Positions 1-64,000 of a stretch of 64,000 bases of DNA are shown piece after piece; positions within the stretch are counted from its first letter, which is position 1, and each line of letters begins with the position of its first letter. The position numbers and the translations under genes were made by a program. Source of the stretch: Sphingopyxis sp. YF1. Lineage in GTDB: Bacteria; Pseudomonadota; Alphaproteobacteria; Sphingomonadales; Sphingomonadaceae. The notes beneath the pieces are model-generated. The model did not search any database, had not been told where the DNA came from, and saw only the letters and a program-made list of their open reading frames with translations. Location of the stretch: positions 3,286,001 through 3,350,000 of the forward strand of contig NZ_CP033204.1 of NCBI RefSeq assembly GCF_022701295.1, given 5' to 3'.

Positions 1-511
1 CATGCTCCATCGCGCCGTGATCCATCGCCGCGCCGTCGCCGCTCGTGTCGGTCGACGCCTGCTTGATCGGCATGTCGAACAGGATGCGTTCATTGTTGTT
101 GTTGGTGAAGACGAACGCCATCGGCAGCTTGCCCGCGCGCACCGCGGCGGGATTGATGTTCCAGATCATCAGATGCTTGCCGCCCTGCTTGAACACCAGT
201 TCGCCCTTCGCGGGCACCGCGGCGCGGTCGAGCGGCTTCATCGTCATCACGCCGTTTTCCTTGACGCTTTCGTGCATCTCGACGCGCTGCGCGAGATCGG
301 CGGTCACCGCGACGAGCTCGACCGGCACCGGGCCGCCCTGGACGCGGAAATAGCCGACCGCGGGACGGTCGGGGGTCGCGCCCATCACGATATGCCCGCT
401 CACCACGTTGAGCGGCTGGCCCTTGCCGAGATTCTCGCCGCACGCGGCAAGACCAAGCGCGGTCGCGGCGAGCGCGGTGCAGGCGAACAGGCGGGGGGTG
501 AAGGGCTTCAT
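1..511 (-). CDS. PCu(A)C-type periplasmic copper chaperone lipoprotein (3' end outside window)
   Basis: Read on the reverse strand from the ATG at 511, this gives a protein that begins MKPFTPRLFACTALAATALG and then LAAC, a lipoprotein signal with its cleavage-site Cys near residue 24. The mature part matches the PCu(A)C (DUF461) fold: VEMHES, a Met-rich MTMKP stretch, and GGKHLMIW near residue 118, which together form the H-M...H-x-M copper(I) site of this family. Such proteins carry copper to the CuA/CuB centres of cytochrome oxidase in the periplasm. The reading frame stays open to base 1 and ends in a His/Met-rich tail (MDHGAMEH), so only the extreme C-terminus is missing. It is divergent from dnaK, with about 166 bases between the starts. 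Family assignment is firm; the exact client oxidase is not shown. Confidence 0.85.
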   Translation of the reverse strand, partial: MKPFTPRLFACTALAATALGLAACGENLGKGQPLNVVSGHIVMGATPDRPAVGYFRVQGGPVPVELVAVTADLAQRVEMHESVKENGVMTMKPLDRAAVPAKGELVFKQGGKHLMIWNINPAAVRAGKLPMAFVFTNNNNERILFDMPIKQASTDTSGDGAAMDHGAMEH

Positions 512-567
512 GGCATCGGACTCCGTATGGCGAAGAATTTTCCTGTTCCCGATAAGCCGATTGAGTC

Positions 568-595
568 CTTGTGCCAAGGATTAGCGCACCTATAT
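568..595 (+). promoter_or_regulatory. Candidate heat-shock (RpoH-type) promoter of dnaK
   Basis: CTTGTGC at 568-574 and CCTATAT at 589-595 are separated by 14 bases and lie 83 bases before the dnaK ATG. This resembles the alphaproteobacterial sigma-32 consensus (CTTGAAA, 13-15 bases, CCxxATxT). The match is partial, so this is a prediction from spacing, motif and gene context. Confidence 0.4.
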
Positions 596-677
596 CGCGC
601 CCAGAAACCCCAGTCGGGGCCCATGGTATGGCGTGCCTTTTCAGGGCGCCGAAGAAGCAACAAGGACGTGTAATCAT

Positions 678-2582
<1,905 letters not shown>

Positions 2583-2597
2583 GGACTCTCATCCCTA

Positions 2598-2692
2598 TGC
2601 CGTTCGTGCCGGGCTTGTCGAAGCACCGTTCTCCCTCTTCCCCAACGAAGACAGAACGGCCCTTCGACGGGCTCGGGGCGAACGGCTTCGGG
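2598..2692. repeat. Dispersed palindrome, family A (CTTGTCGAAG type), between dnaK and dnaJ
   Basis: Two inverted halves, GTGCCGGGCTTGTCGAAGCA followed by CCGTTCT on the left and AGAACGG, then CCCTTCGACGGGCTCGGG on the right, can fold into one long hairpin. The same unit recurs at 28384-28472, 55940-56025 and 61592-61661. It is a REP-like extragenic element inside a probable operon and could stabilise or attenuate the dnaKJ message. Confidence 0.75.
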
Positions 2693-2711
2693 AAGCGAGG
2701 TTAGGGGCACC

Positions 2712-3827
2712 ATGTCGCTCGACATCGATTATTACGAACTGCTCGAGGTCGAGCGCACCGCCGACGACGCAGCGCTCAAGGCGAGCTACCGCAAGCTGGC
2801 GATGAAGTACCACCCCGACAAGAATCCGGGGTGCGGCGACAGCGAGGCACGCTTCAAGGCGATCAACGAAGCCTATGACGTGCTCAAGGACCCGCAGAAA
2901 CGCGCGGCCTACGACCGGTTCGGCAAGAGCATGCCGCACGGCGCCGCAGGCGGCGGTGCCGATTTCGGGGACATCGGCGACATTTTCGAATCGATCTTCG
3001 GATCGGCGTTCGGCGGCGGCCGCCAGCAGCGCGGCCCGGCGCGCGGCGCCGACCTGCGCTACGACATGGAAATCCGGCTCGAGGATGCCTTCACCGGCAT
3101 CAGCCGCGAGATCCAGGTCGACGTCGCGGCGCGCTGCGACAGCTGCGATGGGTCGGGCGCCAAGCCCGGCACCTCGACGCACCGCTGCACCACCTGCGGC
3201 GGCCACGGCAAGGTGCGTGCGCAGCAGGGCTTTTTCATGGTCGAGCGGACCTGCCCCCACTGTCAGGGATCGGGCGAGGTCATCGCCGATCCGTGCGGCA
3301 CCTGCCACGGCGAAGGGCGCGTCGACCGGCGCAAGACGCTGACCGTCACCATCCCCCCGGGGGTCGACGAGGGAACGCGCATCCGCCTGTCGGGTGAAGG
3401 CGAAAGCGGCGCACGCGGTGCGGCGCCGGGCGACCTCTACATCTTTCTCCACATGGCGCGGCACAAGGTTTTCGAGCGCGAGGGCACGACGCTGTTCACG
3501 CGCGCGCCGATCAGCTTCACCACCGCGGCGCTCGGCGGCTGCATCACCATCCCCGGGCTCGACGGCGCGAAGCACGAGATCAATATCCCGAGCGGCATCC
3601 AGTCGGGCAAGCAGCTCCGCCAGCGCGGGGCGGGCATGCCGGTGCTCAACGGCCGCGGCCACGGCGACCTCGTCGTCCAGATCGACGTCGAAACGCCGAC
3701 GAAGCTCAGCGCCAAGCAGAAGGAACTGCTCCAGGCCTTCCGCGAGACCGAGACCGGCGACGAATGCCCCGCGAGTCAGGGCTTTTTCGGCCGCATCAAG
3801 GACATGTGGGACGATCTGACCGACTGA
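2712..3827 (+). CDS. dnaJ: Co-chaperone DnaJ (Hsp40, class A)
   Basis: Stimulates DnaK ATP hydrolysis and delivers substrates to it. The 371-residue product has all class A domains in order: a J domain with the HPD motif at residues 34-36, a Gly/Phe-rich linker (about 72-115), a zinc-finger domain with four CxxCxGxG repeats (Cys 143/146, 160/163, 182/185, 196/199), then the two beta-sandwich substrate-binding domains and a short C-terminal helix. Starting at MSLDIDYYELLEV puts the J domain at the normal distance from the N-terminus. It sits directly after dnaK in the same direction, the standard chaperone pair. No U-rich terminator is seen downstream; the following 480 bases are repeats. Confidence 0.97.
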   Translation: MSLDIDYYELLEVERTADDAALKASYRKLAMKYHPDKNPGCGDSEARFKAINEAYDVLKDPQKRAAYDRFGKSMPHGAAGGGADFGDIGDIFESIFGSAFGGGRQQRGPARGADLRYDMEIRLEDAFTGISREIQVDVAARCDSCDGSGAKPGTSTHRCTTCGGHGKVRAQQGFFMVERTCPHCQGSGEVIADPCGTCHGEGRVDRRKTLTVTIPPGVDEGTRIRLSGEGESGARGAAPGDLYIFLHMARHKVFEREGTTLFTRAPISFTTAALGGCITIPGLDGAKHEINIPSGIQSGKQLRQRGAGMPVLNGRGHGDLVVQIDVETPTKLSAKQKELLQAFRETETGDECPASQGFFGRIKDMWDDLTD

Positions 3828-3939
3828 GCGCCCCGTCGCCTCCGCGCAGGCCGGGGGCCGCCGGAGGGTGCATTGCGGCGTGAAGCGACGACCGCCTTCC
3901 GACGCGGACGACGGACAAGATTCGGGCAGCGCCATGGCA

Positions 3940-4245
3940 AACCCGACAACGGCGGGTAACGCCCGATTGCGGACGTCAGAGATGTGCATCCCGGCGAAAG
4001 CCGGGCCCAGAGTGCCGACACGAACCCGGCGTGTTTCTGCAATGGACTCCGGCTTTCGCCGGGGCGCACGGAGGGCTGTATTCGGTCGTTTTCCGTCATC
4101 CCGGCGAAGGCCGGGATCCCGCCCTGCAAGCCATGACGCATCGGCGAGATCCCGGCCTTCGCCGGGATGACGACTGGAAATGGTCGCGGTCCGCTCTCCA
4201 CCCCTTTTGCCGTTCACGGTCGATCTGGGTGCAATGACGGCAATC
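3940..4245. repeat. Mosaic of intergenic palindromes (family B, CCCGGCGAAAGCCGGG type)
   Basis: The space between dnaJ and the next gene has no convincing gene. It holds at least four short hairpins built on CCCGGCGAAAGCCGGG or CCCGGCGAAGGCCGGG-like cores, at about 3988-4010, 4050-4066, 4096-4118 and 4147-4172. Read on the reverse strand, the block from about 4245 back to 3985 lines up with 23620-23750 (GAGCGGACCGCG, then CCATTTCC, then GTCCATTGCAGAAACACGCC and TTCGTGTCGGCA), with an extra hairpin unit inserted here. A shorter related copy lies at 54376-54500. This is a non-coding, MITE-like composite. Confidence 0.75.
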
Positions 4246-4313
4246 GACCGATTGTCGCCATTCGTTTGCTGTGCCAGATCACCTGCATGCGGACATTCCG
4301 ATCTGGGGGCAGC

Positions 4314-4655
4314 ATGGACGAACGGCAGAAAGAGAGAGAATATGGGTTCGGTCGGTTCAGGGAATATCGAAATCACATTGCCTATGTCGTGATGGGGGCT
4401 TCGCTCGGATTTCCGGAACGCGATTGGGACGAGCCAATGACGCTCGACAAAGCCTATGATATTTTGCGCCGTGGCCTTCCGGTATCATTCGACCGCATCA
4501 AAGACAAAGAAGCTATCCCACCAGCGACGGCGTTGCTGGAAGCGTCGTACGCAGCTTTCAAACGGGGCGATATTAAAAGCGGGGCGCACCTTCTTCAGGA
4601 TTTCGATTCGAAGCTGCTCGATCTTCGACGCGGCCGACCCAAAAAATCCGGCTAA
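4314..4655 (+). CDS. Small hypothetical protein
   Basis: Encodes a soluble 113-residue protein beginning MDERQKEREYGFGRFREYRN. I do not recognise a family. A GGGGGC ribosome-binding sequence ends just before the ATG at 4314, which supports this start over upstream in-frame starts lying in repeat DNA. The product has a charged N-terminus, a central helical segment (TLDKAYDILRRGLPVSF) and a basic C-terminal RRGRPKKSG. Base and codon use are visibly less GC-rich than the flanking dnaJ and patatin genes (codons such as GAT, ATT, TTT, TCA), suggesting horizontal origin or a weakly expressed orphan. It stands alone, convergent with the patatin gene. Confidence 0.55.
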   Translation: MDERQKEREYGFGRFREYRNHIAYVVMGASLGFPERDWDEPMTLDKAYDILRRGLPVSFDRIKDKEAIPPATALLEASYAAFKRGDIKSGAHLLQDFDSKLLDLRRGRPKKSG

Positions 4656-4756
4656 GCTGCGCCTGCTCTTGTGCGAAAGTACCAAGAACAGACTATCGCT
4701 TAACCACCCCAAAGCCGCCATCGACGTCGCATTTGCGATCTCCGCAATCGCCCGGC

Positions 4757-7075
4757 CTAAGCGCGATCGACCTCGCCCCTGATCTCCGCGATCAGCGCCT
4801 CCACCTTGGGCAGCCGCCCTTCTTCTTCATCGAGGATCGCATGGAAGGTGCGACGCTTGATCGCCGCCAACTCGCGCGGGGTCAGCGCACCGTCGCCCGT
4901 CACGCTTGACGCCACGATGTCGATCAAGCGGTCGGCGCCGTGCAGGCGTCCCCACAGATAGTCGTTCTCGCGATACGCGCGGCTGAAGAAAGCGCCGAAG
5001 CTGTTGAACTCGATCCCCTTGAGCATCGCCTGCGCGCCCCCGGTGCGGATCGCGGTGGCGTCGGAGGGCGAAATGCGATCGATCTTGATCGGGTCGAATT
5101 CGTCGAACCCCTCGCCCTGAAGCAACGGCAGGGTCGCGATGTCGTAGAAGGGATAGCCGAGATAGGCGAGCAGCAGCGTGCGGCGATCGTCCCTGGGCAG
5201 CGCCGCCAGCCCTTCGGCGATCAGCACGTCGGCCTCGGTATCAACGGCGACGAGGTCGCGCCGCGCCGCGATCGCGTCGATCCATGCGCCCGGCGGGGCA
5301 TCGGCGGTTACGTCGAGCCCTTCGAGCCAGCGGTCGGCCTCGCGCTCGAGATAGCGACCGAGCGCTTTGAAGATCGCCTCGCGCATCGCTTCGCACACCG
5401 GATCGCGCGCTTCGCGCGTCGCCTCGACCGCGGTGTCGAGTTCGCGCGCAAGGAAACGCAGCCGGCGGACGCGGAATCCGAGGTCGTGCGCGCGGAAAAA
5501 GGCAATCGCGTCGCCGCTCGCGCCCGCACCCTTGCGTCCCGAAATGCGGTCGAGCCCGCGCGCGCGCACCTCGTCCCACAGCGCCCGCCGCCGGTTGGCG
5601 CGGTGCACCGCGCCTTCGGGCGGAGCAACCCGGTCGACCGCCGCCACCAGTCCCTCGACCACCGCCGACAGCTTGAGATGGCCATAGGGTGCATAAGCGA
5701 AGCCCGCGCGCGCCGCTGCCTGCTCCTGCGCCTTGGCGCGCCATTTGGCGAGCCGCGCCGGGGTCGGCGTGTCGAGGAAGAAGGTCGTGCCGAACAGCGC
5801 CGCGACCTGTTCCTCGACCTCGACCTTCATCGCGTCGACGATGCGCTGCATGCGGCGGATGCGCCGCGACATGCCCTCGATCGCCTCGACATTGTCGCGA
5901 ATCGGCTGTTCGCGCGGGATTTCGGAGAGTGCCCCGAGGATCGTCGAGAGAAAGCCCGGAAGTTTCCTCTCCGCCCCCTCGGCGGGATCGCCCGGCTTGC
6001 CGAAGCTGATCGACCTGTAGTCGGGCTTGGGGTCGATATAGACGAAGCGCCGGTCGATCTCGCGCCGTGCCGGGCGCTGTTTCAGCGCGGCGATCGCAGG
6101 GCGGAAGGGTGCATTGGCGAGCACCGAGCCGTCGATCAGCACACGGTCGGCGGGATCGGCCTCGCCGCCCGCGGGCAATTGCACGCGGAGAAAGGCATCG
6201 CGGTCCGGCCACGCGATCGCGCGCGCCGCGAGCACCGCGTCGAGTTCGCGGAGCGTGAAGGGCGGAAAGGCGCCGGGGAAGCTGGCAGTGGCGCGCGCCG
6301 CCGCCGCGAGCGCGGGCACGTCGTCGAGCGCCTCGCCCGCACGCCCGTCGTGACGGAAGCGGATGATCAGCCGATGTTCCTGCTCGGTCACGCGCGGCGG
6401 GCTGTTGAGCGACAGCGGCATGCTGTGCCCGGTGAAGTCGGTGACCGAAACGAACAGATCGATCGGCTGTCCCGCCGGAACCAGCACCGGCCCGCGCGGC
6501 CCCGCCTCCATCGCGTCGAACGCGTCGAGCAGCAGGTTCGAGAAGATCGCGCCGCCGAAGGGCGGCTCGAACCAGCGCGCACGCACGAAACGCGACAGCT
6601 TGGCGCGCACCTCTTCCTGCGCGCCCTCGCCCACCGTCCGGTCGATGACATTGCCGCGCTTCTTCATCGCCCAGCCGGCGATCGGCACCGCCCAGAATTT
6701 GGTCGCCGCCGACAGCGGACGCGCGTCGGGATCGAGCAGACTGTCGACGTCGGCGTCCTCGAGCCACAGGTCGGTGAGCGGGTCGAGCGACTGCCCCGTC
6801 GCCAGCGCGCGCGCGAGGAAGATGCCGTTGATCCCCCCCGCGCTGGCCCCCGCGACGATGTCGGTCAGCACGCGCAGGCGCACGCTCGTCTTTGCCTCGA
6901 TCGCCGCAAGCAGGTCGCGGTAGACGGCGCACGAGCCCGGCAGTTCCTGTCCGTCGTGGAACGCCCGTGACGCCGCGGCGAGGCGCCACACTTCCTTGGT
7001 GATGCCGTGCATATAGACGGCGAGGCTGATGCCGCCGTAGCAAATCAGGGCGAAGCGCAGTTCCTTTTCCCGCAT
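4757..7075 (-). CDS. Patatin-like phospholipase (patatin-related protein with C-terminal DUF3376-like region)
   Basis: Predicted lipid acyl hydrolase using a Ser-Asp dyad. The N-terminus MREKELRFALICYGGISLAVYMHG carries the Gly-rich oxyanion segment (residues 14-24). The nucleophile elbow GASAG lies at 76-80 (Ser78), and the dyad Asp is in LIDGSVLANAPF at Asp315. After the catalytic domain there is a long C-terminal region up to residue 772, matching the large bacterial patatin-related family (TIGR03607/DUF3376 type) rather than small patatins. The start at 7075 is chosen because the oxyanion motif then sits at its normal distance; the frame is open further upstream but over the divergent promoter. 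No signal peptide is evident, so cytoplasmic or peripheral membrane location is likely. It is divergent from the TonB receptor; no functional link between them is shown. Confidence 0.85.
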   Translation of the reverse strand: MREKELRFALICYGGISLAVYMHGITKEVWRLAAASRAFHDGQELPGSCAVYRDLLAAIEAKTSVRLRVLTDIVAGASAGGINGIFLARALATGQSLDPLTDLWLEDADVDSLLDPDARPLSAATKFWAVPIAGWAMKKRGNVIDRTVGEGAQEEVRAKLSRFVRARWFEPPFGGAIFSNLLLDAFDAMEAGPRGPVLVPAGQPIDLFVSVTDFTGHSMPLSLNSPPRVTEQEHRLIIRFRHDGRAGEALDDVPALAAAARATASFPGAFPPFTLRELDAVLAARAIAWPDRDAFLRVQLPAGGEADPADRVLIDGSVLANAPFRPAIAALKQRPARREIDRRFVYIDPKPDYRSISFGKPGDPAEGAERKLPGFLSTILGALSEIPREQPIRDNVEAIEGMSRRIRRMQRIVDAMKVEVEEQVAALFGTTFFLDTPTPARLAKWRAKAQEQAAARAGFAYAPYGHLKLSAVVEGLVAAVDRVAPPEGAVHRANRRRALWDEVRARGLDRISGRKGAGASGDAIAFFRAHDLGFRVRRLRFLARELDTAVEATREARDPVCEAMREAIFKALGRYLEREADRWLEGLDVTADAPPGAWIDAIAARRDLVAVDTEADVLIAEGLAALPRDDRRTLLLAYLGYPFYDIATLPLLQGEGFDEFDPIKIDRISPSDATAIRTGGAQAMLKGIEFNSFGAFFSRAYRENDYLWGRLHGADRLIDIVASSVTGDGALTPRELAAIKRRTFHAILDEEEGRLPKVEALIAEIRGEVDRA

Positions 7076-7176
7076 GACCCGGGTGATAGCAGCGCTTGCA
7101 GGCGCGTGGCGAGAATTTCGACCGGACGCGCGGAAGTTGGCGAAAGTGCCGCGCAGCGTGCATTCCCTCTTGCATA

Positions 7177-7191
7177 TGCGAATGTGTCGCA
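7177..7191. promoter_or_regulatory. Candidate Fur-like operator upstream of the TonB receptor
   Basis: TGCGA, 5 bases, TCGCA forms a perfect dyad 30 bases before the receptor start, and GCATATGC just upstream is also palindromic. The TGCGAAT-type half-site resembles proteobacterial Fur boxes. Assignment rests on the dyad and on the downstream receptor being of iron-uptake type. Confidence 0.35.
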
Positions 7192-7220
7192 CTAGCGGGC
7201 TCTCCGGACAGGAGTTGAGA

Positions 7221-9443
7221 ATGAATCGCAAGTTGTTCGCCGCCGCGCTCGCCGGCACCGCCCTTTCGACGCCCGCCTTCGCGCAGCAGGATGCCGCACC
7301 GGTGGCCGAAGACGGCGGCGCCGAGACGATCGTCGTCACCGCGGCGCGCACCATATTGCCCCCCAATGCGCTGCCGCTGACGATCGACGTCATCGGCAAG
7401 GACAGCCTCGACCAGCAGATCGCGATTTCGGGTTCGGTGACCGACGCAGTCGCGACGCTGACCCCCAGCTTCTCGCCGACGCGGCAGAAATTGTCGGGCG
7501 CGGGCGAAACGCTGCGCGGACGCTCGCCGCTCTATGCGATCAACGGCATTCCGCAGTCGACCCCGATGCGCGACGGCAGCCGCGACGGCTTCACCGTCGA
7601 CGGCTTCTTCGTCGACCGCGTCGAGCTGATCTATGGCTCGAACGCGCTGCAGGGCATCGGCGGCACCGGCGGCATCGTCAACCAGGTCACCGTCGGTGCG
7701 CCGAGCACCGAAGGCCTGTCGGGCCGCCTGCTGTTGCAGGGTACCGCCGACGACGGCTTCAGCAAGGATGGACTCGGCGGCAAGGTCGCGGGCCTCGTCC
7801 AGTACAAGGCCGACCGCTTCGACGCGACCTTCGGCGCCGCGTGGGAAAAGCGCGGTGCCTTTTACGATGGCGAGGGGCGCCGCATCGGCATCAACCTGAC
7901 GCAGGGCGAAACGCAGGATTCGAAGGCGCTCTCGCTGTTCGCGCGGCTTGGTTACGAAGTGACCGACACGATGCGGCTCGACCTGATCGCGAGCCGGTTC
8001 GAGCTCAAAGGCGACGGCGATTATGTCGCGGTCGCGGGCAACCGCCTGACCGGCGTCCCGACGAGCGCGGTGCACGGCACCCCGCCGGGCAAGTCGGCGC
8101 AGAATCGCACCGAAAGCGTCGCGCTGTCGCTGACCGACAGCAACCTCGGCGGCGGCAATTTCGTCAGCCAGATCTTCTTCAACCGCAGCCGCGACACCTT
8201 CGGCGGCGAGATCAACCCGCAGGCGACCTTCCAGGACCCCGCGCTCGCGCCGGTCGGCACCCTGTTCGACCAGTCGCAGAACCGGTCGCGCAAGCTTGGC
8301 GCCAAAATCAGCTACGAACGCGCGGTGCCGGGTTTCGAGAATCTGACCGTCACGCTCGGCTTCGATGCCCTCTTCGACAAGACCGAGCAGGCGCTGATCG
8401 CGACCGGGCGCGTCTGGGTGCCGCCGAGCGATTTCCGCAGCCTCGCGCCCTTCGGTCAGGCGAATCTGAAGCTGTTCGACGGGATCGTCCGCGTCGCCGG
8501 CGGGGTGCGCTGGGAAAATGTCCGGATCAAGATCGACGATTATCACACGCTGGCGTCGACGACCTTCCGCGCCTGTTCGGCCACGGTCACGACGAATTGC
8601 GGCGTTTCGACCTATGGCGGCGTCGACGTCGCGGGCGCCAAGCCCAGCTTCAAGGACCTGCTGGTCAACGGCGGCGTCATCGTCGAGCCGTGGGACGGAA
8701 TCCGCGCCTATGCGAGCTATGCCGAGGGCTTCACCGTCCCCGACATCGGCCGCATCACCCGCTCGGTCGGCGAGGCCGGATTTTCGGTGAACTCGATCGG
8801 GGTCGACCCGATCGTCTCGAACAATCGCGAAATCGGCCTCGAAGTGAAGCGCGGCCCGCTCGACGCGTCGGCGGCCTATTTCTGGTCGTCGAGCGACAAG
8901 GGGCAGTTGCTGATCCAGGGCACCGACCGCAATTTCGACGTCCAGCGGCTGCGCATCGAGATCCAGGGGCTCGAACTCAACCTCGGCGTGCGCCTGCCGA
9001 TCGACGGGCTCAAGCTCAATGTCGGCTATGCGCACATCAAGGGCCTGTTCGACAGCGACGCCTCGCGCGGCGCGCCCGACGGGATCGTCGATACCGACCT
9101 CGACGGCGTCAACATCTCGCCCGATCGCGTCAACCTGTCGGCGAGCTATGCCAAGGGGCCGCTGTCGGCGCTGGTGCAGACGCAATTCTTCCTGTCGCGC
9201 AGCTTCCATGCGATGGAGGGCAAGCCCCAGCCCAACCAGGCCAATAATTTCGGCGGCTACAACATCACCGACGCCAGCATCCGCTACGACACCGGCTTCG
9301 GCGGCCTCAGCCTGTCGGTGCAGAATCTGTTCGACAAATTCTACATCGACTATTCGAGCGACACGCGGCTGCCGACCGACAATCTCGCCTTCTTCGCGGG
9401 ACGCGGGCGGACCTTCACGCTCGGCTGGGATTACCGCTTTTGA
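7221..9443 (+). CDS. TonB-dependent outer-membrane receptor (siderophore/iron type)
   Basis: Energised outer-membrane transporter, probably for an iron chelate. The 740-residue product has a signal peptide (MNRKLFAAALAGTALSTPAFA, cut near residue 21), a TonB box ETIVVTAAR around 34-42, a plug domain with the conserved VDGFFVDRVELIYGSNALQGIGGTGGIVN core, and a 22-strand-type barrel ending in an aromatic C-terminus (FTLGWDYRF). The ATG at 7221 follows GGAG by about 6 bases and directly yields the signal peptide; the frame upstream is open but lies over the divergent promoter. The next gene is a PepSY-domain membrane protein, a pairing typical of siderophore-uptake loci where the inner-membrane protein may reduce or release iron. 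The substrate cannot be read from sequence. Confidence 0.93.
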   Translation: MNRKLFAAALAGTALSTPAFAQQDAAPVAEDGGAETIVVTAARTILPPNALPLTIDVIGKDSLDQQIAISGSVTDAVATLTPSFSPTRQKLSGAGETLRGRSPLYAINGIPQSTPMRDGSRDGFTVDGFFVDRVELIYGSNALQGIGGTGGIVNQVTVGAPSTEGLSGRLLLQGTADDGFSKDGLGGKVAGLVQYKADRFDATFGAAWEKRGAFYDGEGRRIGINLTQGETQDSKALSLFARLGYEVTDTMRLDLIASRFELKGDGDYVAVAGNRLTGVPTSAVHGTPPGKSAQNRTESVALSLTDSNLGGGNFVSQIFFNRSRDTFGGEINPQATFQDPALAPVGTLFDQSQNRSRKLGAKISYERAVPGFENLTVTLGFDALFDKTEQALIATGRVWVPPSDFRSLAPFGQANLKLFDGIVRVAGGVRWENVRIKIDDYHTLASTTFRACSATVTTNCGVSTYGGVDVAGAKPSFKDLLVNGGVIVEPWDGIRAYASYAEGFTVPDIGRITRSVGEAGFSVNSIGVDPIVSNNREIGLEVKRGPLDASAAYFWSSSDKGQLLIQGTDRNFDVQRLRIEIQGLELNLGVRLPIDGLKLNVGYAHIKGLFDSDASRGAPDGIVDTDLDGVNISPDRVNLSASYAKGPLSALVQTQFFLSRSFHAMEGKPQPNQANNFGGYNITDASIRYDTGFGGLSLSVQNLFDKFYIDYSSDTRLPTDNLAFFAGRGRTFTLGWDYRF

Positions 9444-9453
9444 TTTTTCCTTC

Positions 9454-9541
9454 CGTCATTGCGAGCGAAGCGAAGCAATCCAGCGCGGGTTTACGCCGCG
9501 CCTGGCTTGCCGCGTCGGCTCCGGCCCCTCGCAATGACGAT
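9454..9541. repeat. Dispersed palindrome, family C (GTCATTGCGAGCGAAG type)
   Basis: The left arm CGTCATTGCGAGCGAAG and the right arm CCTCGCAATGACG are inverted around about 50 bases. The unit is of the widespread extragenic GTCATTGCGAGCGAAGCGAA class. It lies between the receptor and PepSY genes. Confidence 0.7.
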
Positions 9542-9561
9542 GTTGATCGAGTGACCGCCCG

Positions 9562-10662
9562 ATGATGAAATTGCTCGACACGCTCCACCGCTGGACCGGC
9601 GGCCTGCTCGGCCTCGTGCTCGCGCTGCTCGGCCTGTCGGGCACGATCCTGCTCTACGAGCATCTGTGGATCGGGCTGCCGGGCACCGGCGATCCGCTGC
9701 GCGGCGACCTCGCGACGGTCGCCGCGACCACCGAGCGGCTGATGGCGATGCCCGGCGCGCAGGGCATCATCTATGCCGACGGGCGTTTCGGGCTGCACCA
9801 GCTCCGCTTCGGTGCGCCGAACGGCGGCGATACCGGCGCCTATGCCAGCCAGGCGGGCGAGATCGTCACGCGCTGGGCGAGCCAGTGGGAGCGACCCGAA
9901 CTCTGGATCTTCGACTTCCATCATCATCTCTTCGCGGGCGACAGCGGCGAATGGGTGATCGGGATCGCGGGGCTCGCGGGCCTGTTCTTCGTGATCTCGG
10001 GCGTGATCCTGTGGTGGCGCACGCGCAAGACCTTCCAGTTGCGGCTGTGGCCCAGGCGGATGTCGCGCCCGGCGATCGTGATGCACCACCGCGACCTCGG
10101 CATCATCGCGGCACCGCTGCTGCTGATCTCGGTCGTCACCGGCACGATGATGATCTTTCGCCCCTTCGCGATGGTGATGATCGCGCCGTTCGGGTCGCCC
10201 GCCGAAGCCGCCAAAGCGATCGAGCCGCCGAAATACAGCGGCGGCCCGCTCGCCGCGAAACCCGATTATACCGCGATGCTGACCGAAGCGCGGCGGCGCT
10301 TTCCCGACGCCGAATTCCGAATCCTCAGCCTGCCGCGCAAATCCGGCGACCCGATCATGCTGCGCATGCGCCAGCAGGCCGAATGGCTGCCCAACGGCCG
10401 TTCGACATTGTGGTTCGACGCCGCGACCGGCCAGGTGCTCGGCGCCCGCGACGCGCTGACCATGCCCGGCGGCGCACAGGCGTTCAACAAGGCCTTCCCG
10501 ATCCACGCGTCGAAGATCGGCGGCTGGCCCTGGCGGATCGTCATGACGCTTTCGGGAATGGCGATGACGATGCTCGGCAGCTTCGCGGTGTGGACCTTCT
10601 GGTTCCGCCGCCCGAAACCCGCGAAGCCTCGCGCCGGGAAAGCGGCGCTCGCAACCAGCTGA
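9562..10662 (+). CDS. PepSY-associated inner-membrane protein, possible iron-siderophore reductase
   Basis: A 366-residue protein of the PepSY-associated TM-helix family. It has a membrane segment at about residues 13-35 (GGLLGLVLALLGLSGTILLY), others near 132-153 (WVIGIAGLAGLFFVISGVIL) and 180-198, and a fourth at the C-terminus (about 328-350, TLSGMAMTMLGSFAVWTFWF). Two periplasmic PepSY-like modules lie between them. The His-rich DFHHHLFAGDSGEW and MHHRDLG motifs are the conserved, probable haem-binding histidines of this family. Members next to TonB receptors are proposed to act as ferric-siderophore reductases in the inner membrane. The start is ambiguous between two adjacent ATG codons (9562, 9565). 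The next gene begins a separately regulated unit. Confidence 0.85.
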   Translation: MMKLLDTLHRWTGGLLGLVLALLGLSGTILLYEHLWIGLPGTGDPLRGDLATVAATTERLMAMPGAQGIIYADGRFGLHQLRFGAPNGGDTGAYASQAGEIVTRWASQWERPELWIFDFHHHLFAGDSGEWVIGIAGLAGLFFVISGVILWWRTRKTFQLRLWPRRMSRPAIVMHHRDLGIIAAPLLLISVVTGTMMIFRPFAMVMIAPFGSPAEAAKAIEPPKYSGGPLAAKPDYTAMLTEARRRFPDAEFRILSLPRKSGDPIMLRMRQQAEWLPNGRSTLWFDAATGQVLGARDALTMPGGAQAFNKAFPIHASKIGGWPWRIVMTLSGMAMTMLGSFAVWTFWFRRPKPAKPRAGKAALATS

Positions 10663-10707
10663 TCCCTTCGCATCGGCACGCCTTTCGCGGGTCCGGTGAC
10701 TCACCCC

Positions 10708-10748
10708 AATACTTAGGGATTGACCTAAGTATTTTCCGACCATAGACT
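10708..10748 (+). promoter_or_regulatory. ArsR-type operator overlapping a sigma-70 promoter
   Basis: AATACTTAGG (10708-10717) and CCTAAGTATT (10724-10733) are perfect 10-bp inverted arms around GATTGA. The right arm overlaps a TTGACC -35 (10720-10725) that is 17 bases from TAGACT (10743-10748). The long perfect dyad over the -35, immediately upstream of an ArsR-family gene, is the arrangement expected for autorepression. Confidence 0.75.
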
Positions 10749-10773
10749 GGACCCCGCAAAAGGAAGCCCCGCC

Positions 10774-11142
10774 ATGTCGAACGTCCGGCCCGACGCCCCC
10801 CTTGCCCCGCAGCCCGCGATGATCGACGGCATCTTCCGCGCGCTCGCCGACCCGACGCGGCGCCATGTGCTCGAACGCCTCAGCGAACGTCCGACCTCGG
10901 TCAGCGAACTCGCGGCGCGCTTCGCGATGGCGCTCCCCTCCTTCGTCGAACATCTGAAAATTCTCGAAGGCTGCGGACTGGTCCACTCGCGCAAGGTCGG
11001 GCGCGTACGCACCTACAGCCTCGCCCCCGACCGGCTACGCCTCGCCGAGGACTGGCTCGGGACCCAGCGCCGCCTGTGGGAGGGGCGCCTCGACCGCATG
11101 GACGATTATCTGCTCAAGCTCAAAAAGGAGGAAGACCGATGA
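10774..11142 (+). CDS. ArsR/SmtB-family winged-helix transcriptional regulator
   Basis: A 122-residue helix-turn-helix repressor. The typical ArsR core is present: FRALADPTRRHVLERLSE (residues about 19-36), recognition region VSELAARFAMALPSFVEHLKILEGCGLV (about 40-67) and the wing HSRKVGRVRTYSL. No Cys-rich metal-box is present (no CxC), so it belongs to the non-metal ArsR branch commonly paired with SRPBCC proteins. Its stop overlaps the next start by ATGA (11139-11142), so the two are translationally coupled. A perfect 10-bp-arm palindrome lies over its predicted promoter, which argues for autoregulation. The signal is unknown. Confidence 0.9.
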   Translation: MSNVRPDAPLAPQPAMIDGIFRALADPTRRHVLERLSERPTSVSELAARFAMALPSFVEHLKILEGCGLVHSRKVGRVRTYSLAPDRLRLAEDWLGTQRRLWEGRLDRMDDYLLKLKKEEDR

Positions 11143-11618
11143 CCTTTCCGCTCCCGCATATCGACCCCGAGCTCGACCTGGTGCTCGACCGCGAGATCGA
11201 CGTGCCCGTCGAGCTGGTGTGGAAGGTGTGGACGACCCCCGAACATCTGCAGCACTGGTTCGTGCCCAAGCCGTGGACGATCACCGACTGCACGATCGAA
11301 CTACGCCCCGGCGGCGCGTTCAACACGGTGATGCGCTCGCCCGAGGGCGAAGAATTTCCGAACAGCGGCTGCTATCTCGAGGTCGTGCCCTTTGAGCGGC
11401 TGATCTTCACCGACACGCTGCTTCCCGGCTTTCGCCCCGCCCCCGCACCCTTCTTCACCGCCGGGCTGTTCCTGACACCGCACGGCAGCGGCACGCGCTA
11501 CAAGGCGGTCGCGCTCCACGGCGATTCGGCGGCGCGCCAGAAGCACGAGGCAATGGGCTTCCACGACGGTTGGGGCACGGTGGTCAGCCAGATGGTCGAC
11601 TATATCAAGGCGATGTAG
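11139..11618 (+). CDS. SRPBCC / AHSA1-domain protein
   Basis: A 159-residue START-like helix-grip protein. Family signatures are the opening LDLVLDREIDVPVELVWKVWTTPEHLQHWFVPKPW, the central LRPGGAFNTVMRSPEGEE and the C-terminal helix GFHDGWGTVVSQMVDYIK. The fold binds hydrophobic ligands in a cavity; its precise role is unknown. Start at 11139 is set by the ATGA overlap with the ArsR gene and the AAGGAGG-like sequence in the upstream coding end. Bacterial ArsR-AHSA1 pairs are common, and the second protein is usually regulated by the first; a sensory or detoxifying role is only inference. Confidence 0.88.
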   Translation: MTFPLPHIDPELDLVLDREIDVPVELVWKVWTTPEHLQHWFVPKPWTITDCTIELRPGGAFNTVMRSPEGEEFPNSGCYLEVVPFERLIFTDTLLPGFRPAPAPFFTAGLFLTPHGSGTRYKAVALHGDSAARQKHEAMGFHDGWGTVVSQMVDYIKAM

Positions 11619-11683
11619 GGTGACGACCACTTTGGGGTGGAGAGCTGCCATTAGCGCGCTAAATGGTGCTGGGGGTCGAGCGA

Positions 11684-12019
11684 ATGAATATTTCAGAGAA
11701 TGACGGCACCTTCACAGCACAGCATGTGACCGGTCCTACGCACAATATGCTCCGTTTGAAGATTGGCCGGGGCGCACTGCAAGAGTTCGTCGTTACGGTC
11801 CTCCCCCCTATAGGAGAGTGCAGTCATCCTGGCGGCCAAACGGTAGAAGAGATTGCTCTGGCGATCAAAGCAGGCGTTGCAGACGCAAATGCCGCTCTGA
11901 ATACCGACTACATGGTAGAGGCTGCTGCCATTGTTGAAAATGACACCCGGCAGCGTGGCATCTACGAATATCTGACTCGAAAAATTGTCGAGAGAGCAGC
12001 GGCGGCGCAGGAAACATAA
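11684..12019 (+). CDS. Small hypothetical protein
   Basis: Encodes 111 residues from MNISENDGTFTAQHV; an in-frame start 7 codons earlier (11663) is also possible. I recognise no family. The product is soluble with a mixed alpha/beta look, a helix-forming second half (VEEIALAIKAGVADANAAL, then AAAIVENDTRQRGIYEYL) and no signal peptide. Codon use is less GC-biased than in the SRPBCC and priA genes on either side (TCA, GAT, ATT, GTT, GAA codons), so it may be a recent arrival. It ends 83 bases before priA. Supported only by an intact frame and protein-like composition. Confidence 0.5.
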   Translation: MNISENDGTFTAQHVTGPTHNMLRLKIGRGALQEFVVTVLPPIGECSHPGGQTVEEIALAIKAGVADANAALNTDYMVEAAAIVENDTRQRGIYEYLTRKIVERAAAAQET

Positions 12020-12101
12020 CGTCCGCTATCGGTCGTCAGCCGACGCCGCCCGCCTCGGCGCTTTCCTATTTTATCCGCCGCCCTATATCCTGCCCAGTTC
12101 C

Positions 12102-14270
12102 ATGACCCGCGCCCGCGTCCTCCTTTTGACCGCCGCTCTCGGCCCGCTCGACTATCGCGTGCCTCAGGGCAGCGAAGCGCCGCTCGGCAGCGTCGTCGTC
12201 GCGCCGCTCGGGCCGCGCCGGATGGGCGGCGTGGTGTGGGAGGATGCCAGTTTCGGCGCCCCCGAACCCGTCGGCGACAACCGCCTGCGCAACCTCTATG
12301 AAATCGTGCCGGTGCCGCCGGTGCCCGCGCCGCTGCGCCGCCTCGTCGAATGGACGAGCGATTATTATCTCGCGCCGCCCGGATCGGTGCTGCGGATGGT
12401 GCTCCCCGGTGCCGCCTTCGCCGACGCGCGGCGCCCGATCGTCGAATATCGCGCCACCGGCGAAATCCCAGCGCGCATGACGCCGCAGCGCATCGTCGCG
12501 CTCGAGGAGATCGGCGAGCGGCAGGGCATGGTGCGCGAACTCGCGGCGCTCGCCGAGGTCAGCGAGGCGGTGATCCGCGGGCTCGTCCAGACCGGCGCGC
12601 TCGAAGCGGTGAGCGTGTCGGCCGACGCCCCCTACCCCGAACCCGATCCCGCCTTTGCGCCCCCCGACCTGTCCGACGAACAGACGGCGGCGGCGGCGCA
12701 GCTCCGCGGCGCGGTCGCGGCGGCGGCATTCGAAACACTGCTGCTCGACGGGGTCACGGGATCGGGCAAGACCGAAGTCTATATGGAGGCGATCGCCGCC
12801 GCGATCGACACGGGCCGGCAGTCGCTCGTCCTGCTCCCCGAAATCGCGCTCACCGAACCGATGCTCACGCGCTTCGCGGCGCGTTTCGGCTGCGAGCCCG
12901 TCGCCTGGCATTCGGGGCTGCGCGCGGTCGAGCGGCGGCGCGCGTGGCACGCGATCGCCAGCGGCGAAGCGAAGATCGTCGTCGGCGCGCGCTCGGCGCT
13001 GTTCCTGCCCTACGCCAAGCTCGGCGTGATCGTCGTCGACGAGGCGCACGAGACGAGCTTCAAGCAGGAGGATGGCGTCCATTACCACGCGCGCGACGTC
13101 GCGGTGATGCGCGGGCATTTCGAGGGACTGCCGGTCATCCTCGCGAGCGCGACCCCCGCGCTCGAAAGCCTCGCGATGGTCGAGGCCGGGCGCTATCGCC
13201 ACATCCAGCTTCCGGCACGCTTCGGCGGCGCCACCCTGCCCGACCTCGCCGCGATCGACATGCGGAACGATCCGCCCGACCGCGGCCGCTGGCTGGCACC
13301 GCCGCTCGTCGATGCGCTCGCCGACCGCCTCGCCAAGGGCGAACAGAGTCTGCTCTTCCTCAACCGCCGCGGCTTCGCGCCGCTGACCTTGTGCCGGACC
13401 TGCGGCCACCGCATCCAGTGCCCCAACTGCACCGCGTGGATGGTCGAGCACCGCCTCGTCCACCGGCTCGCCTGCCATCATTGCGGCCATGTCATGCCGC
13501 CGCCGCGGCTCTGCCCCGAATGCGAGGACGAGGACAGCCTCGTCGCCTGCGGCCCCGGGGTCGAGCGCGTCGCCGACGAGGTGAGCTTGCGCTTTCCCGA
13601 AGCCCGCACCGCTATCGTCACCTCGGACACGCTCTGGTCGCCCGCAAAGGCGGCCGAGTTCGTCGACAATGTCGAGGCCGGGCTGGTCGACATCATCATC
13701 GGCACCCAGCTCGTCACCAAGGGCTATCATTTCCCGAACCTGACGCTCGTCGGGGTGGTCGACGCCGACCTCGGCCTCGACGGCGGCGACCTGCGCGCCT
13801 CCGAACGCACCTTTCAGCAGATCGCGCAGGTCGCGGGGCGCGCGGGACGCGGGGTCAAGCCCGGCGAGGTGCTGATCCAGACGCGCGTCCCCGACGCGCC
13901 GGTGATGGCGGCGCTCGTCGCCAACGACCGCGACGGCTTCTACGCCGCCGAGGCCGCGGCGCGGAAGTTCGCGGGCGCGCCGCCCTACGGCCGCTTCGCC
14001 GCATTGGTCATCTCGTCGGAGGATATCGAGGTCGCACGCGGCGTCGCCAAAAGGCTCGGCGACAAGGCGCCCGTCGCCGAAGGCCTCGCCGTCTACGGCC
14101 CCGCGCCCGCCCCACTGGCGATGCTGCGCGGCCGCCACCGCTTCCGCCTCTTGCTCCACGCGCCGCGCAGTTTCGACCTGCAGGGCGCGATCCGCGACTG
14201 GGTCGGGCAGATCGACTGGCCGTCGAAGGCGCGCCTCGCGATCGACATCGACCCCTATAGTTTCGTTTGA
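12102..14270 (+). CDS. priA: Primosomal protein N' (replication restart helicase PriA)
   Basis: 3'-5' superfamily 2 helicase that recognises stalled or D-loop forks and starts replication restart. The 722-residue product has the N-terminal 3'-DNA-binding domain, Walker A GVTGSGKT at 217-224, DEAH at 313-316, and an eight-Cys zinc module (Cys 431, 434, 440, 443, 458, 461, 471, 474) inserted in the second helicase lobe. Motifs GTQLVTKGYHFPNLTLVGVVDAD and QVAGRAGRG follow. The ATG at 12102 gives the normal family N-terminus (MTRARVLLLTAALGPLDY); longer in-frame starts overlap the upstream orphan gene. A stem-loop follows the stop. Confidence 0.97.
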   Translation: MTRARVLLLTAALGPLDYRVPQGSEAPLGSVVVAPLGPRRMGGVVWEDASFGAPEPVGDNRLRNLYEIVPVPPVPAPLRRLVEWTSDYYLAPPGSVLRMVLPGAAFADARRPIVEYRATGEIPARMTPQRIVALEEIGERQGMVRELAALAEVSEAVIRGLVQTGALEAVSVSADAPYPEPDPAFAPPDLSDEQTAAAAQLRGAVAAAAFETLLLDGVTGSGKTEVYMEAIAAAIDTGRQSLVLLPEIALTEPMLTRFAARFGCEPVAWHSGLRAVERRRAWHAIASGEAKIVVGARSALFLPYAKLGVIVVDEAHETSFKQEDGVHYHARDVAVMRGHFEGLPVILASATPALESLAMVEAGRYRHIQLPARFGGATLPDLAAIDMRNDPPDRGRWLAPPLVDALADRLAKGEQSLLFLNRRGFAPLTLCRTCGHRIQCPNCTAWMVEHRLVHRLACHHCGHVMPPPRLCPECEDEDSLVACGPGVERVADEVSLRFPEARTAIVTSDTLWSPAKAAEFVDNVEAGLVDIIIGTQLVTKGYHFPNLTLVGVVDADLGLDGGDLRASERTFQQIAQVAGRAGRGVKPGEVLIQTRVPDAPVMAALVANDRDGFYAAEAAARKFAGAPPYGRFAALVISSEDIEVARGVAKRLGDKAPVAEGLAVYGPAPAPLAMLRGRHRFRLLLHAPRSFDLQGAIRDWVGQIDWPSKARLAIDIDPYSFV

Positions 14271-14274
14271 GCAC

Positions 14275-14294
14275 GCGGGGCTTTACAGCCCCGC
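14275..14294 (+). terminator. Stem-loop after priA
   Basis: GCGGGGCT, loop TTAC, AGCCCCGC: a perfect 8-bp stem starting 5 bases after the priA stop. There is no U tract after it, so it is either a weak or Rho-assisted terminator or an mRNA 3' stabiliser. Confidence 0.5.
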
Positions 14295-14336
14295 AGCGCG
14301 GTGCCAGCATCGGCGGACAAAGCTGGGGGAGCTTGC

Positions 14337-15893
14337 ATGATCAGATATTTAGCGGCGGGGGCCGCGATAGTCGCGGCGTTGACCGCCACAATAGCCGACG
14401 CGCGCTGGCTGCGCGCCGAAACCGAAAGTTTTATCATCTACAGCGAGGGGAGCGACAAATCGCTGCGCGATTTCGCCTCGAAACTGCAGCGGTTCGACGT
14501 CGCGCTGCGCCTGTTGCTCAATGTCAAGGAACAGGGCGAGCCCAACCGGTTGCCGATATACCTCCTTGCTTCGACGGGCGATGTCGCAAAGCTGCATAGC
14601 GGCTCGCGCGATGCCTCCGTCGTCGGTTTCTACCGGACTGCGCGCGACGGCAGCTTCGCCGTGTCGCACCGCGACAATGGCGGCTCGACCCGCGGCACGT
14701 CCCCGTCGCAGGAAACGCTGTTCCACGAATATGCGCATCATTTCATGAAGCGCTATCGCACGGGCGCCTTTCCGGCGTGGATCATCGAAGGTTTCGCCGA
14801 ATATTATTCGACCGTCGATTTCGACAAGAATGGCAAGGCGCTTATCGGCAAACCCGCCTATGGACGCGGCTACGGGTTGGTCCAGTTGCCGCAGATTCCG
14901 GTGGCGGCACTGATTACCACAGACCCCCAGTCACTCAAAACCGTGGGACAGGTCGACGTCTACTATGGGCGTGCCTGGCTGTTGATCCATATGCTGTTCC
15001 ACGACCCTGCGCGCGACGGACAACTGGGCACCTATATCCGTGCGATCAACATGGGCGTGGAACCCACCCAGGCGGCGCGCACCGCGTTCGGCGACATCGC
15101 GAAACTGGACAAGGATCTGACGGTCTATCTGAAGCGCCCTCTCAGCTATCGCATGACCAACGATCCGATCCCTGTCCCCGCACAAATCACCGTGTCGGTG
15201 CTTCCCCCGGCGGAGGATGCGCTGATCCCGCTTCGTCTCGCACGAATGAACGGCCCGGCCCGCGACGACGACGCCAAAGCGATCCGCGACAGCTTGCGCA
15301 CGCTCGCGGCAACCCATGCGGACTCGGCTTCGGCCTGGTTCGAATATGCCGCCGCCGAATGGGGACTCGACGAAGATGTCCGCAATCTCCCCGCGGTGCG
15401 CAGTGCGCTCGACCGCGCCCTCGCGATCAAGCCTGACCATGTCCGCGCCAACGTCCTGCTCGGCGAATGGATGATGCACGACCTCGACGAAAAGGACGAC
15501 TTCGAGGATGCAAGCTGGGTCAGGGCGCGGGCGCCGGTCGAACTGGCAATCAAGACCGATCCCAACGACCCGCTGCCGCTCTATGTCTATTATCAGAGCT
15601 TTTCCGAGCAGCGCGAAATGGCGCCCACCGCAGCGATCGACGGGCTGGAGAAAGCGTTCCGGCTTTCGCCCGAGAATATCCAATTCCGCGTCGCCTACGC
15701 CCTCGCTCTCGCCAACCGGGGCCAGTTCGGTTCCGCAATCCAGCTGGCGCAGTCGATCGCCTTTGACCCGCATATGGGCGCACAGGCCCGCCCGCTGCTC
15801 AACCAGTTGCTGCGACTGCGCGCCGAGAGCACGGGCCTCCGCGAGGAGGCCATCGAAGCCGAGGACGAGGTCGGGAACGGAACCGGGGAATAG
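14337..15893 (+). CDS. Secreted HExxH metallopeptidase-like protein with TPR-like C-terminus (paralogue 1)
   Basis: A 518-residue predicted exported protein. The signal peptide is MIRYLAAGAAIVAALTATIADA (cut near 22). The mature N-terminus RWLRAETESFIIYSEGS is followed by a gluzincin-like zinc motif, HEYAH at 130-134, and a downstream EGFAEYYST (Glu151/155) that can supply the third ligand. The second half (about 300-500) is alpha-helical with TPR-like spacing. The start has GGGGAG 6 bases upstream. A paralogue with the same layout lies at 16748-18334, separated only by a reverse-strand enzyme gene. The family resembles DUF1570-type peptidase-like proteins; proteolysis has not been shown for this sequence and the substrate is unknown. 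Confidence 0.7.
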   Translation: MIRYLAAGAAIVAALTATIADARWLRAETESFIIYSEGSDKSLRDFASKLQRFDVALRLLLNVKEQGEPNRLPIYLLASTGDVAKLHSGSRDASVVGFYRTARDGSFAVSHRDNGGSTRGTSPSQETLFHEYAHHFMKRYRTGAFPAWIIEGFAEYYSTVDFDKNGKALIGKPAYGRGYGLVQLPQIPVAALITTDPQSLKTVGQVDVYYGRAWLLIHMLFHDPARDGQLGTYIRAINMGVEPTQAARTAFGDIAKLDKDLTVYLKRPLSYRMTNDPIPVPAQITVSVLPPAEDALIPLRLARMNGPARDDDAKAIRDSLRTLAATHADSASAWFEYAAAEWGLDEDVRNLPAVRSALDRALAIKPDHVRANVLLGEWMMHDLDEKDDFEDASWVRARAPVELAIKTDPNDPLPLYVYYQSFSEQREMAPTAAIDGLEKAFRLSPENIQFRVAYALALANRGQFGSAIQLAQSIAFDPHMGAQARPLLNQLLRLRAESTGLREEAIEAEDEVGNGTGE

Positions 15894-15899
15894 CTCCGG

Positions 15900-16676
15900 T
15901 CAGTAATCGGGTTCGTCACCGCCCAAGACCTGTGCAGCCTGTCCCGTGAGCCACGCCATCGCGGCCGCCCAGGGCTGGTGCCCATGGCTGATCCGCGCCA
16001 CGCCGAGACCTGCCAGTTCGCCGTGCGTCGGACCGCCCTTGCCGCGCAGGATGTTCACCGGCAGCGGCGAGGCGTCGCAGATCGCGCCGATGCATTTCGG
16101 GTCGAGCAGGAAGGGCACGAACAACGACCCCGCGCCCGCATCGGCATAGGCACGTGCGCGTTCGAGGGTCGCGGCGACCAGCGCATCGCCGTCCGACGCG
16201 ACATCGGCGCCGCGGAAGGTGTCGCAGCGTGCGTTGACGAAGATCCCGGTGTCGGCAGCGGCGCGGTAGCGCGCCTGCGCCTCAGCAACCGGGAGCAGCG
16301 CGGTTTCGCCGGGCAGCCGATCCTCCATATTGATCCCCGCCGCGCCCGCTTCGAACGCGCGCACGACCGAAGCACCGACCGCGGCCGGATCGGCGCCATA
16401 GCCCGATTCCATGTCGATCGTGACCGGAAGGTCGGTGACCGACAGGATGCGCCCCAGATTTTCGAACACATCCTCCAGCGGGGAATCCTCGCCGTCGGCG
16501 CGGCCCTGCGCGCCCGCGACGCCGAAACTGCCCGTCGCGATCGCCTTTGCCCCCGCCGCGGCCACCGCCCGCGCGCTGCCCGCGTCCCAGATATTGACGA
16601 GGATGAGGGGGGCGCCGGGAACGTGCAGGGCGCGGAAACGGGCAATTCTGGCAGCGGTGTCGGTCATCTCGTCCAT
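15900..16676 (-). CDS. Isocitrate lyase / PEP mutase superfamily enzyme
   Basis: A 258-residue TIM-barrel enzyme of the PEP mutase/isocitrate lyase class, acting on C-C or C-P bonds of 2-oxo acids. Diagnostic segments are LVNIWDAGSARAVAAAGAKAIATGS at the N-terminus, VTIDMESGYG near 95-104, AAGINMEDR near 130 and FVNARCDTF near 160, giving the Mg-binding acidic cluster. The isocitrate lyase KKCGH signature is absent, so it is not aceA; it belongs to the broad 2-methylisocitrate lyase-like / oxaloacetate decarboxylase-like group with uncertain substrate. A second in-frame ATG three codons downstream is an alternative start. It lies on the opposite strand between two paralogous exported proteins and ends 7 bases from the first of them. 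Confidence 0.85.
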   Translation of the reverse strand: MDEMTDTAARIARFRALHVPGAPLILVNIWDAGSARAVAAAGAKAIATGSFGVAGAQGRADGEDSPLEDVFENLGRILSVTDLPVTIDMESGYGADPAAVGASVVRAFEAGAAGINMEDRLPGETALLPVAEAQARYRAAADTGIFVNARCDTFRGADVASDGDALVAATLERARAYADAGAGSLFVPFLLDPKCIGAICDASPLPVNILRGKGGPTHGELAGLGVARISHGHQPWAAAMAWLTGQAAQVLGGDEPDY

Positions 16677-16747
16677 CCTTTCGGCAAGCGGTTGATGCGC
16701 GTCATGGCCTTGCTATAGTACCGCATCGAAAACCGGGGGAATACAAA

Positions 16748-18334
16748 GTGGTTGCACTGTTCAACAAGGCTCTGCGCGCCGGAGCCCTTCTCGTCATGCT
16801 GGTATCGGCCAGCATCGCCCACGCCGAATGGTGGGAAGCCGAAACCAGTCACTTCATCATCATTTCGGAAAGCAGCAAGGAAGATACCGAGGGTTTTGCG
16901 ACGCGGCTCGAACGCTTCGACAACGCGCTGCGCTATATGCAGGGGCTGCCCGTCCCCGGACCCGAAGTCGGCGACGCGAACAAGGTTCGCGTCTATCGTT
17001 TCGGCAATACCGACGACATCGGCCGCCTCGCTGGCAGCGCTGGCGTCGCGGGTTTTTACATTCCGCGCGCCGGGTCGGCGGTTTCCTTCGTTCCCGCAGA
17101 GGAGAGCGACGACGATCGGTTCAACCGCGACCTGACCCAGCGTGCGATCCGCGAGCGGACAACCCTGTCCCCCGAACGCATCCTGTTCCATGAATATGTC
17201 CATCATTTCATGCTGCAGAAATTCAGCACCGCCTACCCGCACTGGTATGTCGAGGGTTTCGCAGAGCTTTACGGGACGCTGGAACTGCTCGACGGCGGGG
17301 CCTTCCGCGTCGGAAATGTACCCCAGCACCGCGGATCGGCGCTGTTCGAGCTGCCGGGCATCCGCCTGTCGCGACTGTTCGATCACAGCAAGAGCCTCGA
17401 CGGGCTGGACATGTACCAGTCCTATTCGTTCGGCTGGATGCTTGCCCACTATCTGAACTTCAACAAGGATCGACAGGGCCAGCTCGCCGCTTATCTGAAG
17501 GCGCTGAATGCCGGCGAAGACAGCCTGGTCGCTGCAAAGCGGATTTTCGGCGACCTCGACAAGCTGCAGGCCGAACTGCGCAAATACAAGGATGGTCCAT
17601 TCCCGACGCTCGACGTTCAGCCGGCCAATTATGTCGCGCCGAAAGTCGTCATCCGTCGCCTGACGCCCGGCGAAGAGGCCGTCATGAAGGCCCATATCAA
17701 GAGCCAACGTGGGGTCAACAAGCGCGAAGCGCGAAGCGTCGCCAATGAAGTCGCAGGCAAAGACGTTCAGTACAGCGACAATCTGGCGGTCCAGTTGATG
17801 ACAGCGGAGGCCTATAACGACGCGCTCGAATATGCGAAAGCCGAAGCGGCGCTGAAGCGGGCGCTCGCGCTCGATCCACAGTCGGAAAAGGCCAATATCC
17901 TGATGGGCGGCCTGTTCATGTCCCGCGCCAAGGAAGAAAAGGACAAAACGCTCTACGCCAAGGCACGGCCCTGGTTCTCCGAGGCGTACCGGCTCGACCC
18001 TAAGGATCCGCGCGCCGCGATCGGTTATTACATGACCTATTACGAAGCCAAGGAACCGATCCCCGAGCCCGCACTGATCGCGCTCGAAAGCGTGTTCGAC
18101 TATTCGTCCTACGACAATGGCTATCGCCTGATCTTGGCGCGCCAGCTGCTCGACGAGAACAAGGGGAAGCTCGCCCGCTCGGTGCTCGCGCCGCTTGCCT
18201 TCTCCAGCCACAAGCAAAAGGAAGCGAATAAGGTGGCCGAGGTGGTCAAACAGATCGACGCCGGCCAGATCCAGGAAGCGCGCGTGACGATGGCCGCGAT
18301 CTTCGCCGAGCAAGAGAAGGAAGAGGGCAAATAG
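16748..18334 (+). CDS. Secreted HExxH metallopeptidase-like protein with TPR-like C-terminus (paralogue 2)
   Basis: A 528-residue paralogue of the protein at 14337-15893. It starts with GTG, supported by GGGGGA about 6 bases upstream and by the signal peptide it yields (MVALFNKALRAGALLVMLVS, then ASIAHA, cut near 26). The mature start EWWEAETSHFIIISES parallels RWLRAETESFIIYSEG of paralogue 1. Zinc motif HEYVH is at 148-152, with VEGFAELYGTL downstream giving a candidate third Glu ligand. The helical C-terminal half contains recognisable TPR-like units (YAKAEAALKRALALDPQSEKANILMGGLF, then DPKDPRAAIGYYM). Tandem retention with an intervening gene suggests duplication followed by insertion or rearrangement. 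Function is unknown; periplasmic or surface location is inferred. Confidence 0.7.
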   Translation: MVALFNKALRAGALLVMLVSASIAHAEWWEAETSHFIIISESSKEDTEGFATRLERFDNALRYMQGLPVPGPEVGDANKVRVYRFGNTDDIGRLAGSAGVAGFYIPRAGSAVSFVPAEESDDDRFNRDLTQRAIRERTTLSPERILFHEYVHHFMLQKFSTAYPHWYVEGFAELYGTLELLDGGAFRVGNVPQHRGSALFELPGIRLSRLFDHSKSLDGLDMYQSYSFGWMLAHYLNFNKDRQGQLAAYLKALNAGEDSLVAAKRIFGDLDKLQAELRKYKDGPFPTLDVQPANYVAPKVVIRRLTPGEEAVMKAHIKSQRGVNKREARSVANEVAGKDVQYSDNLAVQLMTAEAYNDALEYAKAEAALKRALALDPQSEKANILMGGLFMSRAKEEKDKTLYAKARPWFSEAYRLDPKDPRAAIGYYMTYYEAKEPIPEPALIALESVFDYSSYDNGYRLILARQLLDENKGKLARSVLAPLAFSSHKQKEANKVAEVVKQIDAGQIQEARVTMAAIFAEQEKEEGK

Positions 18335-18357
18335 GATCAAGGGATCGATACGGATCC

Positions 18358-18395
18358 GGGCGACCAGCATGCTTCGCGCGCAAGGCTGGTCGCCC
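18358..18395. terminator. Stem-loop between convergent genes
   Basis: GGGCGACCAGC and GCTGGTCGCCC are perfect 11-bp arms around 16 bases, in the gap between the forward HExxH gene and reverse ada. The position suits a bidirectional terminator; there is no U tract on either side. Confidence 0.55.
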
Positions 18396-18400
18396 CTCAA

Positions 18401-19441
18401 CTATTTCCTCTCCCGCTTCAGCAGTTCGTCCTTGATCGGCAGGCCATAGGCGTAGCCGCCCAGCGACCCGTCGCTGCGCACGACACGGTGGCACGGGATC
18501 AGCACGGCGACATTGTTCGCACCGTTGGCGCTGCCCGCGGCGCGCACCGCCCTGGGCTTGCCGACCGCGGCGGCGATATCGGCGTAGCTGCGCGTCTCGC
18601 CCGCGGGGATCTTACGAAGCTCGCGCCACACGGCTTCCTGAAAGGCGGTGCCCTTCACATCGAGCGGGATGTGGTCGAAACCGTTCACGGGAGCCTCGAC
18701 CGCCGCGACGACTTCGCGCAGCAGGGCCGCAAAGGCATCGCCGCCCTCGACCAGCTCGGCCGCGGGGAAGCGTTCCTCGAGCGCCGCGCGCCCCTCGTCG
18801 AAGCTCAGCCGGCACACGCCCTTCGCGGTCGCCGCGACGAGCATGTCGCCCAGGCTGGTCGGAACGACCGCCCAATGGATCGTCGCCCCCTTGCCGCCGT
18901 TCACCCACGCCGAAGCCGTCATACCCATGCGTCCCTCCATATTGTCGTAAAAGCGCGACGGCCCCGAAAAGCCCGCGTCGTAGATCGCGTCGGTCACCCG
19001 CGTGCCGTCGCTGAGCGCCGTTCGGGCGCGCTCCTCGCGCAGCGCGCGGGCATAGGCGGCGGGCGACAGCCCGGTGTGGCGCGTGAAGACGCGCTGGAAA
19101 TGCGTCGGCGAATAGCCGGTGCGCGCGGCAAGGTCGGCGAGCGCGAGCGGCTCCTCGCTCTGCTTGATCGCGGCGATCGCCTTGATCACCGCGCTTTCGT
19201 CGCGCGCGACGTCGTCGGGCAGGCAGCGCTTGCACGGGCGCAGCCCGGTCGCGCGCGCCGCGGCGCCGTCGGCAAAGAAGCGGATGTTCGCGCGCAGCGG
19301 ATGGCGCGCGGCGCAGCTGGGGCGGCAATAGATGCCGGTGGTGAGCACGCCGGTGACGAAGCGGCCGTCCTGCGCCTTGTCGCGGCGCAGCACCGCGGCC
19401 CAGCGCGCATCGTCGGTCATGGTGTCAAAAGCCATGATCAA
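18401..19441 (-). CDS. ada: Bifunctional Ada: methylphosphotriester sensor / O6-methylguanine-DNA methyltransferase
   Basis: Repairs alkylated DNA and activates the adaptive response. The 346-residue product has the full Ada order: N-terminal zinc domain with Cys39 (YCRPSC), Cys43, Cys70 and Cys73 (CKRC), where Cys39 is the expected methyl acceptor; an AraC-type helix-turn-helix domain (about 90-175, LADLAARTGYSPTHFQRVFTRHTGLSPAAY); and a C-terminal methyltransferase domain with the active site IPCHRVV (Cys317). GSLGGYAYG near the end completes the active-site region. Its start overlaps the stop of the upstream DUF1203 gene (19438-19441), so the two form a coupled operon and DUF1203 may respond to alkylation. 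Confidence 0.96.
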   Translation of the reverse strand: MIMAFDTMTDDARWAAVLRRDKAQDGRFVTGVLTTGIYCRPSCAARHPLRANIRFFADGAAARATGLRPCKRCLPDDVARDESAVIKAIAAIKQSEEPLALADLAARTGYSPTHFQRVFTRHTGLSPAAYARALREERARTALSDGTRVTDAIYDAGFSGPSRFYDNMEGRMGMTASAWVNGGKGATIHWAVVPTSLGDMLVAATAKGVCRLSFDEGRAALEERFPAAELVEGGDAFAALLREVVAAVEAPVNGFDHIPLDVKGTAFQEAVWRELRKIPAGETRSYADIAAAVGKPRAVRAAGSANGANNVAVLIPCHRVVRSDGSLGGYAYGLPIKDELLKRERK

Positions 19442-19902
19442 TTCCTCTCGATCCGCGCGGCGAAACAGCCGTGCGCGGCATTATGCGCATCGATATAGGC
19501 AATGCCGCCATCGGCGAACAGGTCGCGGATTGCGGCATCGGCCTCGCCCGGTCCGGCAAGCCGCGCGGCCTGCAGCATGCCCGCGGCGTCGAAAGCACGC
19601 AGCGCCAGCGTGCGCCCTTCGAACAGCGGCGGCACCGCGTCGACGAAACGCGCCGGCCGGGCGTCCCGCCCGACATAGATGGCATAGGCGCTGCGATAGG
19701 GGGTCGCGACGTCGTGGCTGACATGATGGAGCAGGATCAGTTCGTCGCCCGCGCGGGCATCCGCGAGGCTGATCCGGCACGGAAAGCCGCGATCGGCCGC
19801 CGCGGCCACACGCCGTGCGCCGCGTTCGGCCAGTTCGGCGTCGCCCAGCGCGAACAGCGGCGCAAAGGGGGCGGGATCGAGCCCGGTTATCGCATAGGTC
19901 AT
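19438..19902 (-). CDS. DUF1203 family protein
   Basis: A 154-residue cytoplasmic protein of the DUF1203 family, recognisable by the opening YAITGLDPAPFAPLFALGDAEL, the central CRISLADARAGDELILLHHVSHDVATPYRSAYAIYV and the end YIDAHNAAHGCFA. No activity is established for the family. It is the first gene of a two-gene operon with ada, overlapping by four bases, so alkylation-inducible expression is a reasonable inference. In other proteobacteria the family also appears near Ada or AraC-type regulators. Confidence 0.8.
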   Translation of the reverse strand: MTYAITGLDPAPFAPLFALGDAELAERGARRVAAAADRGFPCRISLADARAGDELILLHHVSHDVATPYRSAYAIYVGRDARPARFVDAVPPLFEGRTLALRAFDAAGMLQAARLAGPGEADAAIRDLFADGGIAYIDAHNAAHGCFAARIERN

Positions 19903-20286
19903 GAGGGGGTCCTTTCACAGCGTCGGAACCCTTTTGCCCGGGTACGGCGATGCGTGCGTCCCGATGCTTGCGTTCAAAACCCGGGGGGCGGCGGACGGCC
20001 GGATCGGCAGCTTCGGGGTGGTGAGCCGCGATGGCCTTGTTTCATCGTCCCGGGTTGGGTGCGGCCGGGCAAGCGCCGCGCGGCATTTCCAAAGTTCAGC
20101 AAAATTCAGCCCTGCGCGCGTCCCCGATCGGGACCTCGCGCCTGCCGGGCAGCGACCGCTTTTATCCGCCAAATGAAGAAGCCGGACGAAGGCTGACACA
20201 GCCGGATAATATAGGAAAGGCCTATTTGCGGGCGATGCCCGCCATGGGGTGGAAAGCGGACGTTCCCGCCTGACTTCGTCATCCCG
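19903..20286. other. Intergenic region, no gene seen
   Basis: About 380 bases between the DUF1203-ada operon start and the mobile element. No open frame here has protein-like composition. It should contain the promoter of the reverse-strand operon, but I could not pick convincing -35/-10 boxes or an Ada box. The right edge (20278-20295) is the left part of a CCCGGACTTGATCCGGG-type palindrome split by the element. Confidence 0.5.
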
Positions 20287-20320
20287 GACTTGATCGGCGA
20301 TTATCCCCTTGAAACAAGTA
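20287..20320 (+). repeat. Left end of IS1595-family element: target duplication plus terminal inverted repeat
   Basis: GACTTGATC (20287-20295) is repeated exactly at 23310-23318. The inner terminal repeat starts GGCGATTATCCCCTT (20296-20310) and continues to ACAAGTA at 20314-20320. Compared with the inverted right end it matches at 21 of 25 positions. IS1595 members make 8-bp duplications; one further shared base explains the 9. Confidence 0.85.
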
Positions 20321-20337
20321 GCCCCTACGGCTATACG
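20309..20337 (+). promoter_or_regulatory. Transposase promoter embedded in the left terminal repeat
   Basis: TTGAAA (20309-20314) and TATACG (20332-20337) with exactly 17 bases between them. The predicted transcription start, about 7 bases on, coincides with the transposase ATG at 20344, so the message would be leaderless. Confidence 0.65.
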
Positions 20338-20343
20338 ATTCGC

Positions 20344-21219
20344 ATGAGCAAAGCACCTACCCTTCGCCAGTTTATGGACCGCTTCCCGACTGAGGATTCG
20401 TGTCTCGACCACCTCATGCGTGTCCGCTTCGGTGACCGGCATGACTGTGGCGGTTGCGGCAAGAGCGCACATTTCTACCGGGTCGCGAAGCGTCGGTCCT
20501 ACGCTTGCGAATATTGCGGGCATCAGGTCTACCCGACGGCTGGCACCCCGTTTGACCGGACCCGAACGCCGCTGCGCGACTGGTTCTTCGTCATGTTCCT
20601 GTTCTGCACGTCGCGCCACGGTGTTGCCGCCAAGGAGGTCGAACGCCAGCTAGGCGTCACCTACAAAACGGCATGGCGTATGTGCCACCAGATCCGGGAA
20701 TACATGGGGTCGCTGGATAGCGACGACCCGCTGGGCGGCATGGGTGAGACGGTTGAGATCGATGAGACGATTGTCGGCGGTTCGGTGTCCGGCAAAGGCA
20801 ATGGCTACATGGGCAACAAGACCGTTGTCGTTGGGATGCTCGAACGTCGCGGCGAACTCATCACCCGCGTTGTCACTAGCCGGACCAAGTTTGCCATGCA
20901 CAACCTGATCCAGCAGCACGTTCTTCCCGGCACCCGTATCAGCACCGACGAAATGGGTGGTTACAAGGACATCGACCGGAAGGGCTACAGCCACATCAAG
21001 GTCAACCACAATCGCGGTCAGTATGCGACCAAGGATGGGGCGGGAGTGAACGCGATTGAGGGCTTCTGGGCGCAGCTAAAGCGCGGGATCAACGGCACCC
21101 ATATCCACGTCAGCCGTCAACATCTTCCGAAGTATCTTGGAGAGTTTGAGTTTCGCTGGAACATGCGTCAGACGCCTCACCTGATGCTTGATCGTCTGCT
21201 GGTTTCTTTTTCCCGGTAA
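20344..21219 (+). CDS. IS1595 family transposase (ISXO2-like)
   Basis: A 291-residue DDE-type transposase. The N-terminal zinc ribbon has Cys35, Cys38 (CGGC), Cys55 and Cys58 (CEYC), followed by the helix-turn-helix GVAAKEVERQLGVTYKTAWRMCHQIRE typical of IS1595. Catalytic acidic residues are visible in VEIDETIVGG and RISTDEMGGY, and the third block NAIEGFWAQLKRGINGTHIHVS shows the N..E...LKR pattern of the family. The C-terminus (FEFRWNMRQ) is complete. The ATG at 20344 is preferred over upstream in-frame starts, which lie inside the terminal repeat; it coincides with the start predicted from the promoter. Length and motifs indicate a functional enzyme. Confidence 0.95.
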   Translation: MSKAPTLRQFMDRFPTEDSCLDHLMRVRFGDRHDCGGCGKSAHFYRVAKRRSYACEYCGHQVYPTAGTPFDRTRTPLRDWFFVMFLFCTSRHGVAAKEVERQLGVTYKTAWRMCHQIREYMGSLDSDDPLGGMGETVEIDETIVGGSVSGKGNGYMGNKTVVVGMLERRGELITRVVTSRTKFAMHNLIQQHVLPGTRISTDEMGGYKDIDRKGYSHIKVNHNRGQYATKDGAGVNAIEGFWAQLKRGINGTHIHVSRQHLPKYLGEFEFRWNMRQTPHLMLDRLLVSFSR

Positions 21220-21546
21220 CAGGGGGACCGCCATGCACCATGGCGGATAGCAGTCGGTCGAAGCGGTCATTGGGATCGTCGGTCATCTGCCAGATATAGC
21301 ATGGATCGGGCTGCGCGGTAACCCTTGCGGTATTCTGATACCTGTGGTATTGAGATACCCGTTATGGGAAAACTGATTTGCCAGACTAGCAACCTTGGTT
21401 TGATGCATGTTGTCCTGCTTCCAACGATCACCGTGGGTGCAATTCGTAACCCTTTTCGGAAGGATGATTTGCTGACACTGTCGGTTGGATTTCAGTGGGG
21501 ATGCTGGAGTCTTGACGCTAGCTGGACCTTCGAGGTCTCCCATAGG
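21220..21546. other. Non-coding or weakly coding stretch inside the mobile element
   Basis: Follows the transposase. It includes a CCGCCATG/CATGGCGG palindrome at about 21230-21245 and the paired dyads at 21329-21359. A forward frame from ATG 21364 to 21597 (78 residues, ending CAKC) has partly protein-like composition, but it overlaps the reverse gene 21547-21729 and has no clear ribosome-binding site; I do not call it. Confidence 0.4.
21329..21359. promoter_or_regulatory. Two tandem operator-like dyads
   Basis: GGTATTCTGATACC (21329-21342) and GGTATTGAGATACC (21346-21359): each is a GGTAT/ATACC dyad and the pair repeats at 17 bases. Such phased dyads often bind a dimeric repressor. No repressor gene is evident in the element. 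Confidence 0.45.
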
Positions 21547-21729
21547 TCACTTCTTCATTCGGTAGTCCGCAATATCCTCCCATGCGCGAAGTGCTGAGGT
21601 TTCCGAACGGCCTTCTTGAATCAGTCTTTCGCCGTCGTACTCGCCGCTCGCTACCCAAACAGTCTTGCGACGCTGATAAGTGCTGACGTCGTGGGGTCTC
21701 CCTCCGACATATACGATATGTACGCCCAT
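21547..21729 (-). CDS. Small hypothetical protein carried by the mobile element
   Basis: Encodes 60 residues, MGVHIVYVGGRPHDVSTYQR at the start and RAWEDIADYRMKK at the end. No family recognised. The ATG at 21729 follows GGGAGGGAG about 10 bases upstream on the reverse strand. The longer open frame upstream is Cys/Arg-rich and does not look like protein. The product is small, charged and soluble; a DNA- or protein-binding accessory role cannot be excluded. It is divergent from the exported protein gene, with about 245 bases between them. Confidence 0.5.
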   Translation of the reverse strand: MGVHIVYVGGRPHDVSTYQRRKTVWVASGEYDGERLIQEGRSETSALRAWEDIADYRMKK

Positions 21730-21973
21730 AAAGCCCGCTCCCTCCCTGTGGGGCTTCTGGCATGGACTTTCGGTCGCCTTCAACCTACATCCGCTCTGTC
21801 GCCTTCGGTCTCGTAAGCCGTCTGCGATGCACTGAACGTGCTGAGCACGGGTCCGCTCTGTCGGGCGGCCCACGAAATAAAACACCCTCACGGGGAATAC
21901 GTGGGGCGTGCTCGCCCGTGCTCGCACGTTACGAACCACCCGGCACCAGCCGGGGCGAGCGGGGGAAATTGTC

Positions 21974-22576
21974 GTGAAAACTATTGCTAAGATCGCATTG
22001 GCCGCAGCGGCCCTTTCGATCACGCCTGTTGCCGTTGCGCAATCGGACCCGATGGCGAAATACCGGAAGAAACTGATGGAGCGCGGCGAGGCCGACTATG
22101 CCCGCGCTGTCACGGTTCTAGACGACGACATGGAGACGATTGCCATCATCAGCACAGAGCGTGCAGGAAGGACCAAGGGCCATATCCCCATGGGTGAGGG
22201 CGACGTCATGTTGCGGGCGGGGATTAACAAGGAGACTGGCGCGACGCTGTTCCAGATCACCGCAAGCATCGGCTATTGGGGTGACTGGCGATTCTATTCC
22301 CTCGGTAGTTATTCGACCCCCGCTGGGCCAGTGGGGGTCACCCCTCGCGTCATCAGTCGGGACGTGATTACCTGCATGGCCGGTTGCAAATATCAGGAGA
22401 CTGTTGCCGTGGATGTCGATATCCAGACCCTTGAACTGATTGCCGCGTCAGGTGAGCCATGGCGTTTCAGATTTCAGGGTCGTGGACCGGTTTGGAACGA
22501 AGAGATGAATCCGGCGGAGGTCAAGGCTCTATTGGCGGCGGTATCGCGCTATAAGGCGGGACGCGGGCTGAGTTAG
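21974..22576 (+). CDS. Passenger gene: exported protein of unknown function
   Basis: Encodes 200 residues from a GTG start that has GGGGGAA about 8 bases upstream and gives a clear signal peptide (MKTIAKIALAAAALSITPVA, then VAQ, cut near 23). The mature protein begins SDPMAKYRKKLMERGEADYARA and contains a beta-rich central part (TLFQITASIGYWGDWRFYSL) and a CMAGC pair that could form a disulphide. No family recognised. It is inside the IS1595 element and ends converging on, and overlapping by four bases, the membrane protein gene. Its presence as cargo with an export signal is the notable point. Confidence 0.65.
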   Translation: MKTIAKIALAAAALSITPVAVAQSDPMAKYRKKLMERGEADYARAVTVLDDDMETIAIISTERAGRTKGHIPMGEGDVMLRAGINKETGATLFQITASIGYWGDWRFYSLGSYSTPAGPVGVTPRVISRDVITCMAGCKYQETVAVDVDIQTLELIAASGEPWRFRFQGRGPVWNEEMNPAEVKALLAAVSRYKAGRGLS

Positions 22577-23247
22577 GGCGGGGACAGGAAACGCGGTTGT
22601 TCGTTGGTCAGTTTTGCATAGTTCACCAGCGCGTCTCGGCTGACGGTCGAATATTCGTCCCGACCGACCAGATGAAAAGTCAGCGCGAGACGGGGGTTCT
22701 TGTCACGTGAGAACGGCTCTAAAACAGCCAGCTTTCCCGTTTTCACGTCCCGCCCCATGCGCTCAGCCAATGCCTTAACTACGCCCGGAGCATTGGCCGG
22801 GTAATCTTTGGCTGGTAGCTTTCCGACCCACAAATACGCCGCCTGCCACACTTTCATCTGGTCGACATTCCGCCAGTATTCCAATTCTTCGTCTGTTGCT
22901 TGGGTTTCCTTGCGATAACGAGATGGACGGGCGAAGAATTGATCCGGCGCTATCGGCGCGTACTTCGCAGGGGCTGTCGTCTGAGTTTCTCGTGTCGGTG
23001 GTCGCCGCACCAGATATAGGACTGCACCATACAGGACGCAGAACGTCAGAAGCCAAAGCACGATCCCCAAGTCGCCCCCGGAAACATGGGCTTTGAGGAA
23101 ATCCCCCATACTGTTGGCGGCGGCGTCTAGCACACCCCACCTGTCAATGACCTTTGTGACGAAATAGCCAATTCCACCTGTGATCGGAATGGCGGCAACC
23201 GAAACAAATTTGTCCCTTTTAGCTTTCGTTTTTGATAGTTCCCCCAT
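22573..23247 (-). CDS. Passenger gene: membrane protein of unknown function
   Basis: Encodes 224 residues with two predicted membrane segments near the N-terminus, at about 16-35 (VSVAAIPITGGIGYFVTKVI) and 61-79 (GIVLWLLTFCVLYGAVLYLV), then a soluble region of about 140 residues with Trp/Tyr-rich stretches (EELEYWRNVDQMKVWQAAYLWVG). The C-terminal part (FSRDKNPRLALTFHLVGRDEYSTVSRDALVNYAKL) is hydrophilic. No known family. The layout recalls small cargo membrane proteins but gives no function. Its start lies 38 bases inside the right terminal repeat, so transcription probably begins within or next to the repeat. Confidence 0.65.
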   Translation of the reverse strand: MGELSKTKAKRDKFVSVAAIPITGGIGYFVTKVIDRWGVLDAAANSMGDFLKAHVSGGDLGIVLWLLTFCVLYGAVLYLVRRPPTRETQTTAPAKYAPIAPDQFFARPSRYRKETQATDEELEYWRNVDQMKVWQAAYLWVGKLPAKDYPANAPGVVKALAERMGRDVKTGKLAVLEPFSRDKNPRLALTFHLVGRDEYSTVSRDALVNYAKLTNEQPRFLSPP

Positions 23248-23284
23248 CCGGCCCGCATACCAGCGGTTGTGGCCTTAGTCACGA

Positions 23285-23318
23285 TACTTGTCCGAAGGGG
23301 ATAATTGCCGACTTGATC
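23285..23318 (-). repeat. Right end of IS1595-family element: terminal inverted repeat plus target duplication
   Basis: TACTTGT (23285-23291) and AAGGGGATAATTGCC (23295-23309) are the inverted counterpart of the left end, followed by the direct repeat GACTTGATC (23310-23318). Beyond it GGGATCC continues the interrupted palindrome. Confidence 0.85.
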
Positions 23319-23336
23319 CGGGATCCATAGCAGTCT

Positions 23337-23377
23337 CGAAGTCATGGACCCCGGATCAAGTCCGGGGTGACGACGAA
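23337..23377. repeat. Palindrome, family D (CCCCGGATCAAGTCCGGGG type)
   Basis: Related to the sequence into which the neighbouring element inserted: restoring the target by removing the element and one duplicate gives CCCGGACTTGATCCGGG, the inverse of the core here. The two units form an inverted pair around the CATAGCAGTCTCGAAGTCATG linker. Confidence 0.65.
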
Positions 23378-23405
23378 AGACAGACCCGCAGCCTGTCGAA
23401 GCGGT

Positions 23406-23562
23406 CCCATTCCTCCCTGTCGCGCAGCGATGGGGAGGTGGCAGTGCGAAGCGCTGACGGAGGGGCCGACGCCGTCAAGCGTCGCACGGCCTTTCAGCCC
23501 CTCCACCACTCGCTGCGCGAGCGGTCCCCCTCCCCATGGCCTGCGGCCACAGGGAGGATTTA
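23406..23562. repeat. Long intergenic inverted repeat, family E
   Basis: Begins CATTCCTCCCTGTCGCGCAG and ends in CTGCGGCCACAGGGAGG, with GGGGAGG/CCTCCCC arms and an inner GAAGCGCTGACGGAGGGG versus CCCCTCCACCACTCGC pair. It contains no gene. This is another dispersed-element type in the 650-base gene-free space between the IS element and the DUF2306 gene. Confidence 0.55.
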
Positions 23563-23599
23563 TGTCTGCAACCGGTCGATTGCTGCCATGAGTGTCGCA

Positions 23600-23757
23600 C
23601 CGACCGGTAACTTCCGAAATGGGTTGGTGAGCGGACCGCGTCCATTTCCGGTCATCCCGGCGAAAGCCGGGGTCCATTGCAGAAACACGCCAGGTTCGTG
23701 TCGGCATTCTGGGCCCCGGCTTTCGCCGGGGTGCACATCTCTATCGGCGACTATCGG
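23600..23757. repeat. Mosaic palindrome, family B, second copy
   Basis: Shares GAGCGGACCGCG, GTCATCCCGGCGA, GTCCATTGCAGAAACACGCC, GTTCGTGTCGGCA and TGCACATCTCT with the reverse complement of 3985-4245, and in part with 54376-54500. Two hairpins (CCCGGCGAAAGCCGGG and CCCCGGCTTTCGCCGGGG) lie about 60 bases apart. Confidence 0.75.
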
Positions 23758-23960
23758 TCGCATGCTGCCGTTCTCCGTCGCAATCACGGTCAATGACCCG
23801 TTGGGACGGAAAGCTGTCCCATAACCCTCGCCATACCAAAAGTGTCGGTTCCCGCCCGAAAACCGCCATCGCCCAGCCCCCGAACCGTATTGCTGTATTA
23901 TTACATTGACACACTATCGTTCGTGCGCCACGCTTCCCTTCCAATCGGGGAGTCCGCAAC

Positions 23961-24782
23961 ATGGCGACGATCGACGCTTCCTTCGCACCCGGCCGACCGG
24001 CGCGCGGCACCGACTGGCTCGGGCGCGCGGCGACCTTCTGCTATCTGGCGATCGCGGCGGGGCAATTGCTGTTCACCGCCTTCATCCTGCTCTTCTATTA
24101 CCCGTCCGCGCTGTCGGGCGATTTCGCGGCGTGGAACACCAAACCGCTGATCAAGGGCTTCGTGCCGGGCGATGCGGCGGGAAATCTCTTCTTCGCGGTG
24201 CATGTGCTGATGGCGGCGCTGATCACCTTCGGCGGGCTCGTCCAGCTCATCCCCGCGATTCGCACGCGCCGCCCGGCGCTCCATCGCTGGAACGGGCGGC
24301 TCTATATGCTCAGCGCGCTGGCGCTCGCGCTCGGCGGATTATGGCTGACATGGGGGCGCGGCACCTGGCTGAACCTTCCCGGCGCCTTCGGCATCACGCT
24401 CGACGCGCTGCTGATCCTCGGCTTTGGCTGGCTGGCGTGGCGGAGCGCCCGCGCGCAGCGTTTCGCCGCGCATCGGCGCTGGGCGATCCGCCTGTTCGTC
24501 GTCGCGAGCGCGGTGTGGTTCATGCGCGTCGGCTATATGGCGTGGGGGATCGCCACCGGCGGCGCGGGAATCGGCAAGGCGATGGACGGCCCCTTCGACC
24601 TGTTCCTCGCCTTTGCCAACTCGCTGCTGCCGCTCGCGGTCGCCGAACTCTATCTGCGCGCCGGCGCGCGCGGCACCCCCGCGGCCAGAAAGGGCGTTGC
24701 AGCGCTGCTTGCGCTCGCCGGCCTCGTCATCCTTGCCGGCAGCGCGGGGGCATGGATGATGATGTGGAGCCCCTATATCTGA
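23961..24782 (+). CDS. DUF2306 family multi-pass membrane protein
   Basis: A 273-residue inner-membrane protein with seven or so hydrophobic segments: near 21-45 (FCYLAIAAGQLLFTAFILLFYY), 70-95 (FFAVHVLMAALITFGGLVQL), 115-130, 138-155, 172-190, 212-232 and 245-265. The LHRWNGRLYMLSALALALGG stretch and AAHRRWAIRLF motif are characteristic of the DUF2306 (predicted membrane protein) family, which has conserved histidines resembling haem ligands. No activity is established. It stands alone between intergenic repeats and a protease gene that starts 46 bases later and may be cotranscribed. Confidence 0.8.
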   Translation: MATIDASFAPGRPARGTDWLGRAATFCYLAIAAGQLLFTAFILLFYYPSALSGDFAAWNTKPLIKGFVPGDAAGNLFFAVHVLMAALITFGGLVQLIPAIRTRRPALHRWNGRLYMLSALALALGGLWLTWGRGTWLNLPGAFGITLDALLILGFGWLAWRSARAQRFAAHRRWAIRLFVVASAVWFMRVGYMAWGIATGGAGIGKAMDGPFDLFLAFANSLLPLAVAELYLRAGARGTPAARKGVAALLALAGLVILAGSAGAWMMMWSPYI

Positions 24783-24828
24783 CGGCGCACCGCTTGCCTT
24801 CGCGCCGCACCCGACTAGGTTGCGCGCC

Positions 24829-26370
24829 ATGACCCGCCTGATCGCGCTGCTGCTCGCCCTTCTCTCGCTCACCCTTCCGGCGCGCGCCGCCGACGATATC
24901 AGCGCCGCGTCGCGCAGCGTCGTGCGCGTCGTCACCGTCGCGATGGTCGACGGCGAGGTCGTCGGTTTCGGCCATGGCAGCGGCATCGCCATCTCGCCGA
25001 CGCGAATCGTCACCAATGCGCATGTCGTCGAATCGGCGGTGCGCTATCCCGGCAATGTCGCGCTGGGCGTCGTCCCGTCGGAGGGCCAGAAAAGCTATGC
25101 CGCCAAGCTGATCGCGATCGACACCAAGCGCGATCTTGCGCTGATCGAGATGACCGAAGGCCGCGTGCCCGCCGCGGCGCTCTACGTCGGCCCCTTCGAA
25201 TCGGGCGCCGACGTCGTCGCGCTGGGCTATCCCGGCAATGTCGACCTGGCGACCGCGCGCAGTTCGGCCGACTATATCACCCCGCGCACCCCGGTGCGCA
25301 GCGAGGGCAATCTGTCGAACATGCAGGCGATCGACGGCATCGCGAGCCTCGTCCACACCGCCAAGATCGCGCGCGGCAATTCGGGCGGCCCGCTGGTCGA
25401 TGGCTGCGGCCGTGTCGTCGGCATCAACACCTTCATCACGCGCGCCGACGACGGCGATTCGCCCTTCGCCTTCGCGATATCGAACCGCGAGCTCACGCGC
25501 TTCCTGACCGATGCCGGACAGAGCTTCACGAGCATCGGCACCGCGTGCCTGTCGCTCGCCGACGCCGATGCCCGCGACCGTGCGGCGCTCGACGCCAGCG
25601 CGCGCGCCGCGGCGCAGGCCAATGCCGCAAAGGATGCCGCCACCCGGCTCGACCGCGAATTGCGCACCGCCCGCGCCGAACAGGATGCGCTCGCCGCGCG
25701 CGAGAATCGCATCGCGCTCGCCGGCGTCCTCTTCGTCATCGGTGCACTCGCCGCCGGGGCAGGGCTGATGTTCTACGGCCAGAAGAATCTGCGCAACGCG
25801 AAGATCGCGGGTGGCGCGGGCGCGGTGCTGATCCTCGCCGCCGCGATCCTCTTCCTCACCCGTCCCTCGGCGCAGGCCGACCTGCCCGCCGACGGGCCCG
25901 ACGCCGACGGCAATGCGACCTTGCCCGCCGCGCTCGCCGAGGGCCGGCTGCTCTGCACCATCCGCCCCGACCGCAGCCGCATCACCATTTCCGAAACCCC
26001 CGACGTACCCGTGACGATCGGCAAGGACGGCTGCGTCAACGGCCGCACCCAATATGCGCAAGGGGCCGACGGACGCTGGCAGCGCATCCTGGTTCCCAAC
26101 GAAGAGGCGACGGTGACGATCGCCTCGATCGACCAGGCCGGGCGCGAATATCGCGTCGATCATTATCTGCTCGATGCCGAAACGATGGCGAAGGCGCGCG
26201 AGGTGCGTGCGGGCGTCGCGATCAAGGGGTGCAGCGCCAACCCCGACCAGCTGGCGGCGCTCGCGACGCAGCAGGACGCGATCCGCTCGGTGCTGCCCGC
26301 GAGCCCCAACGAACGGCTGGTCTACGAATGCCAGAAGCTCGCGGCGGGCGCCGCGGCTCCGGCGCCCTAG
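24829..26370 (+). CDS. Membrane-anchored trypsin-like (S1C) serine protease
   Basis: A 513-residue exported serine protease. Signal peptide MTRLIALLLALLSLTLPARA is followed by the protease domain with the triad His in TNAHVV (about residue 63), Asp in KRDLALIEM (about 100) and Ser in ARGNSGGPLVDG (about 182). After an Ala-rich coiled stretch (about 245-290) come two hydrophobic segments (AGVLFVIGALAAGAGLMFYG and GGAGAVLILAAAILFLT) and a C-terminal soluble region of about 150 residues with two Cys that may pair. There is no PDZ domain, so it is not DegP-like in regulation. Start at 24829 is the ATG giving the signal peptide; the TTG three codons earlier is less likely. Confidence 0.85.
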   Translation: MTRLIALLLALLSLTLPARAADDISAASRSVVRVVTVAMVDGEVVGFGHGSGIAISPTRIVTNAHVVESAVRYPGNVALGVVPSEGQKSYAAKLIAIDTKRDLALIEMTEGRVPAAALYVGPFESGADVVALGYPGNVDLATARSSADYITPRTPVRSEGNLSNMQAIDGIASLVHTAKIARGNSGGPLVDGCGRVVGINTFITRADDGDSPFAFAISNRELTRFLTDAGQSFTSIGTACLSLADADARDRAALDASARAAAQANAAKDAATRLDRELRTARAEQDALAARENRIALAGVLFVIGALAAGAGLMFYGQKNLRNAKIAGGAGAVLILAAAILFLTRPSAQADLPADGPDADGNATLPAALAEGRLLCTIRPDRSRITISETPDVPVTIGKDGCVNGRTQYAQGADGRWQRILVPNEEATVTIASIDQAGREYRVDHYLLDAETMAKAREVRAGVAIKGCSANPDQLAALATQQDAIRSVLPASPNERLVYECQKLAAGAAAPAP

Positions 26371-27155
26371 GGCAGGCCATCGACCCAGCGCGTCAGGATC
26401 GCCTGCGCGGGCGCGGTATAGGCGAGTTCGTGCCCCGCGCCGGCGACGCGTTCGACCGTCGCGTCGGGCCGCGCCTGCCGCAGGCGCACCAGATTGTCGG
26501 GGGTCACCAGCGTATCGGCGTCGCCGTGCATCAGGAATAGCGGCGCACCGACCTTCGGCAGTTTCGCCGCATTGTCGAAACGGTCGCGCACCAGCCACCG
26601 CGGGATGAGCGGAAGCTGACGCTGCACGACCGACGGCAGGTCGGAAAGCCCCGACACCAGCATCAGCGCCGCGACCCGGTGCCGCACCGCCATTTCGGTC
26701 GCGGGCCCCGATCCGATCGAATTGCCGACGACGACGATGTCGCGCGCCGCGACGCCCGCTTCGGCGAGCCAGCGCATCGCGGCGTCGCCGTCGCGGTACA
26801 GCCCCGTCTCGTCGGGGCTCCCCGGATTGCCGCCGTAGCCGCGATATTCGGCGAGCAGCAGCCCATGTCCCGCCGCGGCCGGCCCGCGCATCGCCTGAAT
26901 CGCGCCGTCGAGATTGTCGCCATTGCCGTGAAAGAAGAGGATCGTCTTCCGCCCCGGCTGCGCCGGGCGGTAGAAGGCGGCGAGGCGCAGCCCGTCGACG
27001 GTCCGGCTGTGGACGAGGCGGAAACCCTCCGGGGCCGCGGCGGGATATTGCGCGGGCGCCGGAAACAGCAGGCGGCGCTGCTGCGTGTAGAGCAGCGCGG
27101 TCGCCGCGAGCAGAAGGGCGAGCAGAACCAGCGCCGAGCGGAGCGCAACCTTCAC
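26367..27155 (-). CDS. Alpha/beta hydrolase (membrane-anchored, lysophospholipase/BEM46 type)
   Basis: A 262-residue alpha/beta hydrolase with an N-terminal anchor (LRSALVLLALLLAATALLYT). The fold markers are LFFHGNGDNLDG (oxyanion HG), EYRGYGGNPGSP, the nucleophile elbow VVGNSIGSGPA (Ser within GNSIG), the acid in LMHGDADTLVTP and the histidine in GAGHELAYTAP. These match the Bem46/alpha-beta hydrolase family of peripheral-membrane serine hydrolases. The GTG start at 27155 overlaps the upstream kinase stop (GTGA), so translation is coupled. The C-terminus overlaps the convergent protease gene by four bases. The substrate is unknown. Confidence 0.85.
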   Translation of the reverse strand: MKVALRSALVLLALLLAATALLYTQQRRLLFPAPAQYPAAAPEGFRLVHSRTVDGLRLAAFYRPAQPGRKTILFFHGNGDNLDGAIQAMRGPAAAGHGLLLAEYRGYGGNPGSPDETGLYRDGDAAMRWLAEAGVAARDIVVVGNSIGSGPATEMAVRHRVAALMLVSGLSDLPSVVQRQLPLIPRWLVRDRFDNAAKLPKVGAPLFLMHGDADTLVTPDNLVRLRQARPDATVERVAGAGHELAYTAPAQAILTRWVDGLP

Positions 27156-27694
27156 GGCGCCAGCGCGTCCAGCCCCAGCGCGTCGGCGATGCGTTCCGCG
27201 GCCGCGCGCGGCGCAACCGTCCCGGTGTCGACCGTCACCGCCGCGGGCGGCAGCGGCGGATAGGCGAACGCCCCCGCGGCTTCGAGGTCGCGCAGCAGCG
27301 CGAGCGACGAAAGCTTGCCGCTCGCCTGCCGCGACGGCGCCTCGACGCGCGCCGCGACGATGGCGGACGAACAGGTCAGCGCGACGAAATCGACGCGCCC
27401 GCCCGCCCCCGCGACCAGCGCCGCGACGCGCTGCGGAAAGTCGGGCGCGACGCTCGCCTCGGGATGGAAGGTGAAGATCAGCGAGCGGTCCTCGTCCGCC
27501 GCCGCGGCGAAGACGTCGAGCCACATGCGTTCGCGCAAGGCGACGAAACCCGGGCTGCCGAACGGAAACACCGCGAGCAGCGCGTCGACGACCAGATGGT
27601 TGTGGAACAGCGGCAGCCCGGTCAGCGCCGCGAGTTCCTTCGCGACGGTGAGCTTCCCCGACGCCGCAGGGCCGTGGAGGAAGACGAGCCTCAC
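27152..27694 (-). CDS. P-loop kinase-like AAA protein (shikimate-kinase-like)
   Basis: A protein of about 180 residues with a Walker A loop near the N-terminus, LVFLHGPAASGKLTVAKELA, and a FHNHLVVDALL segment that recalls small-molecule kinases of the shikimate/gluconate kinase class. The GTG at 27694 overlaps the dienelactone hydrolase stop as GTGA, matching the coupling seen at the other end of this gene; a GTG three codons upstream (27703) is the alternative. The middle gene of three coupled reverse-strand genes. The phosphate acceptor cannot be inferred; such proteins are usually annotated only as AAA family ATPase. Confidence 0.7.
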   Translation of the reverse strand: MRLVFLHGPAASGKLTVAKELAALTGLPLFHNHLVVDALLAVFPFGSPGFVALRERMWLDVFAAAADEDRSLIFTFHPEASVAPDFPQRVAALVAGAGGRVDFVALTCSSAIVAARVEAPSRQASGKLSSLALLRDLEAAGAFAYPPLPPAAVTVDTGTVAPRAAAERIADALGLDALAP

Positions 27695-28368
27695 CCCCCG
27701 CACGCCCGGAACAGCATCAGCGTGCGCTCGCGCGCGAGTTCGCTCGACGGTTCGTGATAATCCTTGCGGCGGTCGCTGTTGAAGCCGTGGTTGGCGTCAT
27801 AGACGAAGATCTGCGCGGTCGGATGATCCTTCGCGATCAGCGCCTCGACCCCCTCCATCGGGATGCCCGCATCGAAGCGGCCGAAATGGGCGATGGTGGC
27901 GCAGGCCGGCGCCGGATCGGCGAACTGGGTCGGAACGAGGCTGCCATAATAGGCCGACGCCGCGGCAAGATCGGGGCTGATCTGCGCCATCCGCCACGCG
28001 ACCGAGCCGCCGTAACAATAGCCGGTGATGAACACCACCCCCTTCGCCTTGAGCGCATCGATGCACGTCTGCGCATCCTTCAGGCTCTGCTCGAACGGGT
28101 GCAGTTCGCGCGCCAGCTGCACCGCGCGTTCGAACTGCGACCCCGAATAGTCGCTCTCGAACCCCGGATGCTCGCGGTCGAACAGCGCGGGCGCGAGCAC
28201 CTCATAACCGTCGGCGGCATATTCGTCGCACAGGTCGCGGATATGGTCGGTGACCCCGAAGATCTCCTGGATCAGCACCAGCCCGCCGCGGCGCTCGCCT
28301 TCGGCCGGGGCATGATAGACGGCGATTTCGGCGCCATCGTCCATCGTCATCCGAATCATCTCACCCAT
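27691..28368 (-). CDS. Dienelactone hydrolase family protein
   Basis: A 225-residue alpha/beta hydrolase using a Cys nucleophile. VLIQEIFGVTDHIRDLCDEYAADGYEVLAPALF is the family signature, the nucleophile lies in ITGYCYGGSVAWR, the acid in FGRFDAGIP and the histidine in YDANHGFNSDRR. The enzyme class opens dienelactones in chlorocatechol breakdown, but many members are broad carboxylesterases, and there are no catechol genes here. The start at 28368 is preferred because GAGGGA lies 7 bases upstream; an ATG five codons earlier (28383) overlaps that site. First gene of a coupled trio with the kinase and alpha/beta hydrolase. Confidence 0.88.
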   Translation of the reverse strand: MGEMIRMTMDDGAEIAVYHAPAEGERRGGLVLIQEIFGVTDHIRDLCDEYAADGYEVLAPALFDREHPGFESDYSGSQFERAVQLARELHPFEQSLKDAQTCIDALKAKGVVFITGYCYGGSVAWRMAQISPDLAAASAYYGSLVPTQFADPAPACATIAHFGRFDAGIPMEGVEALIAKDHPTAQIFVYDANHGFNSDRRKDYHEPSSELARERTLMLFRACGG

Positions 28369-28383
28369 ATGCTTGTCCCTCAT

Positions 28384-28472
28384 CCGTTCGGGCCGAACCT
28401 GTCGAAGTTCCGTCCTTCTTTCTTTCGACCTTTGAAGAAAGAACGGCCCTTCGACAAGCTCGGGGCAAACGG
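28384..28472. repeat. Dispersed palindrome, family A
   Basis: CCGTTCGGGCCGAACCTGTC with GAAGTTCCGTCCTTCTTTCT on the left pairs with AAGAAAGAACGG, CCCTTCGACAAGCTCGGGGC and AAACGG on the right. It separates the divergent dienelactone hydrolase and atp operons and could fold into a long hairpin in either transcript. Confidence 0.75.
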
Positions 28473-28508
28473 GTTTCGGGAGGCGGCGGGATTCACCCCG
28501 CCCCCACC

Positions 28509-28537
28509 TTGCATTGCACCAAAATCGTTGCTAGGCG
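28509..28537 (+). promoter_or_regulatory. Weak candidate promoter of the atp operon
   Basis: TTGCAT (28509-28514) and a poor -10 TAGGCG (28532-28537) at 17 bases, about 90 bases before atpH. Proposed from spacing only. Confidence 0.25.
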
Positions 28538-28627
28538 CGCCGCGACTTCGCGCGGGGGACGTTCACCGAATCTCCCCGTAAAAGCGCGACCCATCCCCCA
28601 CGGGATCGTAGCAAAGGACTTTCACGC

Positions 28628-29194
28628 GTGGAGAATTCCGGCGGCATTCAGGGCAACATCACGGCGGGCCTCGCGGGCCGCTATGCGGTCGCTTTGTTCG
28701 ATCTGGCGCGCGAATCGAACGATATCGATAGCGTCCAGAAGAGCCTCGCGACGCTCAAGACAGGTCTTGCCGAATCGGCCGACCTCGCGGCGCTGGTGTC
28801 GAGCCCGGTGGTCAGCCGCGGCGACGCCGCCAAGGCGATCGCCGCCGTCGCCAAGGCGATGAAGCTCGATTCGCTGACCGGCAAGTTCCTCGGCGTGCTC
28901 GCCGAGAATCGCCGCCTCGCCGACCTGCCCGCGATGATCGACGCCTATCAGGCGATCGTCGCGGCGCACCGCGGCGAAGTGACCGCCAAGGTCACCAGCG
29001 CGCACCCGCTGAGCGCTGCGCAGCTCAAGGCGCTCGCCGCGAACCTCAAGACCCGTGTCGGCCGCGACGTCCAGATCGCGACCACCGTCGATCCCGCCAT
29101 CCTCGGCGGCCTCGTCGTCCAGCTGGGCAGCCAGCTGATCGACGGCAGCATCCGTACCCGTCTCAATAGCTTCGCACAGGCGATGAAAGGCTAA
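28628..29194 (+). CDS. atpH: F1F0 ATP synthase subunit delta
   Basis: Part of the peripheral stalk that joins F1 alpha to the F0 b subunits. The 188-residue product shows the OSCP/delta pattern: N-terminal GLAGRYAVALFDLARE, helical N-domain, and the C-terminal signature VTSAHPLSAAQLKALAANLKTRVGRDVQIATTVDPAILGGLVVQLGSQLIDGSIRTRL. Translation starts at GTG. It is the first of five genes in the F1 order H-A-G-D-C typical of alphaproteobacteria, where F0 genes lie elsewhere. The gap to atpA is 3 bases, so the two are tightly linked. Confidence 0.96.
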   Translation: MENSGGIQGNITAGLAGRYAVALFDLARESNDIDSVQKSLATLKTGLAESADLAALVSSPVVSRGDAAKAIAAVAKAMKLDSLTGKFLGVLAENRRLADLPAMIDAYQAIVAAHRGEVTAKVTSAHPLSAAQLKALAANLKTRVGRDVQIATTVDPAILGGLVVQLGSQLIDGSIRTRLNSFAQAMKG

Positions 29195-30727
<1,533 letters not shown>

Positions 30728-30733
30728 TCTGAT

Positions 30734-30780
30734 CCCCGGCGCAAGCCGGGGCCCATGAGATCCCGGCCTCGCGCCGGGAT
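30734..30780. repeat. Pair of family B hairpins inside the atp operon
   Basis: CCCCGGC-GCAA-GCCGGGG (30734-30751) and ATCCCGGC-CTCGC-GCCGGGAT (30760-30780) lie between atpA and atpG. As transcribed hairpins between coding regions they could influence mRNA processing or subunit ratio. Confidence 0.75.
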
Positions 30781-30796
30781 ACAAGGATAGGGCTTC

Positions 30797-31672
30797 ATGG
30801 CCAATCTGAAGGAACTCAAAGGCCGGATCGGCTCGGTCAAATCGACCCAGAAGATCACCAAGGCCAAGAAAATGGTCGCGGCGGCCAAGCTGCGCAAGGC
30901 GCAGGCGGCCGCCGAAGCCGCGCGCCCCTATGCCGAGCGCCTCGAAGGCGTCGTCGCGAGCCTCGCGTCGAAGGTCGGCGGGTCGGACAGCGCGCCGAAG
31001 CTGCTCGCCGGCACCGGCCGCAGCGACACCCACCTGCTCGTCGTGCTCAACAGCGACCGCGGGCTGGCCGGCGCGTTCAACTCGAACATCGTCAAGGCCG
31101 CGCGCGACAAGGCGAACGAGCTGCAGGCGCAGGGCAAGAAGGTCCTCTTCTACCTCGTCGGCCGCAAGGGCCGCCCGGTCATCGCGCGCCTGTTCGCGGG
31201 CCAGATCATCGAGCAGTACGAGACGACCGGCATCCGCGAAATCGGCTTCGAGCAGGCGCACGACGTCTCGGCCAAGGTCATGGAACTGTACGCGACCGGC
31301 GCCTTCGACGTCGCGCACCTCTTCTATTCGAAGTTCCGCTCGGCGCTCCTCCAGGAAGCGACCGGCCAGCAGCTGATCCCCGTTCCCGCCCCGGCCGAAG
31401 CCCCGGCGTCGAGCGGCGCCGCGGTCGAATATGAGCCGGGCGAGGAAGAAATCCTCGCCGACCTGCTGCCGCGCAACATCACGATCCAGATTTTCAAGGG
31501 CCTCCTTGAAAACGCCGCGTCCGAACAGGGCGCGTCGATGACCGCGATGGACAATGCGACGCGCAACGCGGGCGACCTGATCAACAAGCTGACCATCGTC
31601 TACAACCGCACGCGTCAGGCCGCGATCACTACCGAACTCATCGAAATCATTGCTGGCGCGGAAGCGCTGTAG
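30797..31672 (+). CDS. atpG: F1F0 ATP synthase subunit gamma
   Basis: Rotor shaft of F1. The 291-residue product shows the conserved N-terminal coil [36 protein letters not shown] and the C-terminal coil [45 protein letters not shown], the family signature. A short Pro/Ala-rich insert ([17 protein letters not shown], about 196-213) lies in the globular part, as in other alphaproteobacteria. It sits after the intergenic hairpins and before atpD with a 58-base gap. Confidence 0.97.
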
Positions 31673-31706
31673 CTCCACGAAGAAAGTGGGCGCCGAAGCG
31701 CTCTAA

Positions 31707-33245
<1,539 letters not shown>

Positions 33246-33249
33246 TGCA

Positions 33250-33280
33250 ATTTCCCCTCCCGCTCCGGCGGGAGGGAAAT
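33250..33280 (+). promoter_or_regulatory. Intercistronic hairpin between atpD and atpC
   Basis: ATTTCCCCTCCCGC and GCGGGAGGGAAAT pair over 13 bases with a single bulged C around a TCCG loop. It begins 4 bases after the atpD stop and ends 11 bases before the atpC ATG. It could limit readthrough or protect upstream mRNA, matching the need for three beta per epsilon. Confidence 0.6.
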
Positions 33281-33291
33281 GAGAGACTGAC

Positions 33292-33549
33292 ATGGCCCTG
33301 AAGTTCGAACTCGTCACCCCCGCCCGCCTCGAACGGTCGAGCGACGTCTATATGGTCACCGTGCCGGGCAGCGAGGGCGATTTCTCGGTGCTCGAAGGCC
33401 ACGCGCCCTTCATGGCGACGCTGCGCAACGGCCCGCTGACCATCTATCCGACGCAGGGCGCCGCGCCCGAGACGATCGAGGTCGAGGGCGGCTTCGCCGA
33501 GGTCAACGAGGCCGGGCTGACCGTCCTCGCCGAGCATATCGCCGGCTGA
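33292..33549 (+). CDS. atpC: F1F0 ATP synthase subunit epsilon
   Basis: An 85-residue epsilon subunit that connects gamma to the c-ring. The beta-sandwich domain is present ([20 protein letters not shown], then [29 protein letters not shown] and [22 protein letters not shown]). The C-terminal helical hairpin of the 130-140 residue enterobacterial form is absent. Short epsilon subunits are normal in sphingomonads and other alphaproteobacteria, where the separate zeta protein can take over inhibition, so this is not a truncation. It is the last gene of the operon, followed by a strong terminator. Confidence 0.95.
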
Positions 33550-33577
33550 CACCGGTCTCCGCATCATCGGATCAAAC

Positions 33578-33610
33578 GGGGCCCGCATCGGATCGATGCG
33601 GGCCCCTTTG
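33578..33610 (+). terminator. Rho-independent terminator of the atp operon
   Basis: GGGGCCCGCATC and GATGCGGGCCCC form a perfect 12-bp stem with a GGATC loop, followed by TTT. It starts 29 bases after the atpC stop. Confidence 0.85.
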
Positions 33611-33734
33611 CGTTGGGCGGCGGCGCATTAGGACAATCTCAAAGTTTCCGGTCTATTCACCCTGTCCATCGGGGGTGTGCCGGCGCGGCCGGCGCGAGCC
33701 CCGACGCCGATGACATGCGAGGCAGGACAGAAAA

Positions 33735-35228
33735 ATGAGTGCATTCGGACGCCGTCCCGGAACCGCAGGCCGCCCCGCTTTTGGCGTGGCGAAGCCGATG
33801 CAGGGAGGCCCCGGGGCGCCCGGCGGCGGCAGCCAGTTCCCGTCGCTCGATTCGCCCTCCGCCGCCGATCCCTTCCCGTCGTCGCTCAGCCCCGAAATGG
33901 AGGCGATGGAGCGGCTGAACCAGCGCTCGACCGCCGAAAATATGGAGCCCGAAAAGGCCCAAGGGTTCGAAGCCAGCGTCCACAAGATCAAGGAACAGGT
34001 GCTGCCGCGCCTGCTCGAACGCGTCGATCCCGAAGCCGCGGCAACGCTCAGCAAGGACGAGCTGACCGAGGAATTCCGCCCGATCATCCTCGAAGTGCTC
34101 GCCGAACTGCGCATCACCCTCAATCGCCGCGAACAGTTCGCGCTCGAAAAGGTGCTCGTCGACGAGCTGCTCGGCTTCGGCCCGCTCGAGGAACTGCTCG
34201 CCGACCCCGACATCAGCGACATCATGGTCAACGGCCCGTACCAGACCTATGTCGAGCGCAAGGGCCAGCTGGTGATCGCGCCGATCCAGTTCCGCGACGA
34301 ACAGCATCTGTTCCAGATCGCGCAGCGCATCTGCAACCAGGTCGGCCGCCGCGTCGACCAGACCACCCCGCTCGCCGACGCGCGCCTGAAGGACGGCAGC
34401 CGCGTCAACGTGATCGTGCCGCCGCTCAGCCTGCGCGGTACCGCGATCTCGATCCGCAAATTCTCGGCCAAGCCGATCACGCTCGACATGCTCTGCCAGT
34501 GGGGCGCGATGAGCCAGAAGATGTGCACCGCCTTGAAGATCGCGGGCGCCAGCCGCTTCAACATCGTCATCTCGGGCGGTACGGGTTCGGGCAAGACGAC
34601 GATGCTCAACGCCCTCTCCAAGATGATCGACCCCGGCGAACGCGTGCTGACGATCGAGGATGCCGCTGAACTCCGCCTCCAGCAGCCGCACTGGCTGCCG
34701 CTCGAAACGCGCCCCGCCAACCTCGAAGGCAATGGTGCAATCCACATGGGCGACCTCGTCAAGAACGCGCTGCGCATGCGTCCCGACCGCATCATCATGG
34801 GCGAGGTCCGCGGCCAGGAATGTTTCGACCTGCTCGCCGCGATGAACACGGGTCACGACGGCTCGATGTGTACGCTCCACTCGAACAGCCCGCGCGAATG
34901 CCTCGGCCGTATGGAGAATATGGTGCTGATGGGCGACATCAAGATCCCGAAGGAAGCGATCTCGAAACAGATCGCCGATTCGGTCGACCTGATCGTCCAG
35001 ATCAAGCGCCTGCGCGACGGCTCACGCCGCGTCACCAACGTCACCGAGGTGATCGGGATGGAAGGCGACGTCATCGTCACGCAGGAATTGTTCAAGTTCG
35101 AATATCTCGACGAGGACAAGGACGGCAAGATCATCGGCGAATATCGCGCGATGGGCCTGCGCCCCTATACGCTCGAAAAGGCGCGCCAGTTCGGCTTCGA
35201 CCAGCCCTATCTGGAGGCGTGCCTCTAG
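33735..35228 (+). CDS. cpaF: CpaF/TadA-type secretion ATPase
   Basis: Type II/IV secretion ATPase that powers Flp/Tad pilus assembly at the inner membrane. The 497-residue product has a long Pro/Gly-rich N-terminus, the N-terminal domain with LVDELLGFGPLEELLADPDISDIMVNGP, Walker A SGGTGSGKTTMLNAL near 279-292, the Asp box (MRPDRIIMGEVRG) and a His-containing NTGHDGSMCTLHSNSP segment. The CpaF match is strong and full length. It is striking that no other cpa/tad genes are next to it: upstream is the atp operon, downstream a small reverse gene. It may be an orphan copy or belong to a pilus locus outside the window. Confidence 0.93.
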   Translation: MSAFGRRPGTAGRPAFGVAKPMQGGPGAPGGGSQFPSLDSPSAADPFPSSLSPEMEAMERLNQRSTAENMEPEKAQGFEASVHKIKEQVLPRLLERVDPEAAATLSKDELTEEFRPIILEVLAELRITLNRREQFALEKVLVDELLGFGPLEELLADPDISDIMVNGPYQTYVERKGQLVIAPIQFRDEQHLFQIAQRICNQVGRRVDQTTPLADARLKDGSRVNVIVPPLSLRGTAISIRKFSAKPITLDMLCQWGAMSQKMCTALKIAGASRFNIVISGGTGSGKTTMLNALSKMIDPGERVLTIEDAAELRLQQPHWLPLETRPANLEGNGAIHMGDLVKNALRMRPDRIIMGEVRGQECFDLLAAMNTGHDGSMCTLHSNSPRECLGRMENMVLMGDIKIPKEAISKQIADSVDLIVQIKRLRDGSRRVTNVTEVIGMEGDVIVTQELFKFEYLDEDKDGKIIGEYRAMGLRPYTLEKARQFGFDQPYLEACL

Positions 35229-35413
35229 CGGCCGCTCAGCCAGAAAGCCGCCGCAAACAGCGCGACCGCGGCCGATGCCAGCGCGATCCCGCGCCAGGGC
35301 ATGAAGCCGACGCGGTCGACGTCGCGGCGGTTGTTGCGGCGCCATCCCGCGACCTCGGCGACGACGAACAGCAGCGCGGCGCCGATACTCACCGACAGCA
35401 TGGACACTTGCAT
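35225..35413 (-). CDS. Small two-segment membrane protein
   Basis: A 62-residue protein with two hydrophobic stretches, MLSVSIGAALLFVVAEVAGW (about 5-24) and ALASAAVALFAAAFWLSG (about 44-61), separated by a basic loop (RRNNRRDVDR). No family is recognised. It is convergent with cpaF, sharing four bases at the stops. An internal Met at residue 5 is an alternative start. Retained GC-rich codon use and a membrane-protein pattern support it being real. Confidence 0.6.
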   Translation of the reverse strand: MQVSMLSVSIGAALLFVVAEVAGWRRNNRRDVDRVGFMPWRGIALASAAVALFAAAFWLSGR

Positions 35414-35466
35414 CGACGCGAATCCCTACGCAAACAGGAGCCTTCCCCCGGAGAGAGGTGCCCCAT

Positions 35467-36297
35467 ATGCGTTCGCTTTTGATTGTTGCAAGTGCCGCCG
35501 CCCTGATCGCGGTCCCCGCCGCTGCGATGCAGCACGACGGCCATGCCGGCCACGCCGCCGCGAAGGCGGGAGACGCGATCGCCGCCGCGGTCGCCGCCCC
35601 CACCCGCACCCCCGCCAATCTGGCGCGCGACAAATATCGCCACCCCGCCGAAACGCTCGCCTTCTTCGGCGTCAAACCCGGCGACACCGTCGTCGAGCTG
35701 TGGCCGGGCGGCGGCTGGTACACCGAAATCCTCGCCCCGCTGGCCAAGGCCGGCGGCGGCACCCTCTACGCCGCGGCGCCGTGGGAGCGCGGCCTCAATC
35801 GCGTCAAGGAATGGCAGGGTGCCAAACCCGACGTCTATGGCGCGGTCAGGCTCGCCGAATTTCCCGCCGCGGGCACCAATCCCAAGGTCCCCGACGCCAG
35901 CGCCGACGTCGTGCTGACCTTCCGCAACGTCCACAACTGGCGCTTCGACGGTGCCGACAACACCGCGAACGCCTTCCGCCAGATCTTTGCGATGCTCAAG
36001 CCCGGCGGCACGCTGGGCGTCGTCGACCACCGGCTGGGTGAAGGCGACGATGCCGCGAAGGAGGAGAAATCAGGCTATATGAAGGAAAGCTCGATCATCG
36101 CCTTTGCCGAGGCCGCGGGCTTCAAGCTCGCCGCCAAAAGCGAGATCAACGCCAACCCCCGCGACACGAAGGATTATGAAAAGGGCGTCTGGACGCTGCC
36201 GCCGTCCTTGCGCGAGGGCGACAAGGACCGCGAGAAATATCTCGCGATCGGCGAATCGGACCGCATGACGCTCAAATTCGTGAAGCCCGCATCCTGA
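35467..36297 (+). CDS. Exported class I SAM-dependent methyltransferase-like protein
   Basis: A 276-residue protein with a methyltransferase fold but an N-terminal signal peptide (MRSLLIVASAAALIAVPAAA, cut near 20), then a His-rich stretch MQHDGHAGHAA. The Rossmann-like core shows VVELWPGGGWYTEILAPL (SAM-binding motif I equivalent, about 80-97), an acidic second strand, and DVVLTFRNVHNW (motif II region), plus MLKPGGTLGVVDHRLGE (motif III). Because SAM is not normally available outside the cytoplasm, the signal is unexpected; family members in sphingomonads are nonetheless predicted exported. The start at 35467 has AGAGAGGTG just upstream. Its stop overlaps the proposed CTG start of aat. Confidence 0.75.
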   Translation: MRSLLIVASAAALIAVPAAAMQHDGHAGHAAAKAGDAIAAAVAAPTRTPANLARDKYRHPAETLAFFGVKPGDTVVELWPGGGWYTEILAPLAKAGGGTLYAAAPWERGLNRVKEWQGAKPDVYGAVRLAEFPAAGTNPKVPDASADVVLTFRNVHNWRFDGADNTANAFRQIFAMLKPGGTLGVVDHRLGEGDDAAKEEKSGYMKESSIIAFAEAAGFKLAAKSEINANPRDTKDYEKGVWTLPPSLREGDKDREKYLAIGESDRMTLKFVKPAS

Positions 36298-37082
36298 AGC
36301 CGTTCGAGACCATAGACCCGGCGCTGCTGCTCAGCGCCTATGCACAGGGGCTCTTCCCGATGGCCGACGCGGCGGACGATCCGTCGGTCCACTGGGTCGA
36401 GCCGCGGCTGCGCGCGATCCTGCCGCTGGACGGATTCCACCTGTCGCGCAGCCTGCGGAAGGTCGTTGTCGGCGAGCGCTTTCGCGTCACCACCGACACC
36501 GCCTTCGCCGACATCATGGCGCTGTGCGCCGCGCCCGCGGGCGATCGCCCGACGACGTGGATCAACCCCGTGATCAAGGCGAGCTACGAACGGCTCTTTC
36601 GCCTCGGCCACGCGCACAGCGTCGAATGCTGGGACGGCGACGCGCTCGTCGGCGGCCTCTACGGCGTGACGCTCGGGCGCGCCTTTTTCGGCGAATCGAT
36701 GGTCAGCCGCGTGCGCGACGCGTCGAAGGTCGCGCTCGCGCACCTCGTCGCGCGGCTGATCGCCGGCGGCTGGCAATTGCTCGACTGCCAGTTCATCACC
36801 CCGCACCTCGAAAGCCTGGGCGCGATCGAAATCCCGCAGGCCGATTATCTGGCGCGGCTCTATTCGGTGCTGTCGGCGGGCGCCGGCGCCTTGGGCGCTG
36901 CCGGCGCGGGCGCGGCGGGAGCCGCGCCGGCCGGGGTGCCTTCGCCGCCGTTCGTCGCGGGCGACTGGGGGGCGCTCGACGCCTTGGGCGCCGCGGCGCC
37001 CGCTTCGGATTTCGGCGCGGAGCGCGCGACGGGTTCGCCGCCCGGATATGTCATCGCGCAGCTTTTGACGAAGACGTCGTAG
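36294..37082 (+). CDS. aat: Leucyl/phenylalanyl-tRNA--protein transferase (proposed CTG start)
   Basis: N-end-rule enzyme that adds Leu or Phe to proteins with basic N-termini, marking them for ClpSA. Conserved blocks are present: FPMADAADDPSVHWVEPRLRAILPLDGFHLSRSLRK, TWINPVIKASYERLFRLGHAHSVECWDGD, GGLYGVTLGRAFFGESMVSRVRDASKVAL and LLDCQFITPHLESLGAIEI. The first ATG (36360) would remove the conserved IDPALLLSAYAQGLFP segment, which is clearly encoded upstream. The only plausible start for it is CTG at 36294, overlapping the methyltransferase stop (CTGA), giving 262 residues. The C-terminal tail (about 75 residues, ending IAQLLTKTS) overlaps the reverse DUF2155 gene by 223 bases. Confidence 0.88.
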   Translation: MKPFETIDPALLLSAYAQGLFPMADAADDPSVHWVEPRLRAILPLDGFHLSRSLRKVVVGERFRVTTDTAFADIMALCAAPAGDRPTTWINPVIKASYERLFRLGHAHSVECWDGDALVGGLYGVTLGRAFFGESMVSRVRDASKVALAHLVARLIAGGWQLLDCQFITPHLESLGAIEIPQADYLARLYSVLSAGAGALGAAGAGAAGAAPAGVPSPPFVAGDWGALDALGAAAPASDFGAERATGSPPGYVIAQLLTKTS

Positions 37083-37522
37083 ATCGGGTGCTGGATCACG
37101 TTGCGTTCGGGCCGCTCGCGGAAGATCCAGCCCGAAAAGACGCGATACCATTTGTCGTCGCGCTGATCCTGCACGGTCAGCTGGACGAAGGCCCCGGTTT
37201 CGGGCGGGTCTTCCCACGGCGCCGTGGTCTCGCACGCGCGCAGGCGCACGATCGCCCGGCCGACACGCGCGCTGTCGCCGGGTTTCATCTCGAGGTCGCG
37301 GACCAGCCCGTTGCGCTTGTTGAGCAGGCCGACCACCGCGACGCGCTCGGCCATCGGGGTCGCGCCCTCGATGCCGCCGACCTCTTCAGGCACGCGCTCG
37401 GCCTTGGTGATCGCCACCGTGTCGCTGCCGCCGCCCTTGCCCGCGCCGCCGCGGTCGCAGGCGGCGAGCGCCACCGTCAGGGCCAGCGCGGTCAGCGCGG
37501 TCGGGATCGGGCGCACCGCCAT
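36860..37522 (-). CDS. DUF2155 domain lipoprotein
   Basis: A 220-residue predicted lipoprotein (MAVRPIPTALTALALTVALA, then AC at the cleavage site). The DUF2155 core is AVVGLLNKRNGLVRDLEMKPGDSARVGRAIVRLRACETTAPWEDPPETGAFVQL, then WYRVFSGWIFRERPERNVIQHPIYDVFVKSC. After this the protein continues as an Ala/Pro-rich tail of about 60 residues that is antisense to the end of aat. The family is common next to complex I-associated NDUFA12 genes in alphaproteobacteria, as here. Start 37522 is six bases after the NDUFA12 stop; an upstream ATG at 37549 overlaps that gene. Confidence 0.8.
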   Translation of the reverse strand: MAVRPIPTALTALALTVALAACDRGGAGKGGGSDTVAITKAERVPEEVGGIEGATPMAERVAVVGLLNKRNGLVRDLEMKPGDSARVGRAIVRLRACETTAPWEDPPETGAFVQLTVQDQRDDKWYRVFSGWIFRERPERNVIQHPIYDVFVKSCAMTYPGGEPVARSAPKSEAGAAAPKASSAPQSPATNGGEGTPAGAAPAAPAPAAPKAPAPADSTE

Positions 37523-37527
37523 CCGGC

Positions 37528-37914
37528 TCACTCGGCGCCGGGGCGCCACGCCTCATAGTCGCCGGTCGCCGCGGCACGGCGGCCGCCGCGTTCGAGCGCG
37601 CCCGCGGGGCGATAGGCCCCCGCGCTGCCGGTCAGGTTCGCGGTCGGTTCGCGCTCCCACGCGCGCGGCGCGGGCAGCGCCTCGCCGGGCAGTTCGTCGA
37701 GCGTGCCGTGCAGCCAGCCGTGCCATTCGGGCGGCACCCGGCTGGCGTCGTTCGATCCGTTGTAGAGCACCCAGCGGCGGTCGCCCTTGCGCGCCCGGAA
37801 ATAGCGGTTGCCGAGGCCGTCCTCGCCGACCTGCTCGCCCGTCTTCCAGCTGTTCAGCAGCGTGCCGACGGTCGCGCCGTCCCACCAGGTGAAAATCTTG
37901 CCTAAAATGCCCAT
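37528..37914 (-). CDS. NDUFA12-type accessory subunit of NADH:ubiquinone oxidoreductase
   Basis: A 128-residue homologue of the mitochondrial complex I accessory subunit NDUFA12 (B17.2), found in alphaproteobacteria. The family signature runs MGILGKIFTWWDGATVGTLLNSWKTGEQVGEDGLGNRYFRAR and WVLYNGSNDASRVPPEWHGWLHGTLDELP. It is a peripheral membrane-side subunit of respiratory complex I. It lies between DUF192 and DUF2155 genes on the same strand; that context is typical. The C-terminal 40 residues are Pro/Ala-rich and variable. Confidence 0.92.
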   Translation of the reverse strand: MGILGKIFTWWDGATVGTLLNSWKTGEQVGEDGLGNRYFRARKGDRRWVLYNGSNDASRVPPEWHGWLHGTLDELPGEALPAPRAWEREPTANLTGSAGAYRPAGALERGGRRAAATGDYEAWRPGAE

Positions 37915-37980
37915 GCGCGCGCGTTTACAGGCAAGCCCCCGTCTTTCGCAAGCGCCAAAGGGCGCGCGCGCGGCCGATCG

Positions 37981-38430
37981 TCACTCTTTCCAGCTGATTG
38001 TCGCGCTTTCGTCGATGCCGAGCTTCGCCGCGGTGCCGCCCGCGAGCTCGAGCACGGCCGCAACCTCGCCGCCGCTGACCACCGGCTCCAGATTCTCGGG
38101 AATGGTGTTTTCGGCGATCCGGTCGATGCTGCCGTCGCCGCGGATGAAGAACATATCGAGCGGGATCAGCGTGTTCTTCATCCAGAAGCTCGCATATTTG
38201 GGCTTCTCGAACGGAAAGAGCATGCCGCCGTCCTCGGGCAGACTGGTGCGAAACATCAGCCCCTGCGCCTGTTCTTCGGGGGTGCGCGCGACCTCGACGT
38301 CGAAGCGGTGCGCCGTGCCGGCCATGCGGATCGTCACCGCGGTGGTCGCGGTCTTTTCCGCCGCGCCGTCGGAACAGCCCGCGACCGGCAACGCCAGGGT
38401 CAGGGCAAAGGCCATCATCCACGCACGCAT
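37981..38430 (-). CDS. DUF192 family exported protein
   Basis: A 149-residue protein with a lipoprotein-like signal (MRAWMMAFALTLALPVAGC, Cys19) and a DUF192 beta-barrel: FDVEVARTPEEQAQGLMFRTSLPEDGGMLFPFEKPKYASFWMKNTLIPLDMFFIRGDGSI, then LELAGGTAAKLGI. The function of the family is unknown, with a conserved Trp/Met/Lys-Asn core suggesting small-molecule or metal binding. It is 34 bases downstream of recX on the reverse strand and 66 bases upstream of the NDUFA12 gene, so one operon is likely. Confidence 0.88.
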   Translation of the reverse strand: MRAWMMAFALTLALPVAGCSDGAAEKTATTAVTIRMAGTAHRFDVEVARTPEEQAQGLMFRTSLPEDGGMLFPFEKPKYASFWMKNTLIPLDMFFIRGDGSIDRIAENTIPENLEPVVSGGEVAAVLELAGGTAAKLGIDESATISWKE

Positions 38431-38464
38431 CGCCACATCCTTGCCAGCGGTCGGAGACCGTCCC

Positions 38465-39037
38465 CTAATCCTGCCTCGCTTCGGCGTCCAGCGCGTCGAG
38501 CGCCGCGGTATCCTCCGGCCCGATCGCCAGAATCCGCCGCGCGAGGGCGAGCGAATGCCCCGCGCGGGCAAAGGCCGCGACCTGCCGCTCGCGCCGGGCA
38601 GGATCATCGGATGCGCGGACCGAAAAGGGGCCGAGGCGCCGCCGCCGGGCAAAACCGATGGCGGCGGCGATGGCGGCCCCCTCGGCGACCTCGATCGCCT
38701 CGCCGCTGTCTTCGGGCGCAATGCCGTCGACGAAAAGCTGCGCCTTCACGCGTTGCACCCCCAGCCCGCGCCGCGTCATCGCGCCGGCGCGCATCGCGGC
38801 ATATTGGCGGTCGTCGAGATAGCGCAGCCGCTCCATCCGGTCGGCGACGGCTTCGCATGACGCCATGGCGTCGTCGTCGCCAACCCATTCGGATTCGCGA
38901 ATCTTTCGGGCCAGATAGCGCGTCAGTTTGGCGCGGCTGGTGGCGAATCGCGCGACATAGGCCAGCCCCAGCTCGTCGAGCCGCGCCGCGTCGAGTCGTT
39001 TTCTGCTCCGGTCGGATCGAGCGCGGCTATTGACCAT
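38465..39037 (-). CDS. recX: Recombination regulator RecX
   Basis: Small helical protein that caps or disassembles RecA filaments. The 190-residue product shows the three-helix tandem pattern: LDELGLAYVARFATSRAKLTRYLARKIRE, YLDDRQYAAMRAGAMTRRGLGVQRVKAQLFVDGI and the C-terminal RERQVAAFARAGHSLALARRIL. The ATG at 39037 (MVNSRARSDRSRKRLD) gives the usual length; earlier in-frame starts are not supported. It begins the reverse-strand run recX-DUF192-NDUFA12-DUF2155 and is divergent from the acyl-AMP ligase. No recA is in the window. Confidence 0.85.
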   Translation of the reverse strand: MVNSRARSDRSRKRLDAARLDELGLAYVARFATSRAKLTRYLARKIRESEWVGDDDAMASCEAVADRMERLRYLDDRQYAAMRAGAMTRRGLGVQRVKAQLFVDGIAPEDSGEAIEVAEGAAIAAAIGFARRRRLGPFSVRASDDPARRERQVAAFARAGHSLALARRILAIGPEDTAALDALDAEARQD

Positions 39038-39213
39038 GCCATGTTTATGCCACAGTCGGGCCCGATTGAGAACGACCAGCGCCGCCATATCGGGCCCAAT
39101 CCGCCCGAAGCAGGCGATTTGTTCCAACCACAAGGGATCGCGCCGCACACATGGACCCGAAAGATGACATGCTTGTTGCCGCGCGCGCCGCTTCGCGGGA
39201 CCCTGGAGCCCTT

Positions 39214-40965
39214 ATGACCGACACCCCGATCACCCCGGCGGACGCGCTCGTGCCGACGCCGACCACCTGCGCCCAGCCGCGCCGCTTTTCGGACTTCGCC
39301 ACCGTCGGCGAAGCGCTCGACTATGCCGCAGCGGGCAGCCGCGGGCTCAATTTCCACGATCCGCGCGGCAAGCTCATCCGTCCCTATCCGTATCGCGAAC
39401 TCAAGGCCGACGCACTCGCCGCCGCCTACCGCCTGGTCGCCGCCGGGGTACAGCCCGGCGACCGCATCGCGCTGATCGCCGAGACCGGCGCCGAATTCGC
39501 CGCGCTTTTCTTCGGCACCATCTACGCCGGCGCCTGGCCGGTGCCGCTGCCGCTGCCGACCAGCTTCGGCGGTCGCGATTCCTACGTCGGCCAGCTCGTC
39601 GTCCAACTCACCAGCTGCGATCCGACGATGCTCTTCTTCCCGCCCGAAATCGCCGCCATGGCGGTCGAAGCCGCCGAACAGCGCGGCGTCCGCCCGATGG
39701 ACTGGAGCGAATTCGAGCGCCGCGCCGCGCCCGTCGCCGCGCTGCCCGAACAGCAGAGCGACGCGACCTGCTACCTCCAGTACAGCAGCGGTTCGACGCG
39801 CTTCCCGCACGGCGTCGCGGTGACCCACGCTGCGCTGCTCAACAATCTGTCAGCGCATTCGCACGGCATGGAATTGCAGGACAGCGACCGCTGCATCAGC
39901 TGGCTGCCCTGGTATCACGACATGGGGCTCGTCGGCTGCCTGCTCTCGCCGGTCGCCAACCAGGTGTCGGTCGATTACCTCAAGACCGAGGATTTCGCGC
40001 GCCGTCCGCTCGCCTGGCTCGACCTGATCAGCCGCAACGAGGGCACGACGCTCAGCTATTCGCCGACCTTCGGTTATGACATCTGCGCGCGCCGCATCTC
40101 CAGCCAGAGCCACGTCGCCGACCGCTTCGACCTGTCGCGCTGGCGCGTCGCGGGCAATGGCGCCGACATGATCCGCCCCGACGTGATGCAGAGCTTCGTC
40201 GACGCCTTTGCCGACGCGGGCTTCAAGGCGAGCGCCTTCCTGCCGAGCTACGGCCTCGCCGAGGCGACGCTCGCGGTCAGCATCATGCCTCCGGGCGAGG
40301 GCATCGTCGTCGAACTGGTCGAGGAAACCGAATTGTCGGGCGCCGCGAACGACGCCGGCCGCCCGACGCGGTACCGCGCGATCGTCAACTGCGGCAAGGC
40401 GGTCAAGGACATGACCATCGAGGTCCGCGACGAGGCGGGCAACGTCCTGCCCGACCAGACGGTCGGCAAGGTGTGGTGCACCGGCCCGTCGCTGATGACC
40501 GGATATTACCGCGACCCCGAATCGACCGCCGCGTGCATGGCCGATGGCTGGCTCGACACCGGCGACATGGGGTATCTGTCGGGCGGCTACATCTATGTCG
40601 TCGGCCGCGCCAAGGACATGATCATCATCAACGGCAAGAACCACTGGCCGCAAGACATCGAATGGGCGGTCGAACAGCTCCCCGGCTTCAAGTCGGGCGA
40701 CATCGCCGCCTTCGCGATCACCGCGCCGGGCGGCGAGGAAACGCCCGCGGTGCTGGTCCAGTGCCGCACCAGCGACGAAGCCGAACGCGTCGCGCTGCGC
40801 GAGACGATTCGCGATCGCGTCCGCGCGATCACCGGCATGAACTGCCTGATCGAACTGATCCCGCCGCGCACCCTGCCGCGCACCAGTTCGGGCAAATTGA
40901 GCCGGTCGAAGGCGCGCGCGCAATATCTGGCGGGCGAAATCCAGCCCTTCGCGATCGCCGCCTGA
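39214..40965 (+). CDS. Fatty acyl-AMP ligase (FAAL)
   Basis: ANL-superfamily enzyme that adenylates fatty acids and hands them to an acyl carrier protein. The 583-residue product has the AMP-binding loop YLQYSSGSTRFPHGVAVTH (P-loop-like, with SSGST), ISWLPWYHDMGLVG (FAAL signature), SYGLAEATLAVS (A5), LDTGDMGYLSGGYIYVVGRAKDMIIINGKNHWPQDIEW (A7-A8), and the C-terminal lysine in RTSSGKLSRSKA. HDMGL and NHWPQDIE favour FAAL over CoA ligase. An ATG 21 codons upstream (39151) exists, but GGAG lies just before 39214. In sphingomonads such enzymes often feed sphingolipid or specialised lipid synthesis; no such genes are adjacent, so the pathway is unknown. Confidence 0.88.
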   Translation: MTDTPITPADALVPTPTTCAQPRRFSDFATVGEALDYAAAGSRGLNFHDPRGKLIRPYPYRELKADALAAAYRLVAAGVQPGDRIALIAETGAEFAALFFGTIYAGAWPVPLPLPTSFGGRDSYVGQLVVQLTSCDPTMLFFPPEIAAMAVEAAEQRGVRPMDWSEFERRAAPVAALPEQQSDATCYLQYSSGSTRFPHGVAVTHAALLNNLSAHSHGMELQDSDRCISWLPWYHDMGLVGCLLSPVANQVSVDYLKTEDFARRPLAWLDLISRNEGTTLSYSPTFGYDICARRISSQSHVADRFDLSRWRVAGNGADMIRPDVMQSFVDAFADAGFKASAFLPSYGLAEATLAVSIMPPGEGIVVELVEETELSGAANDAGRPTRYRAIVNCGKAVKDMTIEVRDEAGNVLPDQTVGKVWCTGPSLMTGYYRDPESTAACMADGWLDTGDMGYLSGGYIYVVGRAKDMIIINGKNHWPQDIEWAVEQLPGFKSGDIAAFAITAPGGEETPAVLVQCRTSDEAERVALRETIRDRVRAITGMNCLIELIPPRTLPRTSSGKLSRSKARAQYLAGEIQPFAIAA

Positions 40966-41050
40966 TTTCCGTCCCGTTCCGGGACAGAAGATCGCTCCGC
41001 TCCGCGTGGCTGGTTACGATCAAGTAACCCGCTTTCGTTAAACCAGCCCT

Positions 41051-43408
41051 GTGACCAGGGTGGCGAACGATCCGATTCCGAACGAAGATATTCCCGTGCG
41101 CGTGCTGCTCGGGCTGGCGGGAAGCGACGACGAGATCGGCGACCTCCGCCAGCTGCAGCTCGCGCCGCTGCGCGGCCGCGGCAAGCTGCGGCTGACGATG
41201 GGGCTGGGCATGACGATCGTCGCCGTGGTGACGATGGCCACCACGGTTCCGGTCGCCGTCATCGCCGGATGGGGGCTCGCGACGCTGCTGTTCAGCCTCT
41301 GGTCCTACCATGTCGTGTCGCGGCTGCCGCTCGGCGACCTGCGCCATTCGGGCACCGCCGAATTCAGGCTGTGCAACCGCCACGCCGCCTATTCGGCGGT
41401 GGTCTGGTCGGCGCCTTTCTGGCTGCAGGGGCTGCACCCCTCGGTCGATCATCTGCTGTCGATGTGGACCGTCGCGCTGCTGATGATGCTGACGCTTGCG
41501 ATCGTCGTGCACACGCTGCCGATGGCGTGCATCCTGTTCATCGCCCCGGTCAGCCTGTCGGCGGCACTCGCGCTCGCGCTCGCCGGCGCGCCCGCGCTCG
41601 CCGGGATCGCGATCGCCGCGGGGGCCCTGCTCTCGTCCTTCTGCATCCGCTTCGCGCAGAACCACATCCGCTTCCGCCGCGCCGAAGAGGTGCTACACGA
41701 AAAGACCGAGACGGTCAGTCTGCTGCTCCGCGAATTCGAGGAAACCTCGGCCGACTGGCTGTGGCAGACCGACAACAGCCGCCGCCTCGTCCATGTCTCG
41801 CCGCGCCTCGCCTATGCGCTCGGTGCGTCGGCCGAGCAGCTCGAGGGCATCCCGCTGCTCCAGGCGCTGTCGGGCGACGCCTGGACGACCGGGAATTTCC
41901 CGAAGAGCCTGCACGACATGGCCGAGCGCATGAAGCGCCGCGACAGCTTCTCGAACCTGATCGTCCCCGTCACCATCGACGGCAAGCCGCGCTGGTGGGA
42001 ATTGTCGGCGTCGCCGCGCCTCGACGAAGCGGGCAAGTTCCTCGGCTTTCGCGGGGTCGGATCCGACGTCACCGAACAGCGCGCCTCGGCCGAACAGATC
42101 GCGCGCATGGCGCGCTTCGACAATCTCACCGGCCTGCCCAACCGGCTCAGCCTGCACGAGGATCTCGAACGCGCGCTCGCCCACGCGATCGAAGCCAAGT
42201 CGCGCTGTGCGATGCTGATGATCGATCTCGACCGCTTCAAGGCGGTCAACGACACGCTCGGCCACCCGGTCGGCGACAAATTGCTCGCGCAGGTCGCGGC
42301 GCGGCTCAGGGGCATGATCGACCGCGGCATGACCTGCGGCCGGCTCGGCGGCGACGAATTCGCGGTGGTGCTCCAAAACGTCCCGTCGCCCGCCGAGGCC
42401 GAAGAGCTCGCCAAACGCATCATCGCGACCCTGAGCCGCCCCTATGTCGTCGACAACCACCAGCTCTTCGTCGGCGCGAGCATCGGTTTCGCGATGGGGC
42501 CGCAGGACGGATCGACCGTCGAGACGCTGACGCGCAACGCCGACCTCGCGCTCTACAAGTCGAAGGACAAGGGCGGCAATGTCGTCGCGGCCTATGTCGC
42601 CTCGCTCCACGCGCAGGCCGAGGAGCGGCGCGTGATGGAACAGGAATTGCGCGGGGCGCTCGAACGCCGCGAATTCGAGCTCTACTACCAGCCCGTCGTC
42701 ACCGCCGAGGACGGCACGCTCAACGGCTTCGAAGCGCTCATCCGCTGGAACAACCAGAAGCTCGGCAATGTCTCGCCCGGGCGCTTCATCCCGCTCGCCG
42801 AGGACAGCCGCCTGATCTCACCGATCGGCGAATGGGTGCTGCGCACCGCGTGCCACGAGGCGATGCGCTGGCCGTCGAACCTCAAGGTCGCGGTCAACGT
42901 CTCGGCCGAACAGCTCACCGACCCCGCCTTCGCCTCCGTGGTGGTGTCGGCACTGGCGCAAAGCGGGCTGCCGCCGCAGCGGCTCGAGATCGAGGTCACC
43001 GAAAGCGTGTTCCTGCGCGACGGCGGCGGCGCCGCGCAATTGCTCGACCAGCTCATCGGGCTCGGCATCCGCCTCAGTCTCGACGATTTCGGCACCGGCT
43101 ATTCGTCGCTCGGCTATCTGCGCAAGACGCAATTCTCGACGATCAAGGTCGACCGCAGCTTCGTCGTCGGCGCGGCGAAGGGCAGCATCGAATCGATCGC
43201 GATCATCCGCGCCGTCGTCGCGCTCGCCGACAGCCTCGGCATGTCGACCACCGCCGAGGGCGCCGAGAGCGAGCTCGAGGTCGAGACGATTCGCAGCCTC
43301 GGCTGCGGCAATATCCAGGGCTATTATTACGGGCGCCCGATGCCCGCGAGCGACGTGCTCGCGCTCTTCCGTCCGCTCGACCAGCGGTCGGCGAGCGCCG
43401 CCGCCTGA
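41051..43408 (+). CDS. PAS-GGDEF-EAL membrane protein (cyclic-di-GMP turnover)
   Basis: A 785-residue putative diguanylate cyclase/phosphodiesterase. The N-terminus has several membrane segments (about 50-75 GLGMTIVAVVTMATTVPVAV, 78-95, 130-165, 165-195), then a PAS domain (about 220-345, EETSADWLWQTDNSRRLVHVSPRLAYALG). GGDEF lies near 434 (GRLGGDEFAVV), so the cyclase site is intact, and EAL near 562 (NGFEALIRW) with DDFGTGYSSLGYLR later, so the phosphodiesterase residues are also present. The start is GTG at 41051 with little ribosome-binding support. It follows the acyl-AMP ligase by 85 bases and precedes a CHAP hydrolase gene; it may respond to membrane or surface state. Confidence 0.93.
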   Translation: MTRVANDPIPNEDIPVRVLLGLAGSDDEIGDLRQLQLAPLRGRGKLRLTMGLGMTIVAVVTMATTVPVAVIAGWGLATLLFSLWSYHVVSRLPLGDLRHSGTAEFRLCNRHAAYSAVVWSAPFWLQGLHPSVDHLLSMWTVALLMMLTLAIVVHTLPMACILFIAPVSLSAALALALAGAPALAGIAIAAGALLSSFCIRFAQNHIRFRRAEEVLHEKTETVSLLLREFEETSADWLWQTDNSRRLVHVSPRLAYALGASAEQLEGIPLLQALSGDAWTTGNFPKSLHDMAERMKRRDSFSNLIVPVTIDGKPRWWELSASPRLDEAGKFLGFRGVGSDVTEQRASAEQIARMARFDNLTGLPNRLSLHEDLERALAHAIEAKSRCAMLMIDLDRFKAVNDTLGHPVGDKLLAQVAARLRGMIDRGMTCGRLGGDEFAVVLQNVPSPAEAEELAKRIIATLSRPYVVDNHQLFVGASIGFAMGPQDGSTVETLTRNADLALYKSKDKGGNVVAAYVASLHAQAEERRVMEQELRGALERREFELYYQPVVTAEDGTLNGFEALIRWNNQKLGNVSPGRFIPLAEDSRLISPIGEWVLRTACHEAMRWPSNLKVAVNVSAEQLTDPAFASVVVSALAQSGLPPQRLEIEVTESVFLRDGGGAAQLLDQLIGLGIRLSLDDFGTGYSSLGYLRKTQFSTIKVDRSFVVGAAKGSIESIAIIRAVVALADSLGMSTTAEGAESELEVETIRSLGCGNIQGYYYGRPMPASDVLALFRPLDQRSASAAA

Positions 43409-43571
43409 CGGCGAAGCGAGCCCGGCGGGCGGCGAATCGAGCCCGCTTTCAAACGGTTCCCCGGTCCACCGCACCGGCGATGCGGTTCGTCGCGCGACGG
43501 GTGGTTTGTCGCGAAAGCCGTGGCAGACAGCCTCCAACGCTTGAACACAAGCCAAACGGGGGTCGCTTTCC

Positions 43572-44153
43572 ATGTCAGCCAGCCGCTTTTCGGGTGCCTT
43601 TGCCGCATGCCTGACGATGCTTGCCGCGATGCTGACCGCTACCCCCGCGACCGCGTCGAGCTATCTCCAGTGCGTTCCTTTCGCGCGCGCCGAATCGGGC
43701 GTCGACATCCGCGGCAATGCGAAGACCTGGTGGGCGCAGGCCGCCGACGACTATGAGCGCGGCGACGAACCGCGCGAAGGCGCGGTGATGGCGTTCGCCG
43801 GCACCCGCGGCATGCCGATGGGCCATGTCGCGGTGGTCAAGAAGGTCGTCAGCGACCGCGAAATCCGCATCGACCACGCCAACTGGTCGCCGATCAACGG
43901 CCGCCGCGGCCAGATCGAGCGCAACGTCCGCGTCATCGACGTCAGCGCCGCGGGCGACTGGAGCATGGTCCGCGTCTGGTACGCGCCGATCGGCGACCTC
44001 GGTCTCCGCGCCAACCCCGTTCAGGGTTTCATCTACCCCGGCCACAGCGCCGCGCCGCGCAAGGCGCCGAGCTTCGAAGCGCCGGTCTGGACGAACAACA
44101 ACTGGAAGCCCGGCAACGGCCTCGAAATCGTCGTCGCCTCGCTCGGCCAATAA
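43572..44153 (+). CDS. CHAP-domain peptidoglycan hydrolase (exported)
   Basis: A 193-residue secreted amidase/endopeptidase. Signal peptide MSASRFSGAFAACLTMLAAM then LTATPATA (cut near 28). The mature protein begins SSYLQCVPFARAESGVDIRGNAKTWW, where Cys34 is the expected CHAP nucleophile, and the catalytic histidine is in GMPMGHVAVVKKV near residue 84, with the following acidic IDHANWSP. It cleaves peptidoglycan cross-links or stem peptides in the periplasm. It follows the cyclic-di-GMP gene by 163 bases and is terminated by a strong hairpin. Its role is probably wall remodelling. Confidence 0.9.
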   Translation: MSASRFSGAFAACLTMLAAMLTATPATASSYLQCVPFARAESGVDIRGNAKTWWAQAADDYERGDEPREGAVMAFAGTRGMPMGHVAVVKKVVSDREIRIDHANWSPINGRRGQIERNVRVIDVSAAGDWSMVRVWYAPIGDLGLRANPVQGFIYPGHSAAPRKAPSFEAPVWTNNNWKPGNGLEIVVASLGQ

Positions 44154-44173
44154 GCCCCCCGCCAGCCAGTCAC

Positions 44174-44202
44174 AAAAAAGCCCCGGTCTCCCGGGGCTTT
44201 TT
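44174..44202. terminator. Rho-independent terminator, bidirectional
   Basis: AAAAAAGCCCCGG, loop TCTC, CCGGGGCTTTTT. It ends the CHAP gene on the forward strand and, with its A tract, can also terminate the reverse DUF3297 gene. Confidence 0.9.
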
Positions 44203-44243
44203 CTTGTCCGTGAGGGGGGACTCGCCGCCGGCGAAGACCGCCG

Positions 44244-44516
44244 TCAGGCTTCGGGGGCGTCGGCGCCGCCCTCGGCCGCGATATCCTCGAACCAGGCTTC
44301 GACCTCGCCCGACAGCTTGATCGTCATCGGCTGGCCGAAGCGGTCCTTCGACTTGCCCGCGGCGACGCGGATCCAGCCTTCGGAGATCGAATATTCCTCG
44401 ACGTCGGTGCGCTCCTTGCCCTTGAAGCGGATGCCGATGCCGCGTTGCAGCACCTCCATGTCGAAATGCGGCGAGCGCGGGTTGGTCGACATGCGGTCGG
44501 GGGGCGTATCGGTCAT
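44244..44516 (-). CDS. DUF3297 family protein
   Basis: A 90-residue cytoplasmic protein of the DUF3297 family: DRMSTNPRSPHFDMEVLQRGIGIRFKGKERTDVEEYSISEGWIRVAAGKSKDRFGQPMTIKLSGEVEAWFEDI. The core is conserved among alphaproteobacteria, with no known function; the beta-rich N-terminal half may be nucleic acid-binding. Convergent with the CHAP gene across the shared terminator. Confidence 0.85.
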   Translation of the reverse strand: MTDTPPDRMSTNPRSPHFDMEVLQRGIGIRFKGKERTDVEEYSISEGWIRVAAGKSKDRFGQPMTIKLSGEVEAWFEDIAAEGGADAPEA

Positions 44517-44592
44517 CGTAAAATCTCCGTTTCCTGCCCGCGCGGCTAGGCGAGCCGCCCCGCGAAATCAAGCGCCGAGCGGCGGCGCGCGC

Positions 44593-45078
44593 TCAGCCTG
44601 CCGCGCGGACCGCCGCCGCCTTGCGCTCCCGCGCCTGCGCCGCGTGGCGCCGGCGCAGCGCGAGCGCGTCGGCGGCGGGATAGAGCTCGCGGTCCTCGCG
44701 CGCGATCCGCGCCCCGACCGCGCCGAGCACCGCCCGCGTCTCGTCGCAGAAGCCCGGCCAGTCGGCCGCCGCGCGTTCGGCGGTCCAGCGGGCATCATAG
44801 GCGGCGAACGCGTCGGCGACGTGCCCCATCTCGCCGACGAAATCGCACGCGAGCTTTGCGAGCTCGGGATCGCCGCTCGTCTTGAGCCGCGGATAAAGCG
44901 CCCAATCCTCGCATTTCAGGTGCCGGACCAGCGTGTCGCGCAACATGCCGCGCACCGCCGCGAGCTCGGTCGGCCGCGGCGGGCGCGGCGCGGCAACCAG
45001 ATCGAGAAGGAAGCCCGAGAGGGTCGTCAGCGCGACATGTTCGGCGCGCAGCCGCTGCATCTCGTGGACCATGTGCAT
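44593..45078 (-). CDS. Hemerythrin/HHE-domain protein
   Basis: A 161-residue four-helix protein of the hemerythrin HHE type. Candidate diiron ligands are the early His (MHMVHEMQRLRAEHVALT), RHLKCEDWALYPRL near residue 52-65, the GEMGHVADAF near 84 and the late REDRELYP. The HxxxE/ExxxH spacing matches the domain. It may sense oxygen or nitric oxide, or store iron. Downstream (44517-44592) is a short gap. It is separate from DUF3297, which lies 76 bases further. Confidence 0.75.
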   Translation of the reverse strand: MHMVHEMQRLRAEHVALTTLSGFLLDLVAAPRPPRPTELAAVRGMLRDTLVRHLKCEDWALYPRLKTSGDPELAKLACDFVGEMGHVADAFAAYDARWTAERAAADWPGFCDETRAVLGAVGARIAREDRELYPAADALALRRRHAAQARERKAAAVRAAG

Positions 45079-45193
45079 AGCGTGTTCCGTCGTGCGAGTG
45101 GTCCCTCATATGCAACGATAGGGGTCAGGAATGAAGGGAGGGTAAAGCCGCCCCGCCGCATCGCCGCCCCGGACCGTCGCCCGCCGCGCGCGT

Positions 45194-46258
45194 TCAGCCG
45201 GGCGATGGCGGATCCGCCGCGCGCCGGCGCCGCGGCGGACGCGGGCGCACCCTTGCAACCCCGTCGCCGCCCGTGCGGTCCAGCGGCACCGCCGCGGTCG
45301 GCTCGCCGCGCGCTTCGGCGGCCTCGATCCATTCGCGATACTCTTCGGGGATCGCGTCGCCCGCGCTCACCCAATGCGCCTCGCCCGCCGGCCGCCCCGT
45401 CTCGACGATCTCGCCCGGATCGTCGTCGAGTTGCAGCGGCCCGTAATAGGGCGCGCTCCGCTCGCCGATCCGCACCAGCCCGACCCCGGGATCCGCGACC
45501 TGCGCCGCGATCGCGTCGGGCCCGCCGACGTCGGCCGCCGCGATCAGCGCGCGCTGCCGCTCGGCCAGCGCGAGCAGCGCCGCGTCGATCTCGGCCTCGG
45601 CCTCTGCATCGAGCGCTACCCCCTCGAACCCTTCCAGCCGCGCCGCCGCGTCGTCCTGCGCCCCGACCGGATCGCCCCCCGCCGCGCCGCCATGGATCAC
45701 CGTCCGCACCGTCGTGGTCGAGGCCTCCGCCACCGCGCCCGCACTTTCGGCTCCGTTCGCGTCGAGCGCGGTCGAAACCCCCGTCGAACCGGCGCCGGCC
45801 AACGCCCCCGCCCGCGCGCGCGTCGAGAAATAGTTGATCGTCGTGCGTCGGCCGCCCGCATCCTGCCCGTAATGGCGCAGGCAGAACATCAGCAGCGCGT
45901 CATTGTGCCGCCGCCGGAACCCCATCAGCTTGCCCGCGACAAAGACCGGCACCAGATAGCCGTCGATCGCGCGTTCGAACGCGATATCCTTCAGCCGCGC
46001 GACCCCGAAATCGAGCGCCGCCTCCCACGCCCGCCGGAACCCTTCGGCGCCGGGTGCGCGGCGCAGCGTATAGCAGTTGGTCTGCGCCATATTGACCATC
46101 GCGGCCGCGCGGCTGACCGACCCCGTATCGGCGAGCGCCGCGATAAACGCCTTCTGCCGCTCGGGCGTCCACCCGTCGTGCCGGTACTTGCGCGGCACCG
46201 GCGTAAAGTCGGGCAGCGGCGGCCGCGCCTCCGGCGCGATGGGCGTACGGTTCTGCAT
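45194..46258 (-). CDS. HTH protein of unknown function (terminase-small-subunit-like N-terminus)
   Basis: A 354-residue protein. The N-terminal 130 residues are conserved-looking: DGWTPERQKAFIAALADTGSVSRAAAMVNMAQTNCYTLRR reads as a helix-turn-helix of the kind in phage terminase small subunits, followed by FRRAWEAALDFGVARLKDIAFERAIDGYLVPVFVAGKLMGFRRRHNDALLMFCLRHYG. The rest is Ala/Gly/Asp-rich and low complexity, ending in a basic Pro/Arg stretch. A perfect AGGAGG precedes the ATG by 8 bases on the reverse strand. No other phage genes are near. I infer a DNA-binding protein; nothing else is supported. Confidence 0.7.
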   Translation of the reverse strand: MQNRTPIAPEARPPLPDFTPVPRKYRHDGWTPERQKAFIAALADTGSVSRAAAMVNMAQTNCYTLRRAPGAEGFRRAWEAALDFGVARLKDIAFERAIDGYLVPVFVAGKLMGFRRRHNDALLMFCLRHYGQDAGGRRTTINYFSTRARAGALAGAGSTGVSTALDANGAESAGAVAEASTTTVRTVIHGGAAGGDPVGAQDDAAARLEGFEGVALDAEAEAEIDAALLALAERQRALIAAADVGGPDAIAAQVADPGVGLVRIGERSAPYYGPLQLDDDPGEIVETGRPAGEAHWVSAGDAIPEEYREWIEAAEARGEPTAAVPLDRTGGDGVARVRPRPPRRRRAADPPSPG

Positions 46259-46388
46259 CGAAAACCTCCTGTCGATGGACGAATCGGACAGGATATGACG
46301 GGGGGACGGATTTTAGGAAAGGGATTTGTTTATAGTTTGTTCTTTTCCAAGGACCGAATTTCCGAGGACAGTTTTTCAAAGTTCGCCC

Positions 46389-48467
46389 CTAGTCGTCATC
46401 GAACAATGGATCCTTCCCATCTAAAGTCCGATGCAATCGGACCGCACAATCGCGTATCCATGGATCAGGAAAGGCGTCTGCGTTCTCAAGCAAGCTTCCA
46501 AGGTTTTGTTTCAGCCTATCGGCATCACATATCTGATTTATAGTGCTTAGCTCAGACGCGTATCCGGGTGGTACCAAAAGACCAGCAAACGTTCCGATAG
46601 CTTCTTCACCTTCGAGCTGCTGGGTCATGGAAGTGCGAAGCTCATCGTTCCATCTCGATGCATTAAGCAATGCAAATAAGGGCTCAAGCGATGGGAGACG
46701 GCGAAGCATGTGGCCGCTCTGAACTGCACTTCGATATTTTGGAAACTCATCCTCCATCATTGTCTGAGTCTGCAGCTTATCCATGAAAAATTTGTCGGAA
46801 TCTCCACGAGAATGAACGGAGAGACCGTGAGCACGCATGGCCTTGCGCAAAATCCACGGTACGAGGACTAAATCCCCAGCCATTTGAAGGGAGCCAATTG
46901 CGTGTCGAATGCGGCTGGTTAGCCTAACATCACGCATGGCCTGCCGCGTGAACACTGTGGCTGCGTCGTTTGCAATCGACAAAGCCGTGTTGGGTTCCCT
47001 TAACCAGTCCTCGGTACGAACCAACGTCTTTGACAGTGCGGGCCAGAAGCTCGAGTCTCCTGACTCGTTGAGACTTGGAATCAGATCATCAAGCCTATCA
47101 ATGAATGGGCGAAGGGTATCGTCGACCTCCATCCGGCGAAGTTCGTTTTCCAAGCTTGGACTCGCCATTTTCCAGACGGCTTCGACATCTGCCCGGCGAA
47201 TCATCCCCGGTGGGTTACCTAGATAAAGCATCCGAACAAGGTTTCGCCGTCGCGACAAACGGTCTCCCTCTCCGGCTGATCGTCGATCCGAAAAGCGCGG
47301 AAATAACATCTGAATGAGTTCCGCATGTGGCGTCGCCATATCGCCAAGTATCGACCCAACCTCGGGGGCGCGGCCTTGATCGAAATGAAGCGCGACCCGG
47401 TTAGCTATCTCAACTTCGCCCGGATCATCCACAACGGTATCTGGATTTGCGGCGATGACGTCTCTTACACGGGGTGACTTCGTCTGAAGCCAGCAGTATC
47501 CCAGCACATCATAGGGATTGATCTCGCCTCGAACCGCCTCTTCCAAGACGGTGAAGGCCCCAACTAATCTTTTGATTTCTCGCGGTGTCTGAACAGACTC
47601 AACAATATATTTGAAAATCTCTCGCTCGAAATCGGCATTAGCCTCTGGCACCGCGGTTCCATGTTGCTCGAAAGCAGCAACGATTAAAGCCCGCGAGTCC
47701 TCCTCAAAAAGCGGACGAAGTGGAATTGGATGCTGAATAATCTTCTCCAGATACCGCTCGCCCGCTCCAGCAACGCCTCGACCTAACGCCTCCGCGACAC
47801 GCTCCGGATCATAAGCCACCAAGTATGATACACCCTTAATCTCGCCGACCGCTTTGATGAGTCTAGCGACGGCACGAACGTCATCATCTTCAACTCGATC
47901 CAGCTCATCAATGAGCACTACTACTGCGCATCCCAGCTTTTCGATCTTGTCCTCAAGGCGCTTACGTTCCGTTTCAGGGGTGACGCTTGGTTTGCCGGGT
48001 CGCCAGCGAAATACCTTGGCAAGGAGCCCACTGGGATCCGCGGCCGTGGCGATTGCGGTTCCCGCGATGTTGAGAGCACCCCAGTAGCTGTCGATATCCG
48101 CCCTAAGCGCCTCCAATTCTTCTCGCGCATTTTTCCCCACGGCTGTTCGTACCGAATTGAAGAACCCCGTAAGCAGGTCATCCCCGCCCTTCAGAAGCCA
48201 AGGGTTAAAATTAGCGACCAAGGTCTTGTCCATTGAACCTAGTCGGTTTGAAAGGAGGCTTACGACGCTAGATTTTCCAAGACCCCAGCGGCCGGTCAAG
48301 CCCACCACATATCCTGTCGACCTGCGAGCAGTTAGTTTGCCGTCAGTTCCTACTTCATCCCGAACTAAAGCCCGAACGAGACTTTCAACGAAAGGGCCAC
48401 GGCCAAGCTTGTCGCCGTTCTCATCTCGAATGGCGCGATCCAAGCGGGCATCTTGAGGAAGTATCAT
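46389..48467 (-). CDS. KAP-family P-loop NTPase
   Basis: A 692-residue P-loop protein of the KAP class. Walker A GRWGLGKS lies at 59-66, the KAP-typical FNPW at 87-90, Walker B AVVVLIDELD at 181-190 with the adjacent DRVEDDDV, and the sensor-like PREIKRLV near 295. No clear membrane segments are seen between Walker A and B apart from a weakly hydrophobic ALNIAGTAIATAA (131-143), so it may lack the membrane insert of some KAP proteins. KAP members include the F-plasmid phage-exclusion protein PifA. The gene is visibly AT-richer than its neighbours and stands alone. A phage-defence role is inference. Confidence 0.88.
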   Translation of the reverse strand: MILPQDARLDRAIRDENGDKLGRGPFVESLVRALVRDEVGTDGKLTARRSTGYVVGLTGRWGLGKSSVVSLLSNRLGSMDKTLVANFNPWLLKGGDDLLTGFFNSVRTAVGKNAREELEALRADIDSYWGALNIAGTAIATAADPSGLLAKVFRWRPGKPSVTPETERKRLEDKIEKLGCAVVVLIDELDRVEDDDVRAVARLIKAVGEIKGVSYLVAYDPERVAEALGRGVAGAGERYLEKIIQHPIPLRPLFEEDSRALIVAAFEQHGTAVPEANADFEREIFKYIVESVQTPREIKRLVGAFTVLEEAVRGEINPYDVLGYCWLQTKSPRVRDVIAANPDTVVDDPGEVEIANRVALHFDQGRAPEVGSILGDMATPHAELIQMLFPRFSDRRSAGEGDRLSRRRNLVRMLYLGNPPGMIRRADVEAVWKMASPSLENELRRMEVDDTLRPFIDRLDDLIPSLNESGDSSFWPALSKTLVRTEDWLREPNTALSIANDAATVFTRQAMRDVRLTSRIRHAIGSLQMAGDLVLVPWILRKAMRAHGLSVHSRGDSDKFFMDKLQTQTMMEDEFPKYRSAVQSGHMLRRLPSLEPLFALLNASRWNDELRTSMTQQLEGEEAIGTFAGLLVPPGYASELSTINQICDADRLKQNLGSLLENADAFPDPWIRDCAVRLHRTLDGKDPLFDDD

Positions 48468-48593
48468 ATGCCCCTGTTATCAGATTCAAATAATTCAGGG
48501 AGCCCAAGATTACGCGATCACTTCTACCGCTCGAGATTATAGAGACTTCATTCCAAGAAATATCGAAGGAAAAGGGGCTCAAGCCTTATTATC

Positions 48594-49139
48594 TCACCCA
48601 ACCTCGCGCCACTCCCCCAGCCCCAACTCCCCAATCTCCCACGCCCCGATCCGCCAGCGGACCAGCCGCAGCGTCGGATAGCCGACCGCGGCGGTCATGC
48701 GGCGGACCTGGCGGTTGCGGCCTTCGGTGATCGTCAGTTCGAGCCATGAGTCGGGAACGCTCTTGCGGTATCGCACCGGCGGGTCGCGGTCCCAGATCTG
48801 CGGCGGGTCGATGCAGCGCACGGTCGCGGGGCGCGTCGGGCCGTCGTTCAGCGTGACGCCGCGGCGCAGCGCTTCGAGCGCGGCATCGTCGGGCTCGCCC
48901 TCGACCTGCGCGAGGTAGGTTTTGGGCATCTTGTGCTTCGGCGACGAAATCCGCGCCTGCAGCGCGCCGTCGTCGGTCAGGATCAGCAGGCCTTCACTAT
49001 CGCGGTCCAGCCGGCCGGCGGGATAGACGCCGGGCACGTCGATATAGTCCGACAGCGTCGCGCGCGCCTCGGGCATACTGCGATCGGTGAATTGCGAGAG
49101 GACACCGTACGGCTTGTTGAACAGGATCAGGCGGGCCAC
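48594..49139 (-). CDS. rluE: Ribosomal large-subunit pseudouridine synthase (RluE-like)
   Basis: A 181-residue RsuA/RluB/E/F-class pseudouridine synthase without an S4 domain, the form seen in RluE (23S position 2457 in E. coli). Motifs include [16 protein letters not shown], the catalytic Asp in [28 protein letters not shown] and [29 protein letters not shown]. Position assignment is by lack of S4 and length; another RNA target is possible. Upstream (49140-49311) is a palindromic region and the typA terminator. Confidence 0.88.
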
Positions 49140-49175
49140 GGCGCATCCTCAGCTATCAGGAACCTACCTGTAACC

Positions 49176-49253
49176 GTTCGCATCGAGCGAAGTCGAGACA
49201 CCCGTCGGCCTCGCGCAATGCCGATGGGCATCTCGACTTCGCTCGATGCGAAC
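49176..49253. repeat. Perfect 23-bp inverted repeat, family F
   Basis: Arms at 49176-49198 (begins GTTCGCATCGAGCGAAG) and 49231-49253 (ends CTTCGCTCGATGCGAAC) are exact inverted copies around 32 bases. This CATCGAGCGAAGTCGAGA-type unit is a dispersed extragenic palindrome. Confidence 0.75.
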
Positions 49254-49273
49254 AGGATTTTTAAAGCGCCCAA

Positions 49274-49303
49274 AGAAAAACCGGCGGCCACCGGGGCCGC
49301 CGG
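49274..49303 (-). terminator. Rho-independent terminator of typA
   Basis: On the reverse strand CCGGCGGCC and GGCCGCCGG pair around a 5-base loop, followed by TTTTTC. It begins 9 bases after the typA stop. Confidence 0.85.
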
Positions 49304-49311
49304 TCTGTCGC

Positions 49312-51144
49312 TTACGCCGCTTCCTTCTTGCGCGACGCCTTCTTGCGCTCGTGCGGGTCGAGCAGCGTCTTGCGGATGCGGATGTTCTTCGGGGTCACCT
49401 CGACCATCTCGTCCTCGTCGATATAGGCGATCGCCTGTTCGAGCGTCATGCGCTTGGGCGGGGTCAGGCGGATCGCGTCGTCCTTGCCCGTCGAACGGAA
49501 GTTCGTGAGCTGCTTCGACTTCATCGGATTGACCTCGAGGTCGTCGGGCTTGGCATTCTCGCCGATGATCATCCCTTCGTAGAGCGCCTCGCCGGGCGAG
49601 ACGAACAGGATGCCGCGTTCCTCGAGCGGGCCGAGCGCATAGGCGACGGCTTCGCCATTGCCGTTCGAGATCAGCACGCCGTTCTTGCGGCCCTCGATCA
49701 CGCCCTTGTACGGGCCGTATTTCTCGAACAGGCGGTTCATGATGCCGGTGCCGCGCGTGTCCGACAGGAATTCGCCGTGATAGCCGATCAGGCCGCGCGA
49801 CGGGCCGCTGAAGGTGATGCGCGTCTTGCCGCCGCCCGACGGACGCATGTCGGTGAGGTCGGCCTTGCGGATCTGCATCTTCTCGACGACGGTGCCGCTA
49901 TGCTCGTCGTCGACGTCGATGACGACGGTTTCATAGGGCTCGGTGCGCTTGCCCACCTCGTCCTCGCCATAGAGCACGCGCGGGCGGCTGATCCCGAGTT
50001 CGAAGCCCTCGCGGCGCATCGTCTCGATCAGCACGCCGAGCTGGAGTTCGCCGCGGCCCGCGACGTCGAAGCTGTCCTTGTCGGCGCTTTCGGTGATGCG
50101 GATCGCGACATTGGTCTCGGCTTCGCGCATCAGGCGGTCGCGGATCATGCGGCTCGTGACCTTGCTGCCCTCGCGGCCCGCCATCGGGCTGTCGTTGACC
50201 GAAAAGCGCATCGACAGCGTCGGCGGGTCGATCGGCTGCGCCGCGATCGGCGTGCTCACGCCGGTGTCGGCGATGGTGTTCGCGACGGTCGCCTGCGCAA
50301 GCCCCGCGATCGCGACGATGTCGCCCGCGCGCGCCTCGTCGACGGGAACGCGGTCGAGCCCGCGGAAGGCGAGCAGCTTCGACGCGCGGCCGGTCTCGAT
50401 GACCTTGCCGTCCATGTCGAGCGCGTGGATCGGCTGGTTGACCTTGATCGTCCCCGACTGGACGCGGCCGGTGAGCACGCGGCCGATGAAATTGTCGCGG
50501 TCGAGCAGCGTCGCAAGGAAGGTGAAGGGGCCGCTTTCGTCGAGACCCGGCGCCGGCACATGGCTGACGATCGTTTCGAACACCGGCGTGAAATCGCCGT
50601 CGCGCGCTTCGGGGTCGCTCGACGCATAGCCGCCGCGGCCCGAGGCATAGAGGATCGGGAAGTCGAGCTGCTCGTCGCTCGCCTCGAGCGTCAGGAAAAG
50701 CTCGAACACCTCGTCGAGCACTTCGGCCGGACGCGCGTCGCTGCGGTCGATCTTGTTGACGACAACGATCGGCTTGAGGCCGAGCGCGAGCGCCTTGCCG
50801 GTCACGAACTTGGTCTGCGGCATCGGCCCCTCGGCGGCGTCGACGAGCAGGATGACGCCGTCGACCATCGACAGGATGCGCTCGACCTCGCCGCCGAAAT
50901 CGGCGTGGCCCGGGGTGTCGACGATGTTGATCCGCGTCGTGTCGGCGCCCTCACCCCATTCGACCGAGGTGCATTTGGCAAGGATGGTGATCCCGCGTTC
51001 CTTTTCGATGTCGCCCGAATCCATCGCGCGTTCCTCGACGCGCTGATTTTCGCGGAACGTCCCCGATTGACGGAAAAGCTGGTCGACAAGAGTTGTTTTG
51101 CCATGATCGACGTGCGCGATGATGGCGATATTGCGCAAAGACAT
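49312..51144 (-). CDS. typA: Ribosome-associated GTPase TypA/BipA
   Basis: Translational GTPase that binds the ribosome under stress and aids large-subunit assembly. The 610-residue product has G1 AHVDHGKTT at 10-18, G2 [11 protein letters not shown]3 [12 protein letters not shown]4 NKIDR, then EF-G-like domains II, III and V and the BipA-specific C-terminus with [51 protein letters not shown] and the [39 protein letters not shown] tail. Translation start [15 protein letters not shown] fits the family. Single gene followed by a terminator; divergent from the GbsR-cioAB operon. Confidence 0.97.
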
Positions 51145-51282
51145 GCGGATTTTACCTTGATGGTTGGGGGCAGCGCGCGGAGCGCCGCTAACGGCGCGCC
51201 CCTAACAGAAGCGCTGCTGCGCCGCAACAAAATTGCCGAAGTTGGCGAAAGGACCGCGCAGCGGCCCATCGGATCGTTAAAG

Positions 51283-51323
51283 TTTCAATTATTATTGAAA
51301 GTTCAAAAATCAGCACGTATAGC
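51283..51323 (+). promoter_or_regulatory. Promoter and operator of the GbsR-cytochrome bd operon
   Basis: TTTCAAT, TATT, ATTGAAA (51283-51300) is a perfect 7-bp dyad. Its right arm contains the -35 TTGAAA (51295-51300), spaced 17 bases from TATAGC (51318-51323). The predicted start at about 51330 coincides with the GTG at 51331, so the first cistron is probably leaderless and autorepressed. Confidence 0.7.
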
Positions 51324-51330
51324 GCAGCGC

Positions 51331-51954
51331 GTGGAACCGCCCTCCGCCCCCGACTCCCCGTCTTCGCCGTTCCGGCTCTCCCCGCTAGCGCAGGCGTTCG
51401 TCCTGCACTTCGGCGAGATGGGGAGTCGCTGGGGGATCAACCGCACCGTCGGACAGATCTACGCGATGCTGTTCCTCGCCGACGGGCCGCGCCACGCCGA
51501 GGAGATCAGCGAAGCGCTGAGCCTGTCGCGCGGCAGCGTATCGATGGGGCTCAAGGAACTCGCGAGCTGGAATCTCGTCCAGCTCCGCCACCTGCCCGGC
51601 GACCGCCGCGACTATTATGCGACCCCACGCGACGTGTGGGCGATCTTCCGCACGCTCGTCGAGGAGCGGAAGAAGCGCGAGATCGACCCGACGCTTACCA
51701 CATTGCGCACCTTGCTGATGGAGCCCGCGACCGATCCCGCCGACCGCTTCGCGCAGGACCGCATCGCGGCGATGCACGAACAGATCGAGCTGCTCACCGA
51801 CTGGTACGCCGAAATGGAGCGGCTCGACACCGAACGGCTGCTCCAGCTTTTGCGGCTGGGCGAGCGTGTGGTAAAAGCGCTCGAATTCAAGGACCGGATG
51901 CTCGGCCGCGGCAAGGGCCGCAGCCTGACGGAGAGTGACGATGGACGCACTTGA
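51331..51954 (+). CDS. GbsR/MarR-family transcriptional regulator
   Basis: A 207-residue winged-helix protein. The family core is LSPLAQAFVLHFGEMGSRWGINRTVGQIYAMLFLADGPRHAEEISEALSLSRGSVSMGLKELASWNLVQLRHLPGDRRDYY, i.e. the GbsR subgroup with GEMGSRWGINRT, an intact recognition helix and a dimerisation helix at the C-terminus. GTG at 51331 is chosen because it includes the first helix and coincides with the predicted transcription start; ATG 51418 would cut the family's N-terminal helix. The stop overlaps cydA by 14 bases, so the regulator is coupled to the oxidase it probably controls. Confidence 0.88.
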   Translation: MEPPSAPDSPSSPFRLSPLAQAFVLHFGEMGSRWGINRTVGQIYAMLFLADGPRHAEEISEALSLSRGSVSMGLKELASWNLVQLRHLPGDRRDYYATPRDVWAIFRTLVEERKKREIDPTLTTLRTLLMEPATDPADRFAQDRIAAMHEQIELLTDWYAEMERLDTERLLQLLRLGERVVKALEFKDRMLGRGKGRSLTESDDGRT

Positions 51955-53326
51955 TCCGCTGATGCTCGCGCGCATCCAGTTCGCGACGAACATCAGCTTT
52001 CACATTCTGTTCCCGACGATCACCATCTCGCTCGGCTGGGCACTGCTCGGCTTCAAGCTCGCGTACAACCGCACCGGCAACGAGGCGTGGATGGACGCGT
52101 ACCGCCTGTGGGTGAAGATTTTCGCGCTGAGCTTCGCGATGGGGGTCGTCTCGGGGATCACGATGAGCTTCCAGTTCGGCACCAACTGGCCGGGCTATAT
52201 GGAAAAGGTCGGCAACATCGCCGGCCCGCTGCTCGCCTATGAAATCCTGACCGCCTTCTTCCTCGAAGCGGTGTTCCTCGGCATCATGCTGTTCGGTTTC
52301 CGCCGCGTCCCCAACTGGGTGCACACGGTGGCGACGCTGCTCGTCGCGGGGGGCACGACGCTGTCGGCCTTCTGGATCATCGCGCTCAACAGCTGGATGC
52401 AGACCCCGGTCGGATACGAGATTCGGGACGGCGTCGTCCACGCGACCGACTGGTGGGCGATCGTCTTCAACCCGTCGATGCCGTACCGGCTGACGCACAT
52501 GCTGCTCGCCTCGGCGCTGACCGTATCCTTCCTGATCGCGGGGATGAGCGCGTGGCGCTGGCTCAAGGACGGCGGCGGCGAAGGCGTGCGGCGGACGCTG
52601 AAGGCCGCCGTCTATGCCGCGGCGCTGCTGATCCCGGTGCAGATTTTTGTCGGCGACATGCACGGGCTCAACACGCTCGAACATCAGCCGCAGAAGGTCG
52701 CGGCGATGGAAGCGAACTGGGAAACGCGCAGCCATGTCCCGCTCGTCCTGTTCGCCATCCCCGACGAAAAGGCGCGCACCAATCATCTGGAAGTGGCCGT
52801 CCCGTCGGGCGCCAGCCTGATCCTGAAGCACGAGGCGGCGGGCGTCGTCCCGGGGCTCAACGATTATCAGGGCAACCATCCGCCGGTCGCGCCACTGTTC
52901 TGGGGCTTTCGCGTGATGGTCGGCATCGGCGTGCTGATGCTGCTGATCGCGTGGGCGTCGGCGTGGACGATCAAGCGGCGCGGGGTCGATGCGATGCCGC
53001 GCTGGCTCGCGCGCGCGCTCGTCGCGATGACCTTCGCGGGCTGGGTCGCGACGCTCGCGGGCTGGTATGTCACCGAGATCGGCCGCCAGCCCTGGCTCGT
53101 CACCGGGGTGCTCAAGACCGCCGACGCGGTCGGACCGGCGGGCCCCGGCATGGTCGCGACCTCGCTCGCGCTGTATCTTTCGGTCTATGCGGTGCTGCTC
53201 GCCGCCTATGTCGCGGTGCTCTATCGCCTCGCCAGGCTCGGCAAGGCGGCGCCGCAGGGCAAGCCGATGTTCCCGATGCCCGGGGGCGGCGAGGGCGCCG
53301 CCGAAGCGCTGGAGGTGAGGCCATGA
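51941..53326 (+). CDS. cydA: Cytochrome bd-type quinol oxidase subunit I
   Basis: Terminal oxidase subunit carrying haems b558, b595 and d; oxidises quinol and reduces oxygen, often cyanide-insensitive and of high oxygen affinity. The 461-residue product has a likely haem ligand His21 in FHILFPTITISLG, a Met/Arg-containing LIPVQIFVGDMHGLNTLEHQPQKVAAMEANWE, the short Q-loop of the CIO type, and GRQPWLVTGVLKT (conserved quinol-side motif) near 385. The ATG at 51941 has GGAGAG upstream; the GTG six bases earlier is less likely. cydB follows by ATGA overlap. Confidence 0.95.
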   Translation: MDALDPLMLARIQFATNISFHILFPTITISLGWALLGFKLAYNRTGNEAWMDAYRLWVKIFALSFAMGVVSGITMSFQFGTNWPGYMEKVGNIAGPLLAYEILTAFFLEAVFLGIMLFGFRRVPNWVHTVATLLVAGGTTLSAFWIIALNSWMQTPVGYEIRDGVVHATDWWAIVFNPSMPYRLTHMLLASALTVSFLIAGMSAWRWLKDGGGEGVRRTLKAAVYAAALLIPVQIFVGDMHGLNTLEHQPQKVAAMEANWETRSHVPLVLFAIPDEKARTNHLEVAVPSGASLILKHEAAGVVPGLNDYQGNHPPVAPLFWGFRVMVGIGVLMLLIAWASAWTIKRRGVDAMPRWLARALVAMTFAGWVATLAGWYVTEIGRQPWLVTGVLKTADAVGPAGPGMVATSLALYLSVYAVLLAAYVAVLYRLARLGKAAPQGKPMFPMPGGGEGAAEALEVRP

Positions 53327-54330
53327 CGCCCTTCTTCGATGCCTGGTGGCTGCCCGTGATCTTTGCCGGGCTGATGGGGCTGTCGATCCTGCTCTATGTC
53401 ATCCTCGACGGGTACGACCTGGGCGTCGGCATGCTGACGCGGCTCGAAAAGGACGAGAATCGGGACCTGATGGTCGCCTCGATCGGCCCCTTCTGGGACG
53501 CGAACGAGACCTGGCTGGTGCTCGGCATCGGGCTGCTGCTCGTCGCCTTTCCGGTGGCGCACGGGCTGATCCTGACCCAGCTCTACCTGCCCGTCCTGCT
53601 GATGCTGGTCGCGCTGATGCTGCGTGGCGTCAGTTTCGAATTCCGCGCCAAGGCGCCGCCCGAGCACAAGCATCGCTGGGACAGCGCCTTCTTCTACGGC
53701 TCGCTGATCAGCGCGCTCTGCCAGGGCTATATGCTCGGCGCCTATGTGCTGGGGTTCGACCAGAGCCTCGCCGCGGTGCTGTTCTGCCTGCTCGCCGCGC
53801 TCGGGCTGGTCGCGGGCTATATCTTCGTCGGCGCCTGCTGGCTGATCTACAAGGTCGAGGGCGAGCTTCAGAAACGCGCGGTGCGCTGGGCCGAGGTCAG
53901 CCTGTGGCTCACCGCGCTGGCGATGGCGATCATCTCGATCGCGACCCCGCTCCTGTCCGAGCGCATCTTCGATCGCTGGTTCCGCCTGCCCGAGATCATC
54001 GCGCTGCTGCCGATCCCGATCGCCGCCGCGACGCTATTCATCGGCCTCGCAATCTTCCTGCGCCGCCCCTTGCGCGAAAGGGACGAACTGTCGTGGGTGC
54101 CGCTGGCGACCGCGGGCATTCTCTTCGCTTTGGGCTTCGTCGGCATCGCCTACAGCTTCTACCCCTATCTGATCGCCGACCGGCTCGACATATGGCAGGC
54201 CGCGGCCGCGCCCGAATCGCTGACGATCCTGCTCGCCGGGGCGGTCATCGTGCTGCCCACGATCCTCGGCTATTCGATCCTCGCGCACTGGATCTTCCGG
54301 GGGAAGGCGACGCATCTGAGTTATGATTGA
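53323..54330 (+). CDS. cydB: Cytochrome bd-type quinol oxidase subunit II
   Basis: Membrane partner of subunit I. The 335-residue product has about eight or nine membrane segments and the family motifs ILDGYDLGVGML (about 26-37), DENRDLMVASIGPFWDANETWLVLGIGLLLVAFP (about 44-77), LRGVSFEFRAK and the C-terminal PTILGYSILAHWIFRGK. Start 53323 overlaps the subunit I stop as ATGA. No small CydX-like gene follows in the next 200 bases, which hold a palindromic repeat, consistent with the CIO-type two-subunit oxidase. Confidence 0.95.
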   Translation: MTPFFDAWWLPVIFAGLMGLSILLYVILDGYDLGVGMLTRLEKDENRDLMVASIGPFWDANETWLVLGIGLLLVAFPVAHGLILTQLYLPVLLMLVALMLRGVSFEFRAKAPPEHKHRWDSAFFYGSLISALCQGYMLGAYVLGFDQSLAAVLFCLLAALGLVAGYIFVGACWLIYKVEGELQKRAVRWAEVSLWLTALAMAIISIATPLLSERIFDRWFRLPEIIALLPIPIAAATLFIGLAIFLRRPLRERDELSWVPLATAGILFALGFVGIAYSFYPYLIADRLDIWQAAAAPESLTILLAGAVIVLPTILGYSILAHWIFRGKATHLSYD

Positions 54331-54375
54331 GAGGCATGGCGGTTTCGGGGCGGAAGGCGGGCCGCGTCCTTTGCA

Positions 54376-54500
54376 GACGTCATCCCGGCGAAAGCCGGGG
54401 TCCATTGTAACAACAGGCTGGGTTTGCGTCGGCATTCTGGGCCCCGGCTTTCGCCGGGGTGCACATCTCTAGCGTCCGCAATCGGTCGTTACCCGACCTT
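54376..54500. repeat. Mosaic palindrome, family B, third copy
   Basis: ACGTCATCCCGGCGAAAGCC then GGGGTCCATTG, then TGCGTCGGCATTCTGGGCCC with CGGCTTTCGCCGGGG, TGCACATCTCT and GCGTCCGCAATCGG match parts of the two larger copies at 3940-4245 and 23600-23757. It separates the oxidase operon from the reverse M15 peptidase gene. Confidence 0.75.
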
Positions 54501-54544
54501 CGTCATCCCGCGCCCGACCCGGGGTGACGATAGGAGGACGTTCG

Positions 54545-55180
54545 TCAGTTCACGCACGGCGATGACGCCGCGCGGTAATCGGCGCCCCAGCGGCGGTGGC
54601 CGGCGGTGTCGATGTGGAAGCGGGTGATCGCGTAGATGCCGAGCCCGACGTCGAAGCGCGCGCCGGTGCGGGCGTGGAGGGGGCAGAGCCGCGCGATCAG
54701 TTCGGCGCGCGACAGTGGTTCGACCGGGGTCAGGTCGAGCGCGGCGAAGTGGAGGTGCTTACTCGCGCTGGCGCCCCTGAAGCAGGCGTTGGCGACGGGA
54801 TCACGATAGCCCGAAACGACGCGCACCGGGCCGGTGACGGGGACCAGCTCATCGCGAATGTAGCGCAAGGTCGGGACCATCGCGGGCCAGAGGCGGCGCG
54901 GCGGGACGGCGAAGGGCTGGCCCGCCTTGCAGGTCCGCCAGCGCGCGTCGCTGCGCAGGATGTCGGCGAGCGGGAGGATGTCGGCGACGCCTTCCTTCTG
55001 AAGATAGGCCTCGATCGCCGCAATATCGTCCTTGGCGGCGCCGAGGCGCCACGCGGCGAAAAGGTCGGCGTCGCGTTGCGGCGCGATCCCGGCGATCGGG
55101 GCGACCGCGCGGGTGAGCAGCAGCCATACGGCGGCTCCCGCAATGACGAGCAGCAGCGCGGCGAGCAGCGCGCGCCTCAC
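54545..55180 (-). CDS. M15-family peptidase-like protein (membrane-anchored)
   Basis: A 211-residue protein with an N-terminal anchor (ALLAALLLVIAGAAVWLLLT). The catalytic region PVRVVSGYRDPVANACFRGASASKHLHFAALDLTP matches M15 D-Ala-D-Ala carboxypeptidase-like zinc peptidases (SxHxxxxAxD), with a later histidine in FDVGLGIYAITRFHIDTAGHRRWG. It probably trims peptidoglycan stem peptides. The start is GTG at 55180, overlapping the nucleosidase stop as GTGA, so the two are coupled. There are four Cys in the periplasmic part. Confidence 0.8.
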   Translation of the reverse strand: MRRALLAALLLVIAGAAVWLLLTRAVAPIAGIAPQRDADLFAAWRLGAAKDDIAAIEAYLQKEGVADILPLADILRSDARWRTCKAGQPFAVPPRRLWPAMVPTLRYIRDELVPVTGPVRVVSGYRDPVANACFRGASASKHLHFAALDLTPVEPLSRAELIARLCPLHARTGARFDVGLGIYAITRFHIDTAGHRRWGADYRAASSPCVN

Positions 55181-55830
55181 AGCATCGCGACCAGCCGTTC
55201 GACCTCCTGCCCAGCCGCGCGCGCGGCGCGCAGGAGGTTGGCGTGGAAGTCGCCGCCGCTTGCGTCATTGGCGTCGTCGGTGACCGCCTTGATCGCGGCC
55301 CAAGGCTTGGCGAGGCGCGCCGCGACCTGCGCGACCGCACCGACCTCCATGTCGACGAGCGTCGCGCCGAGGCTGGCTTTCAGATCGGCAGCAGCGTCGG
55401 GGCAGGCGATAAAGCTGTCGCCGCTGGCGATGCGCGCGTGCGGCAGGCCGAGGCCGGGGTCGGGCATGGCGGCGAAATGCGCTTCTCCCGCTTCGCCGAT
55501 CGGCCAGTCGCCCGCGCGGTAGCGGCGGAAAAGGCCGGGCTGGCTGGCGCCATAATCGTGCTGCACCGCCTCGGCGAGCCAATAGGCGCGTCCGGCCTCG
55601 GCGCCCAGCGCGCCGCAGGTGCCGGTCATCAGCAGGACATCGGCGCCGTCAGCGAAGAGGCCCGCCGCAAGCGCGGCATTGACCTTGCCGAGGCCGCAGG
55701 TGGCGATGGTCAGGCCGTGGCCGTGCACGGCGAGGCGGCGGACGGGGACCATGCCGGTCGCGGCGGTGCCCGCGCCCGGGAAGAGCGCGTCGGCCTCTTC
55801 GGGGAGCGCGGCGAGGATGAGGAGGTTCAT
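55177..55830 (-). CDS. 5'-methylthioadenosine/S-adenosylhomocysteine nucleosidase-like protein
   Basis: A 217-residue member of the nucleoside phosphorylase/nucleosidase superfamily. Motifs are LILAALPEEADAL at the N-terminus, IATCGLGKVNAALAAGL (phosphate/ribose loop), GTCGALG, LVDMEVGAVAQVAARLAKPWAAIKAVTDDAND with the ribose-binding Met-Glu and catalytic Asp-like positions. It resembles MtnN, recycling methylthioadenosine and SAH, but other nucleosidases of the family (futalosine hydrolase) are close, so I give no symbol. It is followed by a coupled M15 peptidase. Confidence 0.8.
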   Translation of the reverse strand: MNLLILAALPEEADALFPGAGTAATGMVPVRRLAVHGHGLTIATCGLGKVNAALAAGLFADGADVLLMTGTCGALGAEAGRAYWLAEAVQHDYGASQPGLFRRYRAGDWPIGEAGEAHFAAMPDPGLGLPHARIASGDSFIACPDAAADLKASLGATLVDMEVGAVAQVAARLAKPWAAIKAVTDDANDASGGDFHANLLRAARAAGQEVERLVAML

Positions 55831-55904
55831 GGGACGGGTTTAGCGGGCGCAGCGATCGTCGCCAGCCCCGATGACGGGATTCGTGCAGAGGGCACAGACA
55901 ATTT

Positions 55905-56069
55905 GGTTCACGCGGAGGCGCGGAGGGCGATTTCCAAAACCGTTTGCCCTGAGCTTGTCGAAGGGCCGTTCTTTCTTGCAGCGACGAAAAGAAGAACGGT
56001 GCTTCGACAAGCTCAGCACAAACGGAAAATGGGAAGGTCTCTCGGCGCCTCCGCGCCTCCGCGTGAACC
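55905..56069. repeat. Nested inverted repeats: 22-bp outer arms around a family A palindrome
   Basis: The outer arms (55905-55926, beginning GGTTCACGCGGAGGCG; 56048-56069, ending CGCCTCCGCGTGAACC) are exact inverted copies. Between them lies a complete family A unit (55940-55976 with 55990-56025, CTGAGCTTGTCGAAG cores). The whole 165 bases can fold as one long hairpin between the nucleosidase and the SBF transporter. Confidence 0.8.
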
Positions 56070-56138
56070 ATTGCCACGATTGCCCGGTGGGGCGATGATC
56101 GGCTTGCAAACCTCGCCTCCCCCCGCCATCGCTCCCCC

Positions 56139-57098
56139 ATGCTGGCACGCCTGTTTCCCGATCGCTTTGTCCCCATCCTGTTCGCGACCATCCTGCTCGC
56201 GAGCCTGCTGCCGGTGCGCGGGGCCGCGGTGCCGGCCGCCGAGGCGGTGTCGACCGCGGCGGTCGTGCTGCTGTTTTTCCTCAACGGCGTCCGCCTGCCG
56301 CGCGACGAGGTGCTCCACGGCATTCGCAACTGGAAACTGCAGGGCGGCGCGCTCGCCTTCTGCTTCGGGATCATGACGCTGCTCGGCCTCGCCGCGCAGG
56401 CGGCGACCGCCCCCTGGCTGCCGCCGACGCTGGCGCTCGGTTTCCTCTACATGGGCATCCTGCCCTCGACGGTGCAGTCGGCGACCGCGGCGAGCGGGCT
56501 GGCGGGGGGCAATGTCGCGGCGAGCGTCGTCGCCGCCGCGCTGCTCAACCTCGTCGGGGTGATCGCATCGCCGCTGCTGTTCGCGGCGCTCGCGGGCAGC
56601 GCGGGCGCGATCAGCGGCGACGGCGCGCTGCGTATCGTCGCGATCCTGCTGCTGCCCTTCGTCGCCGGCCAGTTCGCGCAGCGCTGGCTGCGCCCGTGGG
56701 TGCTCGCGCACCGCGGGCTCGCGACCGTGATGGACCGCACCGCGATCGCCGTCGCGGTTTATGTCGCCTTTTCGGCGGCGGTGGTCGCGGGCATCTGGGA
56801 CCTGCTCGACGCGCGCGAGATCGGCATCGTGTGCGCGGCGGTCGCGCTGCTGCTCGCGCTGTCCTTCGGGGGCGCGTGGGGTTTCGGCGCGCTGCTGCGG
56901 CTCGCGCGGCCCGACCGCATCACCTTGCTCTTTGCCGGCGCGCAGAAGAGCATCGCGGTCGGCGCGCCGCTGGCCGCGACGCTGTTCCCGCCCGCCATCG
57001 CCGGCATGGTGCTCGTCCCGATCCTTGTCTATCATATGGCGCAGCTGGTGCTGTCGGCGTGGATCGCGCCGGTGCTGGACAGGCAAAAGCAGGTGTGA
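56139..57098 (+). CDS. Bile acid:sodium symporter family transporter (SBF-like)
   Basis: A 319-residue inner-membrane transporter with about ten membrane segments, of the SBF-like (YfeH type) group. Recognisable stretches are LLFFLNGVRLPRDEV, LALGFLYMGILPSTVQSATAASGLAGGNVAASVVAAALLNLVGVIASPLL (the crossover region, about 105-155) and TLLFAGAQKSIAVGAPLAATLFPPAIAGMVLVPILVYHMAQLV, which carries the second crossover. The substrate is likely an organic anion; bile acid itself is improbable for a soil/water bacterium. The first ATG at 56139 is consistent with the family's start. Confidence 0.87.
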   Translation: MLARLFPDRFVPILFATILLASLLPVRGAAVPAAEAVSTAAVVLLFFLNGVRLPRDEVLHGIRNWKLQGGALAFCFGIMTLLGLAAQAATAPWLPPTLALGFLYMGILPSTVQSATAASGLAGGNVAASVVAAALLNLVGVIASPLLFAALAGSAGAISGDGALRIVAILLLPFVAGQFAQRWLRPWVLAHRGLATVMDRTAIAVAVYVAFSAAVVAGIWDLLDAREIGIVCAAVALLLALSFGGAWGFGALLRLARPDRITLLFAGAQKSIAVGAPLAATLFPPAIAGMVLVPILVYHMAQLVLSAWIAPVLDRQKQV

Positions 57099-57161
57099 TG
57101 CTTGAATAACACAGTTGCGCATGCCATATTGGCGGCAGCACGGGGCCCGAAAGGAACAGGA

Positions 57162-58373
57162 ATGAGCGAAGTGACCGCAACCGCGACGGCAACCGACGAG
57201 CTGAAGCTGACCCCGCCCGACCCGGTGCCGGTGGTTGCCCCCGAAAAGGCGGCGGGGCTGGTGTCGCTGTCGACCGAGCAGAAATCGAAGCTCGAGGAAC
57301 GCGTCGACGGCTTCATCGACGATCTTGTCGCGCAGGACGAGAACAGCCCCGAATTCGGCCAGCGCATCGACCAGATCACCAACATGGGCCGCAAGGAGAT
57401 GCTCGAGGCGGCGAACCAGTCGAACCGCTTCCTCGACCGCCCGGTCAAGGCGATGGACCGCGACACCGACATCGGCCAGAATCTGATCGAGCTCAGGAAC
57501 ACCGTCGAACGGCTCGACCCGTCGGCGAACGGCAAATTGCTGTCGAAGCGCGGTTTCCTCGACAAGATCTTCGGCAGCAAGGTCAGCAATTATTTCGCGC
57601 AGTACCGCAGCGCGCAGACGCATATCGGCGGCATCCTGACCGCGCTCGCCAACGGCAAGGACGAGCTGCTCATGGACAATGCGGCGATCGACGTCGAGCG
57701 CCGCAAGCTGTGGGAGGCGATGGGCAAGCTCGAGCAGATGATCCACATCGCGGGCACGCTCGACCGGCGGCTCAAGGACAAGGCGACCGAACTCGACGGC
57801 ACCAACCCCGCCAAGGCCAAGGTGATCCGCGAGAATGCGCTCTTCTATGCGCGCCAGCGGACGCAGGACCTGCTCACCCAGATGGCGGTGACGGTGCAGG
57901 GCTATCTCGCGCTCGACCTCGTCAAGAAGAACAATGTCGAGCTGGTGAAGGGGGTCGACCGCGCGTCGACGACGACCGTCGGCGCATTGAAGACCGCGAT
58001 CACCGTCGCGCAGGCGATGACCAACCAGAAGCTGGTGCTCGAACAGATCACCGCGCTCAACACGACGACCGCGAACATCATCGACGGCACGTCGAAGATG
58101 CTGAAGGACAATACCGCGCGCATCCACGAGCAGGCAGCCTCCAGCACCATCCCGATGGAGACGCTCCAGCGCGCGTTCCAGAATATCTACGACACGATGG
58201 ATGCGATCGACACCTTCAAGCTGAAGGCACTCGACAGCATGAAGACCACGGTCACCACGCTCGAGGGTGAGGTCGCCAAGTCGAAGGGCTATATCGCGCG
58301 CGCCGAGGGTGCGAGCCAGGCACAGGCGAGCGTCGGCGGCGCCGACAGCCCGCTCGCCGCGCTCGAGGGCTGA
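57162..58373 (+). CDS. telA: TelA/KlaA-family toxic anion resistance protein
   Basis: A 403-residue coiled-coil protein of the TelA family (PF05816), linked to tellurite resistance and membrane stress in other bacteria. The core is SLSTEQKSKLEERVDGFIDDLVAQD, then FFDxx-type helices with NTVERLDPSANGKLLSKRGFLDKIFGSKVSNYFAQYRSAQTHIGGILTALANGKDELLMDNAAIDVERRKLWEAMGKLEQMI, and the long helical C-terminal half. The start at 57162 follows AAAGGAACAGG. It is the first of four same-strand genes ending in the flotillin-like yqiK, suggesting a membrane-associated stress complex. Confidence 0.9.
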   Translation: MSEVTATATATDELKLTPPDPVPVVAPEKAAGLVSLSTEQKSKLEERVDGFIDDLVAQDENSPEFGQRIDQITNMGRKEMLEAANQSNRFLDRPVKAMDRDTDIGQNLIELRNTVERLDPSANGKLLSKRGFLDKIFGSKVSNYFAQYRSAQTHIGGILTALANGKDELLMDNAAIDVERRKLWEAMGKLEQMIHIAGTLDRRLKDKATELDGTNPAKAKVIRENALFYARQRTQDLLTQMAVTVQGYLALDLVKKNNVELVKGVDRASTTTVGALKTAITVAQAMTNQKLVLEQITALNTTTANIIDGTSKMLKDNTARIHEQAASSTIPMETLQRAFQNIYDTMDAIDTFKLKALDSMKTTVTTLEGEVAKSKGYIARAEGASQAQASVGGADSPLAALEG

Positions 58374-58384
58374 CGCCGGTGAGC

Positions 58385-59098
58385 ATGAGCGAGGTCGACA
58401 AGGTCCGGCTGTCGGCGGCATCGGCGATCGAACGGTCGCGCGAGCGCCGCCGCCCGATCGGCACCAAGAGCGTCGCGCTGCGCCGCCAGCATCTCTACAG
58501 GAAGCTCGGCCGCGCGCTCGTCGCGGGCGGGATCGTGCTGATCGGCGCGGCGCTGTTCGGGGCGCTGATCCAGCCGCTCGGCTTCACCGGGCTGCTCGCG
58601 CTGTTCGTGCTGCTGGTCGGGGTCGCCGTGCTGTTCGGCAAATGGCCGCCCTTCCCCGAGCCGCGGCAGGCCGACCTCGTCAAGACCGACCTCAAGCAGC
58701 TCGCGGGGCGCACCGAAATCTGGCTCGAGGCGCAGCGCCCGGCGCTGCCCGCGCCCGCAAGGACGCTGGTCGACGGCATCGGGGTCCAGCTCGACCTGCT
58801 CGCGCCGCAGCTCCAGACGCTCGACGCGTCGAGCCCCGCCGCGGCGAACATCCGCAAGCTCGTCGGCGAGGATCTGCCCGAGCTGGTCGCGGGGTATCAG
58901 CGCATCCCCGCGGGGCTGCGCGGCGAGGCGCATGCCGGGCGCACCCCCGACGACACGCTGCTCGGCGGCCTCAAGACGCTCGAGACCGAGATCGGCCACG
59001 CCGCGCGCAGCCTCGCGGCGGGCGAGCTCGACAAGCTGGCGACGCGCGAACGCTATCTGCAGCTCAAATATCAGGGGCTGGACGGCGAGGACGGCTGA
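58385..59098 (+). CDS. Hypothetical membrane protein of the telA-yqiK cluster
   Basis: A 237-residue protein with a basic N-terminus (about 1-45) and two adjacent membrane segments near 48-68 (LVAGGIVLIGAALFGALIQP) and 70-87 (GFTGLLALFVLLVGVAVLF), then a cytoplasmic helical region of about 145 residues. I recognise no family with confidence. In Bacillus, XpaC precedes the TelA-like YaaN, and this protein occupies the corresponding place; that analogy is inference. ATG 58385 is preferred; a GTG two codons earlier also fits. It begins 11 bases after telA and ends 15 bases before the YqiJ-like gene. Confidence 0.65.
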   Translation: MSEVDKVRLSAASAIERSRERRRPIGTKSVALRRQHLYRKLGRALVAGGIVLIGAALFGALIQPLGFTGLLALFVLLVGVAVLFGKWPPFPEPRQADLVKTDLKQLAGRTEIWLEAQRPALPAPARTLVDGIGVQLDLLAPQLQTLDASSPAAANIRKLVGEDLPELVAGYQRIPAGLRGEAHAGRTPDDTLLGGLKTLETEIGHAARSLAAGELDKLATRERYLQLKYQGLDGEDG

Positions 59099-59113
59099 CG
59101 CCACAAAGCGCTG

Positions 59114-59737
59114 ATGATCGACCAGTTTTTCGCGCCCGAGAATGTCGTCTTCAGCGCCGCGCTGGTGCTGATGCTGCTGATCGGTGCGGTGCAGGCGCTG
59201 GGAATCGTCGGCGACATCGACGGCGCCGACACGCATGCCGACGGCGACGGCGGCGCCGCCGACGCGCTGCTCGCCTGGGCGGGGATCGGGCGCATCCCCT
59301 TCCTGATGTGGCTCATACTCTTCCTCGCGCTGTTCGGGCTGGTCGGGCTCGGCCTGCAGCAATTGCTGACCGCGCTCACCGGCGGCCCCGCCACCGCACT
59401 GCTCGCGGCGCCCGTCGCCGGGATTGCCGCGCTGCCCCCGACGGGGCTCGCCGCGCGCGTCGTCGCGCGCATCCTGCCGAGCGTCGAGACCACCGCGATC
59501 GACCGCGACGAGCTGCTCGGCACGCGCGCGACGATCACTGTCGGCACCGCGTCGCCGGGCAACCCCGCACCGGCGAAATGCATCGACCGCCACGGCCACC
59601 CGCACCAGATCATGGTCGAGCCCGACAGCCCCGGCCAGAGCTTCCAGACCGGCGAGACGATCCTGCTGGTCAAACGCGAAGGCGAAATATTCAAAGGCTT
59701 TTCAAACGGCGATTTCTATTTACCCCGCCTCGACTGA
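59114..59737 (+). CDS. yqiJ: YqiJ-like membrane protein with OB-fold domain
   Basis: A 207-residue inner-membrane protein of the YqiJ (DUF1449) type. There is a membrane segment near 13-33 (VFSAALVLMLLIGAVQALGI), an acidic His-containing loop (DIDGADTHADGDGG), further segments near 60-80 (RIPFLMWLILFLALFGLVGL) and 90-115, and a C-terminal OB-like beta domain (LLGTRATITVGTASPGNPAPAKCIDRHGHPHQIMVEPDS, then LLVKREGEIFKGFS). Partner of the flotillin YqiK; the pair is proposed to form membrane microdomains. The gene starts 15 bases after its upstream neighbour. Confidence 0.82.
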   Translation: MIDQFFAPENVVFSAALVLMLLIGAVQALGIVGDIDGADTHADGDGGAADALLAWAGIGRIPFLMWLILFLALFGLVGLGLQQLLTALTGGPATALLAAPVAGIAALPPTGLAARVVARILPSVETTAIDRDELLGTRATITVGTASPGNPAPAKCIDRHGHPHQIMVEPDSPGQSFQTGETILLVKREGEIFKGFSNGDFYLPRLD

Positions 59738-59806
59738 CCCTAAGATCGCCCCATGGTGTCCCCGATTCCGGGGACCGGAAACAGGCTTTTGGGGGCAGTA
59801 AATTCC

Positions 59807-61519
59807 ATGATGATTGAAATCGCGATCTACGCCGGTATCGGGCTGGCCGTCCTGCTCATCCTGGGACTGATCATCACGCGGCTTTATCGGCGCGCGACGA
59901 AAGAAATAGCTTTTGTCCGCACCGGATTCCGCGGCGAGCGGGTGATCATGAACGGCGGCGCGCTGGTGCTTCCGGTGCTCCACGAAACCATGCCCGTGAA
60001 CATGAACACGGTGCGGCTGGCGGTCGAACGCAAGAATGTCGACGCGCTGATCACGCTCGACCGGCTGCGCATCGACGTGAAGGCCGAATTCTATGTCCGC
60101 GTGCGTCCCGATGCGGGCGCGATTGCGATGGCGGCGCAGACGTTGGGCCTGCGCACGATGAACCCCGAAGCGCTGAAGGATCTGGTCGAGGGCAAGTTCG
60201 TCGACGCGCTGCGTTCGGTCGCGGCGGGCATGACGATGAACCAGCTCCACGAGCAGCGCGCCGATTTCGTCCAGAAGGTGCAGCAGGTCAGTTCGAACGA
60301 CCTGTCGATGAACGGGCTCGAGCTCGAATCGGTGTCGCTGACGGGGCTCGACCAGACGTCGATCGAGCATTTCAACGCCAATAACGCGTTCGACGCCGAG
60401 GGCCTGACCAAGTTGACCGAGCAGATCGAGCTGCGCAAGAAGGCGCGCAACGACATCGAACAGGACACGCGCGTCCAGATCGAGACCAAGAATCTGGAAG
60501 CCGAGCAAAAGTCGCTGGGGATCAAGCGCGAGGAGGAGTTCGCCAAGCTCAACCAGTCGCGCGAGATCGAGGTGCGCCGCGCCGAGCAGGCCGCCGAAAT
60601 CGCGCGCGAGCAGGCGCAGCGCAACCAGGAAGCCGAAAATGCCCGCATTGCGGCGAAACAGCTGATCGACGCGAAGCAGATCGAGGCCGACCGCGCGATC
60701 GAGGAAGCGCGGATCGCGCAGGAGCAGGCGATCGAACTGGCGCGGCAGGAACAGCAGATCCTGATCCAGAACAAGAGCCGCGAGGAAAGCCAGGCGCGCG
60801 GCGAGGCCGACGCGGCGCGCGCCGTCGCGGTCGCCGCGGAGGAACAGGTGTCGACCGCGCGAGAGACCGAAATCGCCGAGCGTTCGAAGCGCATCGAGCT
60901 GATCGAGGCGGCGAAGGAAGCCGAGCGGCAGGCGATTTCGGTGAAGGTGCAGGCCGAGGCCGAGAAGGAAGCGGCATCGAACCGCGCCGCCGCGCTGCGT
61001 TTCGAAGCCGAGGGCGAGGCCGACGCCGAGAAGCTGCGCGCCGACGCCGCGCGCGTGCGCTTCGAGGTCGAGGCGGCGGGCCAGCGCGCGATCAACGAGG
61101 CCGCGAACATCCTGTCGTCGAACCAGATTTCGCTGCAGACCAAGATGGCGCTGCTCAAGGTGCTGCCCGAGGTGGTGCGCGAGGCGGCGAAGCCGATGGA
61201 AGCGATCGATTCGATCAAGATCGTGCAGGTCGACGGCATCACGCAGAATGGCGGCGGCGCGGCCGGGGTCGGGAGCTTCGGCGGCGAAAATGGCGGAAAT
61301 CTTGCCAGCAATGCCGTGTCGGCGGCACTCGCCTATCGCGCGCAGGCACCGGTGATCGACGGGCTGATGAAAGAACTGGGCTTCGACGGCGGCTCGCTCG
61401 ACGCGCTGGTCAAGGGCGCGACCGCAGCCGAAGCCGTGCCCGAAGCGACACCCGGCGCCGCGCGTGCGGTGCGCAAGGGGCGCCCTGCCGCGCCCGGCGA
61501 AGCCGGCGACGAGAGCTGA
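59807..61519 (+). CDS. yqiK: Flotillin-family protein YqiK
   Basis: A 570-residue SPFH/flotillin protein. A single membrane helix (about 2-24, IEIAIYAGIGLAVLLILGLI) is followed by the SPFH domain (about 30-210, with EIAFVRTGFRGERVIMNGGALVLPVLHET and MNPEALKDLVEGKFVDALRSVAAGMTMNQLHEQR) and a long coiled coil rich in AE-type heptads (about 230-430). The C-terminal part is Gly/Ala-rich. The start at 59807 (two adjacent ATG) gives the anchor; the upstream in-frame ATG (59753) adds 18 non-family residues. Last gene of the telA cluster; a family A palindrome lies after it. Confidence 0.92.
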   Translation: MMIEIAIYAGIGLAVLLILGLIITRLYRRATKEIAFVRTGFRGERVIMNGGALVLPVLHETMPVNMNTVRLAVERKNVDALITLDRLRIDVKAEFYVRVRPDAGAIAMAAQTLGLRTMNPEALKDLVEGKFVDALRSVAAGMTMNQLHEQRADFVQKVQQVSSNDLSMNGLELESVSLTGLDQTSIEHFNANNAFDAEGLTKLTEQIELRKKARNDIEQDTRVQIETKNLEAEQKSLGIKREEEFAKLNQSREIEVRRAEQAAEIAREQAQRNQEAENARIAAKQLIDAKQIEADRAIEEARIAQEQAIELARQEQQILIQNKSREESQARGEADAARAVAVAAEEQVSTARETEIAERSKRIELIEAAKEAERQAISVKVQAEAEKEAASNRAAALRFEAEGEADAEKLRADAARVRFEVEAAGQRAINEAANILSSNQISLQTKMALLKVLPEVVREAAKPMEAIDSIKIVQVDGITQNGGGAAGVGSFGGENGGNLASNAVSAALAYRAQAPVIDGLMKELGFDGGSLDALVKGATAAEAVPEATPGAARAVRKGRPAAPGEAGDES

Positions 61520-61591
61520 TTTTCGAACCGGGCCGGGAAGCGAACGCCGTTGTCCCTTCCCGCCGACGGGCGGGACGGTCGAAGCAATATT

Positions 61592-61661
61592 GAACCGTAG
61601 CCCTGAGCCTGGCGCGGGGCGTCCGTCCGGGAAGCGCCCTTCGACAAGCTCAGGGTTACGG
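61592..61661. repeat. Dispersed palindrome, family A, variant
   Basis: GAACCGTAGCCCTGAGCCTG and CTTCGACAAGCTCAGGGTTA, then CGG, form inverted arms. It lies between convergent yqiK and the reverse sigma-associated gene and could act as a bidirectional terminator-like hairpin. Confidence 0.7.
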
Positions 61662-61716
61662 CGATGACGGGCGCGGGATTATGACGACGAACGGTCCGAT
61701 CCGGACGGGACCGGCA

Positions 61717-62043
61717 CTAGACCCCGCGCAGCCGCCGGGTGCCCCCGAACCACAGCAGGACGACGAGCAGCAGCGGCGGCGCGAGGCCCCATTGCGCGGG
61801 TCCCGCGAGCGGTGCGAGCAGCGGAATGCCCGAGAGCAGCCAGAGCGCGGCGAAGAGCGCGGCGACCGCCGCTGCCTCGAAGGCGAAGCTGGCCCAGAAG
61901 CGGCGGCGCGCGCGCGCATAGGCCGCCTCGACGTCGATCGCACGATCGACGCGCAGCGCGAAATCGCGGTCGCCGGGACCGGCCGGCGGCGCAAGCAAGC
62001 TGCCCAGCATGGCGTCGAGATCCCGATCATCGGATTCGCTCAT
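61717..62043 (-). CDS. Small membrane protein coupled to the sigma factor (possible anti-sigma)
   Basis: A 108-residue protein beginning MSESDDRDLDAMLGSLLAPP, with a cytoplasmic acidic/helical N-terminus (about 1-48) and two membrane segments, about 51-70 (SFAFEAAAVAALFAALWLLS) and 83-100 (GLAPPLLLVVLLWF). Its ATG overlaps the sigma-factor stop as ATGA. Position directly downstream of an ECF sigma gene and the N-out-of-membrane layout suit an anti-sigma factor, but no zinc (ZAS) motif is visible; this is inference. Confidence 0.6.
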   Translation of the reverse strand: MSESDDRDLDAMLGSLLAPPAGPGDRDFALRVDRAIDVEAAYARARRRFWASFAFEAAAVAALFAALWLLSGIPLLAPLAGPAQWGLAPPLLLVVLLWFGGTRRLRGV

Positions 62044-62702
62044 GACACGCCTCCTTCGCCGGTCAGCTTCTGCGCTTTCGCGCGGCCGCGCAAGACCAGC
62101 GACTTGAGCGTGCCGAGCGGCACTCCCATGATCGCGGCCGCCTCGCCATGCGACCAGCCGTGGCCGAAGCAGAGGGTGAGCGCAGCGCGTTCCTGCGCCG
62201 AGAGCGTCGCGAGCAGGCGGCCCGCATCGATTGCGGCGTCGCTGGCCGGGTGCGGGTTGCTGTCGGCGGGCGCGTCGTCGCGCAACGCGAGCAACGCCCG
62301 GCGTTTCGCGGTCCGCCGCTGGTCGAGGAAGAGGCGCCAGCCGATCCCCATGACCCATGCGGCATAGCTCCCCTGCCCCCGATAGTCGGCCGCACGGTGC
62401 CAGGCGCGAACCAAAGCATCCTGCGCCAGATCGTCACCATCGGCCTCGCTGCCCGCCGCGCGCGACAGGAAGGCGCGCAGTCGTCCCTCGTGCCGCAGCA
62501 CGAGGAGCTGGAAGGCCGCACGATCCCCCGCGACGACGCGCTGGTTGAGCGCCCAATCCTCATCGCCTGCGCGTTCATCCGCGCGCAGCGGCCTGTTCCT
62601 CGGCAGCCGCGGCGCGCGCGAGGCGGCGGCGGACGAGCAGCGCGATGCCGACGAAAGCCGGGAAGAGCGCCGCGCCGGCCGCGACGCGAACGATCTGTTC
62701 AT
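62040..62702 (-). CDS. ECF-type RNA polymerase sigma factor (start codon uncertain)
   Basis: A sigma factor of about 170-220 residues. Region 2 reads WALNQRVVAGDRAAFQLLVLRHEGRLRAFLSRAAGSEADGDDLAQDALVRAWHRAADYRGQGSYAAWVMGIGWRLFLDQRRTAKRR and region 4 LLATLSAQERAALTLCFGHGWSHGEAAAIMGVPLGTLKSLVLRGRAKAQKL. The sequence just before region 2 has no ATG, GTG or TTG in frame. The only in-frame ATG (62702) overlaps the upstream gene by 128 bases with an Arg/Ser-rich, non-sigma N-terminus. An ATG at 62578 overlapping the upstream stop (ATGA) is out of frame. Start may be CTG (near 62601 or 62588), or there may be a frameshift or sequence error. Confidence 0.8.
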   Translation of the reverse strand: MNRSFASRPARRSSRLSSASRCSSAAASRAPRLPRNRPLRADERAGDEDWALNQRVVAGDRAAFQLLVLRHEGRLRAFLSRAAGSEADGDDLAQDALVRAWHRAADYRGQGSYAAWVMGIGWRLFLDQRRTAKRRALLALRDDAPADSNPHPASDAAIDAGRLLATLSAQERAALTLCFGHGWSHGEAAAIMGVPLGTLKSLVLRGRAKAQKLTGEGGVS

Positions 62703-63192
62703 GCCCCTGGATGAAACCGAAACCCGCCATCGCCAGCCCGATCGCGAGCAGCACCAGACCGTTGCGATCGTCGCCGGGGGCGTCGCCCGCGATATCGGTC
62801 GGTCGGGCGCCGATATGTTCGTAGGGTTTGTTGAGCTTGTCGATCAGCGGCGCGACGACGTCGGACTTGGCCTCGAGCGCGCGGCGGATCGAGCGGTGCA
62901 GCATCCAGGCATGGAGCAATCGCGCGAGCAGGAAAAAGCCGACGACGAACAGCGCCACCATCGTGATGTTCTCGAGAAGACGGAAAAAATCGCCGCTGAT
63001 CGCGACGAGTTCGGTGGTCGGCGGCGGAGCGGGCAGATAGGCGGCGACATCGCGCGGATCGATATAGGCGGCGACGTCGGCCGGGCTGACCGGCGGGGCG
63101 GGCAGCGCCGCCGGCGCCGCGGCGACCGCAGCGGGGGTGGCGGGCGCCGCCGCGGGCGCGGCGGTCGCAATCGCGGCTGTCAGATGGATCAT
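62575..63192 (-). CDS. DUF6249-like membrane protein
   Basis: A 205-residue protein with a Pro/Ala-rich N-terminus (about 1-55, MIHLTAAIATAAPAAAPA as a possible signal), a membrane segment near 76-97 (NITMVALFVVGFFLLARLLH) and two more at about 145-185 (GLVLLAIGLAMAGFGFIQG; VAAGAALFPAFVGIALLVR). The C-terminal pair resembles DUF6249, a domain often encoded beside sigma/anti-sigma genes. GGGAGAAG precedes the ATG at 63192. Its stop lies at the 5' end of the sigma gene, so the three genes are probably one operon. Confidence 0.72.
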   Translation of the reverse strand: MIHLTAAIATAAPAAAPATPAAVAAAPAALPAPPVSPADVAAYIDPRDVAAYLPAPPPTTELVAISGDFFRLLENITMVALFVVGFFLLARLLHAWMLHRSIRRALEAKSDVVAPLIDKLNKPYEHIGARPTDIAGDAPGDDRNGLVLLAIGLAMAGFGFIQGHEQIVRVAAGAALFPAFVGIALLVRRRLARAAAAEEQAAARG

Positions 63193-63433
63193 GCGTCTTC
63201 TCCCTGCATGCCGGACGGCATGGTGAAACCACAGGCGGCGGTCGCGGGCAAGGCCGCGCGCGAACCCCACCGGGGAGAGGGGATCGCGCGCGGCAGCCGG
63301 AGGCCCGGACGGGCCGGCACGACCGCCGCCAGGACCGGCCGCGAGGCCGGTCAGCAGGTAGACGCCATGGGACGCGCGACCGGATGCAGGCGCGCAAAAA
63401 AATCGCCGCGGGTGCGGGCGCGAGTGCGCCGGG

Positions 63434-63835
63434 TTATCGCCGGAACAGGCGGGCGCCGTGCGCCTGCGCGATGCGCCGGCCGAGCAGGTCATAATGGTCG
63501 GGCGAATAACCCGCGGCGAGGAAGGCCGCGATCTGCGCCGACGACACGGTATAGCCATGATGCCACGTCAGCACCGCCATGCGGCGCAGCGCCTCGAGCT
63601 TCGGATCGGCGAGGCGGCGGTTGGCGCCGTCGCCGAACAGCAGCGCGAGCAGCCGGGCGATGCGGCCCGGCGCGCGGAGGCTCGACGGCCGGTCGTGGCG
63701 GGCCAGCATCACGACCGACCATTCCAGCGCCGAAAAGGCCGCGGGCCGGGCTTTCGATGCGGCGGGGGCGAGCGAGGGGATGATCCCCGGCGAGAGGGCG
63801 AAGTCGAGCGCTTCGTTGACGGCGAGATAGGCCAT
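63434..63835 (-). CDS. Hypothetical protein
   Basis: A 133-residue protein (MAYLAVNEALDFALSPGIIP, ending AHGARLFRR). A perfect AGGAGG lies 8 bases before the ATG on the reverse strand, supporting the start. It is helical and soluble, with a C-terminal segment RRMAVLTWHHGYTVSSAQIAAFLAAGYSPDHYDLLGRRI that looks conserved. No family recognised. It lies 240 bases upstream of the DUF6249 gene on the same strand; cotranscription is uncertain. Confidence 0.65.
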   Translation of the reverse strand: MAYLAVNEALDFALSPGIIPSLAPAASKARPAAFSALEWSVVMLARHDRPSSLRAPGRIARLLALLFGDGANRRLADPKLEALRRMAVLTWHHGYTVSSAQIAAFLAAGYSPDHYDLLGRRIAQAHGARLFRR

Positions 63836-64000
63836 GGGCGGATCCTCCTGGACAGGGAGCGGCGGGATCGGGCGGAGGTGCCGGGCGCAGCGAGGCCGGA
63901 GCCCCGGGGACAGCCGCGCCCGGCGAGGGGAGATGAAGGGCGGGCGAAACCGTTCCGGCGCCCGGAGGACGCTGGCGGCATCGCGCCGGAAGCGAGGAAG

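What the first reader, a model, noticed from the sequence alone, without database searches (positions are those of the whole stretch)
20287..23318. Complete IS1595-family element carrying unfamiliar passenger genes
Terminal inverted repeats (25 bp, 21 matching), an exact flanking direct repeat, an intact ISXO2-like transposase and three further genes make a 3.0-kb transposable unit. The cargo (exported 200-residue protein, 224-residue membrane protein, 60-residue protein) matches no family I know. Exported plus membrane cargo overlapping tail to tail suggests they act together, perhaps at the envelope. Cargo-bearing IS1595 elements are known, but these cargo types I cannot place.
Basis: partly seen in the sequence, partly recalled or inferred. 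Interest (0 to 1): 0.8.

Follow-up and report, generated by a model that had tools for sequence, protein, structure and literature searches.

The report
Jumping gene with swappable membrane cargo
This is a complete small transposon that carries uncharacterised envelope-protein genes; its relatives keep the same ends, the same transposase and a small overlooked gene on the opposite strand but carry different, mostly membrane-anchored cargo genes, so it looks like a standard vehicle for shuffling such genes.

Summary
The element is 20296-23309 (3014 bp): inverted ends matching at 21 of 25 bases, a 9-bp direct repeat, an intact IS1595-family transposase. Six uninterrupted paralogous copies of its target, a dispersed palindromic repeat, confirm the insertion. 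It is a cargo-bearing 'transporter IS', a known kind.

The reading needs extending. In 39 complete elements (window included) the space behind the transposase is never empty; the longest cargo ORF is antisense in 36 and has an early membrane segment in 30. At shared chromosomal sites (L031/L036; L037/L042) the element stayed while its cargo was replaced.

The exported protein has an IalB-like predicted fold and follows an RNA leader related to sRNA-Xcc1 with two conserved, mutually exclusive helices.

That exported and membrane genes act together is not supported. Envelope-level defence or exclusion is the favoured but unproven cargo role. New variant of a known kind.

The parts
20287..20295 (.). 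target-site duplication, left copy GACTTGATC (9 bp)
20296..20320 (+). left terminal inverted repeat
   Evidence: 21 of 25 matching; similar ends around relatives
20344..21219 (+). IS1595-family transposase, 291 aa, two CxxC pairs, D140/D202/E239 present (active-site motif recalled)
   Evidence: Pfam Zn_ribbon_IS1595 and DDE_Tnp_IS1595, NF033547 5.8e-56, motif positions
21110..21286 (-). small antisense gene, 58 aa, RFDRLLSAM motif; overlaps the transposase 3' end by 110 nt
21547..21729 (-). 60-aa ORF of unknown kind (coding status unproven)
   Evidence: no family hit above noise; no clear relative in L003-L051
21843..21973 (+). RNA leader of the exported gene; core 21860-21952 matches RF02221 sRNA-Xcc1 below gathering score; arms A 21843-21851, B 21915-21923, A' 21957-21965
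21974..22576 (+). exported 200-aa protein (GTG start, signal peptide by eye), IalB-like predicted fold
22573..23247 (-). membrane-anchored 224-aa cargo protein; start 62 bp inside the right end
23285..23309 (-). right terminal inverted repeat
23310..23318 (.). target-site duplication, right copy GACTTGATC
20276..23373 (.). host palindromic repeat interrupted by the element (host parts 20276-20295 and 23310-23373)
   Evidence: inverted repeats I3 and I4; 44 sites of the 17-mer, up to 2 mismatches, in the genome

Best explanation
The element is a cargo-bearing IS1595-family insertion sequence of a Sphingopyxis-group bacterium. SHOWN by sequence comparison: the transposase is intact and bracketed by its ends; the unit inserted into the loop of a dispersed palindromic repeat and duplicated 9 bp. 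The constant part of this element lineage is left end, transposase and a small antisense gene overlapping the transposase 3' end. The rest, up to about the last 25-50 bp, is a slot whose content differs between elements and, at two chromosomal sites shared by related bacteria, was replaced while the element stayed in place. The slot is mostly read inward from the right end, against the transposase, and mostly holds a protein with N-terminal membrane segments whose membrane and soluble parts are exchanged separately. In most relatives scored, the cargo stop codon overlaps the start of the small gene. In the window the slot also holds a second module, an RNA leader plus an exported IalB-like protein, and a 60-aa ORF. 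INFERRED: the small protein, being constant while cargo changes, serves the element itself, most likely by restraining or timing transposition, and is made together with the cargo (translational coupling). The cargo gives the host an envelope-level advantage, most likely against phage or other invading DNA. The leader switches the exported gene on and off by letting arm B pair either with arm A or with arm A', just upstream of the start codon. Rough odds: transposon as described 0.97; small gene is a real protein gene 0.9; leader is a cis-acting switch 0.6; cargo role in defence or exclusion 0.35.
For: Unit. Slot: of 39 complete elements with distinct sequences (window included) all have 704-2090 bp behind the transposase match; the longest cargo ORF is antisense in 36 of 39; a Kyte-Doolittle membrane segment begins within the first 110 residues in 30 of 39, against 15 of 103 flanking ORFs of 130-380 aa. 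In-place replacement: L031 and L036 share both flanks (about 81% over 3.3 kb left and 4.0 kb right), left end, transposase (79.5%) and the last 30 bp, but nothing between 59 nt past the transposase match and those 30 bp; their cargo proteins do not match. L037 and L042 show the same with weaker flanks (70-79%), L062 probably too. In the other close pairs listed, similarity likewise ends between 55 nt before and 59 nt after the end of the transposase match. Modularity: L034/L042 and L039/L040 share only the N-terminal part; L031/L033, L043/L044 and window/P0005 only the C-terminal part (P0005 and P0006 have another N-terminus). Small gene: overlapping antisense ORF with the motif in 29 of 32 examined; motif found in 31 of 31 loci given; entropies 0.65, 0.48 and 1.23 at codon positions 1, 2 and 3; amino-acid entropy 0.72 against a column-shuffle mean of 1.06, 0 of 1000 as low; apart from the transposase in L038 and L059. 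Coupling: cargo stop overlaps the small-gene start in 18 of 21 elements scored, by 1-20 nt in 17. Leader: helix A:B 99.1% of cells paired, 6 of 9 pairs with changes on both sides; helix B:A' 94.3%, 5 of 9; 0 of 500 shuffles reach either value or the covariation score. Defence hint in relatives only: PDC-S42 matches in 3 of 23 cargo proteins scanned, two of them L069 and L076; M78 peptidase 1.9e-20 and capP 1.7e-25 in L065.
Against: No defence, toxin or other functional model hits any window cargo; of the 23 cargo proteins of relatives scanned (23 of 39, window included) few hit anything, and the defence-type hits lie in the distant transposase clade. The membrane protein could not be modelled (pLDDT 43). 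The element is single-copy here, so movement is inferred from structure only. In the window the small gene is not next to a cargo stop (1286 nt from the membrane gene) and has no clear ribosome-binding site by eye, so co-expression there is doubtful. The coupling count leaves out four elements with a measured gap (window 1286, L027 364, L029 154, L036 144 nt); with them it is 18 of 25. Column shuffles ignore relatedness, and the best other reading frame of the small-gene core (sense direction) is only moderately worse (amino-acid entropy 1.33 with 1 stop, against 1.07 with none over the same 24 nt). For both leader helices the number of pair types does not stand out (162 and 79 of 500 shuffles), and the window keeps arm A' only in part (GAGCGGGGG). 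Cargo strand is not uniform (L027, L029, L036 have their longest ORF in sense). Promoter scan found nothing above shuffles. 39 elements are not 39 independent insertions: L031/L036 and L037/L042/L062 look inherited.
Confidence: 0.77

Rival explanations
1. The cargo is neutral or selfish ballast: genes caught by chance between an end and a transposase, kept because nothing removes them.
For: Single copy in the genome; cargo sequences mostly unrelated (20 of 861 possible pairs of 42 proteins match at E 0.05 or better in blastp); no functional hits for window cargo.
Against: Random capture does not explain the prevailing orientation (36 of 39), the membrane bias (30 of 39 against 15 of 103), repeated replacement rather than loss at shared sites, or the overlap with the small gene (18 of 21).
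Confidence: 0.2
2. Cargo and small gene form an addiction pair: a membrane-active toxin whose constant partner neutralises it and so protects the element from loss, as toxin-antitoxin pairs may do in Tn3 transposons.
For: Coupled gene order; TA pairs as passengers of Tn3 transposons, with a section headed as a unique position (PMC7157771, abstract and section list seen).
Against: One constant small protein would have to neutralise many unrelated cargo proteins; L029 and L036 carry cargo in the other orientation; no TA family hit among proteins scanned, apart from the M78/CapP-like peptidase of L065.
Confidence: 0.12
3. The antisense ORF is not a gene; the segment past the transposase stop is conserved as DNA or antisense RNA that controls the transposase.
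For: Small RNAs regulate the transposase of ISPpu9 (start of abstract of PMC8450116 seen in the listing); no ATG start was found in L034, L050, L054; half of the ORF overlaps the transposase, where its conservation is forced.
Against: Third codon positions vary most; leucine and arginine codons are swapped synonymously; the ORF exists apart from the transposase in L038 and L059; no stop in the core in 31 of 31 loci.
Confidence: 0.08
4. The window element is a fusion of two mobile modules: a standard element (transposase, small gene, membrane cargo) into whose slot an integron-cassette-like or second-IS module (leader, exported gene) was inserted. This refines rather than opposes the best explanation.
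For: Leader plus gene occurs apart from these elements in other genomes; the leader lies inside another IS1595-type element in L154 with 22 of 22 matching ends and an 8-bp repeat (the finder required the repeat); sRNA-Xcc1 is reported on integron cassettes of Xanthomonas (PMC12444791, passages); exported-protein homologues elsewhere lack the leader (0 of 16 loci given).
Against: No inner ends were seen, and attC-like sites were not searched for.
Confidence: 0.6

Closest known systems
IS1595-family transporter IS (tIS)
   Same: Zinc ribbon and DDE_Tnp_IS1595 transposase, inverted ends, 8- to 9-bp target duplication, passenger genes. The term and its link to IS1595 are seen in passages of PMC3129680 and PMC7986276 that cite Siguier et al. 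2009 (that paper itself not seen).
   Different: Cargo here follows a rule (slot, orientation, membrane anchor) and comes with a constant overlapping antisense gene; I saw neither described in the listings and passages, which do not cover most subscription journals.
Tn3-family transposons with toxin-antitoxin passengers (PMC7157771; abstract and section list seen)
   Same: Small variable passenger modules in a fixed position next to the transposition genes.
   Different: Other transposase family; passengers there are recognised TA pairs, here mostly membrane-anchored proteins without TA hits.
IS elements that target REP palindromes (PMC1525189, ISPpu9 PMC8450116; listing and start of abstracts seen)
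   Same: Insertion into dispersed extragenic palindromes.
   Different: ISPpu9 is, as I recall, of another family; here REP-like targeting goes with a 9-bp instead of 8-bp duplication among related IS1595 elements.
IalB, invasion-associated protein B (PDB 3dtd)
   Different: 5% identity, no Pfam hit; no function follows from this.
sRNA-Xcc1 (RF02221)
   Same: Full-length match 1-87 of 87, E 8e-6; association with mobile cassettes and position upstream of a gene (symE) in Xanthomonas integrons (PMC12444791, passages).
   Different: 44.2 bits, below the gathering score of 53; the cited title calls it a trans-acting sRNA, here it is a leader shortly before exported-protein genes.

Membership tests
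IS1595 family | transposase with IS1595 zinc ribbon and DDE domain | tested here: met
   both Pfam domains and NF033547 above cut-off
IS1595 family | terminal inverted repeats | tested here: met
   21 of 25; relatives 17-24 of 25 (which required at least 14)
IS1595 family | 8-bp target duplication (usual, per passage of PMC8101967) | tested here: met
   8 bp in most relatives; 9 bp in the window and six relatives, a deviation; the same passage gives 8 or 9 bp for the related Merlin elements
IS1595 family, ISfinder subgroup | clustering with a named reference element | not testable with these tools
   ISfinder not available
transporter IS (tIS) | IS with passenger genes unrelated to transposition between its own ends | tested here: met
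   passenger ORFs inside 20296-23309
IalB family | sequence match to the family profile | tested here: not met
   no Pfam match up to E 1
IalB family | fold of IalB | tested here: inconclusive
sRNA-Xcc1 (RF02221) | score at or above gathering threshold 53 | tested here: not met
   44.2 bits; nine of eleven other loci 38-47 bits, L141 and L143 not listed at E 0.01
known anti-phage defence system | match of window proteins to a PADLOC model | tested here: not met
   none of 4 proteins; none for the small antisense protein
REP element (target) | palindromic, extragenic, many dispersed copies | tested here: met
   extragenic position seen for the window copy only
REP element (target) | spread by a RAYT transposase | not tested
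   no search made

The most novel reading that the evidence does not exclude
These elements are a dedicated mobile platform for envelope defence or exclusion proteins: one transposase, one constant overprinted antisense protein acting as regulator or adaptor, and a slot in which membrane anchors and intracellular sensor or effector domains are recombined and exchanged in place, with an RNA switch added for exported cargo.
Probability: 0.25. Interest if true: 0.85.

Novelty: new variant of a known kind. Interest (0 to 1): 0.62.

Why it matters
IS elements are usually treated as carriers of a transposase only, and their passengers as accidents. Here an IS1595 lineage never lacks a passenger in the 39 elements seen, follows one layout, swaps cargo in place, and carries a conserved gene printed on the opposite strand of its transposase; the gene tables of the two plasmid records looked at do not list it (L132, L133; such tables are incomplete). 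If the cargo proves to be defence or exclusion, these small elements would be a new source of such genes. The two-helix leader gives a testable function for an RNA family described as a trans-acting sRNA.

Tried and rejected

Rows dropped: L032 from the 39 elements, because its paired end looked unrelated; L026, L035, L049, L054, L059, L063, L072-L075, L077 and L079 gave no complete element; L053, L055, L057, L058 were duplicates. In L071 the transposase match covers only residues 1-179. In 'longest ORF' is a proxy and is probably the wrong ORF in a few elements (L027, L067, L070). The direct repeat was a search condition, so only searches test it. Seven weaker leader matches (L145-L151) were left out of the leader alignment. 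L075, with the second type of small gene visible, was not given to the alignment; L071 and loci lacking the transposase end were not examined for it. The 9-bp group as a whole has weak tree support (68/5); five of its six rows lie in a supported group of seven (100/93). Whether the two types of small gene (RFDxLLxAM, and LDQFIAE...SMAxKSK in the distant clade) are one family was not settled.
Full report
CHECK. The element reads as described: 25-bp ends with 21 matches and a 9-bp direct repeat, so the element is 20296-23309. The transposase is intact. The target is a palindromic repeat; the 17-mer GACTTGATCCGGGATCC occurs 44 times with up to 2 mismatches in the 4.37-Mb genome, control 0. The joined flanks align, with a single GACTTGATC, to uninterrupted copies at L104, L105, L107, L108, L109 and L111 over 170-172 bases at 87-92%, and to L106 over 81 bases at 84%. 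These are paralogous empty sites. The transposase occurs once in the genome. The genome falls in the same genus group as Sphingopyxis records: three genus genomes carry elements identical to those of L031, L036 and L050, which are Sphingopyxis records.

RELATIVES. A scan of genome contigs with the transposase gave 26 relatives; of 397 family genomes 43, own included, had a match at E 1e-60 or better (30 loci fetched). Picking by end sequence only, 14 of 15 elements (window included) have an exact 8- or 9-bp repeat, the fifteenth 7 of 8; with a looser end pattern 8 of the 12 loci given yielded a pair and all 8 have one. A pair finder that requires the repeat extended this. After removing four duplicates and L032, 39 complete elements remain, L048 and the window included.

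THE SLOT. All 39 carry 704-2090 bp behind the transposase match. The longest ORF there is antisense in 36 of 39. A hydrophobic segment starts within 110 residues in 30 of 39, against 15 of 103 control ORFs from the flanks (Fisher p 4e-12). Of the 36 antisense starts 31 lie 1-98 bp from the right end (median 63), the other five 141-652 bp. Near relatives share DNA from the left end to a point close to the transposase stop (55 nt before to 59 nt after the end of the match in the close-clade pairs listed; up to about 138 nt after in the distant clade); a further match near the right end shows in only 3 of the listed pairs, at or within 75 bp of that end.

CARGO REPLACED IN PLACE. L031 and L036, two Sphingopyxis records, hold the element at the same chromosomal site: flanks match at about 81% over 3.3 kb on the left and 4.0 kb on the right. 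The match runs through the left end and transposase, stops 54-59 nt past the transposase match, and resumes 31 bp before the right end. Between these points nothing matches, and the cargo proteins are unrelated. L037 and L042, Erythrobacter records, show the same with more diverged flanks, and L062 probably shares their site. Flank and transposase identity are alike in L031/L036 (81% and 79.5%), so one old insertion with a later exchange of cargo is likelier than two insertions at one site. L050, third in that transposase clade, lies elsewhere.

MODULAR CARGO. The window protein shares its C-terminal half with P0005 (52%) and P0006 (36%), which have a different N-terminal membrane part. Other pairs share only the N-terminal or only the C-terminal part. 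The profile search for the window protein gave 3 proteins at E 0.01, itself included, among 4148 candidates drawn from 5.8 billion.

THE ANTISENSE GENE. Just past the transposase stop lies, on the other strand, a conserved motif, mostly [RK]FDxLLxAM. It starts a 52-72-aa ORF whose tail overlaps the transposase (window 21110-21286, 58 aa). The ORF with this motif was found overlapping the stop in 29 of 32 elements examined. L038 and L059 carry it away from the transposase, and L045 has the second type. In the nine-codon core of 31 loci the third codon position is the most variable (entropy 1.23 against 0.65 and 0.48), and the amino-acid entropy is below all 1000 column shuffles; the next best of the six frames, a sense frame, has 1.33 against 1.07 over the same 24 nt. 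In the more distant clade a different or diverged ORF (LDQFIAE...SMAxKSKEAP) occupies the same place in 15 of 15 loci aligned, and similar ORFs do in two plasmid elements, of Sulfitobacter and a Geminicoccaceae bacterium, not listed in the gene tables of those records. Where the cargo is antisense and an ATG start could be set, the cargo stop overlaps the small-gene start in 18 of 21, by 1-20 nt in 17. Left out are the window, L027, L029 and L036 (gaps 144-1286 nt; with them 18 of 25), L026 (contig end) and L034, L050 and L054 (no ATG). Such overlap is the usual mark of translational coupling. In the window the membrane gene is 1286 nt away because the other module lies between.

TARGET CHOICE. 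All seven elements with a 9-bp repeat (window, L027, L028, L029, L034, L052, L071) sit in palindromes of the type CCCTGAACTTGTTTCAGGG or CCCGGACTTGATCCGGG, read on either strand. No two of them share both flanks, so they count as separate insertions. On the transposase tree the six included form one side of a branch, weakly supported; five lie in a group with support 100/93.

FUNCTION. For window cargo nothing points to a function by sequence. In relatives, cargo includes a candidate defence family (PDC-S42; L069, L076 and one more of 23), an M78 peptidase with a CapP match next to a membrane protein (L065) and DUF7946/7947. The constant small gene most likely serves the element.

NOVELTY. Passenger-carrying IS1595 elements are known (passages of PMC3129680 and PMC7986276). 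I saw no description of the slot rule or the antisense gene in ten literature searches (listings, and passages of some papers), which miss most subscription papers; the founding paper of the family was not seen. Hence: new variant of a known kind. The confidence of the best explanation was raised from 0.75 to 0.77 because.

Noticed in passing
window 21843-21973: RNA leader related to sRNA-Xcc1 with two mutually exclusive covarying helices, also found shortly before small exported, lipoprotein or membrane genes in other family genomes.
   Followed up: partly
L038:7152-7313 (-) and L059, 2884-3042 of its reverse complement: The small RFDxLLxAM gene exists there apart from the transposase, with a different C-terminus.
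   Followed up: yes
L065:403-1402: Cargo pair of a membrane protein and an M78 (IrrE/CapP-like) peptidase in a related element.
   Followed up: partly
L154:908-3805: A second IS1595-type element (transposase 32% identical, 22 of 22 matching ends, 8-bp repeat CAAAAAAG) carrying the same leader.
   Followed up: partly
L152 and L153: IS1595-like transposase followed by a 109-112-aa ORF in sense that overlaps its 3' end and looks alike in both, convergent with an exported gene behind the leader.
   Followed up: no
L048, L060, L064, L067: Elements from different genomes share left-flank sequence (600-770 bases): a third shared site or a preferred neighbourhood.
   Followed up: no
L048:6603-9160: Transposase interrupted by ORFs that look by eye like an IS21-type IstA/IstB pair; element ends still recognisable.
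   Followed up: no
window 23319-23590: Composite dispersed repeat next to the element, with copies at 88-91% identity elsewhere in the genome.
   Followed up: no
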